Of a stretch of DNA of 56,448 bases, positions 1 through 56,448 are shown one piece after another. The notes beneath the pieces were generated by a model that saw only the letters and a program-made list of their open reading frames with translations, did no database searches and was not told where the DNA came from. A program made the translations under genes and the position numbers. Positions within the stretch are counted from its first letter, which is position 1. The number at the start of each line of letters is the position of its first letter. The stretch lies in NCBI GenBank assembly GCA_003599395.1, contig QZJX01000046.1, positions 1 to 56,448 of the forward strand, written 5' to 3'. This DNA comes from Ignavibacteriales bacterium (GTDB lineage Bacteria > Bacteroidota > Ignavibacteria > Ignavibacteriales > Melioribacteraceae).

Positions 1-54
1 GTTTCAAGAGCTCTTGCCGGAGTTGACATTAAATTGAATGCTCAATTAGTTTAA
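1..54 (+). CDS. C-terminal end of an unidentified protein (cut by window start)
   Basis: The first 54 bases read as an open frame of 17 residues (VSRALAGVDIKLNAQLV) ending in TAA, and a strong hairpin terminator follows 22 bases later. This fits the last codons of a gene that begins before the window. Too little is present to name a family. The alternative is chance, but the stop-then-terminator spacing supports a real gene end. Confidence 0.5.
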   Translation, partial: VSRALAGVDIKLNAQLV

Positions 55-76
55 ATAATTGTATTATGTAATTATC

Positions 77-110
77 AAAAGGATTGACCGACTCGGTTAA
101 TCCTTTTTTT
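77..110 (+). terminator. Rho-independent terminator after the upstream gene
   Basis: A 14-bp arm at 77-90 pairs with 94-107 around a 3-base loop, with one G-T pair, and the right arm runs into a T tract (T7 at 104-110). This is a classic intrinsic terminator on the plus strand for the gene that ends at 54. Confidence 0.85.
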
Positions 111-227
111 ATTTCTATTAATATCAAAAGTAATTTAGAGTTTACCAGCCGTACTTAATTCGGAACTTTTTGGTTATCGAAATAGTCAATATTGCTCAAA
201 TTAAACCCAATCAAGAAAGGAATCACA

Positions 228-497
228 ATGAAATGCCCGGTTTGCAAAGATGTAAATTTGGCTATCGCAGATAGACAAGGTGTTGAGATTGATTATTGTC
301 CTGAATGTTGCGGCGTTTGGCTTGACCGAGGGGAGTTGAATAAAATCATCGAGAAAAGTATTGCCGAAGATATTACTCCTCCTCAAACACAATACGGTCA
401 GCACAATTATAGAGATGACCGATATATCGACAATTATAAATATTCAAACAAAAGAAAGCGCAAAGGACTCTTGGGTGAACTTTTTGATTTTGATTAA
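228..497 (+). CDS. TFIIB-type zinc-ribbon protein
   Basis: An 89-residue protein that opens with C-P-V-C at residues 3-6 and has C-P-E-C-C-G-V-W-L-D-R-G-E-L about 20 residues later. This is the zf-TFIIB zinc-ribbon signature of small bacterial proteins, in which two CxxC pairs bind one zinc ion. The tail is polar and basic (K-R-K-R-K) and ends in an acidic motif. The ATG at 228 is chosen because AGAAAGGA lies just upstream and the zinc ribbon starts at once; an in-frame TTG at 192 would add 12 residues with no support. The cellular role of these proteins is not known; binding to nucleic acid or protein is a guess from the fold. It stands alone, between a terminator and a convergent gene. Confidence 0.85.
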   Translation: MKCPVCKDVNLAIADRQGVEIDYCPECCGVWLDRGELNKIIEKSIAEDITPPQTQYGQHNYRDDRYIDNYKYSNKRKRKGLLGELFDFD

Positions 498-504
498 ATG
501 AAAA

Positions 505-536
505 CGGCAGAGATTAATTTTTTCTCTGCCGCTTTA
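505..536. terminator. Shared hairpin between convergent genes
   Basis: CGGCAGAGA at 505-513 pairs perfectly with TCTCTGCCG at 523-531. It sits between the stop of the plus-strand zinc-ribbon gene (497) and the stop of the minus-strand M64 gene (559). There are T-rich stretches on the plus side and an A-rich flank that becomes T-rich on the minus strand, so it probably ends both transcripts. Confidence 0.75.
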
Positions 537-558
537 TCTGCTTTCCCAATCTATTTAA

Positions 559-2025
559 TTATTCCGCGTAATGCAGAATCACATTTTTAATTGCTTCTTT
601 ACAAACATCGCAAAAAGGTTTTACTCCCTTTGAAAACATAATACAATCAAGCATTGGTCTATAAAAACCATATTGCATGTAACCGGCTCCTTCAAATGCA
701 CCAACTTTTCCGTAATATTCATTAGCTTGCAGGTGTTCAACAACTTTCTCGGTATTTGCTTTATCCTTCAGATCATAATTCTTTTCAGCGGCTTCAATTT
801 CTTCTTTTGCTGCTTTATTCTTTTTCAATTCCGTAATTTCATTGTTCAATTTGTTTCTTTCTTTTTGCCATTCGTAACCCATCAGATCAAATTCTTCTTT
901 ATTCCATGGAGTTGGAATCGGGGTAGATTCTTTAACGAGCTCTTTCCATTTCAGGTTATCTTTATCTAAAAGCGCCGTAATATTTGGTTCGGCAGGCTCT
1001 CTATCCGACTTGTAAAATTCTGAGTAAGCCACATCGGAAGTGTAGTATTCATCCGCGAGTCCGGTGAAAGAATGACCAAATTCGTGAAGAAAAATATAAT
1101 CTCGGAATTGTGTGTCGGAAGTAAACGTACAATAGAAATTATAAATACCTCCTCCGCCGTATCTTTTATGATTTGCCATTATAAAAATTGCATCAAATGG
1201 AACAATCGAGGCAACATCATAAACAGTGTGAACGGATTCGGTTAACAAGTATCTTTCAGAACCCATTGAATTAAACGTAGAGTTAAGAGTCGTCTCTTTA
1301 TAAATTTCTGCACGAGGTTCGTCACCGCCGCTATCTTCGGATGGATTTAATACACCGTAAATATTAAAATAATCGTTCATCGAGGTGTATGGTTCAAGCG
1401 AAAAGAATACTTCGGTAAAATGGTTGATGTCTTTTTCAAATTTATCAACTTCTTCTTTTGTGTAGCCGTCACCAAGAATTACAACATCAACTTTTGAATG
1501 AGGTTCGCCGCCGATATGTGATTTAATAATTTTATAATTAGAGAAATCAACTTGTAAATCACTAAAAGAATCTTCCTTGGGATCGATATTTAAACTGAAT
1601 ACATTTTTAAAACTATTATCGTCTTGTCTTTTCTCAATTGAAAAATTGACCGGTACTTTAGGAAACGGAATTAATGCGACTTCTTCAAAGCTTTTTACTT
1701 TTCCCTCAATTGCGTCTTGACTAGTTTGATACTCTTTAAAGTAGCTGTCAAAGCCTTTTGAATAGATAACCTTGTTGGTTTTTGGGTCATAAAGTTTAAG
1801 ATAGTAAGCGCCGTTGTTGAAACTGTCAATTAAATTAACTCTGCTTCCGGCCCAGCTTCCGTATTTTAATTTTTCAACCAATGAAATACTTTCCGTTTCG
1901 GCATTACCTTTATGAATGTAATCAATTCTTAAGGTTGAATCCTCGAAATACTTTTCGAAGATCTCAAAATTTTGAGCGTTGATCATCGTTAAAAAACTTA
2001 TAAAAAGGGTAATAATGATTTTCAT
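559..2025 (-). CDS. Secreted M64 family (IgA peptidase-like) zinc metallopeptidase
   Basis: A 488-residue protein with a signal peptide (about residues 1-17, cleavage after M-I-N-A-Q). Residues about 25-135 resemble the beta-rich M64 N-terminal domain. From about residue 165 comes the M64 catalytic domain, with V-V-I-L-G-D-G-Y-T at its start and the zinc motif H-E-F-G-H-S-F-T-G-L-A-D-E-Y near residue 314, an HExxH with a downstream Asp as in this family. Family members cleave proteins; the founding member cleaves immunoglobulin A, but most environmental members have unknown substrates. A charged, coiled-coil-like insert (about residues 385-430) breaks the second half. No T9SS sorting domain is present, so it may be periplasmic or leave by another route. 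The ATG at 2025 leads directly into the signal peptide. It is monocistronic between a shared terminator and rlmD. Confidence 0.87.
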   Translation of the reverse strand: MKIIITLFISFLTMINAQNFEIFEKYFEDSTLRIDYIHKGNAETESISLVEKLKYGSWAGSRVNLIDSFNNGAYYLKLYDPKTNKVIYSKGFDSYFKEYQTSQDAIEGKVKSFEEVALIPFPKVPVNFSIEKRQDDNSFKNVFSLNIDPKEDSFSDLQVDFSNYKIIKSHIGGEPHSKVDVVILGDGYTKEEVDKFEKDINHFTEVFFSLEPYTSMNDYFNIYGVLNPSEDSGGDEPRAEIYKETTLNSTFNSMGSERYLLTESVHTVYDVASIVPFDAIFIMANHKRYGGGGIYNFYCTFTSDTQFRDYIFLHEFGHSFTGLADEYYTSDVAYSEFYKSDREPAEPNITALLDKDNLKWKELVKESTPIPTPWNKEEFDLMGYEWQKERNKLNNEITELKKNKAAKEEIEAAEKNYDLKDKANTEKVVEHLQANEYYGKVGAFEGAGYMQYGFYRPMLDCIMFSKGVKPFCDVCKEAIKNVILHYAE

Positions 2026-2084
2026 TTTATCCTCACCTATATTTTATTTTTTGAAAGACACCAATAAGAACGGAATTAGCCAAT

Positions 2085-3509
2085 TTAAACTTTTACAAGT
2101 AGAGCAACATTTTCGATATGGAATGTATGTGGAAACATATCCACCGGTCGGATTTTTATTAATTTGTATCCAGATTCAACAAGCATTTTGATATCACGAG
2201 CTTGAGTTGCCGGATTGCAACTTACATAAACTATTTTCTTAGGCGAGAGTTCAATAACATCGTTAATTGTTTTGGGATTCATGCCGGCACGCGGCGGATC
2301 TGTAATTACAACATCAGGTTTCGGCAGCAATTTTTCTTCTATTATCGTCAGAAAAGACTTGTTCAAGTCAGCTAACTCAAAATGAACATTTGTTATTTTA
2401 TTTAATTCGGTGTTTGAAGCGGCATCTTTAACAGCAGCCTCAACACTTTCAAAAGCATAGACTTGCTTTACGTGAGGCGAGACAAAGATTGAAATTGTAC
2501 CAGCTCCGGAATACAAATCGTATACAATTTCATCTCCCGAAAACTCTGCAAAAGCAAGAGCCGTTTCATAAAGATTTTCAGCCTGAATAGAGTTTGTTTG
2601 GAAAAACGAATTTGGACTAATTCTGAACAAAAATTGACCGATTTTATCAAAAATTACACCGTTTCCGTGAAAAATTCGCTCAAAATCACCAACGGCAATT
2701 TGAGCTTTTTTCTCGTTAATATTATTTACAATGGTTGTGATTTTCGGTTCAATTTTAAGCAGTTCTTCGGCATATTTTGTGAACAACCGTTCATCTAATT
2801 TGGAAGTCACCAAATTAACCATCAAGTCGTCTGTGTGATGAGATTGCTTGATAACAAGGTTTCTTAAATAGCCTTCGTGAGTCTTTGTTGAGTAAATTGA
2901 TGTGCCGGTTGACTTAAAAAAGTCCCTAGTGAAATTTAGAATTTTTGTGCTGTCTTCAGACTGAAGATAACACTCGTTAATATCCAATACTTTGTCGAAC
3001 ATGCGAGGAATGTGTAATCCTAATGCAAAATTCTGATCTTTGATTTCATCTTGATTGTTGATTTCTTCCGGAAACAACCATCGCTTATCGGCAAATGAAA
3101 ACTCCATTTTATTGCGATAATAGAAGATCTTCTCAGAAAGAACGATCGTTAATATTTCAAAATCTTTCAATCCACCGATTCGTTCAAAAACATCTTTTAC
3201 CTGTTCAGCTTTGTATTTTAGCTGCACATCATATTTTAAATCCTGTTGCTTACATCCACCACAGATTCCAAAATACTTGCAACGTGCTTGGGTTCTTACT
3301 TCGGAAGGTTCTATAACTTCAATAACTTTTGATTCGGCGTAGGATTTTTTAATTCTTCGAAGCTCAACTTTTACTTTGTCCCCGGGATATGAACCATCTG
3401 CAAAAATAACATATTTTTTGTCTGAATCATCACGTATGATTTTCGCAATACCTTTACCTTCAAAAGCGTATCCGGTTATTTCCAATTCTAGAATATCGCC
3501 TTTTTTCAT
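2085..3509 (-). CDS. rlmD: 23S rRNA (uracil-5-)-methyltransferase RlmD/RumA
   Basis: A 474-residue protein with an N-terminal TRAM RNA-binding domain (about 1-60). It has the iron-sulfur cysteine pattern C-K-Y-F-G-I-C-G-G-C near 77-86, with the fourth Cys expected downstream, then a SAM-binding methyltransferase fold (Y-D-L-Y-S-G-A-G-T near 330). D-P-P-R-A-G lies near 404 and the catalytic cysteine in V-S-C-N-P-A-T near 430. These are the marks of the RumA/TrmA family, which moves a methyl group from SAM to C5 of a uridine in RNA using a cysteine nucleophile. Length is typical. Which uridine is modified cannot be told from sequence; RlmD versus RlmCD is an inference. It directly follows the methyltransferase gene with one base between stop and start, so the two are co-transcribed. 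Confidence 0.9.
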   Translation of the reverse strand: MKKGDILELEITGYAFEGKGIAKIIRDDSDKKYVIFADGSYPGDKVKVELRRIKKSYAESKVIEVIEPSEVRTQARCKYFGICGGCKQQDLKYDVQLKYKAEQVKDVFERIGGLKDFEILTIVLSEKIFYYRNKMEFSFADKRWLFPEEINNQDEIKDQNFALGLHIPRMFDKVLDINECYLQSEDSTKILNFTRDFFKSTGTSIYSTKTHEGYLRNLVIKQSHHTDDLMVNLVTSKLDERLFTKYAEELLKIEPKITTIVNNINEKKAQIAVGDFERIFHGNGVIFDKIGQFLFRISPNSFFQTNSIQAENLYETALAFAEFSGDEIVYDLYSGAGTISIFVSPHVKQVYAFESVEAAVKDAASNTELNKITNVHFELADLNKSFLTIIEEKLLPKPDVVITDPPRAGMNPKTINDVIELSPKKIVYVSCNPATQARDIKMLVESGYKLIKIRPVDMFPHTFHIENVALLVKV

Positions 3510-3510
3510 A

Positions 3511-4227
3511 TTAACGATCGTTCATAATTGCTTTTAAAATGGAAAAACCAATGAATCTATCGGCTCCTTGTTTTAGGTAAGCTTTGGATTGATGGCTGAT
3601 TTGGTTAATCAATTTTTTGTAATAACTTTTTTCATTGTCGGATAACTCTTTAAGCGATTTACTTAACATATCGAGATTTGTTGAATAATATTCGTTCAAT
3701 CTGTCAGAATGATTGATAATTTCCTGCACGTCCCATCCACGTTGAAAATAGTAGTTTTTAATGTCTTCGGTATAAAGTGGATCCAAATCAGAATCGCTGA
3801 ACATATCATTAACAAATTGCGGAACTAACTTCTCAAGCTTTACAATTTCACCAACTATTAATATCCCATCGTTTTTAATAATTCTTTTGATTTCCTTTAT
3901 AATTCTATTTCGCTTGCTTCCCGAGATGGACGCTTGAGTATAAACTACGTCGAATGTATTCTCGTTAAAATCAGTAATCTCAAAATCCATCATCTTAGGA
4001 TTTATAGATTCTATTTGATCAAGTGCTAATCTTGAATTCAAAAGCGAGTCATAATCTTCAACTATCAATTCTATTTTTGTAGCACCATTTTTAAGAAATA
4101 GTTTTACAGCAAACTCGCTGCCGGCACCAATGACAAGAATTGTTTTTCCGAGGAGATCAACATTTTCTAATGTAAAATTAAGTTGAGAGTTGCCTCCGGG
4201 GAGATGTATTTGTTCTTTTGTTTTCAT
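3511..4227 (-). CDS. Class I SAM-dependent methyltransferase, substrate unknown
   Basis: A 238-residue protein. Residues about 29-60 hold the Rossmann motif I, with I-L-V-I-G-A-G-S-E-F followed by an acidic residue at the end of the second strand (I-V-E-D-Y-D). F-D-V-V-Y-T-Q-A-S near residue 111 is the usual motif IV position. The C-terminal third is helical and charged. The fold says methyltransferase; nothing shows the substrate. It lies immediately upstream of rlmD (1-base gap), so it is translated from the same message and may also act on RNA or a translation factor, which is inference only. The start ATG at 4227 has no strong ribosome site. Confidence 0.72.
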   Translation of the reverse strand: MKTKEQIHLPGGNSQLNFTLENVDLLGKTILVIGAGSEFAVKLFLKNGATKIELIVEDYDSLLNSRLALDQIESINPKMMDFEITDFNENTFDVVYTQASISGSKRNRIIKEIKRIIKNDGILIVGEIVKLEKLVPQFVNDMFSDSDLDPLYTEDIKNYYFQRGWDVQEIINHSDRLNEYYSTNLDMLSKSLKELSDNEKSYYKKLINQISHQSKAYLKQGADRFIGFSILKAIMNDR

Positions 4228-4278
4228 TTCACAAAGATATGAAATGTTTGTGAGAGAGTTTTAGCTAGCAATAAAATA

Positions 4279-5322
4279 TTACTCTCCAAAATACTTGTAT
4301 TGTAAATCTTCCCATGATGGATTGCTGATTATGTCTATAATTCTTCGATTCAAAGGTTCTCTTAGTTTGCTTCCTTCATGAAGCGCAAAACCATAATATA
4401 CTTGTTCAAGTTCGTTTGGCAGCACCTTAACTTTTCCCGGAAGTCCATTTTTCTTAATTAGATATTTCATTATCGGAGCATCATACACAAAGGCGTCAAG
4501 ATCACCGGTTGCGATAGCCTCTAAACCTTTTGAGACGTCACTATACGATAAATAATTGATTCTTTTATCAACAAGAAAACTTTCTGCAGTCGAGCTTGGA
4601 ATAGTCCCAACGGTTGTGCTATAAAGGTCGCTCAATCCTTTAATTTTCGTTTCAAGCTTACCTACAGTTAATGCGGAAGCTATAGCCGCCGTAATGCTGG
4701 AAATAATTATAATTGCCGTAAACATCCAAATTAGAGAGATAACTCTCCCACCTATGGATTTAGGTGCTTTGTCACCGTATCCTACTGTTGTCATAGTAAC
4801 AGCAGCAAACCAAAAACTTGACCACAATCCCTTCGACTTTCCATCGCCGAATTGTTCCGGATTTTTCTTTCGTTCAAAAAACCAGGTTAGCAGTCCGACA
4901 AGAAACAGAATAATAATAAGAACACCAACCGTACTTATAAACTCAACAGAAAGCAAATTTTTTGCCAAGCTTAAAAAACCGGATTCCTCCTTTACAGCAA
5001 CGGCAATGCTCAATCCGGTAACCAGATAGGGAAGAGTAAAATCCATTTTTTCTTCGCGAGCTGCTGTAATTGTTAAAGGCGAAACAGCTATATCGACCTC
5101 TTCATTTTCAACCGCGGTTACTAATCCTTCTAAATCGTATTCTCGTACTTCATATTCGTATCCTAATTCTGATGAAATTTTTTGCCATAGATCAAATGAT
5201 AAACCTCCCCAAGCTCCGTTTTGCTTAATTACGAAGGGTTCGGCTACTTTTGTGCCTACAATAATTTTATCTTGTGCAAAGAGTGATGAAAATAAAATTA
5301 TGGATATTAAAATAATTCGCAT
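4279..5322 (-). CDS. Glutamate-receptor-like potassium channel (GluR0 type)
   Basis: A 347-residue membrane protein built like a minimal ionotropic glutamate receptor. A signal peptide (about 1-17, ending F-A-Q) is followed by the first lobe of a family-3 solute-binding domain (about 20-125) and a membrane helix (about 130-155). Next come a pore loop with the potassium filter T-V-G-Y-G-D near residue 180 and a second membrane helix (about 195-225). The second binding lobe (about 230-345) includes the D-A-F-V-Y-D-A-P segment typical of amino-acid-binding proteins. This S1-TM-P-TM-S2 order is that of bacterial GluR0-like ligand-gated potassium channels; the ligand is probably an amino acid but is not shown. 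The ATG at 5322 is preferred over one eight codons upstream because it starts the signal peptide. It is a single gene between the methyltransferase pair and the Mrp operon. Confidence 0.88.
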   Translation of the reverse strand: MRIILISIILFSSLFAQDKIIVGTKVAEPFVIKQNGAWGGLSFDLWQKISSELGYEYEVREYDLEGLVTAVENEEVDIAVSPLTITAAREEKMDFTLPYLVTGLSIAVAVKEESGFLSLAKNLLSVEFISTVGVLIIILFLVGLLTWFFERKKNPEQFGDGKSKGLWSSFWFAAVTMTTVGYGDKAPKSIGGRVISLIWMFTAIIIISSITAAIASALTVGKLETKIKGLSDLYSTTVGTIPSSTAESFLVDKRINYLSYSDVSKGLEAIATGDLDAFVYDAPIMKYLIKKNGLPGKVKVLPNELEQVYYGFALHEGSKLREPLNRRIIDIISNPSWEDLQYKYFGE

Positions 5323-5397
5323 GAAGGTCCCTATTATGTTATACAAAAGAGATGCTCGTAAAAAGCATTAGATAAACTAAATGAAGTTTGAGTTAGA

Positions 5398-7122
5398 CTA
5401 TATAATAATACTAAAAAGAAAAAACACAGCAAAGCTGAGGATTATCAACATTAATAAAAGATGAGTTGTAGCACGATGTAAATCAGGATCATAATCTCTA
5501 TCCGACTCACTTTTATCAAAAAGTATTAATGGATTGCGGCTAACTCTTATAATCTCTTTGGATACACTAAGCGTAAGCTTTTCCGTGTAATTAAATACTG
5601 CTTCAACACTATCGATAAAGATTTTCTGAATTAATCTTGCCGGTCTTCTGTAAAACCAATCGGTGTCAAGTGCAAGGGTTGGTTCTCCTTCAAGTTTTTT
5701 ACGAAGCAGCCAAAACGCAATAAACGTAAAAGTCAAAATCTGTATCGATTCAGTAAGGTGATAAATTGTATACGGTTCATAATTAACGGTGAAGGGTAAG
5801 TAATCATAAAGCAATGTCGGGTACACGCCGAATAATGTGCAGAGAATTGCAGCGAGAAGCATTCCGACGTGCATGTTAACCGGTGGTTTTGTAGGTTCGA
5901 TTTCTTCTTTTGATTTACTCCACCATGTAAAGTATGGAAGTTTTAATCCAGTGTGTAAAAATGTACCGACCGAGGCAAGTAAAAGCAGCAGCATTGCAGT
6001 ATCAAAATGTGCTTCGCCTGCAGCCGAGACAACCATTGATTTACTTATAAATCCGTTGAACAACGGGAATCCGGAAATTGAAAACGCACCGATCATATAA
6101 AGCCATAGAGTTACCGGCTGCTTTTTTGCTATTCCCCCAAGCTCTGTTAGTTTACTTCTCCCGGTTGTATGAAGTACAACACCGGCGCCCATAAACAGCA
6201 ATGCTTTATATAAAATGTGACTAAATGCGTGAGCGGTTGTTCCGTTAATTGCCATCTCGGTTCCGATACCGACACCCGCTACCATGTATCCAACCTGACT
6301 AATTATATGATACGCAAGTATTTCTCTGATGTCATTAGCAAGTACGGCATATACAACACCGTACAGTGCCATCATCACGCCGAAGAAAATCAACACTTCC
6401 CACCCGGCAAATATTTTAATAAGAATTAATACGGCAGACTTTGTTGTAAAGGCACTCAAGAAAACAGCACCCGTAACAGTAGCTTTAGGATAAGCATCTG
6501 CAAGCCAAGCATGTAACGGCGGAATAGCTGTGTTAAGCGCAACACCAACTAATATTAACCAAGAAAAAATTGAGCCATCGGGAGTAAGACTTGTTATAAT
6601 GATTGAACCGGTTGAAGAAATGTTTAAAATAATTCCGGCTAGCAATAAACTTCCACCGAAGAGATGCACAATTAAATAACGCATACCTGCATTTGCGGAT
6701 TCTTTAGTTCTTCTTGCCCAGATTAAATAAGTCGAAGCAACAGCCATCAATTCCCAAAAGACAAAGAGCGTAAAATAATCTCCGGCAAAAGTAACTCCGA
6801 GCGCACCGCCGGCATAAAGCAAAGCTGCCGATTGCTGGCCTTTTTCTTTTAAGTGATACGAATAAACTCCGCCGATTATTGCTATGATTGAAAAGATGGT
6901 TCCAAAGATTCTGTTTAACCGGTTGAACTCACCGAGGATTAATTCATAATTAAGAAAGTTTATTTTTATTACATGATCTATTGGGAAAGACCAAATAGTT
7001 ATAAGCGCCAACAGAGGGAAAAGAAGAAAACTTCCCGAGCGAATCTTCTGCGGTAGCAACGGCAAAATCAATGCACCGAATATCATATAATATGCCGGTA
7101 TGATCATCATGTTAATCGGCAT
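5398..7122 (-). CDS. Na+/H+ antiporter subunit D-like protein (NuoL/MrpD family), third copy
   Basis: A 574-residue protein with about 14 membrane helices and a conserved proton-pumping core. It has the W-E-L-M-A-V-A-S-T-Y glutamate near residue 125, P-P-L-H-A-W-L-A-D-A-Y near 213, and several lysines and histidines in later helices. Unlike the other two copies in this operon, the position before P-L-H is Asn (L-N-T-A-I-P-P) where NuoL/M/N-type subunits usually have Lys. The soluble tail (about 490-545) is longer than in MrpD. It is the last gene of the operon and overlaps the preceding 73-codon gene by 11 bases. It is probably a proton or sodium channel module of the Mrp complex. It could also be called NADH dehydrogenase subunit L-like, but no other Nuo genes are present. 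Confidence 0.85.
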   Translation of the reverse strand: MPINMMIIPAYYMIFGALILPLLPQKIRSGSFLLFPLLALITIWSFPIDHVIKINFLNYELILGEFNRLNRIFGTIFSIIAIIGGVYSYHLKEKGQQSAALLYAGGALGVTFAGDYFTLFVFWELMAVASTYLIWARRTKESANAGMRYLIVHLFGGSLLLAGIILNISSTGSIIITSLTPDGSIFSWLILVGVALNTAIPPLHAWLADAYPKATVTGAVFLSAFTTKSAVLILIKIFAGWEVLIFFGVMMALYGVVYAVLANDIREILAYHIISQVGYMVAGVGIGTEMAINGTTAHAFSHILYKALLFMGAGVVLHTTGRSKLTELGGIAKKQPVTLWLYMIGAFSISGFPLFNGFISKSMVVSAAGEAHFDTAMLLLLLASVGTFLHTGLKLPYFTWWSKSKEEIEPTKPPVNMHVGMLLAAILCTLFGVYPTLLYDYLPFTVNYEPYTIYHLTESIQILTFTFIAFWLLRKKLEGEPTLALDTDWFYRRPARLIQKIFIDSVEAVFNYTEKLTLSVSKEIIRVSRNPLILFDKSESDRDYDPDLHRATTHLLLMLIILSFAVFFLFSIII

Positions 7123-7333
7123 CGTAGTAATCTTCTTTTCTTTGAATGAATAATTTTCCCAGCCACTTTGATATATAAATTATGGCAACACAACCGACAA
7201 ATCCCCAAAGGATGTAGAATGCGGGAATGTAACTCCACCAATGTTTCTTCGGGTAATCTGCTAGTAATACAAATTCAGAAAACAGTGTTATCAAAGTAAT
7301 TACCCCCAATAATATCCAATGCCATTTTTTCAT
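7112..7333 (-). CDS. Small two-helix membrane protein of the Mrp operon
   Basis: A 73-residue protein with two predicted membrane helices (about 7-24 and 36-58), a G-W-W-like aromatic belt and a charged tail (Q-R-K-E-D-Y-Y-D-A-D). It starts at ATG 7333, one base after the stop of the upstream MrpD-like gene, and its last codons overlap the next MrpD-like gene. The tight coupling suggests an accessory subunit of the antiporter, but I do not recognise a family. Confidence 0.75.
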   Translation of the reverse strand: MKKWHWILLGVITLITLFSEFVLLADYPKKHWWSYIPAFYILWGFVGCVAIIYISKWLGKLFIQRKEDYYDAD

Positions 7334-7334
7334 C

Positions 7335-8831
7335 TTAAAATCCCCTCATAACATCGGTCGTAATGCTTACGGCGAGATCAAAGAAATTAAAAAATAGATC
7401 AGGGAACAAACCGAATAAAACCGAAAGCGTTGCCGTGATAACGATTGGTACAACCATCAGTTTGTTCGCCTCGCCATAGTTTTCCAAACCGGTTCCCTCT
7501 TTAAAATAAGCGCGATAAATAATAGGGAAGAAGTAACCCGCGTTTAACAACCCACTTAATAATAATATTGTTAATCCTATATCCATCCCGGCTTCTAAAG
7601 ATCCGATGCCTAAGAACCATTTGCTAATAAAACCATTTATTGGCGGAATGCCTGCTAAGCCAATCGAACCGATTGTGAATGCAGCCATTGTCCAGGGCAT
7701 CACTTTTGCAATTCCGTCAAGCTGACTAATGTTTTCTCTATGAAGATTCACATAAATCGCGCCGGCACAGAAGAATAACGTTATCTTCATTGTAGCATGT
7801 GTTGAAATGTGCATGATTCCACCGGTAAATCCAGATGTTGAAAGAAGAGACACACCAAGTACAATGTATGATAAATGTCCGACCGTTGAATAAGCGAGTC
7901 GCCTTTTCAAATTATCTTGTTTGAATGCAAGCAAAGATGCAAGAATTATAGTCGTCCCGGCAAACACAAATAAAATATTGTTCAAACCATATTGTTCCAT
8001 CACCTCGGGACCGAAGACAAATCCAACTACTCTAACGACACCAAATACACCGGATTTTACAACAGCAACAGCGTGAAGCAGGGCGCTAACGGGAGTCGGT
8101 GCTGCCATTGCGGCGGGAAGCCAGCTATGTAAAGGCATAATACCGGCTTTAACTCCTACTCCGGCTAAGAATAACATGAATAAAACAATCACAGCATCTT
8201 TTGATAAGTTTACATCAGAAAAGATTCCGCCTGCGGAAAAATCTAAAGTGTTTGTGTAGTGATAAGTTAATCCGGCTGCGGCAATTAGAATAACGCCTGC
8301 AGTTAATGTATAGAGCAAATACTTTCTACCCGCGGCAATTGCCTCTTTGTTTTCTTTATGAATAACAAGCGGGTAAGTTGCAATAGTCAACACTTCATAA
8401 AAAATTATAAACGTAAGTAAGTTTGCCGAAAAAGCAATTCCGATTGTAGCTGATAGACAAACTGCAAAACTTGCAAAATAGCGAGTTTGTTTTTTCTCGT
8501 CATTTCCACGCACATAACCGATTGAATAAAAGGAAGTGAATATCCAAAGCCCAGAAGCAATAATTGCAAAGAAAATCCCGAATTGATCGGCTTTGAGTGC
8601 AAGTTCAATACCTGGTGCAATTTCTAAAATATTAAATACTGCGGCTTTACCTTCCAATGCTGCGGGAAGTAATGTCAACACTAAAACAAACTTCACAACT
8701 GCTGCAAGTATTGTCCATCCTTCGCGTAAGTTGGGATTGTTTCGGCTAATAATAATCAGCGGAACCGCAAGCAGCGAAACCATCACGGCATAAAAAGGAA
8801 TTGCAGAATTATATGTAGAAATTATTTCCAT
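7335..8831 (-). CDS. Monovalent cation/H+ antiporter subunit D family protein (second copy)
   Basis: A 498-residue protein with about 14 membrane helices of the proton-conducting membrane transporter family (NuoL/M/N, MrpA/D). Key positions are Y-E-V-L-T-I-A-T-Y-P with the conserved Glu near residue 145, V-K-A-G-I-M-P-L-H-S-W-L-P with Lys and His near 225-235, and a further Lys in A-V-V-K-S-G near 260. These charged residues form the proton path in the family. It lies between mrpD and the two-helix protein and is separated from mrpD by a 140-bp gap holding a palindromic repeat. It probably replaces the N-terminal NuoL-like part of MrpA, which is otherwise missing from this operon. Confidence 0.86.
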   Translation of the reverse strand: MEIISTYNSAIPFYAVMVSLLAVPLIIISRNNPNLREGWTILAAVVKFVLVLTLLPAALEGKAAVFNILEIAPGIELALKADQFGIFFAIIASGLWIFTSFYSIGYVRGNDEKKQTRYFASFAVCLSATIGIAFSANLLTFIIFYEVLTIATYPLVIHKENKEAIAAGRKYLLYTLTAGVILIAAAGLTYHYTNTLDFSAGGIFSDVNLSKDAVIVLFMLFLAGVGVKAGIMPLHSWLPAAMAAPTPVSALLHAVAVVKSGVFGVVRVVGFVFGPEVMEQYGLNNILFVFAGTTIILASLLAFKQDNLKRRLAYSTVGHLSYIVLGVSLLSTSGFTGGIMHISTHATMKITLFFCAGAIYVNLHRENISQLDGIAKVMPWTMAAFTIGSIGLAGIPPINGFISKWFLGIGSLEAGMDIGLTILLLSGLLNAGYFFPIIYRAYFKEGTGLENYGEANKLMVVPIVITATLSVLFGLFPDLFFNFFDLAVSITTDVMRGF

Positions 8832-8851
8832 GTATTAACTATTAAGTCAGC

Positions 8852-8942
8852 GTCATTCCGAAGGAGTCGTTTTTTGACGACCGAGGAATCTCAGTTTGCT
8901 TTAAATGAGATTCTTCCCCCTACTTGTCGGGGTCAGAATGAC
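8852..8942. repeat. REP/MITE-like palindromic intergenic element
   Basis: A 91-bp stretch with outer arms GTCATTC (8852-8858) and GAATGAC (8936-8942). Inside are two hairpins: GTCGT/ACGAC at 866-881 relative to 8000, and GAATCTCA/TGAGATTC at 8886-8893 and 8906-8913. It sits in the only large gap of the antiporter operon and has no open frame. The layout is that of a dispersed extragenic palindrome. It may also attenuate or stabilise the operon RNA. A second copy is not visible in this window. Confidence 0.7.
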
Positions 8943-8971
8943 ACTTTTTGTTTATTCCTTCTTTGTATTCA

Positions 8972-10459
8972 TCACAACATACCTTCCGGCATCATTTTAT
9001 AAATGTGTTCAACTATAATAAAGTTCAATATACCCAACACAATCAAACCGATTGCTAAGACCAAAATCGGTATCAACATAGAAAACTGAATTTCATTTTT
9101 CTTTACTTTTTCTTTTACTTCCGATCCTTCCTGAGATTTCATATAAACTTTTTCAAGAATTCTAAAAAAGTAAACGGCATTTAGCAAACTGCTTATTAAT
9201 ATTACTGCAAGAAATAACCAGCTTGAGTTTTCTATTGTTCCTAAAGCGAGATACCACTTGCTGAAAAATCCGGCTAAAGGTGGGAGTCCAACCATTGATA
9301 AAGCGGCAACGGTAAACGCCGCCATAGTCCATGGGTATTTTTTTCTATAAGAATCATCAAACTTATAAATGTCTGAATGACCCTCTTTAATTCTAATACT
9401 GCCTGCGACCATAAACAAAGTAGCTTTCATAAAAGCATGGTTAACTAAATGTAAAACAGCTCCGATAAAACCAAATGGATTTGCAAGACCAATGCCCAAT
9501 CCTATATAACCAATTTGTGCAACACTGCTGTAGGCTAGCATCCGTTTCATTTCTTTTTGTGCGATTGCTAAGACGGAACCGAATATAATTCCAGCAGAAG
9601 AAAAAATAGCAATCAAATCGGCAGCTGCTAATTCGTTACTGAAATATTCAACACCAAATACAAAATAGAGTAATCGTATCATTGCATATGCACCAACCTT
9701 TGTCCCGATCGGAGCAATTAATGCAGAAGAAGAAGTGGGAGCATAAGTGTATGAATCCGGCAGCCAACCATGCATTGGAAAGATTGCCATTTTAATTCCG
9801 AAGCCGACGACGATTAAAATTAATGCTACGATTATTGTCGGACTATCTTCCATCAAAGGTAAAATGCCGGCTAGATCTGACATGTTTAAGGTACCGCTCA
9901 TAAAGTAAAGATAACCTATACCTAGCAAATAGAATGATGCACCGATTGTTCCGATAATCAAATATTTAAAAGCGGCAAATGGTGCTTTTCTATCACCAAC
10001 ACCAATAAGTGCATAACCGGCTAATGATGAAATTTCTATAAAGACATAAAGATTGAATAAGTCCCCGGTTATTATCATTCCATTAAAGCCTGTTAGCAGT
10101 AACATTACTACGGAATAATAAGCGGTTTGCTTACCGGAAAGATCAATATTTACCGGTTGATATGAATATACAATAACAAATAGTGCTACAAAATTTATAA
10201 CGAGAACCACAAACGAAGAGAGATAATCATAAACGTATTCGATTCCTATTGGGGGAATCCATCCGCCGAAGAAATAATTTATTGGTCCATTGTTTATTAC
10301 GTGAATAAATCCAAATATTGAAAGTATAGTCGCCGCGAGAGTAATCAGAGCGGCAATAGGATAAGCAATATTTTTTTTCCAAACTCCAAGAAGAGGAATA
10401 ATTAAAGACGCGAACAGAAAGAGCAGCGGTATTATTGCAGGAAGATTTTTCTCAATCAT
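8972..10459 (-). CDS. mrpD: Mrp Na+/H+ antiporter subunit MrpD
   Basis: A 495-residue protein with about 14 membrane helices. It has F-I-E-I-S-S-L-A-G-Y-A-L near residue 140 (conserved Glu), G-I-K-M-A-I-F-P-M-H-G-W-L-P-D-S-Y near 220-236 with the pumping Lys, and G-T-K-V-G-A-Y near 255. This motif set, with Y-T-Y-A-P after the W-L-P-D-S, is closest to MrpD/MnhD rather than NuoM. It starts with ATG overlapping the mrpC stop (ATGA), so the two are translationally coupled. It acts in the inner membrane exchanging cations, usually Na+, for protons. Confidence 0.9.
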   Translation of the reverse strand: MIEKNLPAIIPLLFLFASLIIPLLGVWKKNIAYPIAALITLAATILSIFGFIHVINNGPINYFFGGWIPPIGIEYVYDYLSSFVVLVINFVALFVIVYSYQPVNIDLSGKQTAYYSVVMLLLTGFNGMIITGDLFNLYVFIEISSLAGYALIGVGDRKAPFAAFKYLIIGTIGASFYLLGIGYLYFMSGTLNMSDLAGILPLMEDSPTIIVALILIVVGFGIKMAIFPMHGWLPDSYTYAPTSSSALIAPIGTKVGAYAMIRLLYFVFGVEYFSNELAAADLIAIFSSAGIIFGSVLAIAQKEMKRMLAYSSVAQIGYIGLGIGLANPFGFIGAVLHLVNHAFMKATLFMVAGSIRIKEGHSDIYKFDDSYRKKYPWTMAAFTVAALSMVGLPPLAGFFSKWYLALGTIENSSWLFLAVILISSLLNAVYFFRILEKVYMKSQEGSEVKEKVKKNEIQFSMLIPILVLAIGLIVLGILNFIIVEHIYKMMPEGML

Positions 10460-10824
10460 TTCATTAACTCAATCAGTTCGGTTTCATCAAGGGTTTTATA
10501 ATTTTTGTAAATCAATATGAGTAAAGCAAAAGCAACACCCACGGTTGCAACTCCAACTACAATAGCTGTTAACATTAAAGCATGCGGTAGAGGATTAATA
10601 TAATTAGCCGGATTTTCAGCCGATAAATTTTCTATAATTATTGGGACGGTGGCATCAATTTTTATTGCACTAGAGATATAAAACAGAATTATTGCAGCCT
10701 GAAAAATAGTCATGCCGATTAATTTCTTAACTAAATTTTTCTTTACAGTCATTCCGTACAAACCGATTACAAGCAGCAAAATTATAAACCAATAATCATA
10801 ATGTCCGGCAATAAAATCAAACAT
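10456..10824 (-). CDS. mrpC: Mrp Na+/H+ antiporter subunit MrpC (NuoK-like)
   Basis: A 122-residue protein with three membrane helices. L-I-G-M-T-I-F-Q-A-A-I-I-L-F near residues 35-48 and P-L-P-H-A-L-M-L-T-A-I-V-V-G-V-A near 78-93 are the family signature shared with NuoK. The start at 10824 is chosen because GAGG stands six bases upstream, whereas two in-frame ATGs slightly upstream are crowded inside the end of mrpB. It overlaps mrpB by 8 bases and mrpD by 4. In complex I-like machines this subunit carries a membrane Glu of the proton path. Confidence 0.9.
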   Translation of the reverse strand: MFDFIAGHYDYWFIILLLVIGLYGMTVKKNLVKKLIGMTIFQAAIILFYISSAIKIDATVPIIIENLSAENPANYINPLPHALMLTAIVVGVATVGVAFALLILIYKNYKTLDETELIELMK

Positions 10825-11260
10825 CTTCATCCTCGTCATCTATAAGATTATCATAAATGGAAACAAGAATTGCCATGACCGCAATCCCAACTCCGACTTC
10901 GATAAATAGTATGCCGAAATATCTTAACTCGGCAGAAGTTAAACCGGGTATGGGCAGAAAACTATAATCCAGAAAATTTCCTCCGAGCAATAATGATAAT
11001 AAACCAATTCCAAAAAATATTAAAACCCCAAGAACACCTAATGGAATAGCCAAAACTTTGTTAAAATGCATTGGGTGAATTTTTTCATCAGTAGAAATTC
11101 TTATTAATAAAATGGATGTTGCAAGCAAGGCGCCTCCTTGAAAACCTCCGCCGGGACTATAGTGTCCGTGAAAGATCACATACATCCCGAATAACATTAT
11201 ATATGGAGAGAGTATTCGGCTTAAAAGAATAATAATAGGACTGCTACTTCCTTGTTGCAC
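10817..11260 (-). CDS. mrpB: Mrp Na+/H+ antiporter subunit MrpB
   Basis: A 147-residue membrane protein with four helices and the MnhB-domain signature F-H-G-H-Y-S-P-G-G-G-F-Q-G-G near residues 28-41. The loop ends with L-T-S-A-E-L-R-Y-F-G and the fourth helix I-E-V-G-V-G-I-A-V. The tail is acidic (D-D-E-D-E-D-V). It starts with GTG and overlaps the previous gene, so translation is coupled. It is one of the small subunits needed to assemble the Mrp complex. Confidence 0.9.
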   Translation of the reverse strand: MQQGSSSPIIILLSRILSPYIMLFGMYVIFHGHYSPGGGFQGGALLATSILLIRISTDEKIHPMHFNKVLAIPLGVLGVLIFFGIGLLSLLLGGNFLDYSFLPIPGLTSAELRYFGILFIEVGVGIAVMAILVSIYDNLIDDEDEDV

Positions 11261-11555
11261 GTTTTTTCTCCCGTCTTAAAAGTAGATAACAAATCATACC
11301 AGCTGAAAATATTACAAGTTCTTCGCCCAGTGTATCGAAACTTCTATAATCACCCAAAACAGTTGTAACCATGTTGTCAGTGTTGGCATCTTTAATTGCA
11401 TTTTCTATATAGTATGAAGAAGCAACCGGAGTTCCGGTTAAACTTTCTTCTCTATTAACCAAAGCGGTTGAATCACCTCGATAGGGAAGACCATGTGAGG
11501 CATAAATCAATAATAGAGCAAATATTACAACGCTGATATAAGTTAGATATTTCAA
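11244..11555 (-). CDS. MbhE-like subunit (detached MrpA C-terminal piece)
   Basis: A 103-residue protein with an N-terminal helix, a soluble middle and a second helix. N-M-V-T-T-V-L-G-D-Y-R-S-F-D-T-L-G-E-E near residues 61-79 matches the conserved R-x-F-D-T-L-G-E segment near the end of MrpA and in MbhE of membrane-bound hydrogenases. It starts with TTG at 11555, which overlaps the TGA of the upstream gene; GAGGAG lies 9 bases upstream and supports this rare start. With the DUF4040 protein before it, it supplies what is one long MrpA in Firmicutes. Confidence 0.85.
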   Translation of the reverse strand: MKYLTYISVVIFALLLIYASHGLPYRGDSTALVNREESLTGTPVASSYYIENAIKDANTDNMVTTVLGDYRSFDTLGEELVIFSAGMICYLLLRREKKRATRK

Positions 11556-11797
11556 TCGTTAGTTCTCCTCGTTGTTCTGAATATTAAAACGATATAAAGA
11601 ACACCGGTTATACCGGCTCCGACAACCGCTTCGGTAAACCCGACATCAATAGCGCCCATAGATACAAACAGCATTGCAAGTATATAACTGAACACACTTA
11701 ATGACACAACTGCGGTTAACAGATCTTTAACATGTAAAGAAACAACAGCAGAAATTATAAGAAAGACATAAAGTACAAGTTCAAGTTCCCAATGCAT
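11552..11797 (-). CDS. DUF4040/MbhD-like subunit of the Mrp complex
   Basis: An 81-residue protein with three short helices. D-L-L-T-A-V-V-S-L-S-V-F-S-Y near residues 25-38 and F-T-E-A-V-V-G-A-G-I-T-G-V-L near 54-67 match the MbhD/DUF4040 family, related to a segment of MrpA and to NuoJ. The Glu in T-E-A is the conserved membrane acid. It sits one base after mrpG and overlaps the MbhE-like gene, as expected for a split MrpA. Confidence 0.87.
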   Translation of the reverse strand: MHWELELVLYVFLIISAVVSLHVKDLLTAVVSLSVFSYILAMLFVSMGAIDVGFTEAVVGAGITGVLYIVLIFRTTRRTND

Positions 11798-12121
11798 CTA
11801 TTCTTCCTTTTCTTTATCTTTTTTGAACCAAGGTTTAATCCCGAAACTTAAAGCGGCACGCGCTAATGCATGAGCCCCAACAGGATTGGCAATCGCAACA
11901 AACACAAAAATGATTAATAGTTTTAAACTGTTTAAGCAGAATCCTTCGTAAACCATTAGTCCCAGAATGATTAACATAATTCCCAGCGTATCACTTTTGC
12001 TTGTTGCATGAGAGCGTGTGAAAAAATCCGGTAATCTTATAACACCAACACTTCCGATCATCATAAAAAACGAGCCGACTACAATAAAAAAGATTGTTAA
12101 TATATTTTGAAGTTCTATCAT
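11798..12121 (-). CDS. mrpG: Mrp Na+/H+ antiporter subunit MrpG
   Basis: A 107-residue protein with three membrane helices. G-S-V-G-V-I-R-L-P-D-F-F-T-R-S-H-A-T-S-K-S-D-T-L-G near residues 23-47 (R-L-P-D-x-x-x-R-x-H-A and the T-L-G that follows) is the MrpG/PhaG signature. N-P-V-G-A-H-A-L-A-R-A-A near 81-92 completes it. ATG 12121 overlaps the mrpF stop by 4 bases. The tail is lysine- and glutamate-rich. Confidence 0.92.
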   Translation of the reverse strand: MIELQNILTIFFIVVGSFFMMIGSVGVIRLPDFFTRSHATSKSDTLGIMLIILGLMVYEGFCLNSLKLLIIFVFVAIANPVGAHALARAALSFGIKPWFKKDKEKEE

Positions 12122-12387
12122 TCTTTTGCTTTCTCGGTTGAAAAATATTTTGCGATAATTAATGAACTGATGAAATTTAAAATTGAATAAGCAAGAGCTA
12201 TGTCGATGAACATATCTAACCTGCCGAACAGATGACCAAGCAATAAAATCAGCACTAAGGTTTTTGTACCGATTGCACCGGCACCGAGTAATCTGTCAAA
12301 AACAGTCGGACCTTTTATTACTCTAAAAAAGGGGATAGTAATAATTATTGTTAAACCTATAGCCATTGCAATAAAAAATGATTCCAT
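12118..12387 (-). CDS. mrpF: Mrp Na+/H+ antiporter subunit MrpF
   Basis: An 89-residue protein with three membrane helices. F-F-R-V-I-K-G-P-T-V-F-D-R-L-L-G-A near residues 19-35 is the R-x-x-x-G-P-x-x-x-D-R signature of MrpF, and D-I-A-L-A-Y-S-I-L-N-F near 63-73 is the conserved last helix. ATG 12387 follows the mrpE stop directly and has GAGGATGAG upstream; an ATG four codons earlier and a TTG eight codons earlier are less likely. Confidence 0.9.
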   Translation of the reverse strand: MESFFIAMAIGLTIIITIPFFRVIKGPTVFDRLLGAGAIGTKTLVLILLLGHLFGRLDMFIDIALAYSILNFISSLIIAKYFSTEKAKE

Positions 12388-12388
12388 A

Positions 12389-12946
12389 CTATAGCTCATC
12401 CTCTGAATCAATTATAACTTCGTCGCATACAACTCTTTCTATTTTTGTTTTATAAAGCTTGGCAACTTCAACGGCCAAGGAGTGATCAATATGTGCTTCA
12501 TCTGATTCACTTGTTAAGGCGTGAACGACAAAGTTATCTCCGTCAATGTGTAATGTGACAGTTCCCGGAGTTAGCGAGATAGAATTTCCCAAAGTCACTT
12601 TCGCAAACATATTCGGCAGATTTGTTTTGAATTTTATTATCCCGGTTTTGATCGGCATCTTGGGATGAATGATCAAGTAAGCAATTCTAAAGCTTGATGT
12701 TATTATTTCCCACAATAGAAAAATTAGGAAGTAAAAAAATCTAAAAACTCTTAACCCGGATTCTTCTGATTTTTTATCGTGATAAAAAACATGATTGCGC
12801 AACTTTGCGTTGAACCACAAAACAGTACTAACCGACAGAACACCTAGCGAAATATGAAACAAGTCAAAATAGCCGCTTAAGATGAGCCAGAAAGCCATCA
12901 TTATACAGAAATGAAGTACGATATTTCTTGGATTTACTTTAATCAT
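12389..12946 (-). CDS. mrpE: Mrp Na+/H+ antiporter subunit MrpE
   Basis: A 185-residue MnhE-domain protein, first gene of the antiporter operon. It has two N-terminal membrane helices (about 8-45), F-L-L-W-E-I-I-T-S-S-F-R-I-A near 86-99, then a soluble part with L-G-N-S-I-S-L-T-P-G-T-V-T near 122-134, the hallmark of MrpE. ATG 12946 is preferred over a TTG 23 codons upstream, whose extra residues look like untranslated leader. The operon promoter should lie in 12947-13117. The whole unit reads E-F-G-(DUF4040)-(MbhE)-B-C-D-D2-small-D3. Confidence 0.9.
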   Translation of the reverse strand: MIKVNPRNIVLHFCIMMAFWLILSGYFDLFHISLGVLSVSTVLWFNAKLRNHVFYHDKKSEESGLRVFRFFYFLIFLLWEIITSSFRIAYLIIHPKMPIKTGIIKFKTNLPNMFAKVTLGNSISLTPGTVTLHIDGDNFVVHALTSESDEAHIDHSLAVEVAKLYKTKIERVVCDEVIIDSEDEL

Positions 12947-13117
12947 GGTTAGCTTAAGAATGCAAAAGTTATATAAAAAAGAAATTCTAAACAAGAAAAT
13001 GCGGAATGGAAACAAGAGGAAAAACTTTGTTGTTAAGTGAATTTTTTAATGTAATTAAAGAATAAAATGATGCTTGCTTTCTTAAATGTTGATTACTGTT
13101 TAACCAGTTCCTAATTT

Positions 13118-14461
13118 TTAAGTATTCAGCTTTTCAGCAGCCTCAAGTTTTTCTTCTAACTTTATTTCTTCCGCACCATGAGTAAGAGCTTTTAATTTTT
13201 TAAAGAACACCAAAAGCAGTAGTCCGAAAAACACACAGAAGACAAATATTCCCGTAAAGACTTCAAACTCACCTGCATTTTGTGCAAACTCTCCTACAAG
13301 TCCGGCGAGTTTATTGCCAAGCCCTGTTGCGGCAAAATAAACACCCATCATTATTGATGCATATTTAAGAGGAGCTAGTTTTGTGATGAATGAAAGCGCA
13401 ACGGGCGAGATTGAGAGTTCGCCTATAACTTGAAGTAGATAAGAAAGAATTAACCAAATCAGCAATGCTTTACCGCTGGCTTGAGCCTCTAAAGCTGCGG
13501 CTGACATCATTAAAAATCCTGTTCCCATTATTATTGTACCTATCGCCATTTTAAAAATGGAAGAGGATTCTTTTCCTTTATTGTTTCGTCTGGACCAAAA
13601 CGCGGCGACAGCAGTGCCAAATATTATTACAAAAATTGCCGGTACAGATTGAAATACACTCGTAGGAATTTCCCATCCCAAAACAATTCTATTAATCTTT
13701 TCTTTCGTGTATAGGTTCATCAACCCGCCTGCCTGTTCATAAGCGCCCCAGAAAACAATTACGATTAGAAAGGAAATTAGAAGAACAACAACACGATCTT
13801 TTTCAATTTTTGTTAGAGGTTTATTGCTTTTTGATCCTTCGATTTTGGGAACAGGGACATAGTTCCCGACTGTCTTTAAATGTTTTTGACCCAACAAATA
13901 AATAATCTGTCCTAAAATCATTCCAAATCCAGCTAATGAAAATCCGATATGCCATCCGTAAACTTCACCAACATAACCAACAATTAAAGGAGCGGTTGCG
14001 GCGCCTATGTTAATCCCTATATAAAAAATTGTAAATCCACTATCGCGTCGAGGATCACCTTCTTTATACAATCCTCCGACCATTGTAGAAATGTTTGGCT
14101 TAAGAAATCCGACTCCAATAATTAATGATATCAAACCAGTATAGAAAAAAGCTTCACCGGAAACGGCTAAAGTTAATTGTCCGATCGCAATAAAAAGTCC
14201 GCCAAGAAAAACTGTTTTTTTCTGACCGAGAAATCTATCCGCTACAATTCCACCGGGGATTGACATAACATAGACAAGCATCGTATACCAACCATAAAGA
14301 ATCAATGCATCGGAATTACTCCACCCCATACCGGGGTTATCCCCAATAGTTTCTTTTGTTAAATAGAGAACAAGAATTGCTCGCATTCCATAAAAACTAA
14401 AACGCTCCCACATTTCTGTGAAAAAGAGTACGGGCAATCCTTTAGGATGACGAGATTTCAT
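13118..14461 (-). CDS. POT family proton-dependent di/tripeptide transporter
   Basis: A 447-residue, roughly 12-helix MFS protein. It has F-F-T-E-M-W-E-R-F-S-F-Y-G-M-R near residues 13-27, the ExxERFxYY-type motif that couples proton and peptide in POT transporters. G-G-x-x-A-D-R-F-L-G near 75-84 is the MFS loop, and F-Y-I-G-I-N-I-G-A-A near 145-154 is the second POT signature. It imports small peptides with protons. The length is at the short end of the family because the tail is brief and basic/acidic. It is a single gene with its own upstream region; the antiporter operon begins 171 bases downstream. Confidence 0.9.
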   Translation of the reverse strand: MKSRHPKGLPVLFFTEMWERFSFYGMRAILVLYLTKETIGDNPGMGWSNSDALILYGWYTMLVYVMSIPGGIVADRFLGQKKTVFLGGLFIAIGQLTLAVSGEAFFYTGLISLIIGVGFLKPNISTMVGGLYKEGDPRRDSGFTIFYIGINIGAATAPLIVGYVGEVYGWHIGFSLAGFGMILGQIIYLLGQKHLKTVGNYVPVPKIEGSKSNKPLTKIEKDRVVVLLISFLIVIVFWGAYEQAGGLMNLYTKEKINRIVLGWEIPTSVFQSVPAIFVIIFGTAVAAFWSRRNNKGKESSSIFKMAIGTIIMGTGFLMMSAAALEAQASGKALLIWLILSYLLQVIGELSISPVALSFITKLAPLKYASIMMGVYFAATGLGNKLAGLVGEFAQNAGEFEVFTGIFVFCVFFGLLLLVFFKKLKALTHGAEEIKLEEKLEAAEKLNT

Positions 14462-14529
14462 TTTTTCTCCATGTATGAAACTAAAAAGCTAATATACGTA
14501 AAAAGTTGATGAAGGTATTTGTTGAGCTT

Positions 14530-14564
14530 TCTATTAACCACGGAATTATTCCGTGATTAATAGA
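14530..14564. terminator. Long hairpin downstream of the DinB gene
   Basis: A 16-bp arm at 14530-14545 pairs with 14549-14564 around a 3-base loop, with a single mismatch. It lies 11 bases after the stop of the minus-strand DinB-like gene, which favours a terminator role, though the T tract on that strand is short. An RNA-stabilising hairpin is the alternative. Confidence 0.6.
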
Positions 14565-14574
14565 ATTATAAAAT

Positions 14575-15075
14575 TTAATCTTGCGGTTCCATTCCGTAGT
14601 TTTTCCATTCTTCTTTTGAAGGACCATATATACCGGGAACTGGTAGTCCGAGTAATCTCATTATAACAGTTATTTGTGCACGGTGATGTATTTGATGATT
14701 GACTAACATCGTCAAGATTCTTCCTCTTTCCCATGATTGTCCATACAAATCCATTTTTAACGATAAGTCTTCGTCAGTCCATTTTGATTTAAGGTTGACT
14801 GCCAGCTCATCACAATATTTTTTGTAGAGATCAATAATCTCGGATATGTTACTTGGTATGGGCTTGCCATCTAGATAATCATTTTCGACCAACTCAACTT
14901 TGCTGCCCATTTCGGTTAATGTTTGTGTTATGTGCCATGCTAATCTTCCTAAACTTCTTGTGTTATCGGAAACAGTCTTTAAAAGATGTTCATCTTTAAT
15001 GTTAGACAATATTTTTACCGTTGCTTCCTCTTCTGCTTTCCAAGTATTAATGAAGTCTGCAATTTTGCGGTACAT
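14575..15075 (-). CDS. DinB family protein
   Basis: A 166-residue all-helical protein of the DinB/YfiT four-helix type, a fold that usually carries a three-histidine metal site. Histidines are visible in R-L-A-W-H-I-T-Q (near residue 54) and V-N-H-Q-I-H-H-R-A-Q (near 132-141), at the expected spacing. P-G-I-Y-G-P-S near the end is common in the family. Members include bacillithiol and mycothiol transferases and many of unknown role; DinB of Bacillus is DNA-damage inducible but its activity is not settled. ATG 15075 has GGGGGTTAT just upstream and is preferred to one 11 codons earlier. Confidence 0.82.
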   Translation of the reverse strand: MYRKIADFINTWKAEEEATVKILSNIKDEHLLKTVSDNTRSLGRLAWHITQTLTEMGSKVELVENDYLDGKPIPSNISEIIDLYKKYCDELAVNLKSKWTDEDLSLKMDLYGQSWERGRILTMLVNHQIHHRAQITVIMRLLGLPVPGIYGPSKEEWKNYGMEPQD

Positions 15076-15254
15076 ATAACCCCCAATGTTTTTAATTGTT
15101 ACATGCAAATTACTACAGCAAATATTCTTATAAAAGATGTATTGAGAAAGATATTTGTTCAGATTTATTATGGTTTTGTTGATGACGGATTTAAATTCAT
15201 TAAAGAAATAAGAAAGAGCAATTACTAATTCTATTGTTCGGTCTTAAAGTTCAA

Positions 15255-15857
15255 CTAAGCCGGTTTTTGTTTGTTGAGCATTTCAAGAATCCAATCCGCT
15301 TTATCAAATTTAGGAGGTATGTAGTTTTGTAATTTTAGAAGCATTTCCTCCGGATCACTATCTACCAATATCATTTCGCGGTGTTCCGGTTTTATAAAAT
15401 TTTCTTTTACGGTATGGTCTAAAAAACTTATAAGATTATCATAGTAGCCGTTAACATTTAGCAAGCCTAAAGGTTTGTTATGGAAGTTAAGTTGACCCCA
15501 AGCGACAACTTCAAAAACCTCTTCGAGTGTTCCGAATCCCCCGGGCAAAGCAATAAATCCATCTGAAAGATCAGCCATCAAAGACTTTCGCTCGGACATT
15601 GATCCGACAACACGTAAATCATTTAGCCCGGTATGCGCAACTTCTTTTTCAATAAGCTGTTTGGGAATAACGCCGATTACTTTGCCTCCTGCATTAATAA
15701 CCGCAGAAGCGATTTCACCCATTAATCCAACACTTGCACCGCCATAGACAAGTTCAATATTCTTTTTTGCGATGAGTTTGCCAAGTAAATTCGCAGTGTC
15801 GGAATAACTCTTATTATTGCCAAAACTTGAGCCGCAAAACACGCATATTTTTTTCAT
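15255..15857 (-). CDS. LOG family (TIGR00730) nucleotide phosphoribohydrolase
   Basis: A 200-residue Rossmann-like protein that opens with K-K-I-C-V-F-C-G-S-S and carries the P-G-G-F-G-T-L-E-E motif near residues 99-107, the active-site loop of LOG proteins. In plants and some bacteria these release free cytokinin bases from their 5'-monophosphates; in most bacteria they act on purine nucleotides such as AMP. ATG 15857 is chosen because the fold begins at once; an ATG 13 codons upstream would add a hydrophobic leader not seen in the family. It is the last clear member of the small-enzyme operon, 60 bases after its neighbour. Confidence 0.88.
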   Translation of the reverse strand: MKKICVFCGSSFGNNKSYSDTANLLGKLIAKKNIELVYGGASVGLMGEIASAVINAGGKVIGVIPKQLIEKEVAHTGLNDLRVVGSMSERKSLMADLSDGFIALPGGFGTLEEVFEVVAWGQLNFHNKPLGLLNVNGYYDNLISFLDHTVKENFIKPEHREMILVDSDPEEMLLKLQNYIPPKFDKADWILEMLNKQKPA

Positions 15858-15917
15858 GGTTGTAATCCAAATAAATATTGTTAAAAATAAACCCAACGGC
15901 TGTTCTGTACAAATAAA

Positions 15918-16289
15918 TTAAATTTTATCACCTCGTTTTTTAAATTCTCTGAAGCACAAATCCGTAAACTTTTCCATTTCCGCGAAGAGACTTTCGTCAT
16001 AGGATTTAAAATTAAAACAAGATTTACCTCGCATATGCTTTTTCAAATTTTTCGGAATGTTTTTCACAATATCTTTGTACATATAAATTGGCATTAAATG
16101 GTAACTTACATAATTCTTCTTTACTTCCACACCACCGAACCAAAGATTTTTTTTGAATCTTTCTGAAAAGAATCCTTCGAGTGAATAATTTTCTTTTTCG
16201 TCTTTTAAAACATTCAATTCTTTATCATATTTATTGAAGTTCTCTTTTAATCTATCAAAGATTATTTTGAAATCATTTGTGGATGTCAT
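15918..16289 (-). CDS. DUF1801-like protein of unknown function
   Basis: A 123-residue soluble protein. The centre, W-F-G-G-V-E-V-K-K-N-Y-V-S-Y-H-L-M-P near residues 50-67, and M-R-G-K-S-C-F-N-F-K near 86-95 resemble DUF1801/YdhG-type proteins, small beta-rich domains with no agreed function. It is part of the minus-strand small-enzyme series, 25 bases after the methyltransferase. The family call is from memory of the motif and is only moderately secure. Confidence 0.6.
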   Translation of the reverse strand: MTSTNDFKIIFDRLKENFNKYDKELNVLKDEKENYSLEGFFSERFKKNLWFGGVEVKKNYVSYHLMPIYMYKDIVKNIPKNLKKHMRGKSCFNFKSYDESLFAEMEKFTDLCFREFKKRGDKI

Positions 16290-16314
16290 ATTAAAGTCCC
16301 CGTTAATATTATGG

Positions 16315-16941
16315 CTAATTTGTAACTAACTCATAAACACTAAAAATCTTTCCGCTGTTAAGCGTTATTATTTTTTTATCGTTGATTTCAAAACCATATT
16401 GATGCAAGATTTTTTCAAAGTCGCTAATATTTACCAAGTGCATTATAGAGTTTAGTTTTTCTAACGAAGTATATTTTGTTTGTGAAACTTTACTTTGAAG
16501 CGCACTCTCATTTTGTAATATTGTAATTAATCTTGAGCGGGAATGCATTGATTTATAAAACATTTTTAAAACGGTCGATACGTTCACATATTCAAAAACA
16601 AGTGCGGCATAAATCATGTCAAATTTGATTGAATCGGAATCCCAATATTGTAAATCAGCATTTATGATTTTCAACTGTGGATGATGTCCATATTTCTGAC
16701 GAACGACATCCAAATAATTCGCGTTGATATCCAGAGCAGTAACACTTTTAACTGATGACCAATCTATATGTTCAAACCCGTTTCCGATTGTACAACCGGG
16801 GACAAAGACAGATTTTGGTGAAAAATCCTCGAGAGATTCCTTGAACACTTTGTTTATCATCTTATACTGATCGACTTCCGGACTGTCCATATGTCCGATA
16901 TAATCTTCATAACTTATGTCTAACCAAGGATTCTTGTTCAT
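16315..16941 (-). CDS. SAM-dependent methyltransferase, substrate unknown
   Basis: A 208-residue class I methyltransferase. S-V-F-V-P-G-C-T-I-G-N-G near residues 44-55 is motif I, A-L-D-I-N near 70 carries the acidic residue that binds the SAM ribose, and F-D-M-I-Y-A-A-L-V-F-E-Y near 105-116 is motif IV. The first 40 residues (W-L-D-I-S-Y-E-D-Y-I-G-H-M) look like a substrate cap. It lies 8 bases after the RibD-type reductase gene. The substrate is not shown. Confidence 0.75.
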   Translation of the reverse strand: MNKNPWLDISYEDYIGHMDSPEVDQYKMINKVFKESLEDFSPKSVFVPGCTIGNGFEHIDWSSVKSVTALDINANYLDVVRQKYGHHPQLKIINADLQYWDSDSIKFDMIYAALVFEYVNVSTVLKMFYKSMHSRSRLITILQNESALQSKVSQTKYTSLEKLNSIMHLVNISDFEKILHQYGFEINDKKIITLNSGKIFSVYELVTN

Positions 16942-16949
16942 TTTCTTAA

Positions 16950-17480
16950 TTACTTTTTTATATCAATCTCGTACTTTAATTGAACTAGTCCGGATTTATA
17001 ATTTGTTGCTTGAAGAAGCTTTAGAGTTTGTTGATTGGCGTTAGGAAAAAGAGGAATTCCTTCACCAAGTACAATAGGAATTATCGATAGAATTATTTCA
17101 TCTATTAAATTGTAGTTTAAGAATTCTGTGTTAAGAAGTCCACCACCAACAAGCCAAATATTATTGTGTCCTGAGGAAATTATTTTATTAAAACCGGTTT
17201 TTATATCACCATGCAAAAACTCGATATCTTTTCTATCCGTGATTAAATTTTGAGACGTAAAAACAAAGCTTTGTTTTCCAGCGTAAGGCCAGTCACTATG
17301 TTGTAAGATAAAATCGTATGTCTTTCTTCCCATTACAATAGCATCCATGTTATTATAGAATTCATTGTAGCCATAATCTTCTTCGCCGTCTTCGACTACA
17401 GAAAGCCAATCAACACTATGATCCTTTGTTGCAATGTATCCATCAATACTCGATGCAATATATAAAGTTGTTTTGCTCAA
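16950..17480 (-). CDS. Dihydrofolate reductase family protein (RibD C-terminal type)
   Basis: A 176-residue protein with T-L-Y-I-A-S-S-I-D-G-Y-I-A at residues 4-16 and A-I-V-M-G-R-K-T-Y-D near 48-57. N-I-W-L-V-G-G-G-L-L near 109-118 is the NADPH-binding loop of RibD_C/DHFR-like reductases, and I-P-I-V-L-G-E-G-I-P-L-F near 138-149 is the conserved end motif. It probably reduces a small heterocycle with NADPH; the true substrate is unknown and it is not the canonical folA. The start codon is TTG at 17480 with AGGAAA 9 bases upstream, because no ATG fits the family's N-terminus. Confidence 0.82.
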   Translation of the reverse strand: MSKTTLYIASSIDGYIATKDHSVDWLSVVEDGEEDYGYNEFYNNMDAIVMGRKTYDFILQHSDWPYAGKQSFVFTSQNLITDRKDIEFLHGDIKTGFNKIISSGHNNIWLVGGGLLNTEFLNYNLIDEIILSIIPIVLGEGIPLFPNANQQTLKLLQATNYKSGLVQLKYEIDIKK

Positions 17481-17492
17481 ATTATAATTTCC

Positions 17493-17861
17493 TTATATAT
17501 TTTTGTTTCTTGAAAATTCTATAAACTCTATAGGAGCACCATTCTCAACTATCATTGCTACGCGTACTCCATCGGATGGGGAAGATATATCATCGATTAA
17601 TTCTTTTTCTTTTATTGCTTCTTCAAGATTATCTACTTCAAATGCAATGTGCGGTATTTGTTTTATAATATCTGCAACGGGACTATCGCTTTCGAAACGC
17701 ATCCATTCAATTCCATATTCACTTGTTTCAAAACCGGAGACATAAAATTTAAGATGTTCGATATATTTTTCGTTTGGTCTTTTTTCTGTGGTGGGAATTC
17801 CAATGTGATGAAATTTCATTCCCTTTAATGTTGCCGGAGGTGGTTCGTGGTCTTTTCTCAT
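17493..17861 (-). CDS. VOC (glyoxalase/bleomycin-resistance fold) family protein
   Basis: A 122-residue protein. F-H-H-I-G-I-P-T near residues 17-24 and H-I-A-F-E-V-D-N-L-E-E-A-I near 71-83 are the paired beta-alpha-beta marks of the VOC fold, and I-E-F-I-E-F near 112-117 gives the last metal-ligand Glu. The two halves place His and Glu as in metal-dependent members. The reaction is unknown. It follows the GNAT gene by 4 bases. An internal ATG at residue 15 is a possible alternative start. Confidence 0.75.
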   Translation of the reverse strand: MRKDHEPPPATLKGMKFHHIGIPTTEKRPNEKYIEHLKFYVSGFETSEYGIEWMRFESDSPVADIIKQIPHIAFEVDNLEEAIKEKELIDDISSPSDGVRVAMIVENGAPIEFIEFSRNKNI

Positions 17862-17865
17862 TAGC

Positions 17866-18729
17866 TCAACCTAATTCGAAAGTGGTAATCCCAAAAATTT
17901 TACTAACCGGAACATTCGGAGGAGTACCGTAATACATTCTTGCGCATTCAAAAACATATTTCATTTTATACTTATCTACGAGAGTTTTTGCTGATTCATT
18001 TATTATCGGAATATCTAAATAGAATAAATCATCTTTTACCGATGATGAACATGCTTTGAAAAGTTCTTCTGCAATTTCCGGAGTATCAGCAAAAAGCGGA
18101 CAAATTTTATAACCTTTGTTTGCTTTGCGTAATATGGCAAAGCCTTTTAGTTTATCGGCTTCCAAATATTTGAATGTTTTTACTTCGGGCATTTGCAGCC
18201 ATTTTAACATGAACTGCGGTCTATCAAAACCGAAACACATTTTATCATACTTCAAAATTTCAGCGTAATCTTTTTCTTCAACCGGTGAAATGTTTTTATT
18301 AATTAAATATTCTTTTCCGATACCTTCATAACGTAAATCACGGAATGCAATTTGAAATCCGCCGCGATTATAAAATGGCTGCATATCCACAACGCCGTCC
18401 ATGCCAATTGAAGCACCTTCGTTTAATCTTTTTAATAAAGCATCTCTTCTTAAATACCAAAGTTTTTTCCCGATTCCATTTGAACGATATTCAGGTTTAA
18501 CAATGAAGAAACCCATAAAACCGAAATCACCATTGTATGATATGATTGACCCTCCGGCAATGAGTTCATCGTTTTCGAAGAATCCACAAAATCCTTCGGG
18601 ATCGGTATTCCAATAAACTTCCGCGTCATATGGTCCGGGATTCCATCCTTCTTCATCAGCCCACTTGATTAAGGTATCAACATGTTCGCGAGAAAGCTTT
18701 ATGAAGTTTAGTTCGTTCGGTTCTTTCAT
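17866..18729 (-). CDS. GNAT family N-acetyltransferase with YitH-like C-terminal domain
   Basis: A 287-residue protein. The N-terminal half is a GNAT fold, with F-I-V-K-P-E-Y-R-S-N-G-I-G-K-K-L-W near residues 75-91 as the acetyl-CoA pyrophosphate loop (R-x-x-G-I-G-x-x-L). The second half (about 140-285), with C-F-G-F-D-R-P-Q-F near 161-169, matches the acetyltransferase-like domain that follows GNAT in Bacillus YitH-type proteins. It moves an acetyl group to an unknown amine. Its ATG overlaps the stop of the upstream VOC gene by 4 bases, so the two are coupled. Confidence 0.8.
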   Translation of the reverse strand: MKEPNELNFIKLSREHVDTLIKWADEEGWNPGPYDAEVYWNTDPEGFCGFFENDELIAGGSIISYNGDFGFMGFFIVKPEYRSNGIGKKLWYLRRDALLKRLNEGASIGMDGVVDMQPFYNRGGFQIAFRDLRYEGIGKEYLINKNISPVEEKDYAEILKYDKMCFGFDRPQFMLKWLQMPEVKTFKYLEADKLKGFAILRKANKGYKICPLFADTPEIAEELFKACSSSVKDDLFYLDIPIINESAKTLVDKYKMKYVFECARMYYGTPPNVPVSKIFGITTFELG

Positions 18730-19124
18730 TTTATTTCATCTCGAGTTTCTGCAAAAGCAATTATATATCCGTCTATATCTTCATAGTAAATTACACGATG
18801 TCTCCAATCTCTCAATTTTAATCCATCAAGTAAATTTACATTCATTTTATTCGCGCGATTAATATATTTATCAATGTCTTCGACAATTAAATATAGTTCG
18901 GCTCTCGGTTGGTTGTCAATTTTTTTCTGATGCTCAATTTTATCTTTCAGTAGTTTTTTAATCCCGTTTGCCGGCATTAAACCCAACACAGAATTATCTG
19001 TTAAAATAAACTCTGTCATACCGGGAACATGCAAGGTCGGTTTTTGATTTAGTAGCGTTGAATAAAAATTAGTGCTTGCTTCTTGATCATTTACATAAAT
19101 AATAGTGTGTGATTTTTTTATCAT
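18726..19124 (-). CDS. VOC family protein (second copy)
   Basis: A 132-residue VOC-fold protein. H-T-I-I-Y-V-N-D-Q-E-A-S-T-N-F-Y near residues 6-21 and E-L-Y-L-I-V-E-D-I-D-K-Y near 76-87 are the two repeated halves, and D-I-D-G-Y-I-I-A-F-A-E near 116-126 the closing strand. It differs clearly from the other VOC gene in this operon, so the two are not a recent duplication. Its start is 6 bases after the nucleoside kinase stop. The substrate is unknown. Confidence 0.75.
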   Translation of the reverse strand: MIKKSHTIIYVNDQEASTNFYSTLLNQKPTLHVPGMTEFILTDNSVLGLMPANGIKKLLKDKIEHQKKIDNQPRAELYLIVEDIDKYINRANKMNVNLLDGLKLRDWRHRVIYYEDIDGYIIAFAETRDEIK

Positions 19125-19130
19125 ATTATC

Positions 19131-20474
19131 TCAATGTAAATCCAACACGCTTCCGCCAATGAATTCACGAAGAACAGAATCACCAGGAACGGGGGAGTTA
19201 TCTTCTATTGGCTCAACTTCGCTCAATACACGAGTTAATCTTTCTGCTCGCGTATAAGCATCCAGGCGGAGCGGATCATCTTTATATTTTTCCGTCCATG
19301 ATTTGAAATCATTTAAAAGTAATGGTCTATATAATGGAACTTCGTATGGCATTGATGTATTAATCATATAATCTGCTGAATTACAATACGGTAAAATATT
19401 TCTTTTTTCCGAGGAGCGAACATAATGCCAATGCAGTAAAGTCTGTTCAGGTTTATATGCGCGGTGAACCGAATCACGCAGCATTCTTCTAATTAAACGA
19501 AGATCAGTCCAGCGAATAAAATCACCGGCGCTGGTTTTCATTTGAAGCAATGGTTCAAGGTATAATTTAAATTTTTGTGAAGAGGGAATAAGTTTACTGA
19601 ACTCCGGGTATAAACCATGTAAACTATCGATTAACAGAACTTGATTATCACCAAGTTTCATAGGAGTTCTATCAAGATATCTTTTTCCTTCTTTGAAATC
19701 ATAGTAAGGAATTTTTACTTCTTCGCCATCGGCTAATCTTTTTAAGTGTTCGTTGATCAGATCCAAATCTAAAGCTTGTGGGGTTTCAAAATCATAATCA
19801 CCGAATTCGTCTTTAGGATGAAGTTCCAAATCAAAAAAGTAATGATCGACAATTAGTGGTACGAAATTCATGTTCATCTTTTTTAATCGTTGCTCTAATT
19901 TAAATGTCGTCGTAGTTTTTCCCGAAGAAGATGGACCGCTTACCATAACCATTCGCAGCTCGTTACTTCTTTCTTTTATCATTTCAGCAGCGGTATTAAG
20001 TTGGTCTTCATAATAACTTTCTGCTTCGTGAACAATTTGTGCGAATTCACCTTTTTGAATTCTGTTATTAATTCCTTCGATTGTATTCACGCCATGATCA
20101 ACAGACCAATTAAGCGAACGCCACATTTTTGCCCAAGGAATATATTCCGACGGTTTGGAAAAATGTCGCGAATCTTCTTTTCGTCTTCTTGCTGCTTCTT
20201 CACGATAAAGAATATATTCTTTTGCGACTTTAGCGTGACCGTTTTCTACTAAGACTTTTTCAACAATATCCTGAATCTCTTCAATGTGGGGTTGGTCTTT
20301 CTCGGTATATTTTTGATCAATAACGTCAATGACTTGTTTGGCTAGACTTTCTGCTTTTTCTTTATCACGTCCGCCAACCGCAACCGCAGCTCTGTAAATT
20401 GCATTTGCAATTCTATCTTCTCTAAAAGGAACAACGGCCCCTGTTCGTTTAATTACAAATTTTACTTTTGCCAT
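19131..20474 (-). CDS. ATP-cone nucleoside kinase (uridine kinase/phosphoribulokinase superfamily)
   Basis: A 447-residue protein. Residues about 3-93 form an ATP-cone domain (R-T-G-A-V-V-P-F-R-E-D-R-I then the helical R-R-K-E-D-S tail), the nucleotide-sensing domain best known from ribonucleotide reductases. After a linker, V-S-G-P-S-S-S-G-K-T-T-T near residues 177-188 is a Walker A loop and L-I-V-D-H-Y-F-F-D near 205 the substrate-side acidic motif of uridine kinase-like enzymes. It probably phosphorylates a nucleoside, with the cone giving feedback by ATP or dATP. It is the first gene of a tight minus-strand run of seven or more small enzymes, so it sets their expression. Confidence 0.85.
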   Translation of the reverse strand: MAKVKFVIKRTGAVVPFREDRIANAIYRAAVAVGGRDKEKAESLAKQVIDVIDQKYTEKDQPHIEEIQDIVEKVLVENGHAKVAKEYILYREEAARRRKEDSRHFSKPSEYIPWAKMWRSLNWSVDHGVNTIEGINNRIQKGEFAQIVHEAESYYEDQLNTAAEMIKERSNELRMVMVSGPSSSGKTTTTFKLEQRLKKMNMNFVPLIVDHYFFDLELHPKDEFGDYDFETPQALDLDLINEHLKRLADGEEVKIPYYDFKEGKRYLDRTPMKLGDNQVLLIDSLHGLYPEFSKLIPSSQKFKLYLEPLLQMKTSAGDFIRWTDLRLIRRMLRDSVHRAYKPEQTLLHWHYVRSSEKRNILPYCNSADYMINTSMPYEVPLYRPLLLNDFKSWTEKYKDDPLRLDAYTRAERLTRVLSEVEPIEDNSPVPGDSVLREFIGGSVLDLH

Positions 20475-20635
20475 TTTCTCTCCGAGTTATTGCTTATCAA
20501 TATTGTAATTTAATTTTTGTGCAGGTTTATTACAAACTATCTATTTGATGAAACGCAGATTGTTGTGGATGGTTATGATTTTTTATGAATAAAGTCAACG
20601 GAGATTATAAAAGAAAATATTGATCAGCATTCCAT

Positions 20636-22366
20636 TTACTCTAACAAATTAAACTTCTTCATCTTCCGCCAAAGTGTTGTCGGATGAATATTTAATTCCT
20701 CTGCGGTTTTGCTTCTATTACCGTTATGTTTTTTGAGTGTGTTGATTATAATGTTTCGTTCGGCATCTTTAAGATGATTTAAATTGCCTGAAGTGTTCTT
20801 TGTTATAGAGTTAAAATTTTCTTCCCGTAATCTTTTCGGTAAATGCTCAATTTGAATTACATCGCTGCCGCAAAGAACAAAGCAATGCTCGATTACATTT
20901 TCGAGTTCGCGTATGTTGCCGGGCCAATTGTAATCCATTAAAATATCGAAAGCGGAAGATGAGAAATGCTTGATGTCTCTTTTAAATTTCTCGTTGAACT
21001 TTTCAATGAAATGGTTAACTAATATCGGCAAGTCATCTTTTCTTTCACGCAAAGGAGGGAGATGTATATTCATCACATTTATTCGGTAATATAAATCTTC
21101 TCTAAACCTTCCTGCTTCAATTTCGATTTCGAGATCTTTATTTGTCGCGGCAATTATTCTTGTATTAATCTTAATCGGTTTGTTTGATCCGACACGTTCA
21201 ATTTCTTTTGTCTCCAAGACACGTAATAATTTTGTTTGAACCGTAATCGAAAGATCGCCGATCTCGTCAAGAAAGAGTGTTCCGTTTTGAGCTAGCTCGA
21301 ATCTTCCTATCTTTGATTTTATTGCACCGGTAAATGCCCCTTTTTCGTGTCCAAATAACTCACTTTCAATTAAGCTTTCCGCAAAAGCGCTGCAGTTGAC
21401 TGCTATAAAAGGTCCGGTTCTTCGATGACTGTTTAAGTGAATAGCACGTGCCGCAAGCTCTTTTCCGGTACCGCTTTCACCGGTTACTAATACAGAGCTA
21501 TCGGTTTGTGCAACACTTTCGAGTACGTTTATGATTTGCTTAATTTCTTTGTTCTTGCCGACTATGTTCTCGTACTTAAATCTTTCGTCTAAGTGTTCGA
21601 AGAGATTTTTGATTTCGCTTATATCTAAAAATGTCTCAACCGCGCCGATTTTTTCATTCTTGTTGTTTGTTAGAGTTGATGAATTAACTCGAATAGGTAT
21701 TAACTTTCCGTTTTTATCTACAATTTTAACTTCATTTCCAATAGTTGGTTTATCTTTATTTATAGTTTGTTCCATATGGCATCCTTTTCTACAAACCGAT
21801 GAATTAAAAATCTCCCAACATTTTTTTCCTATAGCTTCGTTCTTTTTATAGCCGGTTATTTTTTCTGCTGATAAATTAAATGACGTCACATTCCATTCGT
21901 TATCGATTGTAAAAGTGCCTTCAATATTGCTATTGAAAATTGCATCGAGTTTATTTTTTTGATCGATTAACTCTGTGGTTTTCTCTTCAAGATCTTCTGC
22001 CAAGTTGAGCATTTCTTTTGTATCGCGGAAAACAAGAACTACACTGATTACTTTTTCATTTCTGACAATCGGAGTGATAGAAGCAAGTACGTTTTTCTCG
22101 CTTTCTTTTTTTGTCTTAATATTGAAAGCAAGATTTGTGAATGCTCTATTTTCTCTAATCGATTCTTTTAAAAAGTTCATTCCATCGAAATTCTCTTCGA
22201 AAAGAATACTGCAGTCTTCACCAACAACATCATTTTCGTTGAAACCAGTAATTCTAGAAGCGGCTTCATTAAACACAACTATGTTATGTTCTTTTCCTAT
22301 AACTGCAATTCCGTCGGGGATAATTAGTACTTCTTTTCCCCGATCGATTACTGTTTTAACATCCAC
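20636..22366 (-). CDS. Sigma-54-dependent response activator with two PAS domains
   Basis: A 576-residue enhancer-binding protein. There are two PAS domains (about 12-115 and 145-255); the second holds a [14 protein letters not shown] cysteine cluster near 184-197, which may bind metal or sense redox state. A short coiled coil lies between them at about 118-145. The AAA+ domain (about 270-500) has Walker A G-E-S-G-T-G-K-E near 299 and the sigma-54 contact loop G-A-F-T-G-A near 344. A Fis-type helix-turn-helix ends the protein ([10 protein letters not shown] near 558-567). There is no receiver domain, so the signal is probably sensed directly. The start is GTG with AGG upstream. It faces a sigma-54 promoter 140 bases away and very likely drives it. 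Confidence 0.9.
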
Positions 22367-22395
22367 CTCATCACCTAAATAAGATTTTCATATCC

Positions 22396-22457
22396 GCAAT
22401 ATTGCAAAAATATTGCACAAACGGAAGATGCTGCAATCCAGCATTGCATTACTGCAA
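22396..22457. promoter_or_regulatory. Cluster of three dyads, likely activator binding sites
   Basis: Three overlapping or adjacent inverted repeats lie upstream of a sigma-54 promoter: GCAATATT-N5-AATATTGC at 22396-22416, TGCAAT-N5-ATTGCA at 22432-22448 and TTGCA-N4-TGCAA at 22444-22457. All are perfect and share a TGCAA half-site. They stand 51-112 bases upstream of the promoter, the usual distance for enhancer sites of sigma-54 activators. The divergent activator gene next door is the obvious candidate to bind them; that is inference. Confidence 0.65.
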
Positions 22458-22507
22458 GACGACTTTCCTAAAAGCTATTAATGAAGCTCAAAAACCGACA
22501 AAGTTTA

Positions 22508-22523
22508 GGGCACGTCTCTTGCA
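22508..22523 (+). promoter_or_regulatory. Sigma-54 (-24/-12) promoter
   Basis: GGGCACG at 22508-22514, four bases, then TTGCA at 22519-22523 matches the TGGCACG-N4-TTGCA consensus at all but the first position, including the invariant GG and GC at correct spacing. Transcription would begin near 22534, 22 bases before the chosen start of the membrane-protein gene at 22556. The site rules out an ATG at 22481 as the start. Confidence 0.85.
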
Positions 22524-22555
22524 ATGTTATCCTTATTCTCACTTGGAGAATTTAT

Positions 22556-22966
22556 ATGAATAAGATTACAATTCACCTTAAAAATGGCAGGTACTTATCT
22601 TTTTTCCTTTGGCTGGTTGCTATTCACTCATGCTTAGTTGGTATTGGATTAATTGTTTATCCCAGCTCACTGATGGAATTTTTTGGATACGGGGTCTGCT
22701 CTGAAAGATTCTTCCCGTCGCAAGGTGGAGTATTTCATATTGCAATGGCAGTCGGATATGCAATGTCTGCCTACAATTTGAAGCGTTATGAATGCCTCAT
22801 AATTTTCTCGGTAGTTGTAAAATTTATGGCAACAGTTTTCTTATTCACCTATTTCATATTCGTCAGTTCTATTTGGTTAATTCTGCTCTCGGGCATTTCT
22901 GATTTCTTAATGGGATTAATAATTTTAATCCTCTATCGCTTCGCAAAAGGAGCGGGTAAGTTATGA
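22556..22966 (+). CDS. Four-helix membrane protein under sigma-54 control
   Basis: A 136-residue inner-membrane protein with four predicted helices (about 14-36, 52-74, 80-102, 105-128) and conserved-looking loops (Y-P-S-S-L-M-E-F-F-G-Y, F-F-P-S-Q-G-G-V-F-H). The family is not recognised; the pattern resembles small DUF-type four-helix membrane proteins. ATG 22556 has GGAG at 22545-22548 and lies just downstream of the sigma-54 promoter, so it is preferred to an upstream in-frame ATG at 22481. It overlaps the next gene by 4 bases (ATGA), so it is translationally coupled to the epimerase-sensor fusion. Confidence 0.78.
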   Translation: MNKITIHLKNGRYLSFFLWLVAIHSCLVGIGLIVYPSSLMEFFGYGVCSERFFPSQGGVFHIAMAVGYAMSAYNLKRYECLIIFSVVVKFMATVFLFTYFIFVSSIWLILLSGISDFLMGLIILILYRFAKGAGKL

Positions 22967-24612
22967 GTTTGTATAACAATCATAGAACTGTTTTAATAAT
23001 CGGTGCTACGGGATTTGTCGGTAAAAATTTTCTCGAGAGCATTAAAGAGGAATATAAAGTATTTGCACTTGCAAGACGCTCACGCACAGAATCACATATT
23101 CCGTATCACAAAAACGTGCAATGGCTTCAGTGCGATATTGCAAATAAAAATAGATTAAATGAGGTCAAAAATTTTCTAATCGAAAACGGCGGGGTTGATT
23201 TTGTCTTTCACTTAGCTGCTTATTATGATTTTACTTATAAAGATAATCCCGAATACGAAAGAACAAATATTGAGGGAACGAAAAACGTACTAGAGTTAGC
23301 AAAGGGATTAAACGTAAAAAGGTTTGTTTTTATCAGCTCGCTCGCTGCTTGTGAATTCCCTAAAGATGGTGAAGTTGTAACGGAGTATACCCCGCCTAAT
23401 GCAGGCTTCCACTATGCGCGAAGTAAAAGAATCGGTGAAGAGTTAACTCAAGAATATTCAAATTACTTTCCTTGCACAATTATTAGATTGGCGGCTATCT
23501 TTAGTGATTGGTGCGAATATGCGCCGTTATATAAATTTTTGACAACATGGCTTTCGAAAAAAATAGAGTCAAGAATACTCGCCGGCAAGGGTGAATCCGC
23601 AGTCTCATATTTGCATGTAAATGATCTTATCAATCTGTTCAGAATAATAATTAAAGAAGCGGATAATCTTTCGCAATTTGAAATTTATAATGCAAGCCCC
23701 AACGGATCAATTTCGCACAAAGAGTTATATACAATTGCAACAACTTATTATTTCGGAAAAGCAGCAAAACCGATACACTTACCAAAAATTCTAATTTACC
23801 CCGCCTTAATTATAAGAAAGATTCCTTTTTTGCTTCACTTATCAAGCGAAGAACATTTTGAAAGATTTTGGATGATAAAATATGTCGATAAAAAATTAAA
23901 AGTAGATTCGACACACACACAAATTGCATTAAGATGGCAGCCGACTCCTCGAAATTTAATCACACGCCGACTTCTTTTTTTATTGGAAAAAATGAAAAGT
24001 CATCCCGACGAATGGCGTCTTAAAAATGAAGCGGCAATGAAAAAAATTGCTCGCAGAACAAACTTTATCATTTACGATCACTTAACCAATTTGAAAGAAA
24101 CAATAGTTGCCAAAATAGAAGAACAAATTCTTTCGCCTAACGCCGATGAAGTTTTCAAACGTTACCACAAAATGGATCTAAATGATTTTCAATGTTACAT
24201 AAGTACAGTTTATCATCTGCTTATGGCAACAGTAAGAAGCGGCGACAGAAGTTTGATGATTCAATATATAGATGACATTGCAACACGCAGATTTGCCGAG
24301 GGGTTTCTTCCGAAAGAACTTTGTCAAACTATTCAACTATACAGAGAAATAATCATTTCAGAATTAAGCAAGATAAAAGAGCTGGCAAAAATTAAACAAG
24401 AAGTATATGACTACATCGGTTTGACTCTTCAAATGGCAATTGACGAAATTGAAGATCATTACGATAACTTAATAAAGAAAGTTCCGGCTGATAAAATTGC
24501 ACAGTCGGATTTACTACCGGACTGCAAAGAATTACAAAGAATGATAAGACAACTTAGCGCATTCTATCAAATGTCTCCTGAAGAAGGAATTAATTATGAA
24601 GAAATGCGATAA
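22963..24612 (+). CDS. NAD-dependent epimerase/dehydratase fused to an RsbRD-like sensor domain
   Basis: A 549-residue protein in two parts. Residues about 8-330 are an extended short-chain dehydrogenase: G-A-T-G-F-V-G near 14-20 binds NAD(P), F-I-S-S-L-A-A near 124-130 supplies the catalytic Ser region, and Y-A-R-S-K near 149-153 is the Y-x-x-x-K active site. Residues about 360-530 are all-helical, with A-T-V-R-S-G-D-R-S-L near 423-432 and F-A-E-G-F-L-P-K-E-L near 444-453. This resembles the RsbRD N-terminal (non-heme globin-like) sensor domain of stressosome proteins. I know of no standard enzyme with this fusion. It is co-transcribed with the four-helix membrane protein from the sigma-54 promoter. 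The sugar or lipid substrate is unknown. The RsbRD call is from pattern memory and is less sure than the SDR call. Confidence 0.75.
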   Translation: MSLYNNHRTVLIIGATGFVGKNFLESIKEEYKVFALARRSRTESHIPYHKNVQWLQCDIANKNRLNEVKNFLIENGGVDFVFHLAAYYDFTYKDNPEYERTNIEGTKNVLELAKGLNVKRFVFISSLAACEFPKDGEVVTEYTPPNAGFHYARSKRIGEELTQEYSNYFPCTIIRLAAIFSDWCEYAPLYKFLTTWLSKKIESRILAGKGESAVSYLHVNDLINLFRIIIKEADNLSQFEIYNASPNGSISHKELYTIATTYYFGKAAKPIHLPKILIYPALIIRKIPFLLHLSSEEHFERFWMIKYVDKKLKVDSTHTQIALRWQPTPRNLITRRLLFLLEKMKSHPDEWRLKNEAAMKKIARRTNFIIYDHLTNLKETIVAKIEEQILSPNADEVFKRYHKMDLNDFQCYISTVYHLLMATVRSGDRSLMIQYIDDIATRRFAEGFLPKELCQTIQLYREIIISELSKIKELAKIKQEVYDYIGLTLQMAIDEIEDHYDNLIKKVPADKIAQSDLLPDCKELQRMIRQLSAFYQMSPEEGINYEEMR

Positions 24613-24652
24613 AACCTATATCAGATGAGAGATCGAGGATTGTAAAACAAAA

Positions 24653-24768
24653 TGCGGAGATTGACCTAATGGCAACGGCACAAATATACTCAGGGGAAAT
24701 GAGAAAAAAGAGTCGATGAAATCCATCGGGCAATGTGCATGGTGGCTGCTGACTGCCATGCCTCCGCA
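24653..24768 (+). ncRNA. Possible structured RNA or riboswitch-like leader
   Basis: A 116-base stretch in the 199-base gap between the epimerase fusion and the NifX-like gene. TGCGGAG (24653-24659) closes with CTCCGCA (24762-24768). Inside are three hairpins: CTCA/TGAG at 24689-24703, CGATG/CATCG at 24714-24728 and GCATGG/CCATGC at 24737-24761. A competing pair exists between ATGGCA (24669-24674) and TGCCAT (24754-24759). A closed multibranch fold with an alternative pairing is typical of regulatory RNAs. It matches no riboswitch consensus I can recall with confidence, so the family is left open. Confidence 0.4.
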
Positions 24769-24811
24769 ATAATTAAATAAAATAATTACTCAAAATATAA
24801 ATAGGCTTTTA

Positions 24812-25183
24812 ATGAATCAAAGAATTGCAGTAGCGATTGAAGAACTTCCAGGTAATATTTATGTGGTTGCGGAAAATTTTAGCCGATGCTCAAAATTTGT
24901 TGTGTGTGAAATTAACTCTAAAAAGATAGTAGTTCAAAAAGAAACATACTTCAATCCTCTTAACGGTCATCAGAAAAGTCAATCGCAACTACCGGGGTAT
25001 ATTAATCAGTTTGATGTTGATTATATCATTGCGGGAGTAATGGATAAAAAAACATTGTCAAATTTTCATCAGTTCAGAATAAACGTAATAACAGCTCCGA
25101 AACTTCAATTTAAAGATGCATTAGAACAATTTTTATTTGGTAAATTAAACCGTTATGTAGAAAAAATTGAAGAGGACAATTAG
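24812..25183 (+). CDS. NifX/NifB-type FeMo-cofactor-binding domain protein
   Basis: A 123-residue protein with the nitrogenase-cofactor (NifX/MTH1175) fold. It opens R-I-A-V-A-I-E, has V-A-E-N-F-S-R-C-S-K-F-V-V-C-E-I near residues 18-33 (the FGR-x-x-x-F position) and Y-I-I-A-G-V-M-D near 70-77 (the V-I-x-G-x-x-G position). Stand-alone members bind iron-sulfur or metal clusters or act as metal chaperones; no nitrogenase gene is near. It follows the RNA-like element by 43 bases and may be regulated through it. It has no strong ribosome site. The exact function is unknown. Confidence 0.75.
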   Translation: MNQRIAVAIEELPGNIYVVAENFSRCSKFVVCEINSKKIVVQKETYFNPLNGHQKSQSQLPGYINQFDVDYIIAGVMDKKTLSNFHQFRINVITAPKLQFKDALEQFLFGKLNRYVEKIEEDN

Positions 25184-25252
25184 CATTTACTCAACGTTGG
25201 GTAAAAAAACTCCTAAATACTTATTTTGCCTATAATAGTTTGAGAAAAATAA

Positions 25253-27058
25253 CTATCTCAACAAAACCATTTTCTTAGTTAACGAAAATTCACCGACTGC
25301 TAACCGGTAATAATAAATTCCACTTGGTAAGTCTTCTGCGTTAAATTCAATTTCGTGATTGCCGGGTTGTAGATGTTCATTTAGAAGAGTTATTATTTCT
25401 TTACCGAGAATATCATAAACAATTACTTTGGTTTGTAGGGACAACTCATTAGTTGTCCCAACGGCGGGAATCGTAAAATTAATTTTTGTCGTTGGATTAA
25501 AAGGATTCGGGTAATTTTGCATTAATCCAAATTTATTTGGGATCTCATCTTTTTTTTTTACATCCGTTATTGGTGACAAATCGAAATCAGCAACAACAGG
25601 AAGGTGATCGGAAACCTCAGTATCGTTTTCACTCAACCCGAATTGATTCAATTCATCGAGACTCAATGTTTTTGTATTAAAGATGTAACTATTTACTTCT
25701 TCCATTACCGAACCTGAATAGACAATATAATCAAGTCTTCCCGGTGGATAACTTCCGGTGTTCGTTGTATAAGTCATAGCAGTTTTATTAACAAAGGGAA
25801 TTGAATCATCAAAATTACTACCGTCCCAATCCGGCGCAAAGTCATCGCCATAAGTATTGTTATAAAAAATATCGCCGGTAATTAAAGTATTGTATTGTCT
25901 CGAATCTCCGACAAGATTCATATCTCCCATAATAACAATCGGAATGTTCGGTTGAATAGTTAATACTCCCCCATCATTCATTGCATCTCTGATAAAACCC
26001 ATGATCGCATCAAATTGATTTTGGCGTTTTGTGTCTTCGCTTCCATCAGTCAAACAGCATTTTGGATGAGCAACTACAACCAACATATCCGAATCATATT
26101 TTGGACGAAGATCTAAAAGGAATGCGGTTGATGAATTGTGAGCATAAGGAGTTGTTTCAATTGGGAAACTATCTCTGATTATAAATCGACTCACTAATAC
26201 AACATCATAGCCCGTAAGTTTTTTGTTATACCAAGTCTGACCTTCTAAAGAAGGAAGATAATTTTCAACTCTATCTGCAACTGCTTGTGCCGAAGATGAA
26301 TAAACTTCACTGAAACCAATTATGTCCGGTTGTAAAGTAGAAAACACATTGCTAAAGTTTTGTTGAACTTCCGGTGTGTCATCAGTTATTTTATCTCGCT
26401 CAATATTGTATGCCATTATTCTCAAATAACCGGGATCAGTTTTGTTAATTGAATAAGTTGGCACCGGATCAACTTCACCTGATTGAAATGTATAGGTGAA
26501 TCCGCCTTCGTTCGGTATCTTATCTTCATAATCAACCAATGAAGAAGATACATATCCGAACAATTTTACTTTTATCGTATTGCTTTGAAATACTTGAGTT
26601 CCGGATATTTGAGCATCTCTTCTTAAAACAAACTCAAAATCATTTGCAGAAAATGTAGGTGAGCCTATAAATCCTATATTCTCGTGATAAATTGTAGATG
26701 ACCCTCCTATATAACTTTTCCCACGTCTTGTGCCGAATGTAAATTCGATTTCTACACCTATTCCGTCTATTGATTTGCCCGTTGATGGATTATTATCCGA
26801 ATCGATGTACAAAGTCATATAATTTCCATTAACCAGAACAATTTTTTCAGTTGTCTGAATTCGGAAATAAATATACTCGTCATCGTTTGTTATATATAGA
26901 TTTCCAAAATCAAACTCGGCACCTGGTGTGTTGTCTCCAATCGGATCTTCGTGCATGGTAGTCACGTCAGACCAATCATCAAAATTTTCGTCAATAAAAA
27001 TTCTATCTTGTGCAGCAATTAAACTTGTAAATAAAAGGATTAGTAGTATTCTTCTCAT
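25253..27058 (-). CDS. Secreted endonuclease/exonuclease/phosphatase family protein with T9SS sorting domain
   Basis: A 601-residue protein. A signal peptide (about 1-16) leads into a beta-rich domain (about 20-190) like those of extracellular binding modules. An endonuclease/exonuclease/phosphatase domain (about 205-500) follows, with I-M-A-Y-N-I-E near its start, I-I-G-F-S-E-V-Y, V-I-M-G-D-M-N-L near the middle and S-D-H-L-P-V near the end, which are the family's metal and catalytic motifs. The T9SS sorting domain (about 515-601, [12 protein letters not shown]) anchors or releases it at the surface. Its sorting-domain loop contains a 30-bp palindrome. It may cleave DNA or a phosphodiester or phosphate monoester outside the cell. 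ATG 27058 is chosen because it starts the signal peptide. Confidence 0.87.
   Translation of the reverse strand: MRRILLILLFTSLIAAQDRIFIDENFDDWSDVTTMHEDPIGDNTPGAEFDFGNLYITNDDEYIYFRIQTTEKIVLVNGNYMTLYIDSDNNPSTGKSIDGIGVEIEFTFGTRRGKSYIGGSSTIYHENIGFIGSPTFSANDFEFVLRRDAQISGTQVFQSNTIKVKLFGYVSSSLVDYEDKIPNEGGFTYTFQSGEVDPVPTYSINKTDPGYLRIMAYNIERDKITDDTPEVQQNFSNVFSTLQPDIIGFSEVYSSSAQAVADRVENYLPSLEGQTWYNKKLTGYDVVLVSRFIIRDSFPIETTPYAHNSSTAFLLDLRPKYDSDMLVVVAHPKCCLTDGSEDTKRQNQFDAIMGFIRDAMNDGGVLTIQPNIPIVIMGDMNLVGDSRQYNTLITGDIFYNNTYGDDFAPDWDGSNFDDSIPFVNKTAMTYTTNTGSYPPGRLDYIVYSGSVMEEVNSYIFNTKTLSLDELNQFGLSENDTEVSDHLPVVADFDLSPITDVKKKDEIPNKFGLMQNYPNPFNPTTKINFTIPAVGTTNELSLQTKVIVYDILGKEIITLLNEHLQPGNHEIEFNAEDLPSGIYYYRLAVGEFSLTKKMVLLR
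25434..25463. repeat. In-frame 30-bp palindrome in a T9SS sorting domain (copy 1)
   Basis: The core is GGGACAACT (25438-25446), four bases, AGTTGTCCC (25451-25459), inside the sorting-domain coding region of the exonuclease-like gene. It encodes V-G-T-T-N-E-L-S-L-Q, an insertion between the sorting-domain strand ending I-P and the V-I-V-Y-D-I-L-G strand. Plain copies of this domain in the window lack it. Confidence 0.8.
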
Positions 27059-27198
27059 CAGGACTCTTTCTTTATTATTCGGTTTTAACAAATGTATAAA
27101 ATCTTTTTCTTAATTTTAATTCATAAAGAAATCATGTGTTGAATCAATTGAAATTACTTGGCATCTAATCAACTTTGTTTAATATAAATGTGATGACT

Positions 27199-27792
27199 AT
27201 GAAATCAATCAAATTATTAATCGTTATTTCTATTTCGATATTTTTATTTAGCTGCGGTGAATCTCTTCCTATCGATGACGATCTTTCAGACAAAAGTTAT
27301 TCCTTGCTAAATCAAGACAGTGTTGCTGTGGATTATCCGTCAAACGTAAAAAGTAAAATAGCAGTTGTTGGATATGTGTTTACAAATTGTCCTGATATTT
27401 GTCCGCTAACGACAAACAATATGAGATTGGTTCAAGAAAAAATAAATGAAGAAGGAATCACCGGAGTAGAATTTGTAACTATTACATTCGATCCTGAATA
27501 CGACACACCAAGTGTTTTAAAAGAATATGCGGAAGTTAGAAGACTTGATACAAGCAATTGGATGTTTTTAACAGGAGATAAAGCAATAACAGATGAAGTA
27601 ATGAAAGATGCCGGAGTTGTTGCCGTTCCAAGCGATTCAACTTTAATGGAAAGTGGAAATATGATGTACTTTTTTGTACATACCGATAGAATTCATTTGC
27701 TAGATCAGCAAAATAGAATTAGAGGAACTTATCTTGGTAGTCAAGCCGATATTAACAAACTCGTTAACGACATAAAAATTTTAGCAAATTAA
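27199..27792 (+). CDS. SCO1/SenC family lipoprotein (cytochrome oxidase copper chaperone)
   Basis: A 197-residue thioredoxin-fold lipoprotein. The signal ends in L-F-S-C near residues 14-17, a lipobox, so it sits in the outer face of a membrane. C-P-D-I-C at residues 64-68 is the CxxxC copper site, and F-V-H-T-D-R-I near 158 gives the partner histidine. SCO proteins deliver copper to the CuA centre of cytochrome oxidase or keep its cysteines reduced. ATG 27199 is chosen over upstream in-frame starts because the lipoprotein signal begins there. It is followed after 14 bases by a PCuAC copper chaperone, which supports the same job. Confidence 0.9.
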   Translation: MKSIKLLIVISISIFLFSCGESLPIDDDLSDKSYSLLNQDSVAVDYPSNVKSKIAVVGYVFTNCPDICPLTTNNMRLVQEKINEEGITGVEFVTITFDPEYDTPSVLKEYAEVRRLDTSNWMFLTGDKAITDEVMKDAGVVAVPSDSTLMESGNMMYFFVHTDRIHLLDQQNRIRGTYLGSQADINKLVNDIKILAN

Positions 27793-27806
27793 AAGGAGAG
27801 ATCTAA

Positions 27807-28343
27807 ATGAAAAAGTTAGTCATTATAGGTTTATCACTATTCATTTTCTTTGGCTGCAATGAAAAAAAAGAAGAACAAGTTGAAGAAACAACCTCTGCCA
27901 AATCTGAATTGCAGAAAGCTATTAAAGAAAACGAAGAGGGAATTCATATTGTAGATTCTTGGGTTCGACCGGCAGCAATGAACCGGAATACGGGTGTGTT
28001 TTTAAGAGTAATGAATCACACAAACGAAAATGATACTTTAGTTAAAGCAATATCTACAATTGCAGAAAAAACAGAAGTTCACGAAACATTTAAACAAGGC
28101 GAAGACATGATGGGTATGCGTGAAGTTGAATATCTTGTTATGGAAGCAGGAAAAGTTTTTGTATTCAAACCGATGTCATATCATATTATGTTAATAAATC
28201 TAAACGAAACTCTTACTGTCGGCAAAACGATTGATCTCACATTAATTTTTAAGAATGCCGGTGAAGTAAAAATCAATGCAGTTGTTGAAGATAAAATGCC
28301 GACAATGAAAGCCGGTGAAGAGAAAGAAAAAACAGAAATGTAA
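27807..28343 (+). CDS. PCu(A)C copper chaperone lipoprotein
   Basis: A 178-residue protein with a lipobox (F-F-G-C near residues 14-17), a charged linker (about 20-45) and a PCu(A)C domain. The copper site is read from H-E-T-F near 92, a Met about ten residues later in E-D-M-M-G-M and Y-H-I-M near 128-131, the H-x10-M-x21-H-x-M pattern of the family. PCuAC passes Cu(I) to SCO or directly to the CuA subunit. AAAGGAGAG stands 7 bases upstream of the ATG. It shares the transcript with the SCO gene and ends at a strong terminator. Confidence 0.9.
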   Translation: MKKLVIIGLSLFIFFGCNEKKEEQVEETTSAKSELQKAIKENEEGIHIVDSWVRPAAMNRNTGVFLRVMNHTNENDTLVKAISTIAEKTEVHETFKQGEDMMGMREVEYLVMEAGKVFVFKPMSYHIMLINLNETLTVGKTIDLTLIFKNAGEVKINAVVEDKMPTMKAGEEKEKTEM

Positions 28344-28354
28344 TTTTGTAACCG

Positions 28355-28378
28355 CCGGCTTTATGCCGGCGTTTTTAC
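28355..28378 (+). terminator. Rho-independent terminator of the copper operon
   Basis: CGCCGGC (28355-28361) pairs with GCCGGCG (28367-28373) around TTTAT and runs into TTTTT. It lies 11 bases after the PCuAC stop and just before the convergent minus-strand gene ends. Confidence 0.85.
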
Positions 28379-28380
28379 TG

Positions 28381-29559
28381 CTATCTAAAATCTGTGTTGA
28401 TAATCAAAGAATCACTCGGTTCATATTCAAACGGAAGCATTTCTGCTAATCTCTGTATCCCGAAGTAACCCGTTGTCTCAAGTTTTAGCTCATCAAAATA
28501 TTTTCCGCCTTTATCAAAATAAATTGAATCAGCATGCGGCTTAATGAATGAATACTGAGGTTTGTAATTAAGTTTTTGGTACTCTTTATTGTATATAACG
28601 TAAATTTGAGTTCTACAATTTAAGATTAGCTCATTTGGTCGTTCGGAGTCAGCAATTACACTATCGGGATAAAGTGGTTTTGAAATTGACTGTGCTCCGA
28701 ATTGACCGAAGATCAGATCCGGTGTGTAAGCTTCAAAACCGTTTTTGCTCATAAACATTTTTGCGTCATAAAAAAATCTTACACCAATTTCTGTTTTATC
28801 GTCAAGATCAATCAATAGCTTAACCTTCTCGCGGTTTTGTTTGATCAACCGATAAGAAGTTGCCAGTGTTCTAAGAAAATGTCTAAGCGAACCCATGTAG
28901 GCTTCAAGTCTATTATTCTGCCAGATTACATAGTCATCTTCAAAGTCGGATTGCATTTCTTCAAAAAAAGGAAGTCCTGCATATTTCAAACTACCGAACT
29001 TATACTCGAAGTGTTTTAGTGTGTATTTAACATTATAACCTAAACTTCTGTTTTCAATTTGAATTGGCACATCACAACTCGCAAACAAAACGCCATCATT
29101 GTTTTTAAAGAAGTCAATGTAATATGGATTAGTAATTTGACATCCTTCAGCGAACCAAGTTTTGCCGAGAAGTTCTGCTTGAAAAATTTCAAAATTTTTC
29201 CACCACTCATCATCAAACTTATCGCCCACACCTATTTCGGGGAATTCAATTGGTTTTGGCGCTAGCTTAATATTAAGCTCAACCACTTCATTCGAGTTAA
29301 TGTCAATCTTAAGATTTTGATTTTCATAAGACAGATGTGAAAGTATTAGGGTATATCTTCCTGGCGAAATATTGCCGATATGAAAATTACCTTCCTTATT
29401 TGAACTACTCCTGGTAAGTGAGTTTGCGATGTAAGCATTAACATTTTCTATCGGCTGTTTTGTTTGCTCATCAATTATAAAACCGGAAATACTACCATAT
29501 TTGGTTTGAGCAATTAATTCCGACGAAAATATCATCAAGAGAAGAATTATGTTTTTCAT
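28381..29559 (-). CDS. Secreted protein with carboxypeptidase-regulatory-like domain
   Basis: A 392-residue protein with a signal peptide (about 1-17). A carboxypeptidase-regulatory-like beta domain (about 22-105) follows, seen from G-S-I-S-G-F-I-I-D-E-Q-T-K-Q-P-I-E-N-V-N and G-R-Y-T-L-I-L-S-H-L-S-Y. The remaining 280 residues, rich in aromatic and charged residues, match the common Bacteroidota partner of this domain, whose function is not known. The domain is usually found at the start of TonB-dependent receptors, but no plug or barrel follows here. It is the last gene of a three-gene minus-strand unit with two paralogous secreted proteins. Confidence 0.78.
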   Translation of the reverse strand: MKNIILLLMIFSSELIAQTKYGSISGFIIDEQTKQPIENVNAYIANSLTRSSSNKEGNFHIGNISPGRYTLILSHLSYENQNLKIDINSNEVVELNIKLAPKPIEFPEIGVGDKFDDEWWKNFEIFQAELLGKTWFAEGCQITNPYYIDFFKNNDGVLFASCDVPIQIENRSLGYNVKYTLKHFEYKFGSLKYAGLPFFEEMQSDFEDDYVIWQNNRLEAYMGSLRHFLRTLATSYRLIKQNREKVKLLIDLDDKTEIGVRFFYDAKMFMSKNGFEAYTPDLIFGQFGAQSISKPLYPDSVIADSERPNELILNCRTQIYVIYNKEYQKLNYKPQYSFIKPHADSIYFDKGGKYFDELKLETTGYFGIQRLAEMLPFEYEPSDSLIINTDFR

Positions 29560-29563
29560 TTAT

Positions 29564-30100
29564 TTATTGATTTGTTGAACGATCAACATTAACAGCTAAA
29601 ACGCTTTTTGCGGAAACGGTATGAATGAAAAATTCACCTTGTTGAGGCTTATTATCGGGTAAAATTATTTCCGGTGTCGTTAACCAATCTTTAGCTGCGT
29701 TCCAATCTTCGTCTCTTGGAATAAACCAATCCGAATCATCGGCTAATCTTATAATTCTATTTTCTTGATCTATACTTTGAACATATTGAATTCTACCTTT
29801 CATCATACCCATCATTTCAATATCGCCTGAACCGGAAAAATTAATTTTACTGTTTCGTAAATAAAAATAACCGGCACCTGTATAGTTTTCAATTATCAGC
29901 AATACCGGAGTTGAATTTACGGCTATAATTATTCGGTTAGTTCTGATAGTCATCCCGTTTGAGAAACTGATAGATCTATCATTTACATTTGCGATTGTTG
30001 TATAAATATATCCCACTTCCTGGAAATAATTTCTTGAATCAATTCCGCTGCATGATATAAATATAAAAATTATGATGAGAGTCGGAAAATATTTTTTCAT
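29564..30100 (-). CDS. Lipoprotein of unknown function, paralogue of the upstream gene
   Basis: A 178-residue protein with a signal ending F-I-S-C (lipobox near residues 14-17). Two similar halves can be seen: I-S-F-S-N-G-M-T-I-R-T-N-R-I followed by P-V-L-L-I-I-E-N-Y-T-G-A-G-Y-F-Y-L-R-N, then a second unit ending in D-S-D-W-F-I-P-R-D-E. The first unit aligns with the gene just upstream (P-V-V-I-I-L-E-D-D-R-N-E-G-Y-L-Y-I-K-N). No family is recognised. It starts 3 bases after the upstream stop. Confidence 0.7.
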   Translation of the reverse strand: MKKYFPTLIIIFIFISCSGIDSRNYFQEVGYIYTTIANVNDRSISFSNGMTIRTNRIIIAVNSTPVLLIIENYTGAGYFYLRNSKINFSGSGDIEMMGMMKGRIQYVQSIDQENRIIRLADDSDWFIPRDEDWNAAKDWLTTPEIILPDNKPQQGEFFIHTVSAKSVLAVNVDRSTNQ

Positions 30101-30103
30101 GAG

Positions 30104-30685
30104 TTATTCTGCTTTTTTATCGGTTGCCAAATTTGGTGTATTTGTGACACTTATGTATTCTGCAGTTACAACATTTGTAATTCTTGTTGAGTTACCATTT
30201 TTTGCTACTATCACATCAATATTTTCATTCCACTTACTAAGCGTTTCTTTGTCTTCGTCGGAGTTTACGTAATAAACATCGTCAGCATCTAATGTTATAC
30301 TTGACTTAGTAATATTAATTGCAGTAATGTCTTTAAGTTGACCTATATTGTAAACAGAAAGTCCGTCGTATAGCGCCGGCATATATGAATTGTTGCCTGT
30401 TGTATTTGATTTCTGCATTAAAGTAACATTCACTTTTTCATTTTTTATATAAAGATAACCCTCGTTTCTATCATCTTCTAAAATTATAACAACCGGCTGC
30501 ATAGAAACAGCTGTGACATTTCTGTCGGCTCGCCAAACTAAATTATTTGTGAATGTGATCAAGTTATTATTGATATCTTTAATAAATCCGGTAAGATATC
30601 GGATGTTATTTTCGGAAGCATGTGGATTTGAACTTGCGAATATCAGTAACAACAGGATAGTAATAAAAGCATTTCTTGATTTCAT
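30104..30685 (-). CDS. Secreted protein of unknown function, paralogue of the downstream gene
   Basis: A 193-residue protein with a signal peptide (about 1-24). It shares the order of motifs with its neighbour: L-I-T-F-T-N-N-L-V-W-R-A-D-R, then P-V-V-I-I-L-E-D-D-R-N-E-G-Y-L-Y-I-K-N near residues 68-86, then a second unit with I-T-L-D-A-D-D-V-Y-Y-V. No lipobox is seen here, unlike its partner. The pair looks like an old tandem duplication. Function unknown. It is the first gene of the unit. Confidence 0.7.
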   Translation of the reverse strand: MKSRNAFITILLLLIFASSNPHASENNIRYLTGFIKDINNNLITFTNNLVWRADRNVTAVSMQPVVIILEDDRNEGYLYIKNEKVNVTLMQKSNTTGNNSYMPALYDGLSVYNIGQLKDITAINITKSSITLDADDVYYVNSDEDKETLSKWNENIDVIVAKNGNSTRITNVVTAEYISVTNTPNLATDKKAE

Positions 30686-30825
30686 TTCCCCTCCGTTGTA
30701 ATTGAAACAAATTCAAATTAATGTTTTTGGGTTCTGTAATCAAGATTATTCGAAGTCTCTCTTTTTCGAATTAATATTTCTGAATGAGATTTACTATTTT
30801 ATTACACGTTAATTTAGGAGATAAA

Positions 30826-31728
30826 ATGAGAAAGATTTTATTACTTGGGATGATTTTGACTTTACTAGTTGCATGTAATGAGGAGGAATATATAGAAAAG
30901 GGAAGCAAAGAATACATACAAGAAATTAATCAATGGCATGCACAAAGAGTTGAGAGATTAAAACAGCCAACCGGATGGCTTAACTTGACCGGATTATTTT
31001 GGCTGAAGGAAGGTGAAAATACTTTTGGTTCTGAATCCTCGAATGATTTGGTTTTCCCAGCAAATATGCCCGGTAATATCGGCAGGTTTATTTTAAGTGA
31101 TTCAGTTGTTACTTTGAAAGTTAATGATGACATTGACGTTTTAGTTGACAGCCAATCAATTAAAGAGTTTGTATTAATCCCCGATACAAAACCAAACACT
31201 ACAAAAATGAATCTCGGATCAAACGAGTGGAATTTAATAGTTCGTTCCGGCAACATGTATGGAATACGCCTACGTGATCTTGATGCGGAAATATTAAAAA
31301 CTTTTGAAGGAGTCGATAGATTTCCAGTTAATGAAGATTGGAACATTAAAGCAAAATTTGAACCGTTCGATTCGTTAAGAGAAATTAAAATACCGACAGT
31401 TCTTGGAACAATTGAAACTGATTATTCTCCCGGTAAATTAGTATTTACTATAGATGATAAAGATTATGAATTATATCCGACCAAATCGGGGAATGGATTA
31501 TTTATATTGTTTGCCGATCAAACTTCGGGGGTTGAAACATATGGTGCGGGAAGATTTCTTTATACCGATGGTCCGGATTCAAGCAACATAGTAAACATTG
31601 ATTTTAATAAAGCCTACAATCCGCCATGTGCATTTTCAAAATATGCAACTTGTCCTTTACCGCCAAAAGAAAATCAATTAAAAGTTAGAATAACAGCCGG
31701 GGAAAAGAATTATGGAGAAGGGCATTAA
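30826..31728 (+). CDS. DUF1684 domain lipoprotein
   Basis: A 300-residue protein with a lipobox (L-V-A-C near residues 14-17). The body carries W-H-A-Q-R-V-E-R-L-K and P-T-G-W-L-N-L-T-G-L-F-W-L near residues 37-62, then F-N-K-A-Y-N-P-P-C-A-F-S near 265-276 and C-P-L-P-P-K-E-N near 281-288. This is the DUF1684 pattern, whose C-P-x-P-P motif is strongly conserved. The function of this common family is unknown. AGGAG stands 7 bases upstream of ATG 30826; an ATG 14 codons earlier has no ribosome site. Confidence 0.87.
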   Translation: MRKILLLGMILTLLVACNEEEYIEKGSKEYIQEINQWHAQRVERLKQPTGWLNLTGLFWLKEGENTFGSESSNDLVFPANMPGNIGRFILSDSVVTLKVNDDIDVLVDSQSIKEFVLIPDTKPNTTKMNLGSNEWNLIVRSGNMYGIRLRDLDAEILKTFEGVDRFPVNEDWNIKAKFEPFDSLREIKIPTVLGTIETDYSPGKLVFTIDDKDYELYPTKSGNGLFILFADQTSGVETYGAGRFLYTDGPDSSNIVNIDFNKAYNPPCAFSKYATCPLPPKENQLKVRITAGEKNYGEGH

Positions 31729-31753
31729 CAATTTATTTTAATCTGAATCTGCT

Positions 31754-31972
31754 CTAAGAAAGACCCTCATTCTTAAAATAAATGATATGATCTTGTGCCT
31801 CGGAATAGTTTTTAAAATTTATAATTTTTTTAGAATAGCAAATTCCTAAGAAATATTTTTTTTCTATTCCCAAGTACTTTTCGTTGGGCACTTCGTATAC
31901 CCTCAATGAACGATTTGATCTTCTCAAACCGAAAGTCATTTTTGCATTTTCTATATTGATGGGAGCCCTCAT
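31754..31972 (-). CDS. Short hypothetical protein (doubtful)
   Basis: An open frame of 72 codons from ATG 31972, with a basic centre (F-G-L-R-R-S-N-R-S-L-R) and a tail with Y-S-E-A-Q-D-H-I-I-Y-F-K. There is no clear ribosome site and no recognised family. The stretch from 31729 to 32064 holds nothing else I can see, so it is kept as a possible gene with low confidence. Confidence 0.3.
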   Translation of the reverse strand: MRAPINIENAKMTFGLRRSNRSLRVYEVPNEKYLGIEKKYFLGICYSKKIINFKNYSEAQDHIIYFKNEGLS

Positions 31973-32064
31973 GTAAACAATGCTCAATTTAGCGTGATAC
32001 AGAACACAAAGCAAGAAAAAAATACATCGGGTCTTATAATAAAAAATGAGCTAAATTAAAAGGA

Positions 32065-32955
32065 CTACTTGTTTTTATTAACTATATAAACACCCAAAAT
32101 GATTAGGGCCATTCCAACAAAATGAATTGGGTAGAGAGCTTCATTATCTAAAATTCCCCACATAACAGCGGCAATTGGTATGAGATAAGTTGTTGTAGAT
32201 GCAAAAACCGGGGTTGTAATTTGAATGAGTTTATTAAACAAAACCAATGCAAGAGATGTCCCAACTACACCAAGTATAAATAAATAGAATAAAGACATCA
32301 AAGCATAATCATGATACATTACTACATCTATAAAATCTGTTGATAAAAGTAAAACAACTGCAAAAGGACCTATGGAAAACATTGCAAGTGAAGTTAAAAT
32401 CAAAGAGTTTAATCTTGGGAACCATTTTTTAAGCAAATTAATGTTTATTCCGTACCCAAGTGTTGCGAGAATTACGGCACCGGCATAATGATTAAAACTT
32501 CCAAGTGTTCCCCCGCTGCTAACAAAACTAAGAGCAACAGAGCCGCCGAAACCAACGGTTAATCCGAACATTTGCCAGCGATTGATTCTTGCAGCAAAAA
32601 ATAAAGCGCCGACTATTAATGTAAATGCAGGTGTAAGTGCATTTAGAATTCCAGCCAATGAACTTGTTATTCCGGTTTCAGCGTAAGCAAATAATATCGC
32701 CGGGAAAAAGTTGCCGATTAATCCCACCGCAACAAATTTCTTCCAATCGGTTTTGAAGTGTAGTTTCAGATTCTTAAATGCAATGGGAATCATTACAAGA
32801 GAAGCAAACATTATTCTTATTGTGCCTACCTGAATAGGATCAAATGCAACTAATCCTCGTTTAATAAGAATAAAAGAGCTTCCCCAAACTAATCCGAGAA
32901 GTATAAGTATTGTAATAGGAAAAGCTTTGTGTTCGGTGTACTTATCAAAATTCAT
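32065..32955 (-). CDS. EamA/DMT family transporter
   Basis: A 296-residue membrane protein with ten predicted helices in two EamA repeats (about 10-140 and 155-290). L-V-W-G-S-S-F-I-L-I-K near residues 20-30 opens the first repeat and P-I-A-A-V-M-W-G near 255 sits in the second. Family members export amino acids, nucleosides or other metabolites. ATG 32955 is chosen; an upstream in-frame reading to 33039 would add 28 residues that overlap the toxin remnant's end and look untranslated. It is probably transcribed from its own promoter at the site of the decayed toxin gene. Confidence 0.83.
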   Translation of the reverse strand: MNFDKYTEHKAFPITILILLGLVWGSSFILIKRGLVAFDPIQVGTIRIMFASLVMIPIAFKNLKLHFKTDWKKFVAVGLIGNFFPAILFAYAETGITSSLAGILNALTPAFTLIVGALFFAARINRWQMFGLTVGFGGSVALSFVSSGGTLGSFNHYAGAVILATLGYGININLLKKWFPRLNSLILTSLAMFSIGPFAVVLLLSTDFIDVVMYHDYALMSLFYLFILGVVGTSLALVLFNKLIQITTPVFASTTTYLIPIAAVMWGILDNEALYPIHFVGMALIILGVYIVNKNK

Positions 32956-33005
32956 TCGGCAAATATAAGGAAAGGAAATGTTATAAAGACAACATGTTTT
33001 TTTAT

Positions 33006-33167
33006 CTAATAAACATTTTTTCTGTTTAATTTTTTGCAATCTTTAGGACGAGGTGTTTTAGAAAGAGATGAAATCTTATCGAGCACTTTTTTGAGATATT
33101 TGTCGGGAAGTGATTTAATTTCTTTTACAGCGCTTTTCTTTATCTCAATTTTATAATCTGCCTTCAT
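33006..33167 (-). pseudogene. Truncated RelE/ParE-type toxin
   Basis: A 53-codon frame overlapping the antitoxin end by 17 bases. It begins M-K-A-D-Y-K-I-E-I-K-K-S-A-V-K-E-I, reads on through L-P-D-K-Y-L-K-K-V and P-R-P-K-D-C-K-K-L, the first half of a RelE/ParE toxin, then stops at TAG after N-R-K-N-V-Y. Normal members go on for another 30-35 residues with the R-I-R-x-G-D-Y-R strand that holds catalytic or binding residues; no such sequence follows in any frame. The toxin is therefore probably inactive. The overlap order (antitoxin first) is common for RHH-RelE pairs. Confidence 0.75.
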
Positions 33168-33384
33168 CTTTCAATTCTTTCAGAAGAGTTTCGTATGAAA
33201 TCGTCGGTTCGTTAATTCTCTCTTTGATGCTTTGAATATCCTCGGTATCTTCAAGAAATTCTGCTCGTAACAAATCATTGACTATTCCCGAAATTGAAGA
33301 TGAAGTTTCTGCCGCTTTTAGTTTTAGAAGTTTGTGAATCTGCGGTTCTAAATATATTGTTGCTCTTTTGCTCATTGTTGACAT
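33151..33384 (-). CDS. Ribbon-helix-helix (CopG-like) antitoxin
   Basis: A 77-residue protein. K-R-A-T-I-Y-L-E-P-Q-I-H-K-L-L-K-L-K-A near residues 6-24 is the ribbon-helix-helix strand and first helix, and S-I-S-G-I-V-N-D-L-L-R near 30-40 the second helix. The acidic tail would wrap the toxin. ATG 33384 has GAGGAG six bases upstream and is preferred to a start seven codons earlier. The partner toxin gene is truncated, so the antitoxin is an orphan that may survive as a repressor of its own promoter and neighbours. Confidence 0.85.
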   Translation of the reverse strand: MSTMSKRATIYLEPQIHKLLKLKAAETSSSISGIVNDLLRAEFLEDTEDIQSIKERINEPTISYETLLKELKDEGRL

Positions 33385-33411
33385 TGTGAACTCCTCTTTT
33401 TCCAATAATAA

Positions 33412-33430
33412 CGTTATAACGCTAAAACGT
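33412..33430. promoter_or_regulatory. Palindrome upstream of the antitoxin, probable operator
   Basis: CGTTATAACG (33412-33421) is a perfect 10-bp palindrome followed at once by a near repeat of its half-site (AAAACGT, 33424-33430). It lies 28-46 bases upstream of the antitoxin ATG, the usual place for RHH autoregulation. It is inferred from symmetry and position only. Confidence 0.5.
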
Positions 33431-33453
33431 CAAGAGAAAATCCGCTCGCCTTC

Positions 33454-33469
33454 TACGAAACCTTTCGTA
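33454..33469. promoter_or_regulatory. Probable BlaI-type operator
   Basis: TACGAAA-CC-TTTCGTA (33454-33469) is a perfect inverted repeat 44 bases before the BlaI-like start codon. BlaI/MecI repressors bind dyads of TACA/TGTA type in front of their own operon; the outer TA-C and G-TA edges and the location fit. The half-site differs from the staphylococcal one, as expected in a distant group. Confidence 0.6.
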
Positions 33470-33512
33470 AACTCGTTCGTCTTAATCTTCAGAACAAGGA
33501 AAAGATTGAAAT

Positions 33513-33902
33513 ATGAGCGAAAATCGAAATATTAAACCAACAGTTGCCGAATTAGAAATTCTTCAAATTCTCTGGGAAAAAGGCGAAGTGACTGTTAAAG
33601 AAGTGAATGAAGAGATAAATAAGAGAAAAGAGACAGGTTATACAACAACTCTTAAAACTATGCAGATCATGTTTGAAAAAGGTTTGGTTGAACGAAAGAA
33701 AGACGGAAGAAGTCACAGTTATTCTGCTGCGATTAAAAAAGAAAAAACACAACAAGTATTGCTCGATAAAATTTTAGAAACTGCTTTCGGCGGATCGGCA
33801 AGTAAACTTGTCATGCAGGCTTTAGGAAATAAGAAAACGACAAAACAAGAATTACAAGAAATCAAAGAATTAATAAACAAACTCGAACGGGATTCAAAAT
33901 GA
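33513..33902 (+). CDS. BlaI/MecI/CopY family repressor
   Basis: A 129-residue winged-helix repressor. P-T-V-A-E-L-E-I-L-Q-I-L-W near residues 9-21 begins the domain and T-T-L-K-T-M-Q-I-M-F-E-K-G-L-V near 45-59 is the recognition helix and turn. The C-terminal half (about 80-129) is the helical dimer domain, normally cut by the partner protease. Its last codons overlap the M56 gene by 4 bases, as in BlaI-BlaR1 operons. A perfect dyad upstream is the likely operator. Confidence 0.9.
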   Translation: MSENRNIKPTVAELEILQILWEKGEVTVKEVNEEINKRKETGYTTTLKTMQIMFEKGLVERKKDGRSHSYSAAIKKEKTQQVLLDKILETAFGGSASKLVMQALGNKKTTKQELQEIKELINKLERDSK

Positions 33903-35884
33903 GTTTTTTATATGACTTAATTCCCAATAATTTTATTAATGCTTTCGGGTGGATGATGCTTCATTCGATTTGGCAGGGAGCGCTCGTAGCAATTATTTTA
34001 TCGATCGTATTTTTGTTTCTGAATAATAAATCAGCTCAACTGAGATATCTTGTTGCTGTCGGAGCAATTTTATTTTTCACGGCTATGACAATCCGTACTT
34101 TTGTCGATTATTATAATAATCCAACACAAAAGATTGAACAAAACAATTTGGTTCAGAGTAATGCAGAAGAACCACAAATTCTCAATTCATCAATTAGCAC
34201 ATTTGAAAACGAAGAAAGTATTTATAGTCAAATTTTATTTGCAACGCAGCTTTATTTCAATCAACATTTGCCGATTATTGTTGCACTATATTTAATGGGC
34301 GTTTTGTTCTTTTCGTTAAAGCTAATGGGGGGATTTCTTTATTCGCAAAGAATAAAACATCACCGGACAAATGAACCTGACGAAAATTTAACAAATATTG
34401 TCAACCGTTTTGGTAAACAAATTAAAATAAAACAAAAAGTAAAATTGCTTGAATCTGCATTGGTTAAAGTACCGGTAACAATCGGTTATCTAAAACCGGT
34501 TATACTTTTCCCGATAGGTTTATTAAGCGGAATGAGTTCTACACAAGTTGAAGCTGTAATTGTTCATGAACTTGCTCACATAAAAAGAGCGGATTACTTA
34601 GTTAACTTTTTGCAATCTATAATTGAGATAATCTTCTTTTATCATCCCGCTGTTTGGTGGATTTCATCACGCATCAGAGACGAAAGAGAAAATATTTGCG
34701 ATGATATTTCATTAGAACTTGTTAACCGACCGGAGGAATTCGCAAAGGCATTGTTTTGCTTGAATCAGTACACTAGAGAAGACTATTCATTAGCATTGAG
34801 CGCAATCGGAAATAACAATCATTTATTAAGGAGAATAAAAAGAATGACGGGGGAAACTAAACATAGAACTTTTAGAAGCAAGGTTTACGCTGCTTCTTTG
34901 ATGACTCTGATAATAATTTCGTTAAGCATTGCCGCATGCAGCACAACAAACGGCGAAAGTTATTATCAAGATCGATCAAACATTGTTTATGAGGAAGATA
35001 ACAATGGAGATCATAGATACATTAATACAGATAGATTGGATGAGGAAAACCAAACCTATATTTTCTATAAAAGATTTCGTGGCGAAAAATCAAAGTGGGA
35101 AGCCACAATCGACAATGGAAAGCTAGTCGATTTATATAAAGACGGCGATCGAGTTCCGACAGATGAATATTTTAAATACGAAGATATGATTCTTGACGAA
35201 GTTGACGGCATTACTTGGGAACTTGAAAAAGTTCACAAAGATCTCGCATCATTAAAAAAAGATCTAAAAGATATAAAAATTGATTTAGGTGAAAATTTTG
35301 CTGAAGATATGAAACGAATAGCTGAAGACATAAAAATTGAATTCGACAGCGAGGAATTCAAAGAACAAATGAAGCAGTTAAAAGAGGAACTAAAGTACTT
35401 AGAAAAGGAAGACTTTCCATTCAACAAAGAAGAATTCAAAAGAGAAATGTCTCAACTTAGAGATGAATTAAGCGACATGAAATTTGATATCGACTTCAAA
35501 TGGGATTCTGAAGAATTTAAAAGAGAGATGAAAGATTTATCAAGAGAGTTAGTAAACATTAAAGTAGATATCGATTTCTCGGGTCTTGAAGAAAGTATGC
35601 GCGAATTACGCGAAAACATGAAAGATCTGGATATTGATATGACAGAACTCAAAGCCGAAATGAAAATTCTTAAAGAGTTTACATCCGAATTAAAAGATGA
35701 ACTTGTTTCCGATGGAGTAATAGATAGTCCCGGCAAACTTAGACGATTAGAATTTGAAGACGATGCATTGTATGTAAACGGCAAACAAGTTCCGGATCAT
35801 CTCTACAAAAAGTATAAAGAGATTTATAAAGAATATTATGGTGAATATCCTGATGGGAACTCTTTCAGTATTCATAACGACTAA
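33899..35884 (+). CDS. BlaR1-like M56 membrane metallopeptidase with long coiled-coil tail
   Basis: A 661-residue protein. Membrane helices lie near residues 13-34, 40-60, 118-140 and 325-345. The M56 zinc site H-E-L-A-H is at about 223-227 and is followed by an acidic ligand region (R-D-E-R-E-N-I-C-D-D-I-S near 259-270), facing the cytoplasm as in BlaR1. In place of the beta-lactam-binding sensor, the outer part (about 350-661) is a long charged coiled coil with repeated K-E-x-x-x-L-x-x-E-L units. It probably senses an envelope signal through that tail and cleaves the BlaI repressor; the signal is unknown. There is no sign of a beta-lactamase gene nearby. Confidence 0.85.
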   Translation: MSFLYDLIPNNFINAFGWMMLHSIWQGALVAIILSIVFLFLNNKSAQLRYLVAVGAILFFTAMTIRTFVDYYNNPTQKIEQNNLVQSNAEEPQILNSSISTFENEESIYSQILFATQLYFNQHLPIIVALYLMGVLFFSLKLMGGFLYSQRIKHHRTNEPDENLTNIVNRFGKQIKIKQKVKLLESALVKVPVTIGYLKPVILFPIGLLSGMSSTQVEAVIVHELAHIKRADYLVNFLQSIIEIIFFYHPAVWWISSRIRDERENICDDISLELVNRPEEFAKALFCLNQYTREDYSLALSAIGNNNHLLRRIKRMTGETKHRTFRSKVYAASLMTLIIISLSIAACSTTNGESYYQDRSNIVYEEDNNGDHRYINTDRLDEENQTYIFYKRFRGEKSKWEATIDNGKLVDLYKDGDRVPTDEYFKYEDMILDEVDGITWELEKVHKDLASLKKDLKDIKIDLGENFAEDMKRIAEDIKIEFDSEEFKEQMKQLKEELKYLEKEDFPFNKEEFKREMSQLRDELSDMKFDIDFKWDSEEFKREMKDLSRELVNIKVDIDFSGLEESMRELRENMKDLDIDMTELKAEMKILKEFTSELKDELVSDGVIDSPGKLRRLEFEDDALYVNGKQVPDHLYKKYKEIYKEYYGEYPDGNSFSIHND

Positions 35885-35910
35885 AGAGGTAATTAAATAA
35901 GTTTTTAAAT

Positions 35911-35940
35911 AGGTGTGATTAAGTCACACCTTTTATTTAT
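35911..35940 (+). terminator. Terminator after the BlaI-BlaR1-like operon
   Basis: AGGTGTGA (35911-35918) pairs with TCACACCT (35924-35931) around TTAAG and continues into a T-rich run. It starts 27 bases after the peptidase stop codon. Confidence 0.85.
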
Positions 35941-36047
35941 TATATAATAACACCACAACATCTTATTAATGCGTGATATTAAGAAGAGTGGTTTGATTTC
36001 TTAAATGGCATAACAACAAATAGTATAAACAAATTCCGGATGTTCTC

Positions 36048-38951
36048 ATGACAACAATTACCATTAAAAAAACAGTTTTGATTTTATTGTTTTCCTTACT
36101 CGTATTTTCTCAAGATCATAACTTCACGTTGGTTAAAATCGATTTGGCAGATCAAGCAAAATTAAATTATGTCGAATCACTCAATCTTCCCATTTATTTG
36201 CAATCAGAAAATGATCTTATTACGCTGGTTAATGATGATAAGAGAAATAAGTTGAAAGCTTTTGATGTTAGGTTTGTTGAATTGGACAAAACGGATTCGG
36301 ACAATTCATACAGCTTAGTTGTTTGGAAAAAAAATTCTGCAAAAAGATCATTGACGAATGTTGTTTACGAAACCATCGAACACTCTATTGTAAAAGATGT
36401 ACCGCAATCATTCCTGGAAATAAAAGGAATTAGAGTTATTAATTTTGATTCGCAGCTTCCGATTTATAGAAATGAAAAAACAATTTACAACAAGGCAAAT
36501 AACGAATATCTTGATCAAATTATTCAACCGATTGTTAATTCTATCGATTCAAATCAAGTTAGATACTATATACAAAGTCTTGAAGATTTTGGTACAAGAT
36601 TCTTGGGTCATCCAATAAGATTTGAAGTTGCTGATTGGATAAAAAATCAATTTTTAGCAATGGGTTTTGAAGAAGTAAAACTCGACACATTTTATTCACG
36701 TAACGGAATGCTTCAAACAAATGTTGTAGCAACTCTTCCGGCGCAGAATGAAACCGACGAAGTAATAATATTCGCAGGGCATCACGATTCAATCACTTAC
36801 GAGATTATGGAAGGCGATTCCACATTACCGGCACCGGGAGCAGATGACAATGCAAGCGGAACAACCGCAGTTCTTGAAACGGCCCGCACATTTATGCTCA
36901 ATAATTTCAAGCCAAAAGTAAATATAAGATTTGTAACTTTTGCTGCCGAAGAGCATGGGCCAGCTGGAAGCGGTGGTGAATTTGAAGCTCAGAAATCAGT
37001 TGATAATAATGTTAATGTCCGGTTAATGGTAAATCACGATATGATTGCCTACAATCCTCCCGAAAAACAATACGTTGATGTTTATGTTCACCCTTACCGT
37101 TCAACCGAAGCTTATACCGATATCGCTCTTGATAATGTGAATAAATATTCCGGCGTTATAGGTACCCGGGGATTGCTGAATAAACAAACTTCGGATAGTT
37201 ACTGTTTCTATGAACGTGGAATTAGAGCAATATATTTTGAAGAAACAACTCAAATCCCTACAATACATACCGATGAAGATTTATTAATTTATTGTGATGT
37301 CGGGTATGCTGCAGAAGTAATTAAAGGTTCGGCTGCAAGTTTAGCTCACATAAGTCTATTACCTAGAATGATAGATGGACTTGAAGTTGTTGACAAAGGA
37401 AACGGTACTTCATTATTGGTTAAATGGAATGAATATCTTGAACAAGATTATGATATGTTCAAAATTTATGTCGGGACTGAATCAGGTAATTATTATACTT
37501 CTTACGCCATAACCGAAAACCAAATCCTTTTAGAAAACCTAATTGAAGGTGAACTGTATTTTGTTGGGGTTTCCGCGGTTGATAAATATGGTTTGGAATC
37601 TCCTCTGCTCGAAAGATCGAACATCCCGCTGTCACTTCCTCGCGAGCCTGAAGTTTTATATGTTGAACCCAATTGGTTTGCAATAAATTTAGCATGGAAT
37701 CAAAATGCTGAAGATGATCTTTTGGGATATAATATTTATCGAACAGCAGAAAACGAAACGGAGTTTGTAAAACTAAATGGTGAAGTGTTAATCACATCCG
37801 ACTATATTGATAACACCGTTCAAAGCGGAGTTTACTATCAATACTTAATTAAAGCTGTTGATACCGATGGGAATGAAAGTATAAGTGAAAACATTTATAC
37901 CGCAAGAGCCGTCACCTTAGATCAAGGAATTTTACTTGTTGATGAAACAGCCGACGGAAACGGCGGACTATTTTCCCCAACCGATCAAATGGTTGATGAT
38001 TTCTACAAAGAGCTTGTAAATGACTTTGTTTATCATGAGTTCGACTTAAAAACTAAAGGCAAAATTAATCTCTCTGATCTCGGTGCATATTCAACAATTA
38101 TTTGGTATGGCGATGATAAAACAGATCAAAATGCAAAATCATTTACTCAAGAAATCTCAAAGTACTTAAACTTTGGCGGTAATTTTATCTATTCCGGATA
38201 TCGCCCTTCCAAAACTTTTGAATCAATTACTGCAACTTCAGCGTCATTTGAGCAAGGTGATTTTTTATATGATTACTTTAAAGTAGATTCGATCGGCTAC
38301 AGTTTATTATCCAGATTCAGATATGCACAGTCCGAACTTACAGGTTATCCCGGTTTATCAACGGATCAATTAAAAACAGATATTAATTCTCAATTCCATT
38401 TAGCCGGTATAGAAGTTATTTCCCCGAATTCAGAAAGTGAATCGTTTTATCTTTTCGGAAGTGATTATGATGATTCAACCCCTCAAGGAAGTTATAATAA
38501 CAAACCGGTCGGAGTTAAATATCTGTCACAAAATTTTAATACGGTCGTCTTTAGTTTCCCGCTTTATTATATGGAGCAAGAATCGGTAAAAAATCTCATA
38601 ACAAAAATTTTAACTGATGACTTTTCCGAGACTACAGATATTAATGATGAACATGAGCAAATAAAATATTCATTTAATCTTGAGCAGAACTATCCCAATC
38701 CATTTAACCCGACAACAAAAATTAAATTTACTTTACCCACTGTGGGGACAACTCATGAGTTGTTCCTACAAACACAATTAGTTGTTTATGATATTCTTGG
38801 CCGAGAAATAAAAACAATATTAAACAAACCTATGCGAGGAGGTACTTACGAAATTGAATTTGATGCCGGAAGCTTATCTAGCGGGGTCTATTTTTATGCT
38901 TTGAGTTATGGAAACAACATTCAAGCAAGAAAAATGATTTTGCTTCGATAA
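36048..38951 (+). CDS. Secreted M28 family metallopeptidase with FN3 domains and T9SS sorting domain
   Basis: A 967-residue protein. A signal peptide (about 1-24) and propeptide-like region precede the M28 domain (about 180-450), with F-A-G-H-H-D-S near 245-251, G-A-D-D-N-A-S-G near 264-271 and A-A-E-E-H-G near 303-308; the His, Asp and Glu residues bind the two zinc ions. Two fibronectin III-like domains follow (about 455-545 and 545-640), then a domain of about 220 residues, then the T9SS sorting domain (about 880-967). It probably acts as an extracellular aminopeptidase. Its sorting loop contains a 30-bp palindrome. It has no strong ribosome site. Confidence 0.9.
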   Translation: MTTITIKKTVLILLFSLLVFSQDHNFTLVKIDLADQAKLNYVESLNLPIYLQSENDLITLVNDDKRNKLKAFDVRFVELDKTDSDNSYSLVVWKKNSAKRSLTNVVYETIEHSIVKDVPQSFLEIKGIRVINFDSQLPIYRNEKTIYNKANNEYLDQIIQPIVNSIDSNQVRYYIQSLEDFGTRFLGHPIRFEVADWIKNQFLAMGFEEVKLDTFYSRNGMLQTNVVATLPAQNETDEVIIFAGHHDSITYEIMEGDSTLPAPGADDNASGTTAVLETARTFMLNNFKPKVNIRFVTFAAEEHGPAGSGGEFEAQKSVDNNVNVRLMVNHDMIAYNPPEKQYVDVYVHPYRSTEAYTDIALDNVNKYSGVIGTRGLLNKQTSDSYCFYERGIRAIYFEETTQIPTIHTDEDLLIYCDVGYAAEVIKGSAASLAHISLLPRMIDGLEVVDKGNGTSLLVKWNEYLEQDYDMFKIYVGTESGNYYTSYAITENQILLENLIEGELYFVGVSAVDKYGLESPLLERSNIPLSLPREPEVLYVEPNWFAINLAWNQNAEDDLLGYNIYRTAENETEFVKLNGEVLITSDYIDNTVQSGVYYQYLIKAVDTDGNESISENIYTARAVTLDQGILLVDETADGNGGLFSPTDQMVDDFYKELVNDFVYHEFDLKTKGKINLSDLGAYSTIIWYGDDKTDQNAKSFTQEISKYLNFGGNFIYSGYRPSKTFESITATSASFEQGDFLYDYFKVDSIGYSLLSRFRYAQSELTGYPGLSTDQLKTDINSQFHLAGIEVISPNSESESFYLFGSDYDDSTPQGSYNNKPVGVKYLSQNFNTVVFSFPLYYMEQESVKNLITKILTDDFSETTDINDEHEQIKYSFNLEQNYPNPFNPTTKIKFTLPTVGTTHELFLQTQLVVYDILGREIKTILNKPMRGGTYEIEFDAGSLSSGVYFYALSYGNNIQARKMILLR
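38741..38770. repeat. In-frame 30-bp palindrome in a T9SS sorting domain (copy 2)
   Basis: The two 15-base halves TGTGGGGACAACTCA and TGAGTTGTTCCTACA are inverted copies with two mismatches. They lie in the sorting-domain region of the M28 gene and encode V-G-T-T-H-E-L-F-L-Q, at the same position and frame as copy 1. Confidence 0.8.
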
Positions 38952-38954
38952 TTT

Positions 38955-38980
38955 AAGTCCGCCTTGGTGCGGACTTTTTT
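38955..38980 (+). terminator. Terminator after the M28 peptidase gene
   Basis: AAGTCCGC (38955-38962) pairs with GCGGACTT (38969-38976) and is followed by TTTT. It begins three bases after the stop codon. Confidence 0.85.
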
Positions 38981-39076
38981 ATTATGTAAACAACAGTTAT
39001 TTTAGAGTAACCAAAAAAATTGGCTTATCAATAAAACAACAAAACATATTATCCTAGCCGCGGAAGAAGTCCTTTA

Positions 39077-39116
39077 AACTCAGCGCTAACTTACATTAGG
39101 TTAGAAACGCTGAGTT
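39077..39116. promoter_or_regulatory. Long hairpin in the rsgA upstream region
   Basis: AACTCAGCG (39077-39085) pairs with CGCTGAGTT (39108-39116), and just inside CTAAC (39086-39090) pairs with GTTAG (39100-39104), giving 14 bp with a small bulge. It lies 55 bases upstream of the rsgA start. It could be a leader structure or a dispersed palindrome; no T tract follows, so it is not a plain terminator. Confidence 0.5.
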
Positions 39117-39170
39117 CACAAACAGACTTTATTAGTTATTTCTATTAACTGTTAAAAAGGACTATTTAAA

Positions 39171-40244
39171 ATGACATCACTAAAAAATTTAGGCTGGGAT
39201 GATTTCTTTCAATCTCAACTCAATAAAAACGAAACATTAATCCCCGGTAGAGTTTCTACCGAGAATAAAACTAATTACTTTGTTCATACCGAGTTCGGTG
39301 AAGTTATTGCTGAAGTTTCCGGTAAACTGTTCTTTTCTACCGAATCCAAAAGTGAATTGCCAAAAACGGGTGATTGGGTTTTACTCGATTATTTTGAAGA
39401 CGAAAAGAAAGGTATTATTCAAAAAGTACTGGAACGAAGAACAAAACTTTCACGTAAAGCTGCCGGAAGTAAAACCGAAGAGCAAGTGTTTGCAGCAAAT
39501 GTTGATTATGTAATGATCGTTCATCCTATTGACGAAAGCTTCAATTACAACAAACTTGATAGACAGCTTGTCGTGGCTTATCAAAGTAAAGCAGAACCTA
39601 TTGTTGTTTTGAGCAAATCGGATTTGTGCGAAAACATTGATGATATTTTACAATCGATTAATGATAATCATAATGTTCAACTTATTCCGACAAGCACGGT
39701 TACAAATGATGGAATAAATGAACTTAAAGAGACTATCGGACTAGGAAAAACATATGTATTAATCGGGTCGTCGGGTGTCGGCAAATCGACATTGATTAAC
39801 AAACTTTTCGGAAAAGATATTTTTAAAACTCAGGAAGTTCGTTCTATTGACAATAAAGGAAAACATACAACGACTCATCGTGAATTAATTGTTTTACCAT
39901 CAGGCGGAATATTAATTGATAATCCCGGAATTAGAGAATTGCAATTATGGAATTCTGAAGATGGGTTAAGTCAAACTTTCGGTGAGTTTTCAGAGTACGA
40001 AGACCAATGCAGATATAAAGACTGTACTCATACCGTTGAAAATGGTTGTGCTGTTTTATTTGCATTAGAGAATAGTGAAATTTCTCAAAAACGGTATGAG
40101 AATTATTTAAAGATGCGCAAAGAATTAGAATATCTTGAAACCAAACAAAACGATTCCGCTGCTATGAATAAAAAGAACAAATGGAAAAATATCAGTAAGG
40201 AAATAAAAAGATATTACAAAAATGTGAAAGATAAAGGTCAATAA
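39171..40244 (+). CDS. rsgA: Ribosome small subunit-dependent GTPase RsgA (YjeQ)
   Basis: A 357-residue protein with the circularly permuted GTPase layout. An OB-fold domain (about 20-95) is followed by V-V-L-S-K-S-D-L near 144-151 (the N/T-K-x-D position, here S-K-S-D), then the Walker A G-S-S-G-V-G-K-S-T near 199-207 and D-N-P-G near 247-250. A zinc-binding knuckle C-x4-C-x-H-x5-C lies near 281-294. RsgA matures and checks the 30S ribosomal subunit with GTP. AGGA stands 8 bases upstream of the ATG. Length is typical. Confidence 0.92.
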   Translation: MTSLKNLGWDDFFQSQLNKNETLIPGRVSTENKTNYFVHTEFGEVIAEVSGKLFFSTESKSELPKTGDWVLLDYFEDEKKGIIQKVLERRTKLSRKAAGSKTEEQVFAANVDYVMIVHPIDESFNYNKLDRQLVVAYQSKAEPIVVLSKSDLCENIDDILQSINDNHNVQLIPTSTVTNDGINELKETIGLGKTYVLIGSSGVGKSTLINKLFGKDIFKTQEVRSIDNKGKHTTTHRELIVLPSGGILIDNPGIRELQLWNSEDGLSQTFGEFSEYEDQCRYKDCTHTVENGCAVLFALENSEISQKRYENYLKMRKELEYLETKQNDSAAMNKKNKWKNISKEIKRYYKNVKDKGQ

Positions 40245-40255
40245 AACTTAAAACG

Positions 40256-40283
40256 GAAGAGACTCATTTCAAAGAGTCTCTTC
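40256..40283. terminator. Shared hairpin between rsgA and the convergent membrane gene
   Basis: GAAGAGACTC (40256-40265) pairs perfectly with GAGTCTCTTC (40274-40283). It lies between the rsgA stop (40244) and the minus-strand gene stop (40294). T tracts are weak on both strands. Confidence 0.65.
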
Positions 40284-40293
40284 ATCAAATAGT

Positions 40294-40704
40294 TTATTGT
40301 TCGGAGGCAGTTTCCGGTTTCATTATCAGTCCGACAATCAGTCCGGCTACAGTTGCTTCAACTACTGTTCCTAAAAACCAAATAAATGCCATTGAATAAG
40401 GAATCGGCATAACTGTATAAGATCCATATCCGAAAGAAATTCCGGCGCCCAGTCCATAAATTAATCCGAATTTTATTGCGGTGTTAAGATTTTTGTTTGA
40501 TACAAAAGCATAATACAGGTAGCAGAAAACGGCAGAGACAAGCAGCGGAACAAACATCATCATCGGCATGCTCATTTCTTCCATCGGACGCCATAGATTT
40601 TGCGTTTCTTCGTAAGCGCCCATCAATATCACGCCGTGTATGATGTAATCCAATATTTGCCAGGCAACAAAAACCGCAAGAATAGAAAGAAGCAGCTTTT
40701 TCAT
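40294..40704 (-). CDS. Four-helix membrane protein of unknown function
   Basis: A 136-residue protein with predicted membrane helices at about 4-26, 48-70, 78-98 and 105-128. The loop W-R-P-M-E-E-M-S-M-P-M-M-M is methionine-rich, which could suggest a metal link but may simply be a lipid-facing segment. No family recognised. It is a single gene in the minus direction next to a 424-base gap. Confidence 0.7.
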   Translation of the reverse strand: MKKLLLSILAVFVAWQILDYIIHGVILMGAYEETQNLWRPMEEMSMPMMMFVPLLVSAVFCYLYYAFVSNKNLNTAIKFGLIYGLGAGISFGYGSYTVMPIPYSMAFIWFLGTVVEATVAGLIVGLIMKPETASEQ

Positions 40705-41128
40705 TTAGCACCCCTTTATTATGATTGGTTGTTTTTGAGGAAAGGAAATTCAGAAAATGATTTTCTTATTTTAAGGAAGATCAAGCTAAGAAACAAGTTA
40801 AGTTTTGTTATTGATTTGTATAGAGATTCCATCCGTTGGCTAACGGATTAGTATTTCAATATTGGGATTGACTCATAACCTATATAAGTTTAATATCAAA
40901 CAACTGTAACCCCCCCCCATTAATTTTAAGAAAGTCAAAGATTATAAAAATTTAACTTGCTTCTTTAAATTAAAATTGTATTTTAGAATTTAGAATAAGA
41001 CAAGACCATACTCCAGAATAAATGGCTTGCAGGAGGTGTTATGTTTAATTATTATCATTATTATACAAGTGGCTTTACATAGTTTTAATAAAGACCCAAC
41101 CGAATTAACAAAAACAATAGGACTTTAT
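40705..41128. other. 424-base intergenic region
   Basis: It holds a copy of a 16-base repeat arm (AGAGATTCCATCCGTT at 40822-40837) with a degenerate inverted partner, and a run of nine C at 40910-40918, which is striking in AT-rich DNA. The promoters of the divergent genes must lie here; the only long frame in it (from 41027) is read as leader because the signal peptide of the Kelch protein starts at 41129. Confidence 0.6.
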
Positions 41129-42508
41129 ATGCATAGTAAAACTTTCTTTGTTATAAGTTTTTTTCTATTTACAGCAATTAGTAATGCTCAGTTTATAGGT
41201 GGCTGGCATGATACAGATTCACTTAAAATAGGAAGATTTGATCATGCCGCAATCAACCTAAATAACGGTTATATAATGGTAGCCGGTGGTTACACGGAAA
41301 CTGATCCGGGAGGTACAATAGTAACCGAGCTATTTAACACGACCACACAGCGGTGGGAATACGGACCACCAATGAACAAAGGACGGGCTTATCACCATCT
41401 TGTGGGAATGAACGATGGCTCAATAATGGCAATTGGTGGATTCGCAGAAAGAACTTGCGAGATACTCGATCTAAATGACTGGACATGGAGTTATACGGAT
41501 AGTGTGAATGTAAAGAAATACTGGTGGGGTCGAACTTCGACTTTAATGGAGGATGGAAATATATTAATTACTGGGGGTGCTAATTTCGATTCGTCATTTG
41601 CCTCATGCGAAATATATGATGTTGATTCAGGTAAGTGGAGACTTACAGGTAAACTAAAGACAAGTAGAGAAAGACACATAGCAACGTTGTTAAATGACGG
41701 AAGGATTTTGGTTACCGGTGGAAGAACCCATAATCAATCACCATTTGTATATCAAAAGTCTTGCGAGATTTTTGATCCTGTAACAGAGACCTGGAGTTAC
41801 GTAGATTCGATGGAGTACCCGAGAATAGATCACTCTGCAACTCTATTACCTGATGGACGAGTGCTGGTTGTTGGGGGTGAACAAACAATTTGCGAAATAT
41901 ATAATCCTACAACAAATCAATGGTCGGAAGCTGGTTCGGTAGAATTTGCCTTTGGGTATAACAATGCATTCAAGTTATCTAATAATAAATATCTACTGCT
42001 GATACAGTATGATGGGACAATTAGAGGTCAAGAGGGATGGGAATTATTCTCATTGGAAAGTTTTGAATCTATAGGGTATTCAAAATTTGATAGAAAAATA
42101 TTGACAATGAAAAGCGCCAAGATAAATGATAATTCTGTTATTGTGATGGGAGGTTTGGAAAGAATAGGAATGAATTATGTATCAGCGAACTATTGTCAAA
42201 TATATGACTTAACAACCGGAATAGAAGAAACTGTAAACGAACAAGTATTTGCTATTGAACTCAATTCCTACCCAAATCCTTTTAATAGCTCGGCAAACAT
42301 AACTCTTAACCTGCCGGCAAGCGGAAAAGTTTCTTTATCCGTTTTTAACATTTTGGGAGAAAAAGTAACAACGATACACAGCGGTTACCTAACTGAGGGT
42401 AATCACATATTTAATTACACACCGACAAACATTTCATCCGGCACATACTTTTTGCAGTTGCAGTCCCAGCAGCAAACTAAATCAATCAAATTAATCTACT
42501 TAAAATAA
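41129..42508 (+). CDS. Secreted Kelch-repeat protein with T9SS sorting domain
   Basis: A 459-residue protein. The signal peptide (about 1-21) ends in S-N-A-Q. Five or six Kelch-type blades follow, each with an M-V-A-G-G-Y, I-L-I-T-G-G-A, I-L-V-T-G-G-R or V-L-V-V-G-G-E strand then a W and an E-I-Y-D/N-P-x-T pair, making a beta-propeller. The sorting domain (about 375-459, Y-P-N-P-F-N-S-S) has no palindrome insertion. Kelch propellers bind proteins or sugars; a few are galactose oxidase-like, but no copper site is seen. ATG 41129 is chosen because the signal peptide starts there. Confidence 0.83.
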   Translation: MHSKTFFVISFFLFTAISNAQFIGGWHDTDSLKIGRFDHAAINLNNGYIMVAGGYTETDPGGTIVTELFNTTTQRWEYGPPMNKGRAYHHLVGMNDGSIMAIGGFAERTCEILDLNDWTWSYTDSVNVKKYWWGRTSTLMEDGNILITGGANFDSSFASCEIYDVDSGKWRLTGKLKTSRERHIATLLNDGRILVTGGRTHNQSPFVYQKSCEIFDPVTETWSYVDSMEYPRIDHSATLLPDGRVLVVGGEQTICEIYNPTTNQWSEAGSVEFAFGYNNAFKLSNNKYLLLIQYDGTIRGQEGWELFSLESFESIGYSKFDRKILTMKSAKINDNSVIVMGGLERIGMNYVSANYCQIYDLTTGIEETVNEQVFAIELNSYPNPFNSSANITLNLPASGKVSLSVFNILGEKVTTIHSGYLTEGNHIFNYTPTNISSGTYFLQLQSQQQTKSIKLIYLK

Positions 42509-42521
42509 TAGAGATGAGGTT

Positions 42522-44882
42522 ATGAAAAGGAAAATTACTTTACTTCTTTTAGTTTTATTATTTACTTCGATCAATTTAAATGCTCAGCTTACAGATTTGG
42601 TTGGACCAAACAAATATTCAGAATTTGAAATTTACATGGACAACGACAGTCTTTGGTATTCAACATCTATTACTGTACAATTTAAAGGCAGAACAATTGA
42701 GTTGCCGGCGGGTGCTACTAATGCATCCACTTCGGACATTATCAAACCTAACACCCGTAATATACTTCAATCGGTAAAACAAAAATATGGAAATTTCAGA
42801 TTGGAAAAAGTTTTTAAAAATTCATCATGGGGTGATACACTCGGTGTTGATAGAAATACCGGAAGGCAGGTTAAATTAAGAAATTTATCACAGTTTTATA
42901 AACTAATTTTTGATGAATTGATATGTGTTGACAGCTTGATTAATGAGTTAAAAGTATTTCCGGAGATTGTTTCTGCAGATAGACCATCGATTGTTACACT
43001 TCATTATGTGCCAAGTGACTATTCTCCGACCGAACAGTGGTCGTTGGATAAAATTGGGGCAACAAGGGCATGGGATATTACAACCGGTAATGAGCAAGTT
43101 AAGATTGCCGTGGTTGATTTTTTTGAGAGAAATGATCTCGATATACATAATGAGCTCCAGGGAAAAATTTCTTATAATCCTGAAAATCTCTCTAAAGATC
43201 ATGGACAAATTGTCGCCGGTGCCATAGCTGCTTATACGGATAATGGTACCGGTATTGCTAGTATTGGTTTTAATTCTAAAGTGATGCTATTTGAGGGGAA
43301 TACTGCATCAGCTGTAAATAATGCTCTTAACGCAGAGCCTTTGCCTGAAATAATAAACTGTAGCTGGGGACAAACTAAGACCTACGCATTAGATACCGTA
43401 ATCTATAATGCCTTGAAACAAGGAGTGATAGTTGTAGCATCTGCCGGAAATGGTCTCCAAGATGAGGGAACCATACCAAGGGTAAAATATCCAGCCGCTT
43501 ATAATTTCAAAGATATTTTACCGGGTATTGATAGACAAGTCATAGCCGTTTCCGCAACTATGTTAGAAAATAATGAAGAAGTATTTGCGCACGATGGTTA
43601 CGGAAGGTGGAATTACAGTCCGGAAGACCATCCGGGTGTTTTCCCAGAAGAAGCATTCATAGACTTTTCAGCTCCTGGTGTAAATATCAAGGTTCTTCAT
43701 TCAACTATTCAAAACCAATACGATCACGTCAGCGGAACATCATTATCTGCTCCAATAGTTGCTGGTACAATCGCACTTATGAAATCCGTTAATCCAAGTT
43801 TAACTCCGGAAGCAGCTTTCGAAATATTAAAAAACACGGCTGAAAAAATAGGTATGGATCCTTATAATTATCAAATAGACGGTGGATGGAACCAATATAT
43901 GGGATACGGAAGAATTAATGCACATAACGCTGTTAATGTGGCATCGGGGGCACCTTATCCACCTAAGAATTTATATGTAACAACTAGTTCAACTGTGGGA
44001 ATTTTTTCTGGTACTTTTTCAGCAGAAGCTCAACTAAACTGGTTAGCTAATAGCGAACCGGATTTAGATTACTATAAAGTTTATAAAGCTGTAACCACGG
44101 GTTCAGAACCAGCATATAATAGTTATGTGGAAGTTTGTACAAGTACAACAAATTCAGCTACAGTTTCAGTAAATGATTTTGGAGACAGTACAAAAATATA
44201 CTATAGAATAGCAGCAGTGGATACAGAGGGAAAGGAATCGGTTTTATCTGAACCCAAATGGGATTGGGCGCCTCCATCACCTCCGACAATTAATATTACC
44301 CCTTCAGGAGGACATCCAAAGATTTCTTGGACTGCTGTTTCGGGAATGACACATAGAGTATACAAAAAAATTGATTGGGATAAAAGATATAATCTGACTC
44401 CCACTTGGAACGCCCTTACTATTGAATTAACAGGGTCTTATTATGTTGATGAGACCATTGATTGGGATGGAACTCATGTGTCTAATGAACTTGATGTTTA
44501 TTATAAAGTGACGAAAAGACGAAACGAGAATCTTATATCAAATTTTTCAAATATTGAAAAAGTTTGGATAGAGGGTGAGCCCCTAAACAAAAAGGGGACA
44601 GAGCAGGAGGGCATTCCCACTATTTATTCATTATCACAAAACTATCCTAACCCTTTCAACCCTACGACTGTAATAAAATATCAACTCCCCGAAGCAGTAA
44701 ACGTAACAATAAAATTATACGATATGCTTGGCAGAGAAGTAAAAGAATTTATCAATGATACACAAGAAGCCGGATATTATGAATTAACTTTTGACGGAAG
44801 CGATCTTTCAAGCGGAACTTATATTTACAGAATTACTGCTGGTGATTTTACGGATTCAAAAAAACTTTTACTCCTCAAATAA
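42522..44882 (+). CDS. Secreted S8 (subtilisin-like) serine peptidase with T9SS sorting domain
   Basis: A 786-residue protein. The signal peptide (about 1-22) ends in L-N-A-Q and a propeptide region follows. The subtilase domain (about 165-480) shows the catalytic Asp in I-A-V-V-D-F-F near residue 196, the His in S-K-D-H-G-Q-I near 226 and the Ser in G-T-S-L-S-A-P near 408-414. Two FN3-like domains (about 490-690) precede the sorting domain (about 705-786, [10 protein letters not shown]). This sorting domain is a plain one without palindrome. GAGGT stands upstream of the ATG; it follows the Kelch gene by 13 bases and is probably co-transcribed. Confidence 0.92.
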   Translation: MKRKITLLLLVLLFTSINLNAQLTDLVGPNKYSEFEIYMDNDSLWYSTSITVQFKGRTIELPAGATNASTSDIIKPNTRNILQSVKQKYGNFRLEKVFKNSSWGDTLGVDRNTGRQVKLRNLSQFYKLIFDELICVDSLINELKVFPEIVSADRPSIVTLHYVPSDYSPTEQWSLDKIGATRAWDITTGNEQVKIAVVDFFERNDLDIHNELQGKISYNPENLSKDHGQIVAGAIAAYTDNGTGIASIGFNSKVMLFEGNTASAVNNALNAEPLPEIINCSWGQTKTYALDTVIYNALKQGVIVVASAGNGLQDEGTIPRVKYPAAYNFKDILPGIDRQVIAVSATMLENNEEVFAHDGYGRWNYSPEDHPGVFPEEAFIDFSAPGVNIKVLHSTIQNQYDHVSGTSLSAPIVAGTIALMKSVNPSLTPEAAFEILKNTAEKIGMDPYNYQIDGGWNQYMGYGRINAHNAVNVASGAPYPPKNLYVTTSSTVGIFSGTFSAEAQLNWLANSEPDLDYYKVYKAVTTGSEPAYNSYVEVCTSTTNSATVSVNDFGDSTKIYYRIAAVDTEGKESVLSEPKWDWAPPSPPTINITPSGGHPKISWTAVSGMTHRVYKKIDWDKRYNLTPTWNALTIELTGSYYVDETIDWDGTHVSNELDVYYKVTKRRNENLISNFSNIEKVWIEGEPLNKKGTEQEGIPTIYSLSQNYPNPFNPTTVIKYQLPEAVNVTIKLYDMLGREVKEFINDTQEAGYYELTFDGSDLSSGTYIYRITAGDFTDSKKLLLLK

Positions 44883-44899
44883 ATTCTTGCTTATCTGTC

Positions 44900-44935
44900 A
44901 GAGATTCCATCCGTTAACCAACGGGTGGAATCTCT
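44900..44935. terminator. Perfect 16-bp hairpin between convergent genes, copy of a dispersed repeat
   Basis: A 16-base arm at 44900-44915 (AGAGATTCCATCCGTT) pairs with 44920-44935 around AACC, with one G-T pair. It separates the S8 gene stop (44882) from the TonB-receptor stop (44944) and would serve both. The left arm is identical over 16 bases to 40822-40837. Confidence 0.75.
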
Positions 44936-44943
44936 ATGTATAC

Positions 44944-47349
44944 TTAAAACCCCGCACGCAATGATAGTATAAAATTCCTTCCCGGTGCTGCCAATCCGGA
45001 ACTATATGGTCTGTATCTTTGATCGGTTATATTTTCTATACCGCCGCTTATAAATAACAAATCACTGAATTGATAACTCATTTTCAAGTTAAGTGTGTAC
45101 CAGCTTGGTGAATAAGGATTTCCGTTTTCGTCTTCCGTATATAGATAAGTTTTACCTCTTTCTTCTTCGGCAAGATTATCATAGCTAACTTCACCATTAT
45201 ATACAGCATACAAATCCATTTTTAATCTTTGTGCGGAAAATGTTAAATGAGTTGAGCCGAACCAAGGACCCGCATGTCTAAGCGGACTTTTACTTCCGTC
45301 GTCAAGTTCTTCTTCACCTTGTTGATAATTGAAACGAGTTGAAAATCCGAATCCCGCGGGAAGTTTTAATTCCACACCTGTTTGAATTCCCCAAACATAA
45401 GCGCTCGCCGCATTTTGTATGGCTTGAATTTGACTGAGTTCGCCCGAATAGATTAAACTATCTAAACCGTTTAATGAATAATTTCTTCTTACCATTGCAT
45501 CATCAAGAAAAGTATAATAACCGGTTAAATCAATTTTCATAAAATCGTTAAAGACTTTTGCTATACCAAGCTCAGCGTTATATGCATATTCGGCTTTAAG
45601 ATCTGGATTTGGGATAACAACGCTACCCGGTTCGGAATCAAAAACTTTTCCCACGTCATCTATGTTTGGTGAACGGAAACCGCTTGAAAGATTTAATCCT
45701 ATCGACCATGATTTGTCGGGAGAATAAACTAAACCAATACTTCCTGTTAATGCGCCGTTATTTAATTCTGTTTTTGTAAACGGAAAAGGATAAAATGTTG
45801 TATCAAACTCGGCATTTATGTTAAAGTAATTGTACCGCGCCCCGGCTTGTAATAGTAAATTTTGACTCATCTTAAATTGATAAGTTAAATATGCGGCATA
45901 GGATGACCAGTTTGATTGCGGATATCTTGAAGGTCCGGGAAGAATATCTCTTGTTAAAATATTTTCATCAGTTCCGGTTGAAGCTACATCATTGTAAACA
46001 AATTCTAATCCGTAAATAAGATTATGTTTTTGATCTAACGATTTATTGAAATCAAAGTTAATCGAGTATGCATTTACTTTTTCGATTCTGCTTCTTCTTA
46101 TGTCATCATTAAAATCTCTGTCGATTCTGCTTTCTTCGAAAAATTGATGAGCCAACCGAATTGTCATATCATCATAAACCGAATTATTGTATTGATTTGT
46201 AATTTCCAAATTATTCATCATCCATTTTTGTGGACCGTAATACCATTCGGCACTTCTCGGCAAACCGTTTCTTGTTCTAATTAATCTGTCATAACGATCA
46301 TAGTTAGATGTTATCGAATAATGGAAACCGTAACTCAAGTTCCAATTTTCATTAGGTTTGTATCTTAGCTTTTGCATTAAGTTAATTTGTGAATAACCGG
46401 TTGGTGTTTGTAATTCGGGATCATCGTTTTCGAAAACTTTATCTTCGCCATTGATTCGTTTTACATAAAACGGTTTAAGATATTCATCGGGTCCAACGGA
46501 TCCCATTTTCAAATCACCGTAATCGGTGTGTGTTATACTTGTAATCAGCGCAAAGTTTTTCCAGCCGAGATTTATATCAATGTGACCTGTAAATTCATTG
46601 TTAGCAGTCGAGTGACGCACGGATGAATTTCCCTTAATAAAAATTGATTCATTTAATGAAAACTGAGGATTCAAAGTGTAGAAACTCATTACACCGCCGA
46701 TTGCATCGCTTCCATATAAAATAGAACCGGGACCGAACATTACCTCGGCTCTTTCAATTGAAAAGGGATCAAGTGAAATTACATTCTGCAAATTTCCGCT
46801 TCGGAATATTGCAGTATTCATTCGTATTCCATCGACTGCAATTAATAAACGGTTTGTCGCAAAGCCACGAATCATTGGGCTTCCACCGCCTTGCTGACTT
46901 TTCTGAATGAAAACTTCACCGGAGATGTTCAACAAATCGGCGGCTGTTTGCGGATTTTGCAAAGCTAAATCCTTAGGAGTTACCATTGAAACTTTTGTGG
47001 GATTTTCTCTATTAAGTTGATTCCATTTAGTTGCAGAAACAACTATTTGATCCAACGAGATATTTGTTGCTTCTAAACGTATTAAAAATTCAAGTTCTTC
47101 AATTTCAGAAAAAGTAAAACGCTCTGTTTTATATCCCAGCATTTGAAATGCGATAACTTCCGATCTATTAAATTTAGATAGATCTGCTTTCCCGGATGCA
47201 TTAGTTACGGTAAAAGTCTTAGGACTTTCACTCGAAATATTTACAAGTTCAAGCGGGTGATCGGTATCTTTATCAATTATAGTTACTACTTGTGCAATAT
47301 TATATGTAAATAATGCCGATAAAAAGAACGGTATAACAAATCTCTTCAT
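44944..47349 (-). CDS. TonB-dependent outer-membrane receptor (hemoglobin/heme-receptor type)
   Basis: An 801-residue protein. After the signal peptide (about 1-20) comes a carboxypeptidase-regulatory-like domain (about 24-100). The plug (about 110-230) carries S-P-M-I-R-G-F-A-T-N-R-L-L-I-A-V-D-G-I-R-M and I-L-Y-G-S-D-A-I-G-G, the typical receptor motif, and the 22-strand barrel ends R-N-F-I-L-S-L-R-A-G-F. The plug resembles TonB receptors for heme, hemoglobin or metal complexes; the ligand is not proved. ATG 47349 has GAGGAA just upstream, so it is preferred over an ATG seven codons earlier. A small exported-like protein is divergently encoded. Confidence 0.88.
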   Translation of the reverse strand: MKRFVIPFFLSALFTYNIAQVVTIIDKDTDHPLELVNISSESPKTFTVTNASGKADLSKFNRSEVIAFQMLGYKTERFTFSEIEELEFLIRLEATNISLDQIVVSATKWNQLNRENPTKVSMVTPKDLALQNPQTAADLLNISGEVFIQKSQQGGGSPMIRGFATNRLLIAVDGIRMNTAIFRSGNLQNVISLDPFSIERAEVMFGPGSILYGSDAIGGVMSFYTLNPQFSLNESIFIKGNSSVRHSTANNEFTGHIDINLGWKNFALITSITHTDYGDLKMGSVGPDEYLKPFYVKRINGEDKVFENDDPELQTPTGYSQINLMQKLRYKPNENWNLSYGFHYSITSNYDRYDRLIRTRNGLPRSAEWYYGPQKWMMNNLEITNQYNNSVYDDMTIRLAHQFFEESRIDRDFNDDIRRSRIEKVNAYSINFDFNKSLDQKHNLIYGLEFVYNDVASTGTDENILTRDILPGPSRYPQSNWSSYAAYLTYQFKMSQNLLLQAGARYNYFNINAEFDTTFYPFPFTKTELNNGALTGSIGLVYSPDKSWSIGLNLSSGFRSPNIDDVGKVFDSEPGSVVIPNPDLKAEYAYNAELGIAKVFNDFMKIDLTGYYTFLDDAMVRRNYSLNGLDSLIYSGELSQIQAIQNAASAYVWGIQTGVELKLPAGFGFSTRFNYQQGEEELDDGSKSPLRHAGPWFGSTHLTFSAQRLKMDLYAVYNGEVSYDNLAEEERGKTYLYTEDENGNPYSPSWYTLNLKMSYQFSDLLFISGGIENITDQRYRPYSSGLAAPGRNFILSLRAGF

Positions 47350-47471
47350 TAATTTCCTCAGAAAAACCAACAGTTACTTTTAATATTCATTTCTAAGTTA
47401 ATAATACTATCTCTAAAATTTGATTTTATCTATTTCTTTTTCGTTAAATTTCATATGGCAAAATATTTTTC

Positions 47472-47879
47472 TTGCCGGGAATAGGAAAAGTGTTTCTTAC
47501 ATCATTTCATAGAGCAATTTTTAGTAGAAAAGAATTTTCATTTTTTACAGTTTTTTTACTGTCACTTCAATTTTTACACTACGGATTAATATTTTCTTCC
47601 CAAGACTATCTGTTGTATAAATCACCGTCGAATCAAAAAGATACTATAATTAATGTTCTTCAGCATAACCTAGGCGATGAGTGCATTTTAATAGAGAATT
47701 CAAAAGCTTCCACTAAATCCGAACAGAGCTTTACAAAAACTCCTTTCATATCACCAAACAATTCTGAAAATATTATCAACAGATTCTGTAAGAAATATTT
47801 TCCGATGTATTCAGTTTCTTCAGTATCGATAGATTATAAATTTAGTAATCCCCGAAGTCCGCCTTTATTATTTATATAA
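47472..47879 (+). CDS. Small hypothetical protein next to the TonB receptor
   Basis: A 135-residue protein with one hydrophobic stretch (about 23-42, L-L-S-L-Q-F-L-H-Y-G-L-I-F). The tail reads N-P-R-S-P-P-L-L-F-I. Small proteins with an S-P-P or P-P-P end are often found beside metal or heme TonB receptors in Bacteroidota, but the match is loose. The start is TTG at 47472 or GTG at 47490; neither has a convincing ribosome site. Function unknown. Confidence 0.45.
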   Translation: MPGIGKVFLTSFHRAIFSRKEFSFFTVFLLSLQFLHYGLIFSSQDYLLYKSPSNQKDTIINVLQHNLGDECILIENSKASTKSEQSFTKTPFISPNNSENIINRFCKKYFPMYSVSSVSIDYKFSNPRSPPLLFI

Positions 47880-47944
47880 TGTTCGTTTTAATGCATCATC
47901 GAGAAAGGATGCAAATTCAATTATAATTTAATAAGGGAGAAAAA

Positions 47945-48061
47945 ATGAGACCTCGGGAATCAAATAATAAAAGAACATCCAAAGATCTAGTAAAAGATTT
48001 ATCCGTATTGTTTTCACCGTTTATATTAATAGTATTACTCTATTTATTGTTCTTTGCATAA
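47945..48061 (+). CDS. 38-residue single-helix membrane protein
   Basis: A short frame M-R-P-R-E-S-N-N-K-R-T-S-K-D then a basic stretch and a single hydrophobic helix (about 20-38) ending in L-L-F-F-A. AAGGGAG lies 5 bases upstream of the ATG, an almost perfect ribosome site, and the next gene starts 21 bases after its stop. The good signal and coupling make it a likely real gene, probably a small inner-membrane protein. No family recognised. Confidence 0.7.
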   Translation: MRPRESNNKRTSKDLVKDLSVLFSPFILIVLLYLLFFA

Positions 48062-48082
48062 TAGTTTAACAGGGGTAAAGCC

Positions 48083-48538
48083 ATGAAATATTTAAAAAGA
48101 ATCTTGATTGCGTTGTGTGCTTTTTACTTTGTAACTACACTTCAATCGTTTTCTCAAGAACTTACTGTCTATCAGTTTATCGGTAAAACCAAATCCGATG
48201 TAATTAAACAATATGGAAAACCCATTCATTCAGACGAATCAAATCCGGATATGGTTTGTATTTTTTATAAGAAAAATCAAGATACTATGATCTTTGTCAG
48301 CGATAAAACTTCGGTTTATCAGGTAGATGCAATGAAGTTTTATCCTACTGAAGCTGCAGCTTTAACGGCATTAAATAGTGCTGTTCAAACAGCTATCTCT
48401 CAAAGTTTTTCTCCGGATACACTTTCATCAAGTAGTTTTAAACTGTATAAGCCCGGAGTTGAATTTAACATTTCGGTCAATAAAGCGTCATCGGGAACCG
48501 ATTACCAGGTTAAATTACATGCAGCACATAAGGAATAG
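48083..48538 (+). CDS. Secreted hypothetical protein
   Basis: A 151-residue protein with a signal peptide (about 1-24, ending F-S-Q). The body has Y-Q-F-I-G-K-T-K-S-D-V-I-K-Q-Y-G-K-P near residues 30-47. This looks like a SmpA/BamE-type motif (G-x-x-x-x-x-V-x-x-x-x-G-x-P), used to anchor small envelope proteins to a partner. The resemblance is to the motif only. It follows the 38-residue gene by 21 bases. Confidence 0.6.
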   Translation: MKYLKRILIALCAFYFVTTLQSFSQELTVYQFIGKTKSDVIKQYGKPIHSDESNPDMVCIFYKKNQDTMIFVSDKTSVYQVDAMKFYPTEAAALTALNSAVQTAISQSFSPDTLSSSSFKLYKPGVEFNISVNKASSGTDYQVKLHAAHKE

Positions 48539-48618
48539 CTATTGCTATTAATTTTAATGGAAGTTAATTCGAAACGTTTAGCGGGAATTCAATGATTGTT
48601 TTTTGAGTTCCCGTTTTA

Positions 48619-49002
48619 TTAACAGATTATGTGAGAGATTAGAATTAGATTGACTATCCCGGTGAGTGCAAAGCCGATCATTATTATGAAGGAAAATTTT
48701 AAGCTAAAAACATTTACGGATTTTTTAAGAAAATATATATGCAAGAATAAATGAATCACGGCAAACAAATTAAATAGTATAAAAAATTCATAAAAGCATA
48801 GAATAAAAACAGAATAAACATAGCCAACTAAAATTGACGGAAGCGGTAAGTGTAGATATAAATAAATTCTTTTCTTTATAGGATCACTGACATTTTTAAG
48901 AATGGTTAACATCTTCCATTCATTTCTGTATATCGCTTCGATTTCATGAAATATAAAAAAGGCGAGATTTATAAGTGTTATTGTAAGTACTGTAGATCTC
49001 AA
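48619..49002 (-). CDS. Small membrane protein with H-E-I-E-A-I-Y-R-N-E-W motif
   Basis: A 127-residue protein with four predicted helices (about 5-22, 52-72, 75-92, 100-122). F-H-E-I-E-A-I-Y-R-N-E-W-K-M-L near residues 18-32 is a strong, conserved-looking motif seen in small DUF6713-like membrane proteins. Function unknown. The start is TTG at 49002 with AGGA 9 bases upstream; there is no ATG before the motif. Confidence 0.6.
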   Translation of the reverse strand: MRSTVLTITLINLAFFIFHEIEAIYRNEWKMLTILKNVSDPIKKRIYLYLHLPLPSILVGYVYSVFILCFYEFFILFNLFAVIHLFLHIYFLKKSVNVFSLKFSFIIMIGFALTGIVNLILISHIIC

Positions 49003-49214
49003 AACAGAGTCCTACCTTTATAATTTCTAATTAAATTTTTCATAACTCGTTGTACAATTAATTGTTTACAACTTAAATTAAGAAAAATAATTTAAACTCG
49101 CACTAAAGAAATTTTTCTTAATTGATACAGATCATCTTTTTATTTGAATTGAGTCGGCGATTACTGATTGCGTAGCTACTTGTAAACGTTAAATAAAATT
49201 ACTTTTGTATAAAA

Positions 49215-51143
49215 CTATTTCAATAAAATCATTTTTCGAGTTTCTATAAAATTGCCGGATGTTAATCTATATAAATAAATTCCGCTAGGAAGATCGGATG
49301 CATCAAATACTATTTCATATTCACCGGGCTGCATTGACTTGTTGAGTAATGTTTTTATTTCTCTTCCGAGAATATCATAAACAATTAATTGTGTTTGTAG
49401 GGGACGAATATATTCGTCCCCTACATTTGGTAATGAGAATTTAATAGTTGTACTTGGGTTAAACGGATTCGGATAATTCTGTTCAAGTGAAAATTCTTTC
49501 GGTAATAATTTATCATTTACACCAGTTACTCCGATATTAATAGTATAAGATGACGACAACTCAGTTCTTTGGTTATTATACCAGCCCTCGAGTTTTAATT
49601 TGTATGTCCCGGAAATGTTTGATGAGATTAAATAATTATTTTCAATCCGATTAACATTCACGTTTTCACTATCGACAACCAAAGTCAAAGAATCAATATT
49701 TATTAAAGAATTATAAAAATCGGAAGTGCTAATTATTTTTTCTTCGCTGATATCCATGTTTATTTCAACTTCATTCGGATCTTTCCAATCAATAGAAGAA
49801 TATTCTGTTGAAATATTATTATCAAACCAATTCCAACGTGTGTCAATCCAATTTTTTAGATATTGGATTTCGGATTCGTAAGTCTCTCCGACAAATTTAT
49901 TAGGCCAAACATAAGTTCCGAGCACAGGCCAACGTTCGAAGTTTCTTGTTTTTGCCTCATCGATATGAACGGTTAACGAATCAATTATTTCAAAGATTCT
50001 TTCTTTAGAGAATATTGTTGATTTAACATCACTCCAACGCTTCGCAAATTTATTAGCAAAGACCGGATCGTCAAACATTTTTTCCCACCAAAAAGGTTTT
50101 TGGAAAAAATCATCAGGAATCGGATAATAAATTTGAAATCCGTCGTCTTCCCAAGCTTCATAATAATCTATATTTCCGAAGGCAAGATTAAAATCCCAGA
50201 TCGGTCCCATCTTTAATGATGGATTAATATCATCTCTGTCCTTATATAAAAATGTACTTAACCGGTAAGCATCAACATTGCGGGGGAATTCATTCAAGAA
50301 AACATAATCTACAAATGTATTTATATCTATTATATCATAGTAACCGTCAAACGGATGAGAGTATTTATTAAGATACATAGTTGATTCAAAATTATAAATG
50401 AAGTCTTGCAAATACTCAATTTGCTGAGGCATAATATCTGTTTCTTTCGGGTAATCGTATTGATAAAAAACTCTTTGCCATGCGCCTGCAAAAGGAACAA
50501 ATGAAGATTCCCAACCTTCTATATTTGCGCCGTCTCGTTTATCAATTTTAAAAAGATAACCCCCGGTTAAAGATGTTCCCGATGTATCTTTTGATTCACA
50601 CTTTTTAATATCGACTCGATTTTTATCTCGTTTAATCTTTTCCATGAAAACATAGATGCCCATATATTCGTCATTTACTACTAACTCTACGAACTTAGTT
50701 CTTGTTGTGTAACGGTTAATTTCGTTTGAGAGTTTATAAATAAGAGCATTTCTAATAAGCGATTTATCGGAATAAGGTGCGTACAAAACCCAATCGGCTT
50801 CTTCGGGCATTCCTAAAAGAGAAACATCTAAATCTTCTTCTTCATCAATTCTTGTTTCAACCGCATATGATTTTTTATCGAAAGTTTGCGATGAAGAACC
50901 TCTTATTTCAATTCCGATTTTACCGTTATAGTGATTGAATTCATCGACTAGATTATTCCGTTCTCCTTCGCCGTTATAAATAATTCCCATATCAGCCATT
51001 ATCTTTGGTTCATCAACAATTGTTTGACCGTTTGTATTTATAACAATGATAGGCAAGTTCGATGAAGTGAAATTTACCTGAGAGAACAAGTCAGCACAAA
51101 AAAGAGTTAATAAAGCAGTGAATAAAACAACGAGCGTTTTCAT
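49215..51143 (-). CDS. Secreted CotH-type kinase family protein with T9SS sorting domain
   Basis: A 642-residue protein. A signal peptide (about 1-21) leads into a CotH domain (about 30-440): G-S-S-S-Q-T-F-D-K-K-S-Y near 78-89, D-K-S-L-I-R-N near 124-130, V-F-M-E-K-I-K-R-D near 164-172 and W-D-F-N-L-A-F-G near 316-323. CotH proteins are atypical protein kinases, first found on spore coats; secreted ones may phosphorylate other surface proteins. A beta domain (about 465-550) precedes the sorting domain (about 555-642). The sorting loop holds the most perfect 30-bp palindrome of the set. Confidence 0.87.
   Translation of the reverse strand: MKTLVVLFTALLTLFCADLFSQVNFTSSNLPIIVINTNGQTIVDEPKIMADMGIIYNGEGERNNLVDEFNHYNGKIGIEIRGSSSQTFDKKSYAVETRIDEEEDLDVSLLGMPEEADWVLYAPYSDKSLIRNALIYKLSNEINRYTTRTKFVELVVNDEYMGIYVFMEKIKRDKNRVDIKKCESKDTSGTSLTGGYLFKIDKRDGANIEGWESSFVPFAGAWQRVFYQYDYPKETDIMPQQIEYLQDFIYNFESTMYLNKYSHPFDGYYDIIDINTFVDYVFLNEFPRNVDAYRLSTFLYKDRDDINPSLKMGPIWDFNLAFGNIDYYEAWEDDGFQIYYPIPDDFFQKPFWWEKMFDDPVFANKFAKRWSDVKSTIFSKERIFEIIDSLTVHIDEAKTRNFERWPVLGTYVWPNKFVGETYESEIQYLKNWIDTRWNWFDNNISTEYSSIDWKDPNEVEINMDISEEKIISTSDFYNSLINIDSLTLVVDSENVNVNRIENNYLISSNISGTYKLKLEGWYNNQRTELSSSYTINIGVTGVNDKLLPKEFSLEQNYPNPFNPSTTIKFSLPNVGDEYIRPLQTQLIVYDILGREIKTLLNKSMQPGEYEIVFDASDLPSGIYLYRLTSGNFIETRKMILLK
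49396..49425. repeat. In-frame 30-bp palindrome in a T9SS sorting domain (copy 3, perfect)
   Basis: A perfect 30-bp palindrome (left half TGTAGGGGACGAATA at 49396-49410, right half its exact inverse at 49411-49425) inside the CotH sorting domain. It encodes V-G-D-E-Y-I-R-P-L-Q in the same frame and place as copies 1, 2 and 4. It is the clearest view of the element. Confidence 0.85.
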
Positions 51144-51207
51144 TTTTATATCATTGTTGAGTTAACCAAATATAAATAGATTAAAAGCAATATGCGGGGA
51201 TATAATT

Positions 51208-53400
51208 TTATCTAAGTAGAACCATTTTTCTTGTCTGGTTAAAAACACCCGAAGTCAAACGATAAAAATAAACACCGCTTGGTAAATCCGTTGCGTCAAA
51301 CTCAACTTCATATTCTCCGGGCTGCATTGGTTTATTGATTAGCGTTTTTATTTCTCTTCCGAGGATGTCATAAACAATTAACTTTGTTTGTTGGGGACGA
51401 AATTTTTCGTCCACTACGCCTGGTATTGTAAATTTAATTTTAGTTGTTGGGTTGAAAGGGTTCGGAAAATTTTGGTATAAGAAATAGTTATAGCTGACTT
51501 TGTCTGGGTCGTCGTTTCCAATTGGGTCACCGTTTCCTTCATATTTGAAAATAAATCCATGTTCATTATTATAATTACCTCCTAACATCCAACCAAGATT
51601 CATAGAACTGAAATAGGACTTATCCCAATAGATATTTTCCCCGAAAGCTGCCGATAAAAAATTTTCTCCACCATCATAGGACCTATAGATGCTTCCCAAA
51701 TAATTTGCAGGGTGATTATACGTACTAACAAATAAAATCTTATTTGGATCAAACATTCTAACATTTACAAATCTGGGGAAAGCATGTGAATTTGCATAGT
51801 ATTTCTCATTCCAAATTTCACCACCATCAGAGGTAACCCAAACAGACATTCCCGCGACAAAGACCCCATAAACAGAATCGTAAAAATCAAAATCATTTAT
51901 CTGAACTTCCGAATCTATATTTGGAACCCATGTTATGCCTGAGTTGGTTGTTTTGTACAGTTGATTTCTTGAGGCAAGATAACCCAAATTTTTGTTAATG
52001 AATTGTATTTTGATTAAATCCTCACTTAAGTTTGCATTAACTTTTTTCCATTCTTTTCCTGCATCCAAGGTCAAAAACAGACTTCCATTTGTTCCTGCAA
52101 TCCACGCAGTATCAGAGTTCAGTAAGGAAATAGAGTAAAAAGTCAAAGATGGATCGAGCGAGGATTTAATCCAATCTGCACCAGCGTTTGTGGTCTTGAC
52201 TATTACTCCATTTTCACCAACTGCCCAACCGATCTGTTCATTTGCGAATTGGATAGACCTTAAATTCTCCGTGGCTGGATTGGGTTGAATTCTCCAATTT
52301 GTACCTCCGTTCTTGGTGTGCAATATAAGCCCACTATTTCCACAAAGCCATCCGGTACTGTCATTAATAAAGTAAACTGAATTCAGGCTATCTCTGGTAA
52401 GAGATCCTAACTCATTCCAACTTTCACCTTGATCCGTAGTCTTAAATAAGTATCTTGAATGAGCAAAACCAATAGAATCATTTATCATCTTAAAACCAAA
52501 AAAAATTAGGTCATAACCATAATAGGGTGAGGCTCCTGCTGAAAAAATACGCCAAGTTTTTCCACCATCTGTTGTCTTTTGAAATTCCGTCAATCTAAAA
52601 CCATTTTCAATTGAATAATTTTTATCACCCCCATAGATAAAACCAATTGAATTATTTACAAAATATAGATTCGGTGCCTTGTTATCATTTTTTACAACTA
52701 AGGTATCCCACGTCCAACCGGAATCCGTAGTTCTCAGTATAGTCCCCCATATCCTCAAAAATCCGTTTTCCTTATTTACAAAAAAATAATTAAGTGCGGG
52801 ATAAGAACTATATGTTTCTACACTAAATTGCTGCAACCAGCTTTTCCCACCGTCGGTAGTGTTCAATAAAAATTCAGTATCGTAGAGTTTTTTATGAACC
52901 CACCCAAATTCCTCATTTATAAATTGAATTCTACCGAAAGCACCATCGCTAGTACTGTCCTTAAGAATAATCCAATTTTCTCCTCCATCAAAAGTTTTCA
53001 CTAATGCCGAAAGACTATCAATACGGGCTGATGCAAAAAGTGTATCCATAGAAAACACTTGGAAGTCATAAATTTGCTCCGGCTCAAATATTTTTGACCA
53101 GTTTTTGCCACCATCCACGCTTTTATACAAAGAGTTAGGTGCATCAAGGGTTGAAATCCAACCACTAGACTCGTCACAAAACCTTATTTTATTTGCGATG
53201 GTCTTACTTATACGCTTAAAAGTTATCCCTCCATTTTTTGTAAATAGTATTCCTGATTGATCCGAAATCCATCCGGTAGTATCATTAATAAAATCTGCAG
53301 AAATAACCTTTGTGGTATATTGCGGATTCTGCCAAGTGATTTGGGCATTAATTATTATTGTTGTGAAAAACAATATAACAGCAATGGAAAGGTTTTTCAT
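51208..53400 (-). CDS. Secreted Asp-box beta-propeller (YCF48/sortilin-like) protein with T9SS sorting domain
   Basis: A 730-residue protein. A signal peptide (about 1-19, ending N-A-Q) precedes some twelve repeats of the form T-T-D-G-G-K-T-W ([24 protein letters not shown] and so on) spaced about 45 residues, up to about residue 630. These are Asp-boxes of a large propeller like plant YCF48/HCF136 and sialidases. Each is preceded by a G-W or G-F strand (I-G-W-A-V-G-E-N-G). The sorting domain is about 645-730 and contains a 30-bp palindrome. Function in this group is unknown; binding of proteins is likely. Confidence 0.85.
51389..51418. repeat. In-frame 30-bp palindrome in a T9SS sorting domain (copy 4, degraded)
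   Basis: Left half TGTTGGGGACGAAAT and right half TTTTCGTCCACTACG are inverted copies with a few mismatches, inside the sorting domain of the Asp-box propeller gene. It encodes [10 protein letters not shown] in the shared frame. The decay fits coding drift after insertion. Confidence 0.75.
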
Positions 53401-53409
53401 ATTTATAAC

Positions 53410-54306
53410 TTATTTTAATAATAGCATCTTTTTTATCAGATTAAAACTACCGGAACTCAATCTATAAAAATAAACTCCGCTTGGTAAACCCGTAGCATCA
53501 AATTCAACTTCATATTCACCCGGCTGCATTGGTTTGTTTAGTAACCTTTTTATTTCTCTGCCGAGAAGATCATAAACAATTAATTTCACGTTTGACATCT
53601 CACGTTTCACATCTGACGGAATTGAGAATTTAATTTTTGTAGTTGGGTTGAATGGGTTTGGGTAGTTTTGGGAAAGTTCAAATTTATTCGTTAAAGTATT
53701 CTTCTCTTCTATATTTGTTTTAATACCATATTCTACGCCTTTTATTTTTGCATAGTGTAAATACGTGTATTCATAAAAGGAATATAAAAACACTTCATTA
53801 TAATAAGAATATGTTAATCCCAATCCTTTAGTAAGTTCATATCCATCATAAGCGGTATTGCTTGTACAGAATTGATCAACAAAACGACTTGATCGTCGTT
53901 CATTAAAGATTTCTTTTTCTTCAAATGATTTTACATAGTAACAATATAAAAGTGTGTCGTTGAGTTGTGCAAAAAGTGAATCTACTAATTCTTCTCTTGA
54001 ACCAAGTAAACGATAGACATTGGCATTAACTGAATCAACTCGGTAATAACTAAATTGTTTGTCTGCGCTGTTTAATTCGGCCTGTTCTATAATAAAATAT
54101 TTTTTTGTGTTTACAAGTGTATCGCCTATAACAAGCTTATAAAATTTCCACGAAGAGTCCGCTAATCCAGGCTCGTTGCTTATGGTTTCATATTCCCAAT
54201 AATCTCCAATGTGAAGTGGATAATATTTTTTTACCTCTTCAATTGATTCTGGTTGAGCGAAGATTCCAGTTATGATAAACAAAATAATGAAGATTCTTAT
54301 TAGCAT
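53410..54306 (-). CDS. Secreted protein with T9SS sorting domain, cargo function unknown
   Basis: A 298-residue protein with a signal peptide (about 1-17, ending F-A-Q). The middle (about 25-205) is a beta-rich domain with Y-Y-P-L-H-I-G-D-Y-W-E-Y near residues 29-40, a motif common at the start of secreted Ignavibacteria proteins of unknown role. The sorting domain (about 212-298) has [13 protein letters not shown]. Its loop holds a tandem 14-bp repeat at the position where other copies have the palindrome. Nine bases separate it from the propeller gene downstream, so the two are co-transcribed. Confidence 0.75.
   Translation of the reverse strand: MLIRIFIILFIITGIFAQPESIEEVKKYYPLHIGDYWEYETISNEPGLADSSWKFYKLVIGDTLVNTKKYFIIEQAELNSADKQFSYYRVDSVNANVYRLLGSREELVDSLFAQLNDTLLYCYYVKSFEEKEIFNERRSSRFVDQFCTSNTAYDGYELTKGLGLTYSYYNEVFLYSFYEYTYLHYAKIKGVEYGIKTNIEEKNTLTNKFELSQNYPNPFNPTTKIKFSIPSDVKREMSNVKLIVYDLLGREIKRLLNKPMQPGEYEVEFDATGLPSGVYFYRLSSGSFNLIKKMLLLK
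53586..53613. repeat. Tandem 14-bp repeat inside a T9SS sorting domain
   Basis: TCACGTTTGACATC (53586-53599) is followed at once by TCACGTTTCACATC (53600-53613), one base different. It encodes D-V-K-R-E-M-S-N-V-K in the sorting loop of the last T9SS protein, at the site where four others have a palindrome. As 14 is not a multiple of three, the two copies are read in different frames. Confidence 0.75.
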
Positions 54307-54486
54307 ATAAATATCTTTTTAATAAACTTTAACCTAGCCAAAGCATCTTTAAACTGCAACAGTCAAATTAATCTCTATCTCAGTTTTGAAACTTTTTATC
54401 ATGTTTTGGTGTAATATTGCAGAATCCACTTATTCGGATATATTTATATATTTACTTTAATTGATTTGCAAATGAGGTGATATAAA
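54307..54486. promoter_or_regulatory. Divergent promoter region before clpB
   Basis: A 180-base gap between the minus-strand T9SS gene and clpB must hold both promoters. GAGGTGAT at 54474-54481 is the clpB ribosome site. No CIRCE inverted repeat (TTAGCACTC-N9-GAGTGCTAA) is present, so HrcA control of this gene is not indicated. Confidence 0.45.
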
Positions 54487-56448
54487 ATGTCATTCAACTT
54501 TAACAAGTTTACGGTAAAGGCACAGGAAACGGTACAAAACGCGGTTGAGATTGCGCAAAATTATAATAATCAAGTCGTTGAACCAGAACATATTTTGGCC
54601 GCGATGTTGCAGGACAGTGACAATGTTGCAGTTTCACTTTTGCAGAAAGCGGGTGCAAACTTAAACCAACTTAAGATAAAAGTAACCGGAATAATTGAAA
54701 ACTTCCCCGAAGTAACAGGTGCGGGAGTCGGTAACCAACAGCTTTCTCAAAATACTGCGCGACTTTTTGATAACGCAGCAAAGGAAGCAAAAAATCTAAA
54801 AGATGAATACATATCATCGGAACATATTTTACTCGCGTTATCTGAAGAAAAAGGAAAAGCCGGCTCACTTCTTAACGATAACGGAATAAACAAAAATGTT
54901 TTACTCAATGCATTAAAAGATATAAGAGGTAATCAAAGAGTAACATCTCAGAATCCCGAGGATACTTATCAATCATTAAAAAAATACGGACGTGATTTAA
55001 ACGAACTTGCACGAAGCGGAAAACTTGATCCCGTAATCGGAAGAGATGAAGAAATACGAAGAGTGCTTCAAGTTTTATCACGTAGAACGAAGAACAATCC
55101 AGTATTAATCGGTGAACCCGGTGTCGGTAAAACCGCAATTGCCGAAGGACTTTCACATAGAATTATTTCCGGTGACGTACCCGAATCACTTAAAACAAAA
55201 ACAATCGTTGCTCTTGATATGGGAGCACTTGTCGCGGGGACTCAGTTCCGCGGACAGTTTGAAGAACGTGTAAAAGCTGTTGTTAAAGAAGTTCAGGATT
55301 CAAACGGTGAAATAATATTATTTATAGATGAACTACATTTGTTAGTCGGTGCGGGTAAGACAGAAGGTGCGATGGATGCGGCAAATATTTTAAAACCTGC
55401 GCTTGCAAGAGGTGAACTTCATACAATCGGAGCAACTACTTTAAAAGAATATAAAAAGTATATAGAAAAAGACGCTGCGCTTGAAAGAAGATTTCAACCG
55501 GTTATGGTTGAAGAACCTAACGAAGATGATGCAATTTCAATTTTGCGTGGATTGAAAGAACGTTACGAAGTTCATCATGGTGTACGTATTACCGACGGTG
55601 CAATAGTTGCAGCCGTTCAACTTTCAAATAGATATATAACCGATCGGTTTCTTCCGGATAAAGCAATCGATTTGATTGACGAATCGGCTTCTAAACTGAG
55701 AATCGAAATCGATTCAATGCCGGAAGAGCTTGATGTGATAGAAAGAAAAATCCGTCAACTTGAAGTTGAAAAAGAAGCTTTGAAAAGAGAAAACGACAAC
55801 GAATCAAAATCCAGACTTGACGAAATCAAAAAAGAGTTAAGTAATCTAGAAGAAGAAAGAAACAGCTTAAAAAGTCATTGGCAATTAGAGCGGGATAAAA
55901 TTCAATCAATAAGAAAAATGAAAAGTGATATTGAAAACACGAAACTCGAAGCCGAACGATACGAACGCGAGGGAAATCTAGCCAAAGTTGCCGAGCTTCG
56001 TTATGGAGTTATAAATGATTTACAAAAGAAACTCGAAAATGAAACACGAGCGCTTGCAGAATTTCAAAAAGATAAGAAAATGTTGAAAGAAGAAGTTGAA
56101 GCTGAGGATATAGCCGAAGTTGTTGCAAAGTGGACGGGCATTCCGGTAAGCAGAATGTTGGAAAGCGAACGAAGCAAATTATTAAGAATGGAAGATGAAT
56201 TACACAAAAGAGTAATCGGGCAGGAAGCCGCTGTTGAAGCTGTATCGAATGCAATAAGAAGATCACGAGCGGGAATGCAGGACGCAAACCGTCCGATAGG
56301 TTCTTTCATTTTTATCGGTACTACCGGCGTTGGTAAAACCGAACTTGCAAGAGCACTTGCTGATTTTTTATTTAACGATGAACAAGCGATGGTTAGAATT
56401 GATATGTCCGAGTATATGGAAAAGTTTTCTGTCTCAAGATTAATCGGC
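54487..56448 (+). CDS. clpB: ATP-dependent disaggregase ClpB, cut by window end
   Basis: The first 654 codons of ClpB, open to the window edge. The N-domain (about 1-145) opens [10 protein letters not shown]. The first AAA+ domain (about 160-395) has Walker A G-E-P-G-V-G-K-T near 209 and Walker B I-L-F-I-D-E-L-H near 279. The coiled-coil middle domain (about 400-525) distinguishes ClpB from ClpA or ClpC. The second AAA+ domain has Walker A G-T-T-G-V-G-K-T near 611, where Pro is more usual than the first Thr. Expected full length is about 860-870 residues. ClpB pulls proteins out of aggregates with DnaK. ATG 54487 has GAGGTGAT upstream. Confidence 0.95.

Follow-up and report, generated by a model that had tools for sequence, protein, structure and literature searches.

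A conserved fold in the remnant of a CGGC-domain gene upstream of a NifX-like gene in Ignavibacteriales: a candidate structured RNA

The window analysed here, 56,448 nt of contig QZJX01000046.1 from an Ignavibacteriales bacterium, carries between an epimerase-type gene and a NifX-like gene a 116 nt element that, on comparison with an intact homologue, proves to be the central part of a disrupted CGGC-domain gene (Table 1). The preliminary description had presented it as an unassigned candidate for a structured RNA ahead of the NifX-like gene, and this is supported, with both the letters and the fold kept in a second species of the genus (genome G002) beyond neutral expectation. The best explanation, which is put forward with moderate confidence, is that this fragment of the CGGC gene has been kept as a structured RNA that most probably works in cis, on the transcript of the NifX-like gene.

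The element has a minimum free energy (MFE) of -39.5 kcal/mol (z -3.18), which none of 200 dinucleotide shuffles equalled in stability, and a GC content of 50%, against 34.9% across the window; the preliminary description had called it better folded and more GC-rich than the other gaps. The MFE shape is a three-way junction of P1, P2, and P3. The 7 bp closing stem reported earlier is present as P1, where 5 of the 7 pairs have a pairing probability near 1 in both the window and G002. Internal hairpins are present too, in the apical hairpin and P3, but the three separate ones of the preliminary description are not, the long arm P2 taking part in the junction instead. The first P2 pair is A-U in the window and G002 and G-C in the gene of a third genome of the genus, G001, both sides having changed. 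The GGGGAAATGAG of the apical hairpin and its GGGGAAA loop are identical across all three homologues. The same fold is found in the G002 copy (-44.0 kcal/mol, z -3.81) and the homologous coding stretch of G001 already folds strongly, at -51 kcal/mol. The minus strand of the element folds more weakly (z -2.09).

Table 1. Features of the CGGC-gene remnant and its neighbours, in window coordinates.
Feature	Position	Strand	Basis or remark
Epimerase-type gene, upstream	22963..24612	+	Orthologue in G001:C295 precedes block with intact CGGC gene
Approximate full CGGC remnant	24628..24811	+	Outer limits uncertain
Structured core, three-way junction; remnant of central part of CGGC-domain (PF08821) gene	24653..24768	+	DNA match, MFE, z
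P1, 5' strand TGCGGAG	24653..24659	+	Codons Cys-Gly-Gly in intact gene
P2, long imperfect arm	24660..24734	+	
TGA replacing second Cys codon of CGGC, common to window and G002	24662..24664	+	Alignment to G001 gene
Three frame-breaking indels, common to window and G002	24677..24746	+	Versus intact G001 gene
Apical hairpin CUCA-GGGGAAA-UGAG, within P2	24689..24703	+	
P3 hairpin GCATGGTGG.../...GCCATGC	24737..24761	+	GMVVGYPPC coding in intact gene
P1, 3' strand CTCCGCA	24762..24768	+	CCCCGCG in intact G001 gene
NifX-like gene (PF02579)	24812..25183	+	43 nt 3' of core

A competing ATGGCA/TGCCAT pairing, proposed from the window alone, is there in the letters, but as a switch it is not credible because it is energetically poor: forcing it carries a penalty of 6.5 kcal/mol in the window and of 16.6 kcal/mol in G002, which has lost one of the six pairs. 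The statement that the element belongs to no class that could be named agrees with the Rfam scan, in which there was no match at the gathering score in the whole window and none even at E≤1 in positions 24550–24900. No plus-strand terminator was found, and the one sigma-70-like match inside the element is not above chance. A candidate minus-strand terminator, CGATGGATTTCATCG-TTTTTT, was rejected, as its last pair and T run are broken in the letters of G002, as judged by reading.

In a DNA search of 97 related genomes convincing matches are confined to the genus, where the element is matched in all four genomes of the genus set. Two of the four, namely the window's own genome and a second genome of its species in one contig, match the query at 100% identity, and the element is therefore not an assembly artefact. 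The G002 copy occupies the corresponding position ahead of the NifX-like gene and is 88% identical over 133 nt, with 104 of 116 positions identical in the core. The evidence base is three distinct sequences, one of them coding. The element is single copy in its own genome, which rules out a repeat or mobile element, and the exact pattern was not found in viral contigs. A covariance search, suggested as a check in the preliminary description, gave strong matches across 79 family genomes only in the genus. Outside it there is one clear match, in G112 (E 8.9e-6), which is an intact CGGC gene, and there are four weak ones (E 0.06–0.5), of which three proved on checking to be intact CGGC genes and the fourth, L067, has no CGGC motif. 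Absence from upstream of relatives' NifX-like genes, named beforehand as counting against the candidate, is indeed seen in the other genera of the family and at the NifX cluster of G001 itself, and this speaks against a general class of NifX leader.

The key comparison is with contig C295 of G001, where the DNA match (75%) sits inside an intact 155-codon gene. The encoded 155 aa protein, which includes ...YTSCGGCPGGNIEYAPGEMSKNKVDVIHLATGMVVGYPPCPR..., matches the Pfam model of the CGGC domain, PF08821, at E 9.7e-31, and the core shows DNA homology to the segment of this family member that runs CGGC...GMVVGYPPC. In the window and G002 the frame 0 translation at the motif is CGD*P, there is no in-frame start codon before the TGA, and the indels relative to the intact gene are +1 near 24677, -2 near 24703/24704, and -1 near 24745/24746; the G002 copy has a further stop. 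The TGA, the indels, and the missing start codon, set against the intact G001 gene, mean that the stretch is a gene remnant and not a member of the family. An open reading frame with a CGGC motif and a start codon, as expected of an intact CGGC gene, is lacking in the window copy, which has instead the DNA homology, disabling changes, and related neighbourhood of a CGGC pseudogene. Beyond the core, the flanks of the remnant are rich in A and T and have been conserved less well. There is no intact CGGC gene in G000 (81% complete) or in G002 (99% complete).

Two other frames overlap the remnant. On the minus strand a frame covering window positions 24590–24769 is open in both species, with mostly nonsynonymous changes. 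At 24656–24671, GGAG is followed 9 nt on by ATG in both the window and G002, and the possible leader peptide of 16 or 13 codons is not conserved in sequence.

The genes around intact CGGC copies are informative as to how the gap before the NifX-like gene arose. In C295 the order is epimerase, FAD oxidoreductase, Mrp-type ATPase, TrmO-like gene, CGGC, and cupin, at the contig edge; in G112 it is oxidoreductase, Mrp, CGGC, radical SAM, and NifX-like; and in G033 a small gene, two NifX-like genes, and two MinD genes come after CGGC (the oxidoreductase, TrmO, Mrp, cupin, radical SAM, and MinD assignments come from reading of translations and not from a family search). CGGC is thus close to NifX in G033, G022, and G112, which have related gene orders. 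In the window's species and G002 the CGGC core alone remains between the epimerase and the NifX-like gene, and comparison with the orders in G001, G112, and G033 shows the gap to be the leftover of such a block after deletions. The NifX-like protein of 24812–25183 is without the MinD-type partners of other clusters and without the HGG stretch of other NifX-like proteins in the family. Its gene is an orphan survivor of the cluster, yet with a dN/dS of 0.20 it is one that is retained for some purpose.

The genus is a mosaic. For apbC, G001 pairs closely with G002 (95% aa), the window's species lying far off, and for the C295 epimerase it is G001 that is nearest to the window (91% aa); this disagreement between the two trees indicates recombination in the genus. 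C295 (L046) is at odds with the rest of G001, its epimerase being nearest to the window's species and the apbC of G001 nearest to G002; either recombination or contamination in a mixed assembly may explain this (G001 is in 590 contigs, with 5% contamination).

Between the window and G002, 12 of the 116 core sites differ and indels are absent, which gives a distance of 0.11. The NifX-like gene has a dS of 0.52 and a dN of 0.11, and its dN/dS of 0.20 shows it to be functional; the core distance is far below this dS (Fisher p 1.1e-5). The core is also more conserved than the remnant flanks (104/116 versus 49/68 identical, p 0.004), and among 52 alignable non-coding bins of an 83 kb contig it is in the top three, with one higher and one equal. 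Fourfold sites of the flanking genes are 34–41% identical between the window and G002, which is saturated. Between G000 and G002 these sites are 62% identical in NifX and 41% in the epimerase; the NifX block is less diverged than its surroundings, which is consistent with exchange between lineages. The 12 changes in the core fall 4/4/4 by codon position and are mainly nonsynonymous in all six frames, the even spread indicating that no protein is being kept. When polarised by the G001 gene, nine are assigned to the branch of the window and one to that of G002. That the remnant is not decaying neutrally is, on these comparisons, supported statistically.

Two other non-coding stretches stood out between G097 and G002. 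An intergenic stretch at L079:17095-17250 (G097:C1 about 3599471-3599626) is 96–97% identical, better conserved than the element at 24653–24768, and has a strong inverted repeat, ACTCAGCG...CGCTGAGT, without an Rfam match or a tRNA; it is a candidate RNA or regulatory element in its own right. An AT-rich stretch at L079:6254-6350 (G097:C1 about 3588630) is about 91% identical.

The fold appears to have been kept along with the letters. Random substitutions, with the observed indels, placed on the G001 stretch gave -30.1 +/- 3.9, against -44.0 in the actual G002 copy (2/1000), and random substitutions on the G002 stretch gave -31.9, against -39.5 in the actual window (38/1000). These simulations used the observed substitution types, either unstratified or held within thirds or sixths of the element, and in the stratified forms the frequencies were 1/1000 and 7/1000 from G001 to G002 and 8/1000 and 11/1000 from G002 to the window. 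Retention of the fold on both branches beyond random substitution is supported statistically, at 0.1–4% of simulations in a small sample. Three of the window/G002 differences swap a G-U for a Watson-Crick pair on the plus strand. Of 38 pairs, three have changed on both sides, and with three sequences the covariation term, +0.46, is not favourable.

The folding of the G001 coding stretch goes beyond what its codon usage would give, since it is more stable than codon-usage-matched sequences (z -3.64, 1/300). In twelve CGGC genes of other genera the fold is no better than in codon-matched sequences, so that a fold common to all CGGC genes is ruled out. After allowing for 13 tests, the G001 folding gives a weak indication that the RNA was already present in the open reading frame.

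It is possible, though not probable, that the element is a plain gene remnant, a neutral CGGC leftover with an inherited fold, whose identity reflects recent exchange of the tract between species. Its status as a remnant is clear, the intact G001 stretch folds strongly already, and G000 and G002 are closer at the element and NifX than at the epimerase, as exchange would give. Given recombination in the genus, a short and recently exchanged tract could raise identity, and two stretches in the 52 bins reach equal or higher identity. Against this, the element has diverged far less than the dS of NifX in the same block, and the less conserved flanks, the absence of indels, and the resistance of the fold to substitutions on both branches also speak against neutral decay. 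A recoded or otherwise translated CGGC protein (with selenocysteine at the TGA, or by frameshifting), or an antisense or leader peptide, is extremely unlikely. The TGA does replace a Cys codon, the GGAG and ATG (24669) could start a 16-codon peptide, and both species have the minus-strand frame open. However, there is no in-frame start before the TGA, the frame is broken by three indels and, in G002, a further stop, and in none of the six frames do changes concentrate at third positions. Selenocysteine, frameshifting, and antisense coding were accordingly rejected on the substitution pattern.

A metal- or cofactor-responsive leader for the NifX-like gene, as guessed in the preliminary description, did not hold up and is now considered highly unlikely, although the element is a compact junction only 43 nt upstream of NifX. 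It is of coding-sequence origin and has neither an Rfam match nor a credible alternative fold; neither a terminator nor Shine-Dalgarno (SD) sequestration with an alternative fold, as expected of the expression platform of a riboswitch or attenuator, is seen; and NifX-like genes elsewhere lack it. A small RNA processed from the transcript and acting in trans is also unlikely. The structure is discrete and closed, with sequence conservation in both loops and stems, but it has no terminator of its own or convincing promoter, and its position before NifX is kept in both species. ORF-internal small RNAs with excess wobble conservation are a precedent and the closest parallel: Escherichia coli FtsO, within ftsI, has 91% wobble conservation against 67% in the rest of ftsI (PMC7815308). 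The G001 homologue resembles FtsO, an RNA with a sequence constraint of its own inside coding sequence, in that it lies in an intact open reading frame and folds better than codon-matched sequences. The host gene of FtsO is however intact and the small RNA shown by experiment, whereas here the host frame is dead in two species and the RNA is predicted.

The comparisons show that the CGGC gene was once part of an epimerase - oxidoreductase - Mrp - TrmO - CGGC - ... - NifX neighbourhood, the rest of the block being lost by deletions and the protein ended by the stop codon and indels. Under retention as a cis-acting structured RNA, the remaining core would then have been kept by selection as a folded, non-coding, plus-strand RNA. 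It would presumably be co-transcribed with the NifX-like gene, as an intercistronic or 5' leader segment setting the stability, processing, or translation of the NifX mRNA, perhaps through a protein reader of the conserved GGGGAAA loop. Such a reader is conceivable given that the loop is identical in the homologues and that each of the four genomes of the genus encodes CsrA. The element is like cis-regulatory leaders and intercistronic stabilisers in having a stable fold just before a gene in the same direction; it differs from them in having no terminator and no switching fold, and in being confined to one genus.

A more far-reaching proposal, made tentatively, is that the CGGC coding sequence of this genus carried an embedded functional RNA, which has outlived the loss of the protein in two species upstream of the NifX-like gene. 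Xist is a non-coding RNA that arose from a decayed protein gene, Lnx3, and the two cases are alike in that the protein gene was lost and function at the RNA level is proposed to persist in the remains. The element here differs in being bacterial, about 116 nt long, and a compact single domain, with a function that is only proposed. Among the papers searched there was no direct precedent for a structured RNA derived from a bacterial pseudogene. The case is also a warning to compare 'riboswitch-like' folds in intergenic DNA with coding relatives before calling them leaders. If the proposal is true, an RNA would here have lived on in a bacterium after its host open reading frame died, and bacterial non-coding RNAs would have a birth route in the folded portion of a protein gene that is dying; the intact gene, the synteny around it, and the remnant that was retained can all be seen within one genus.
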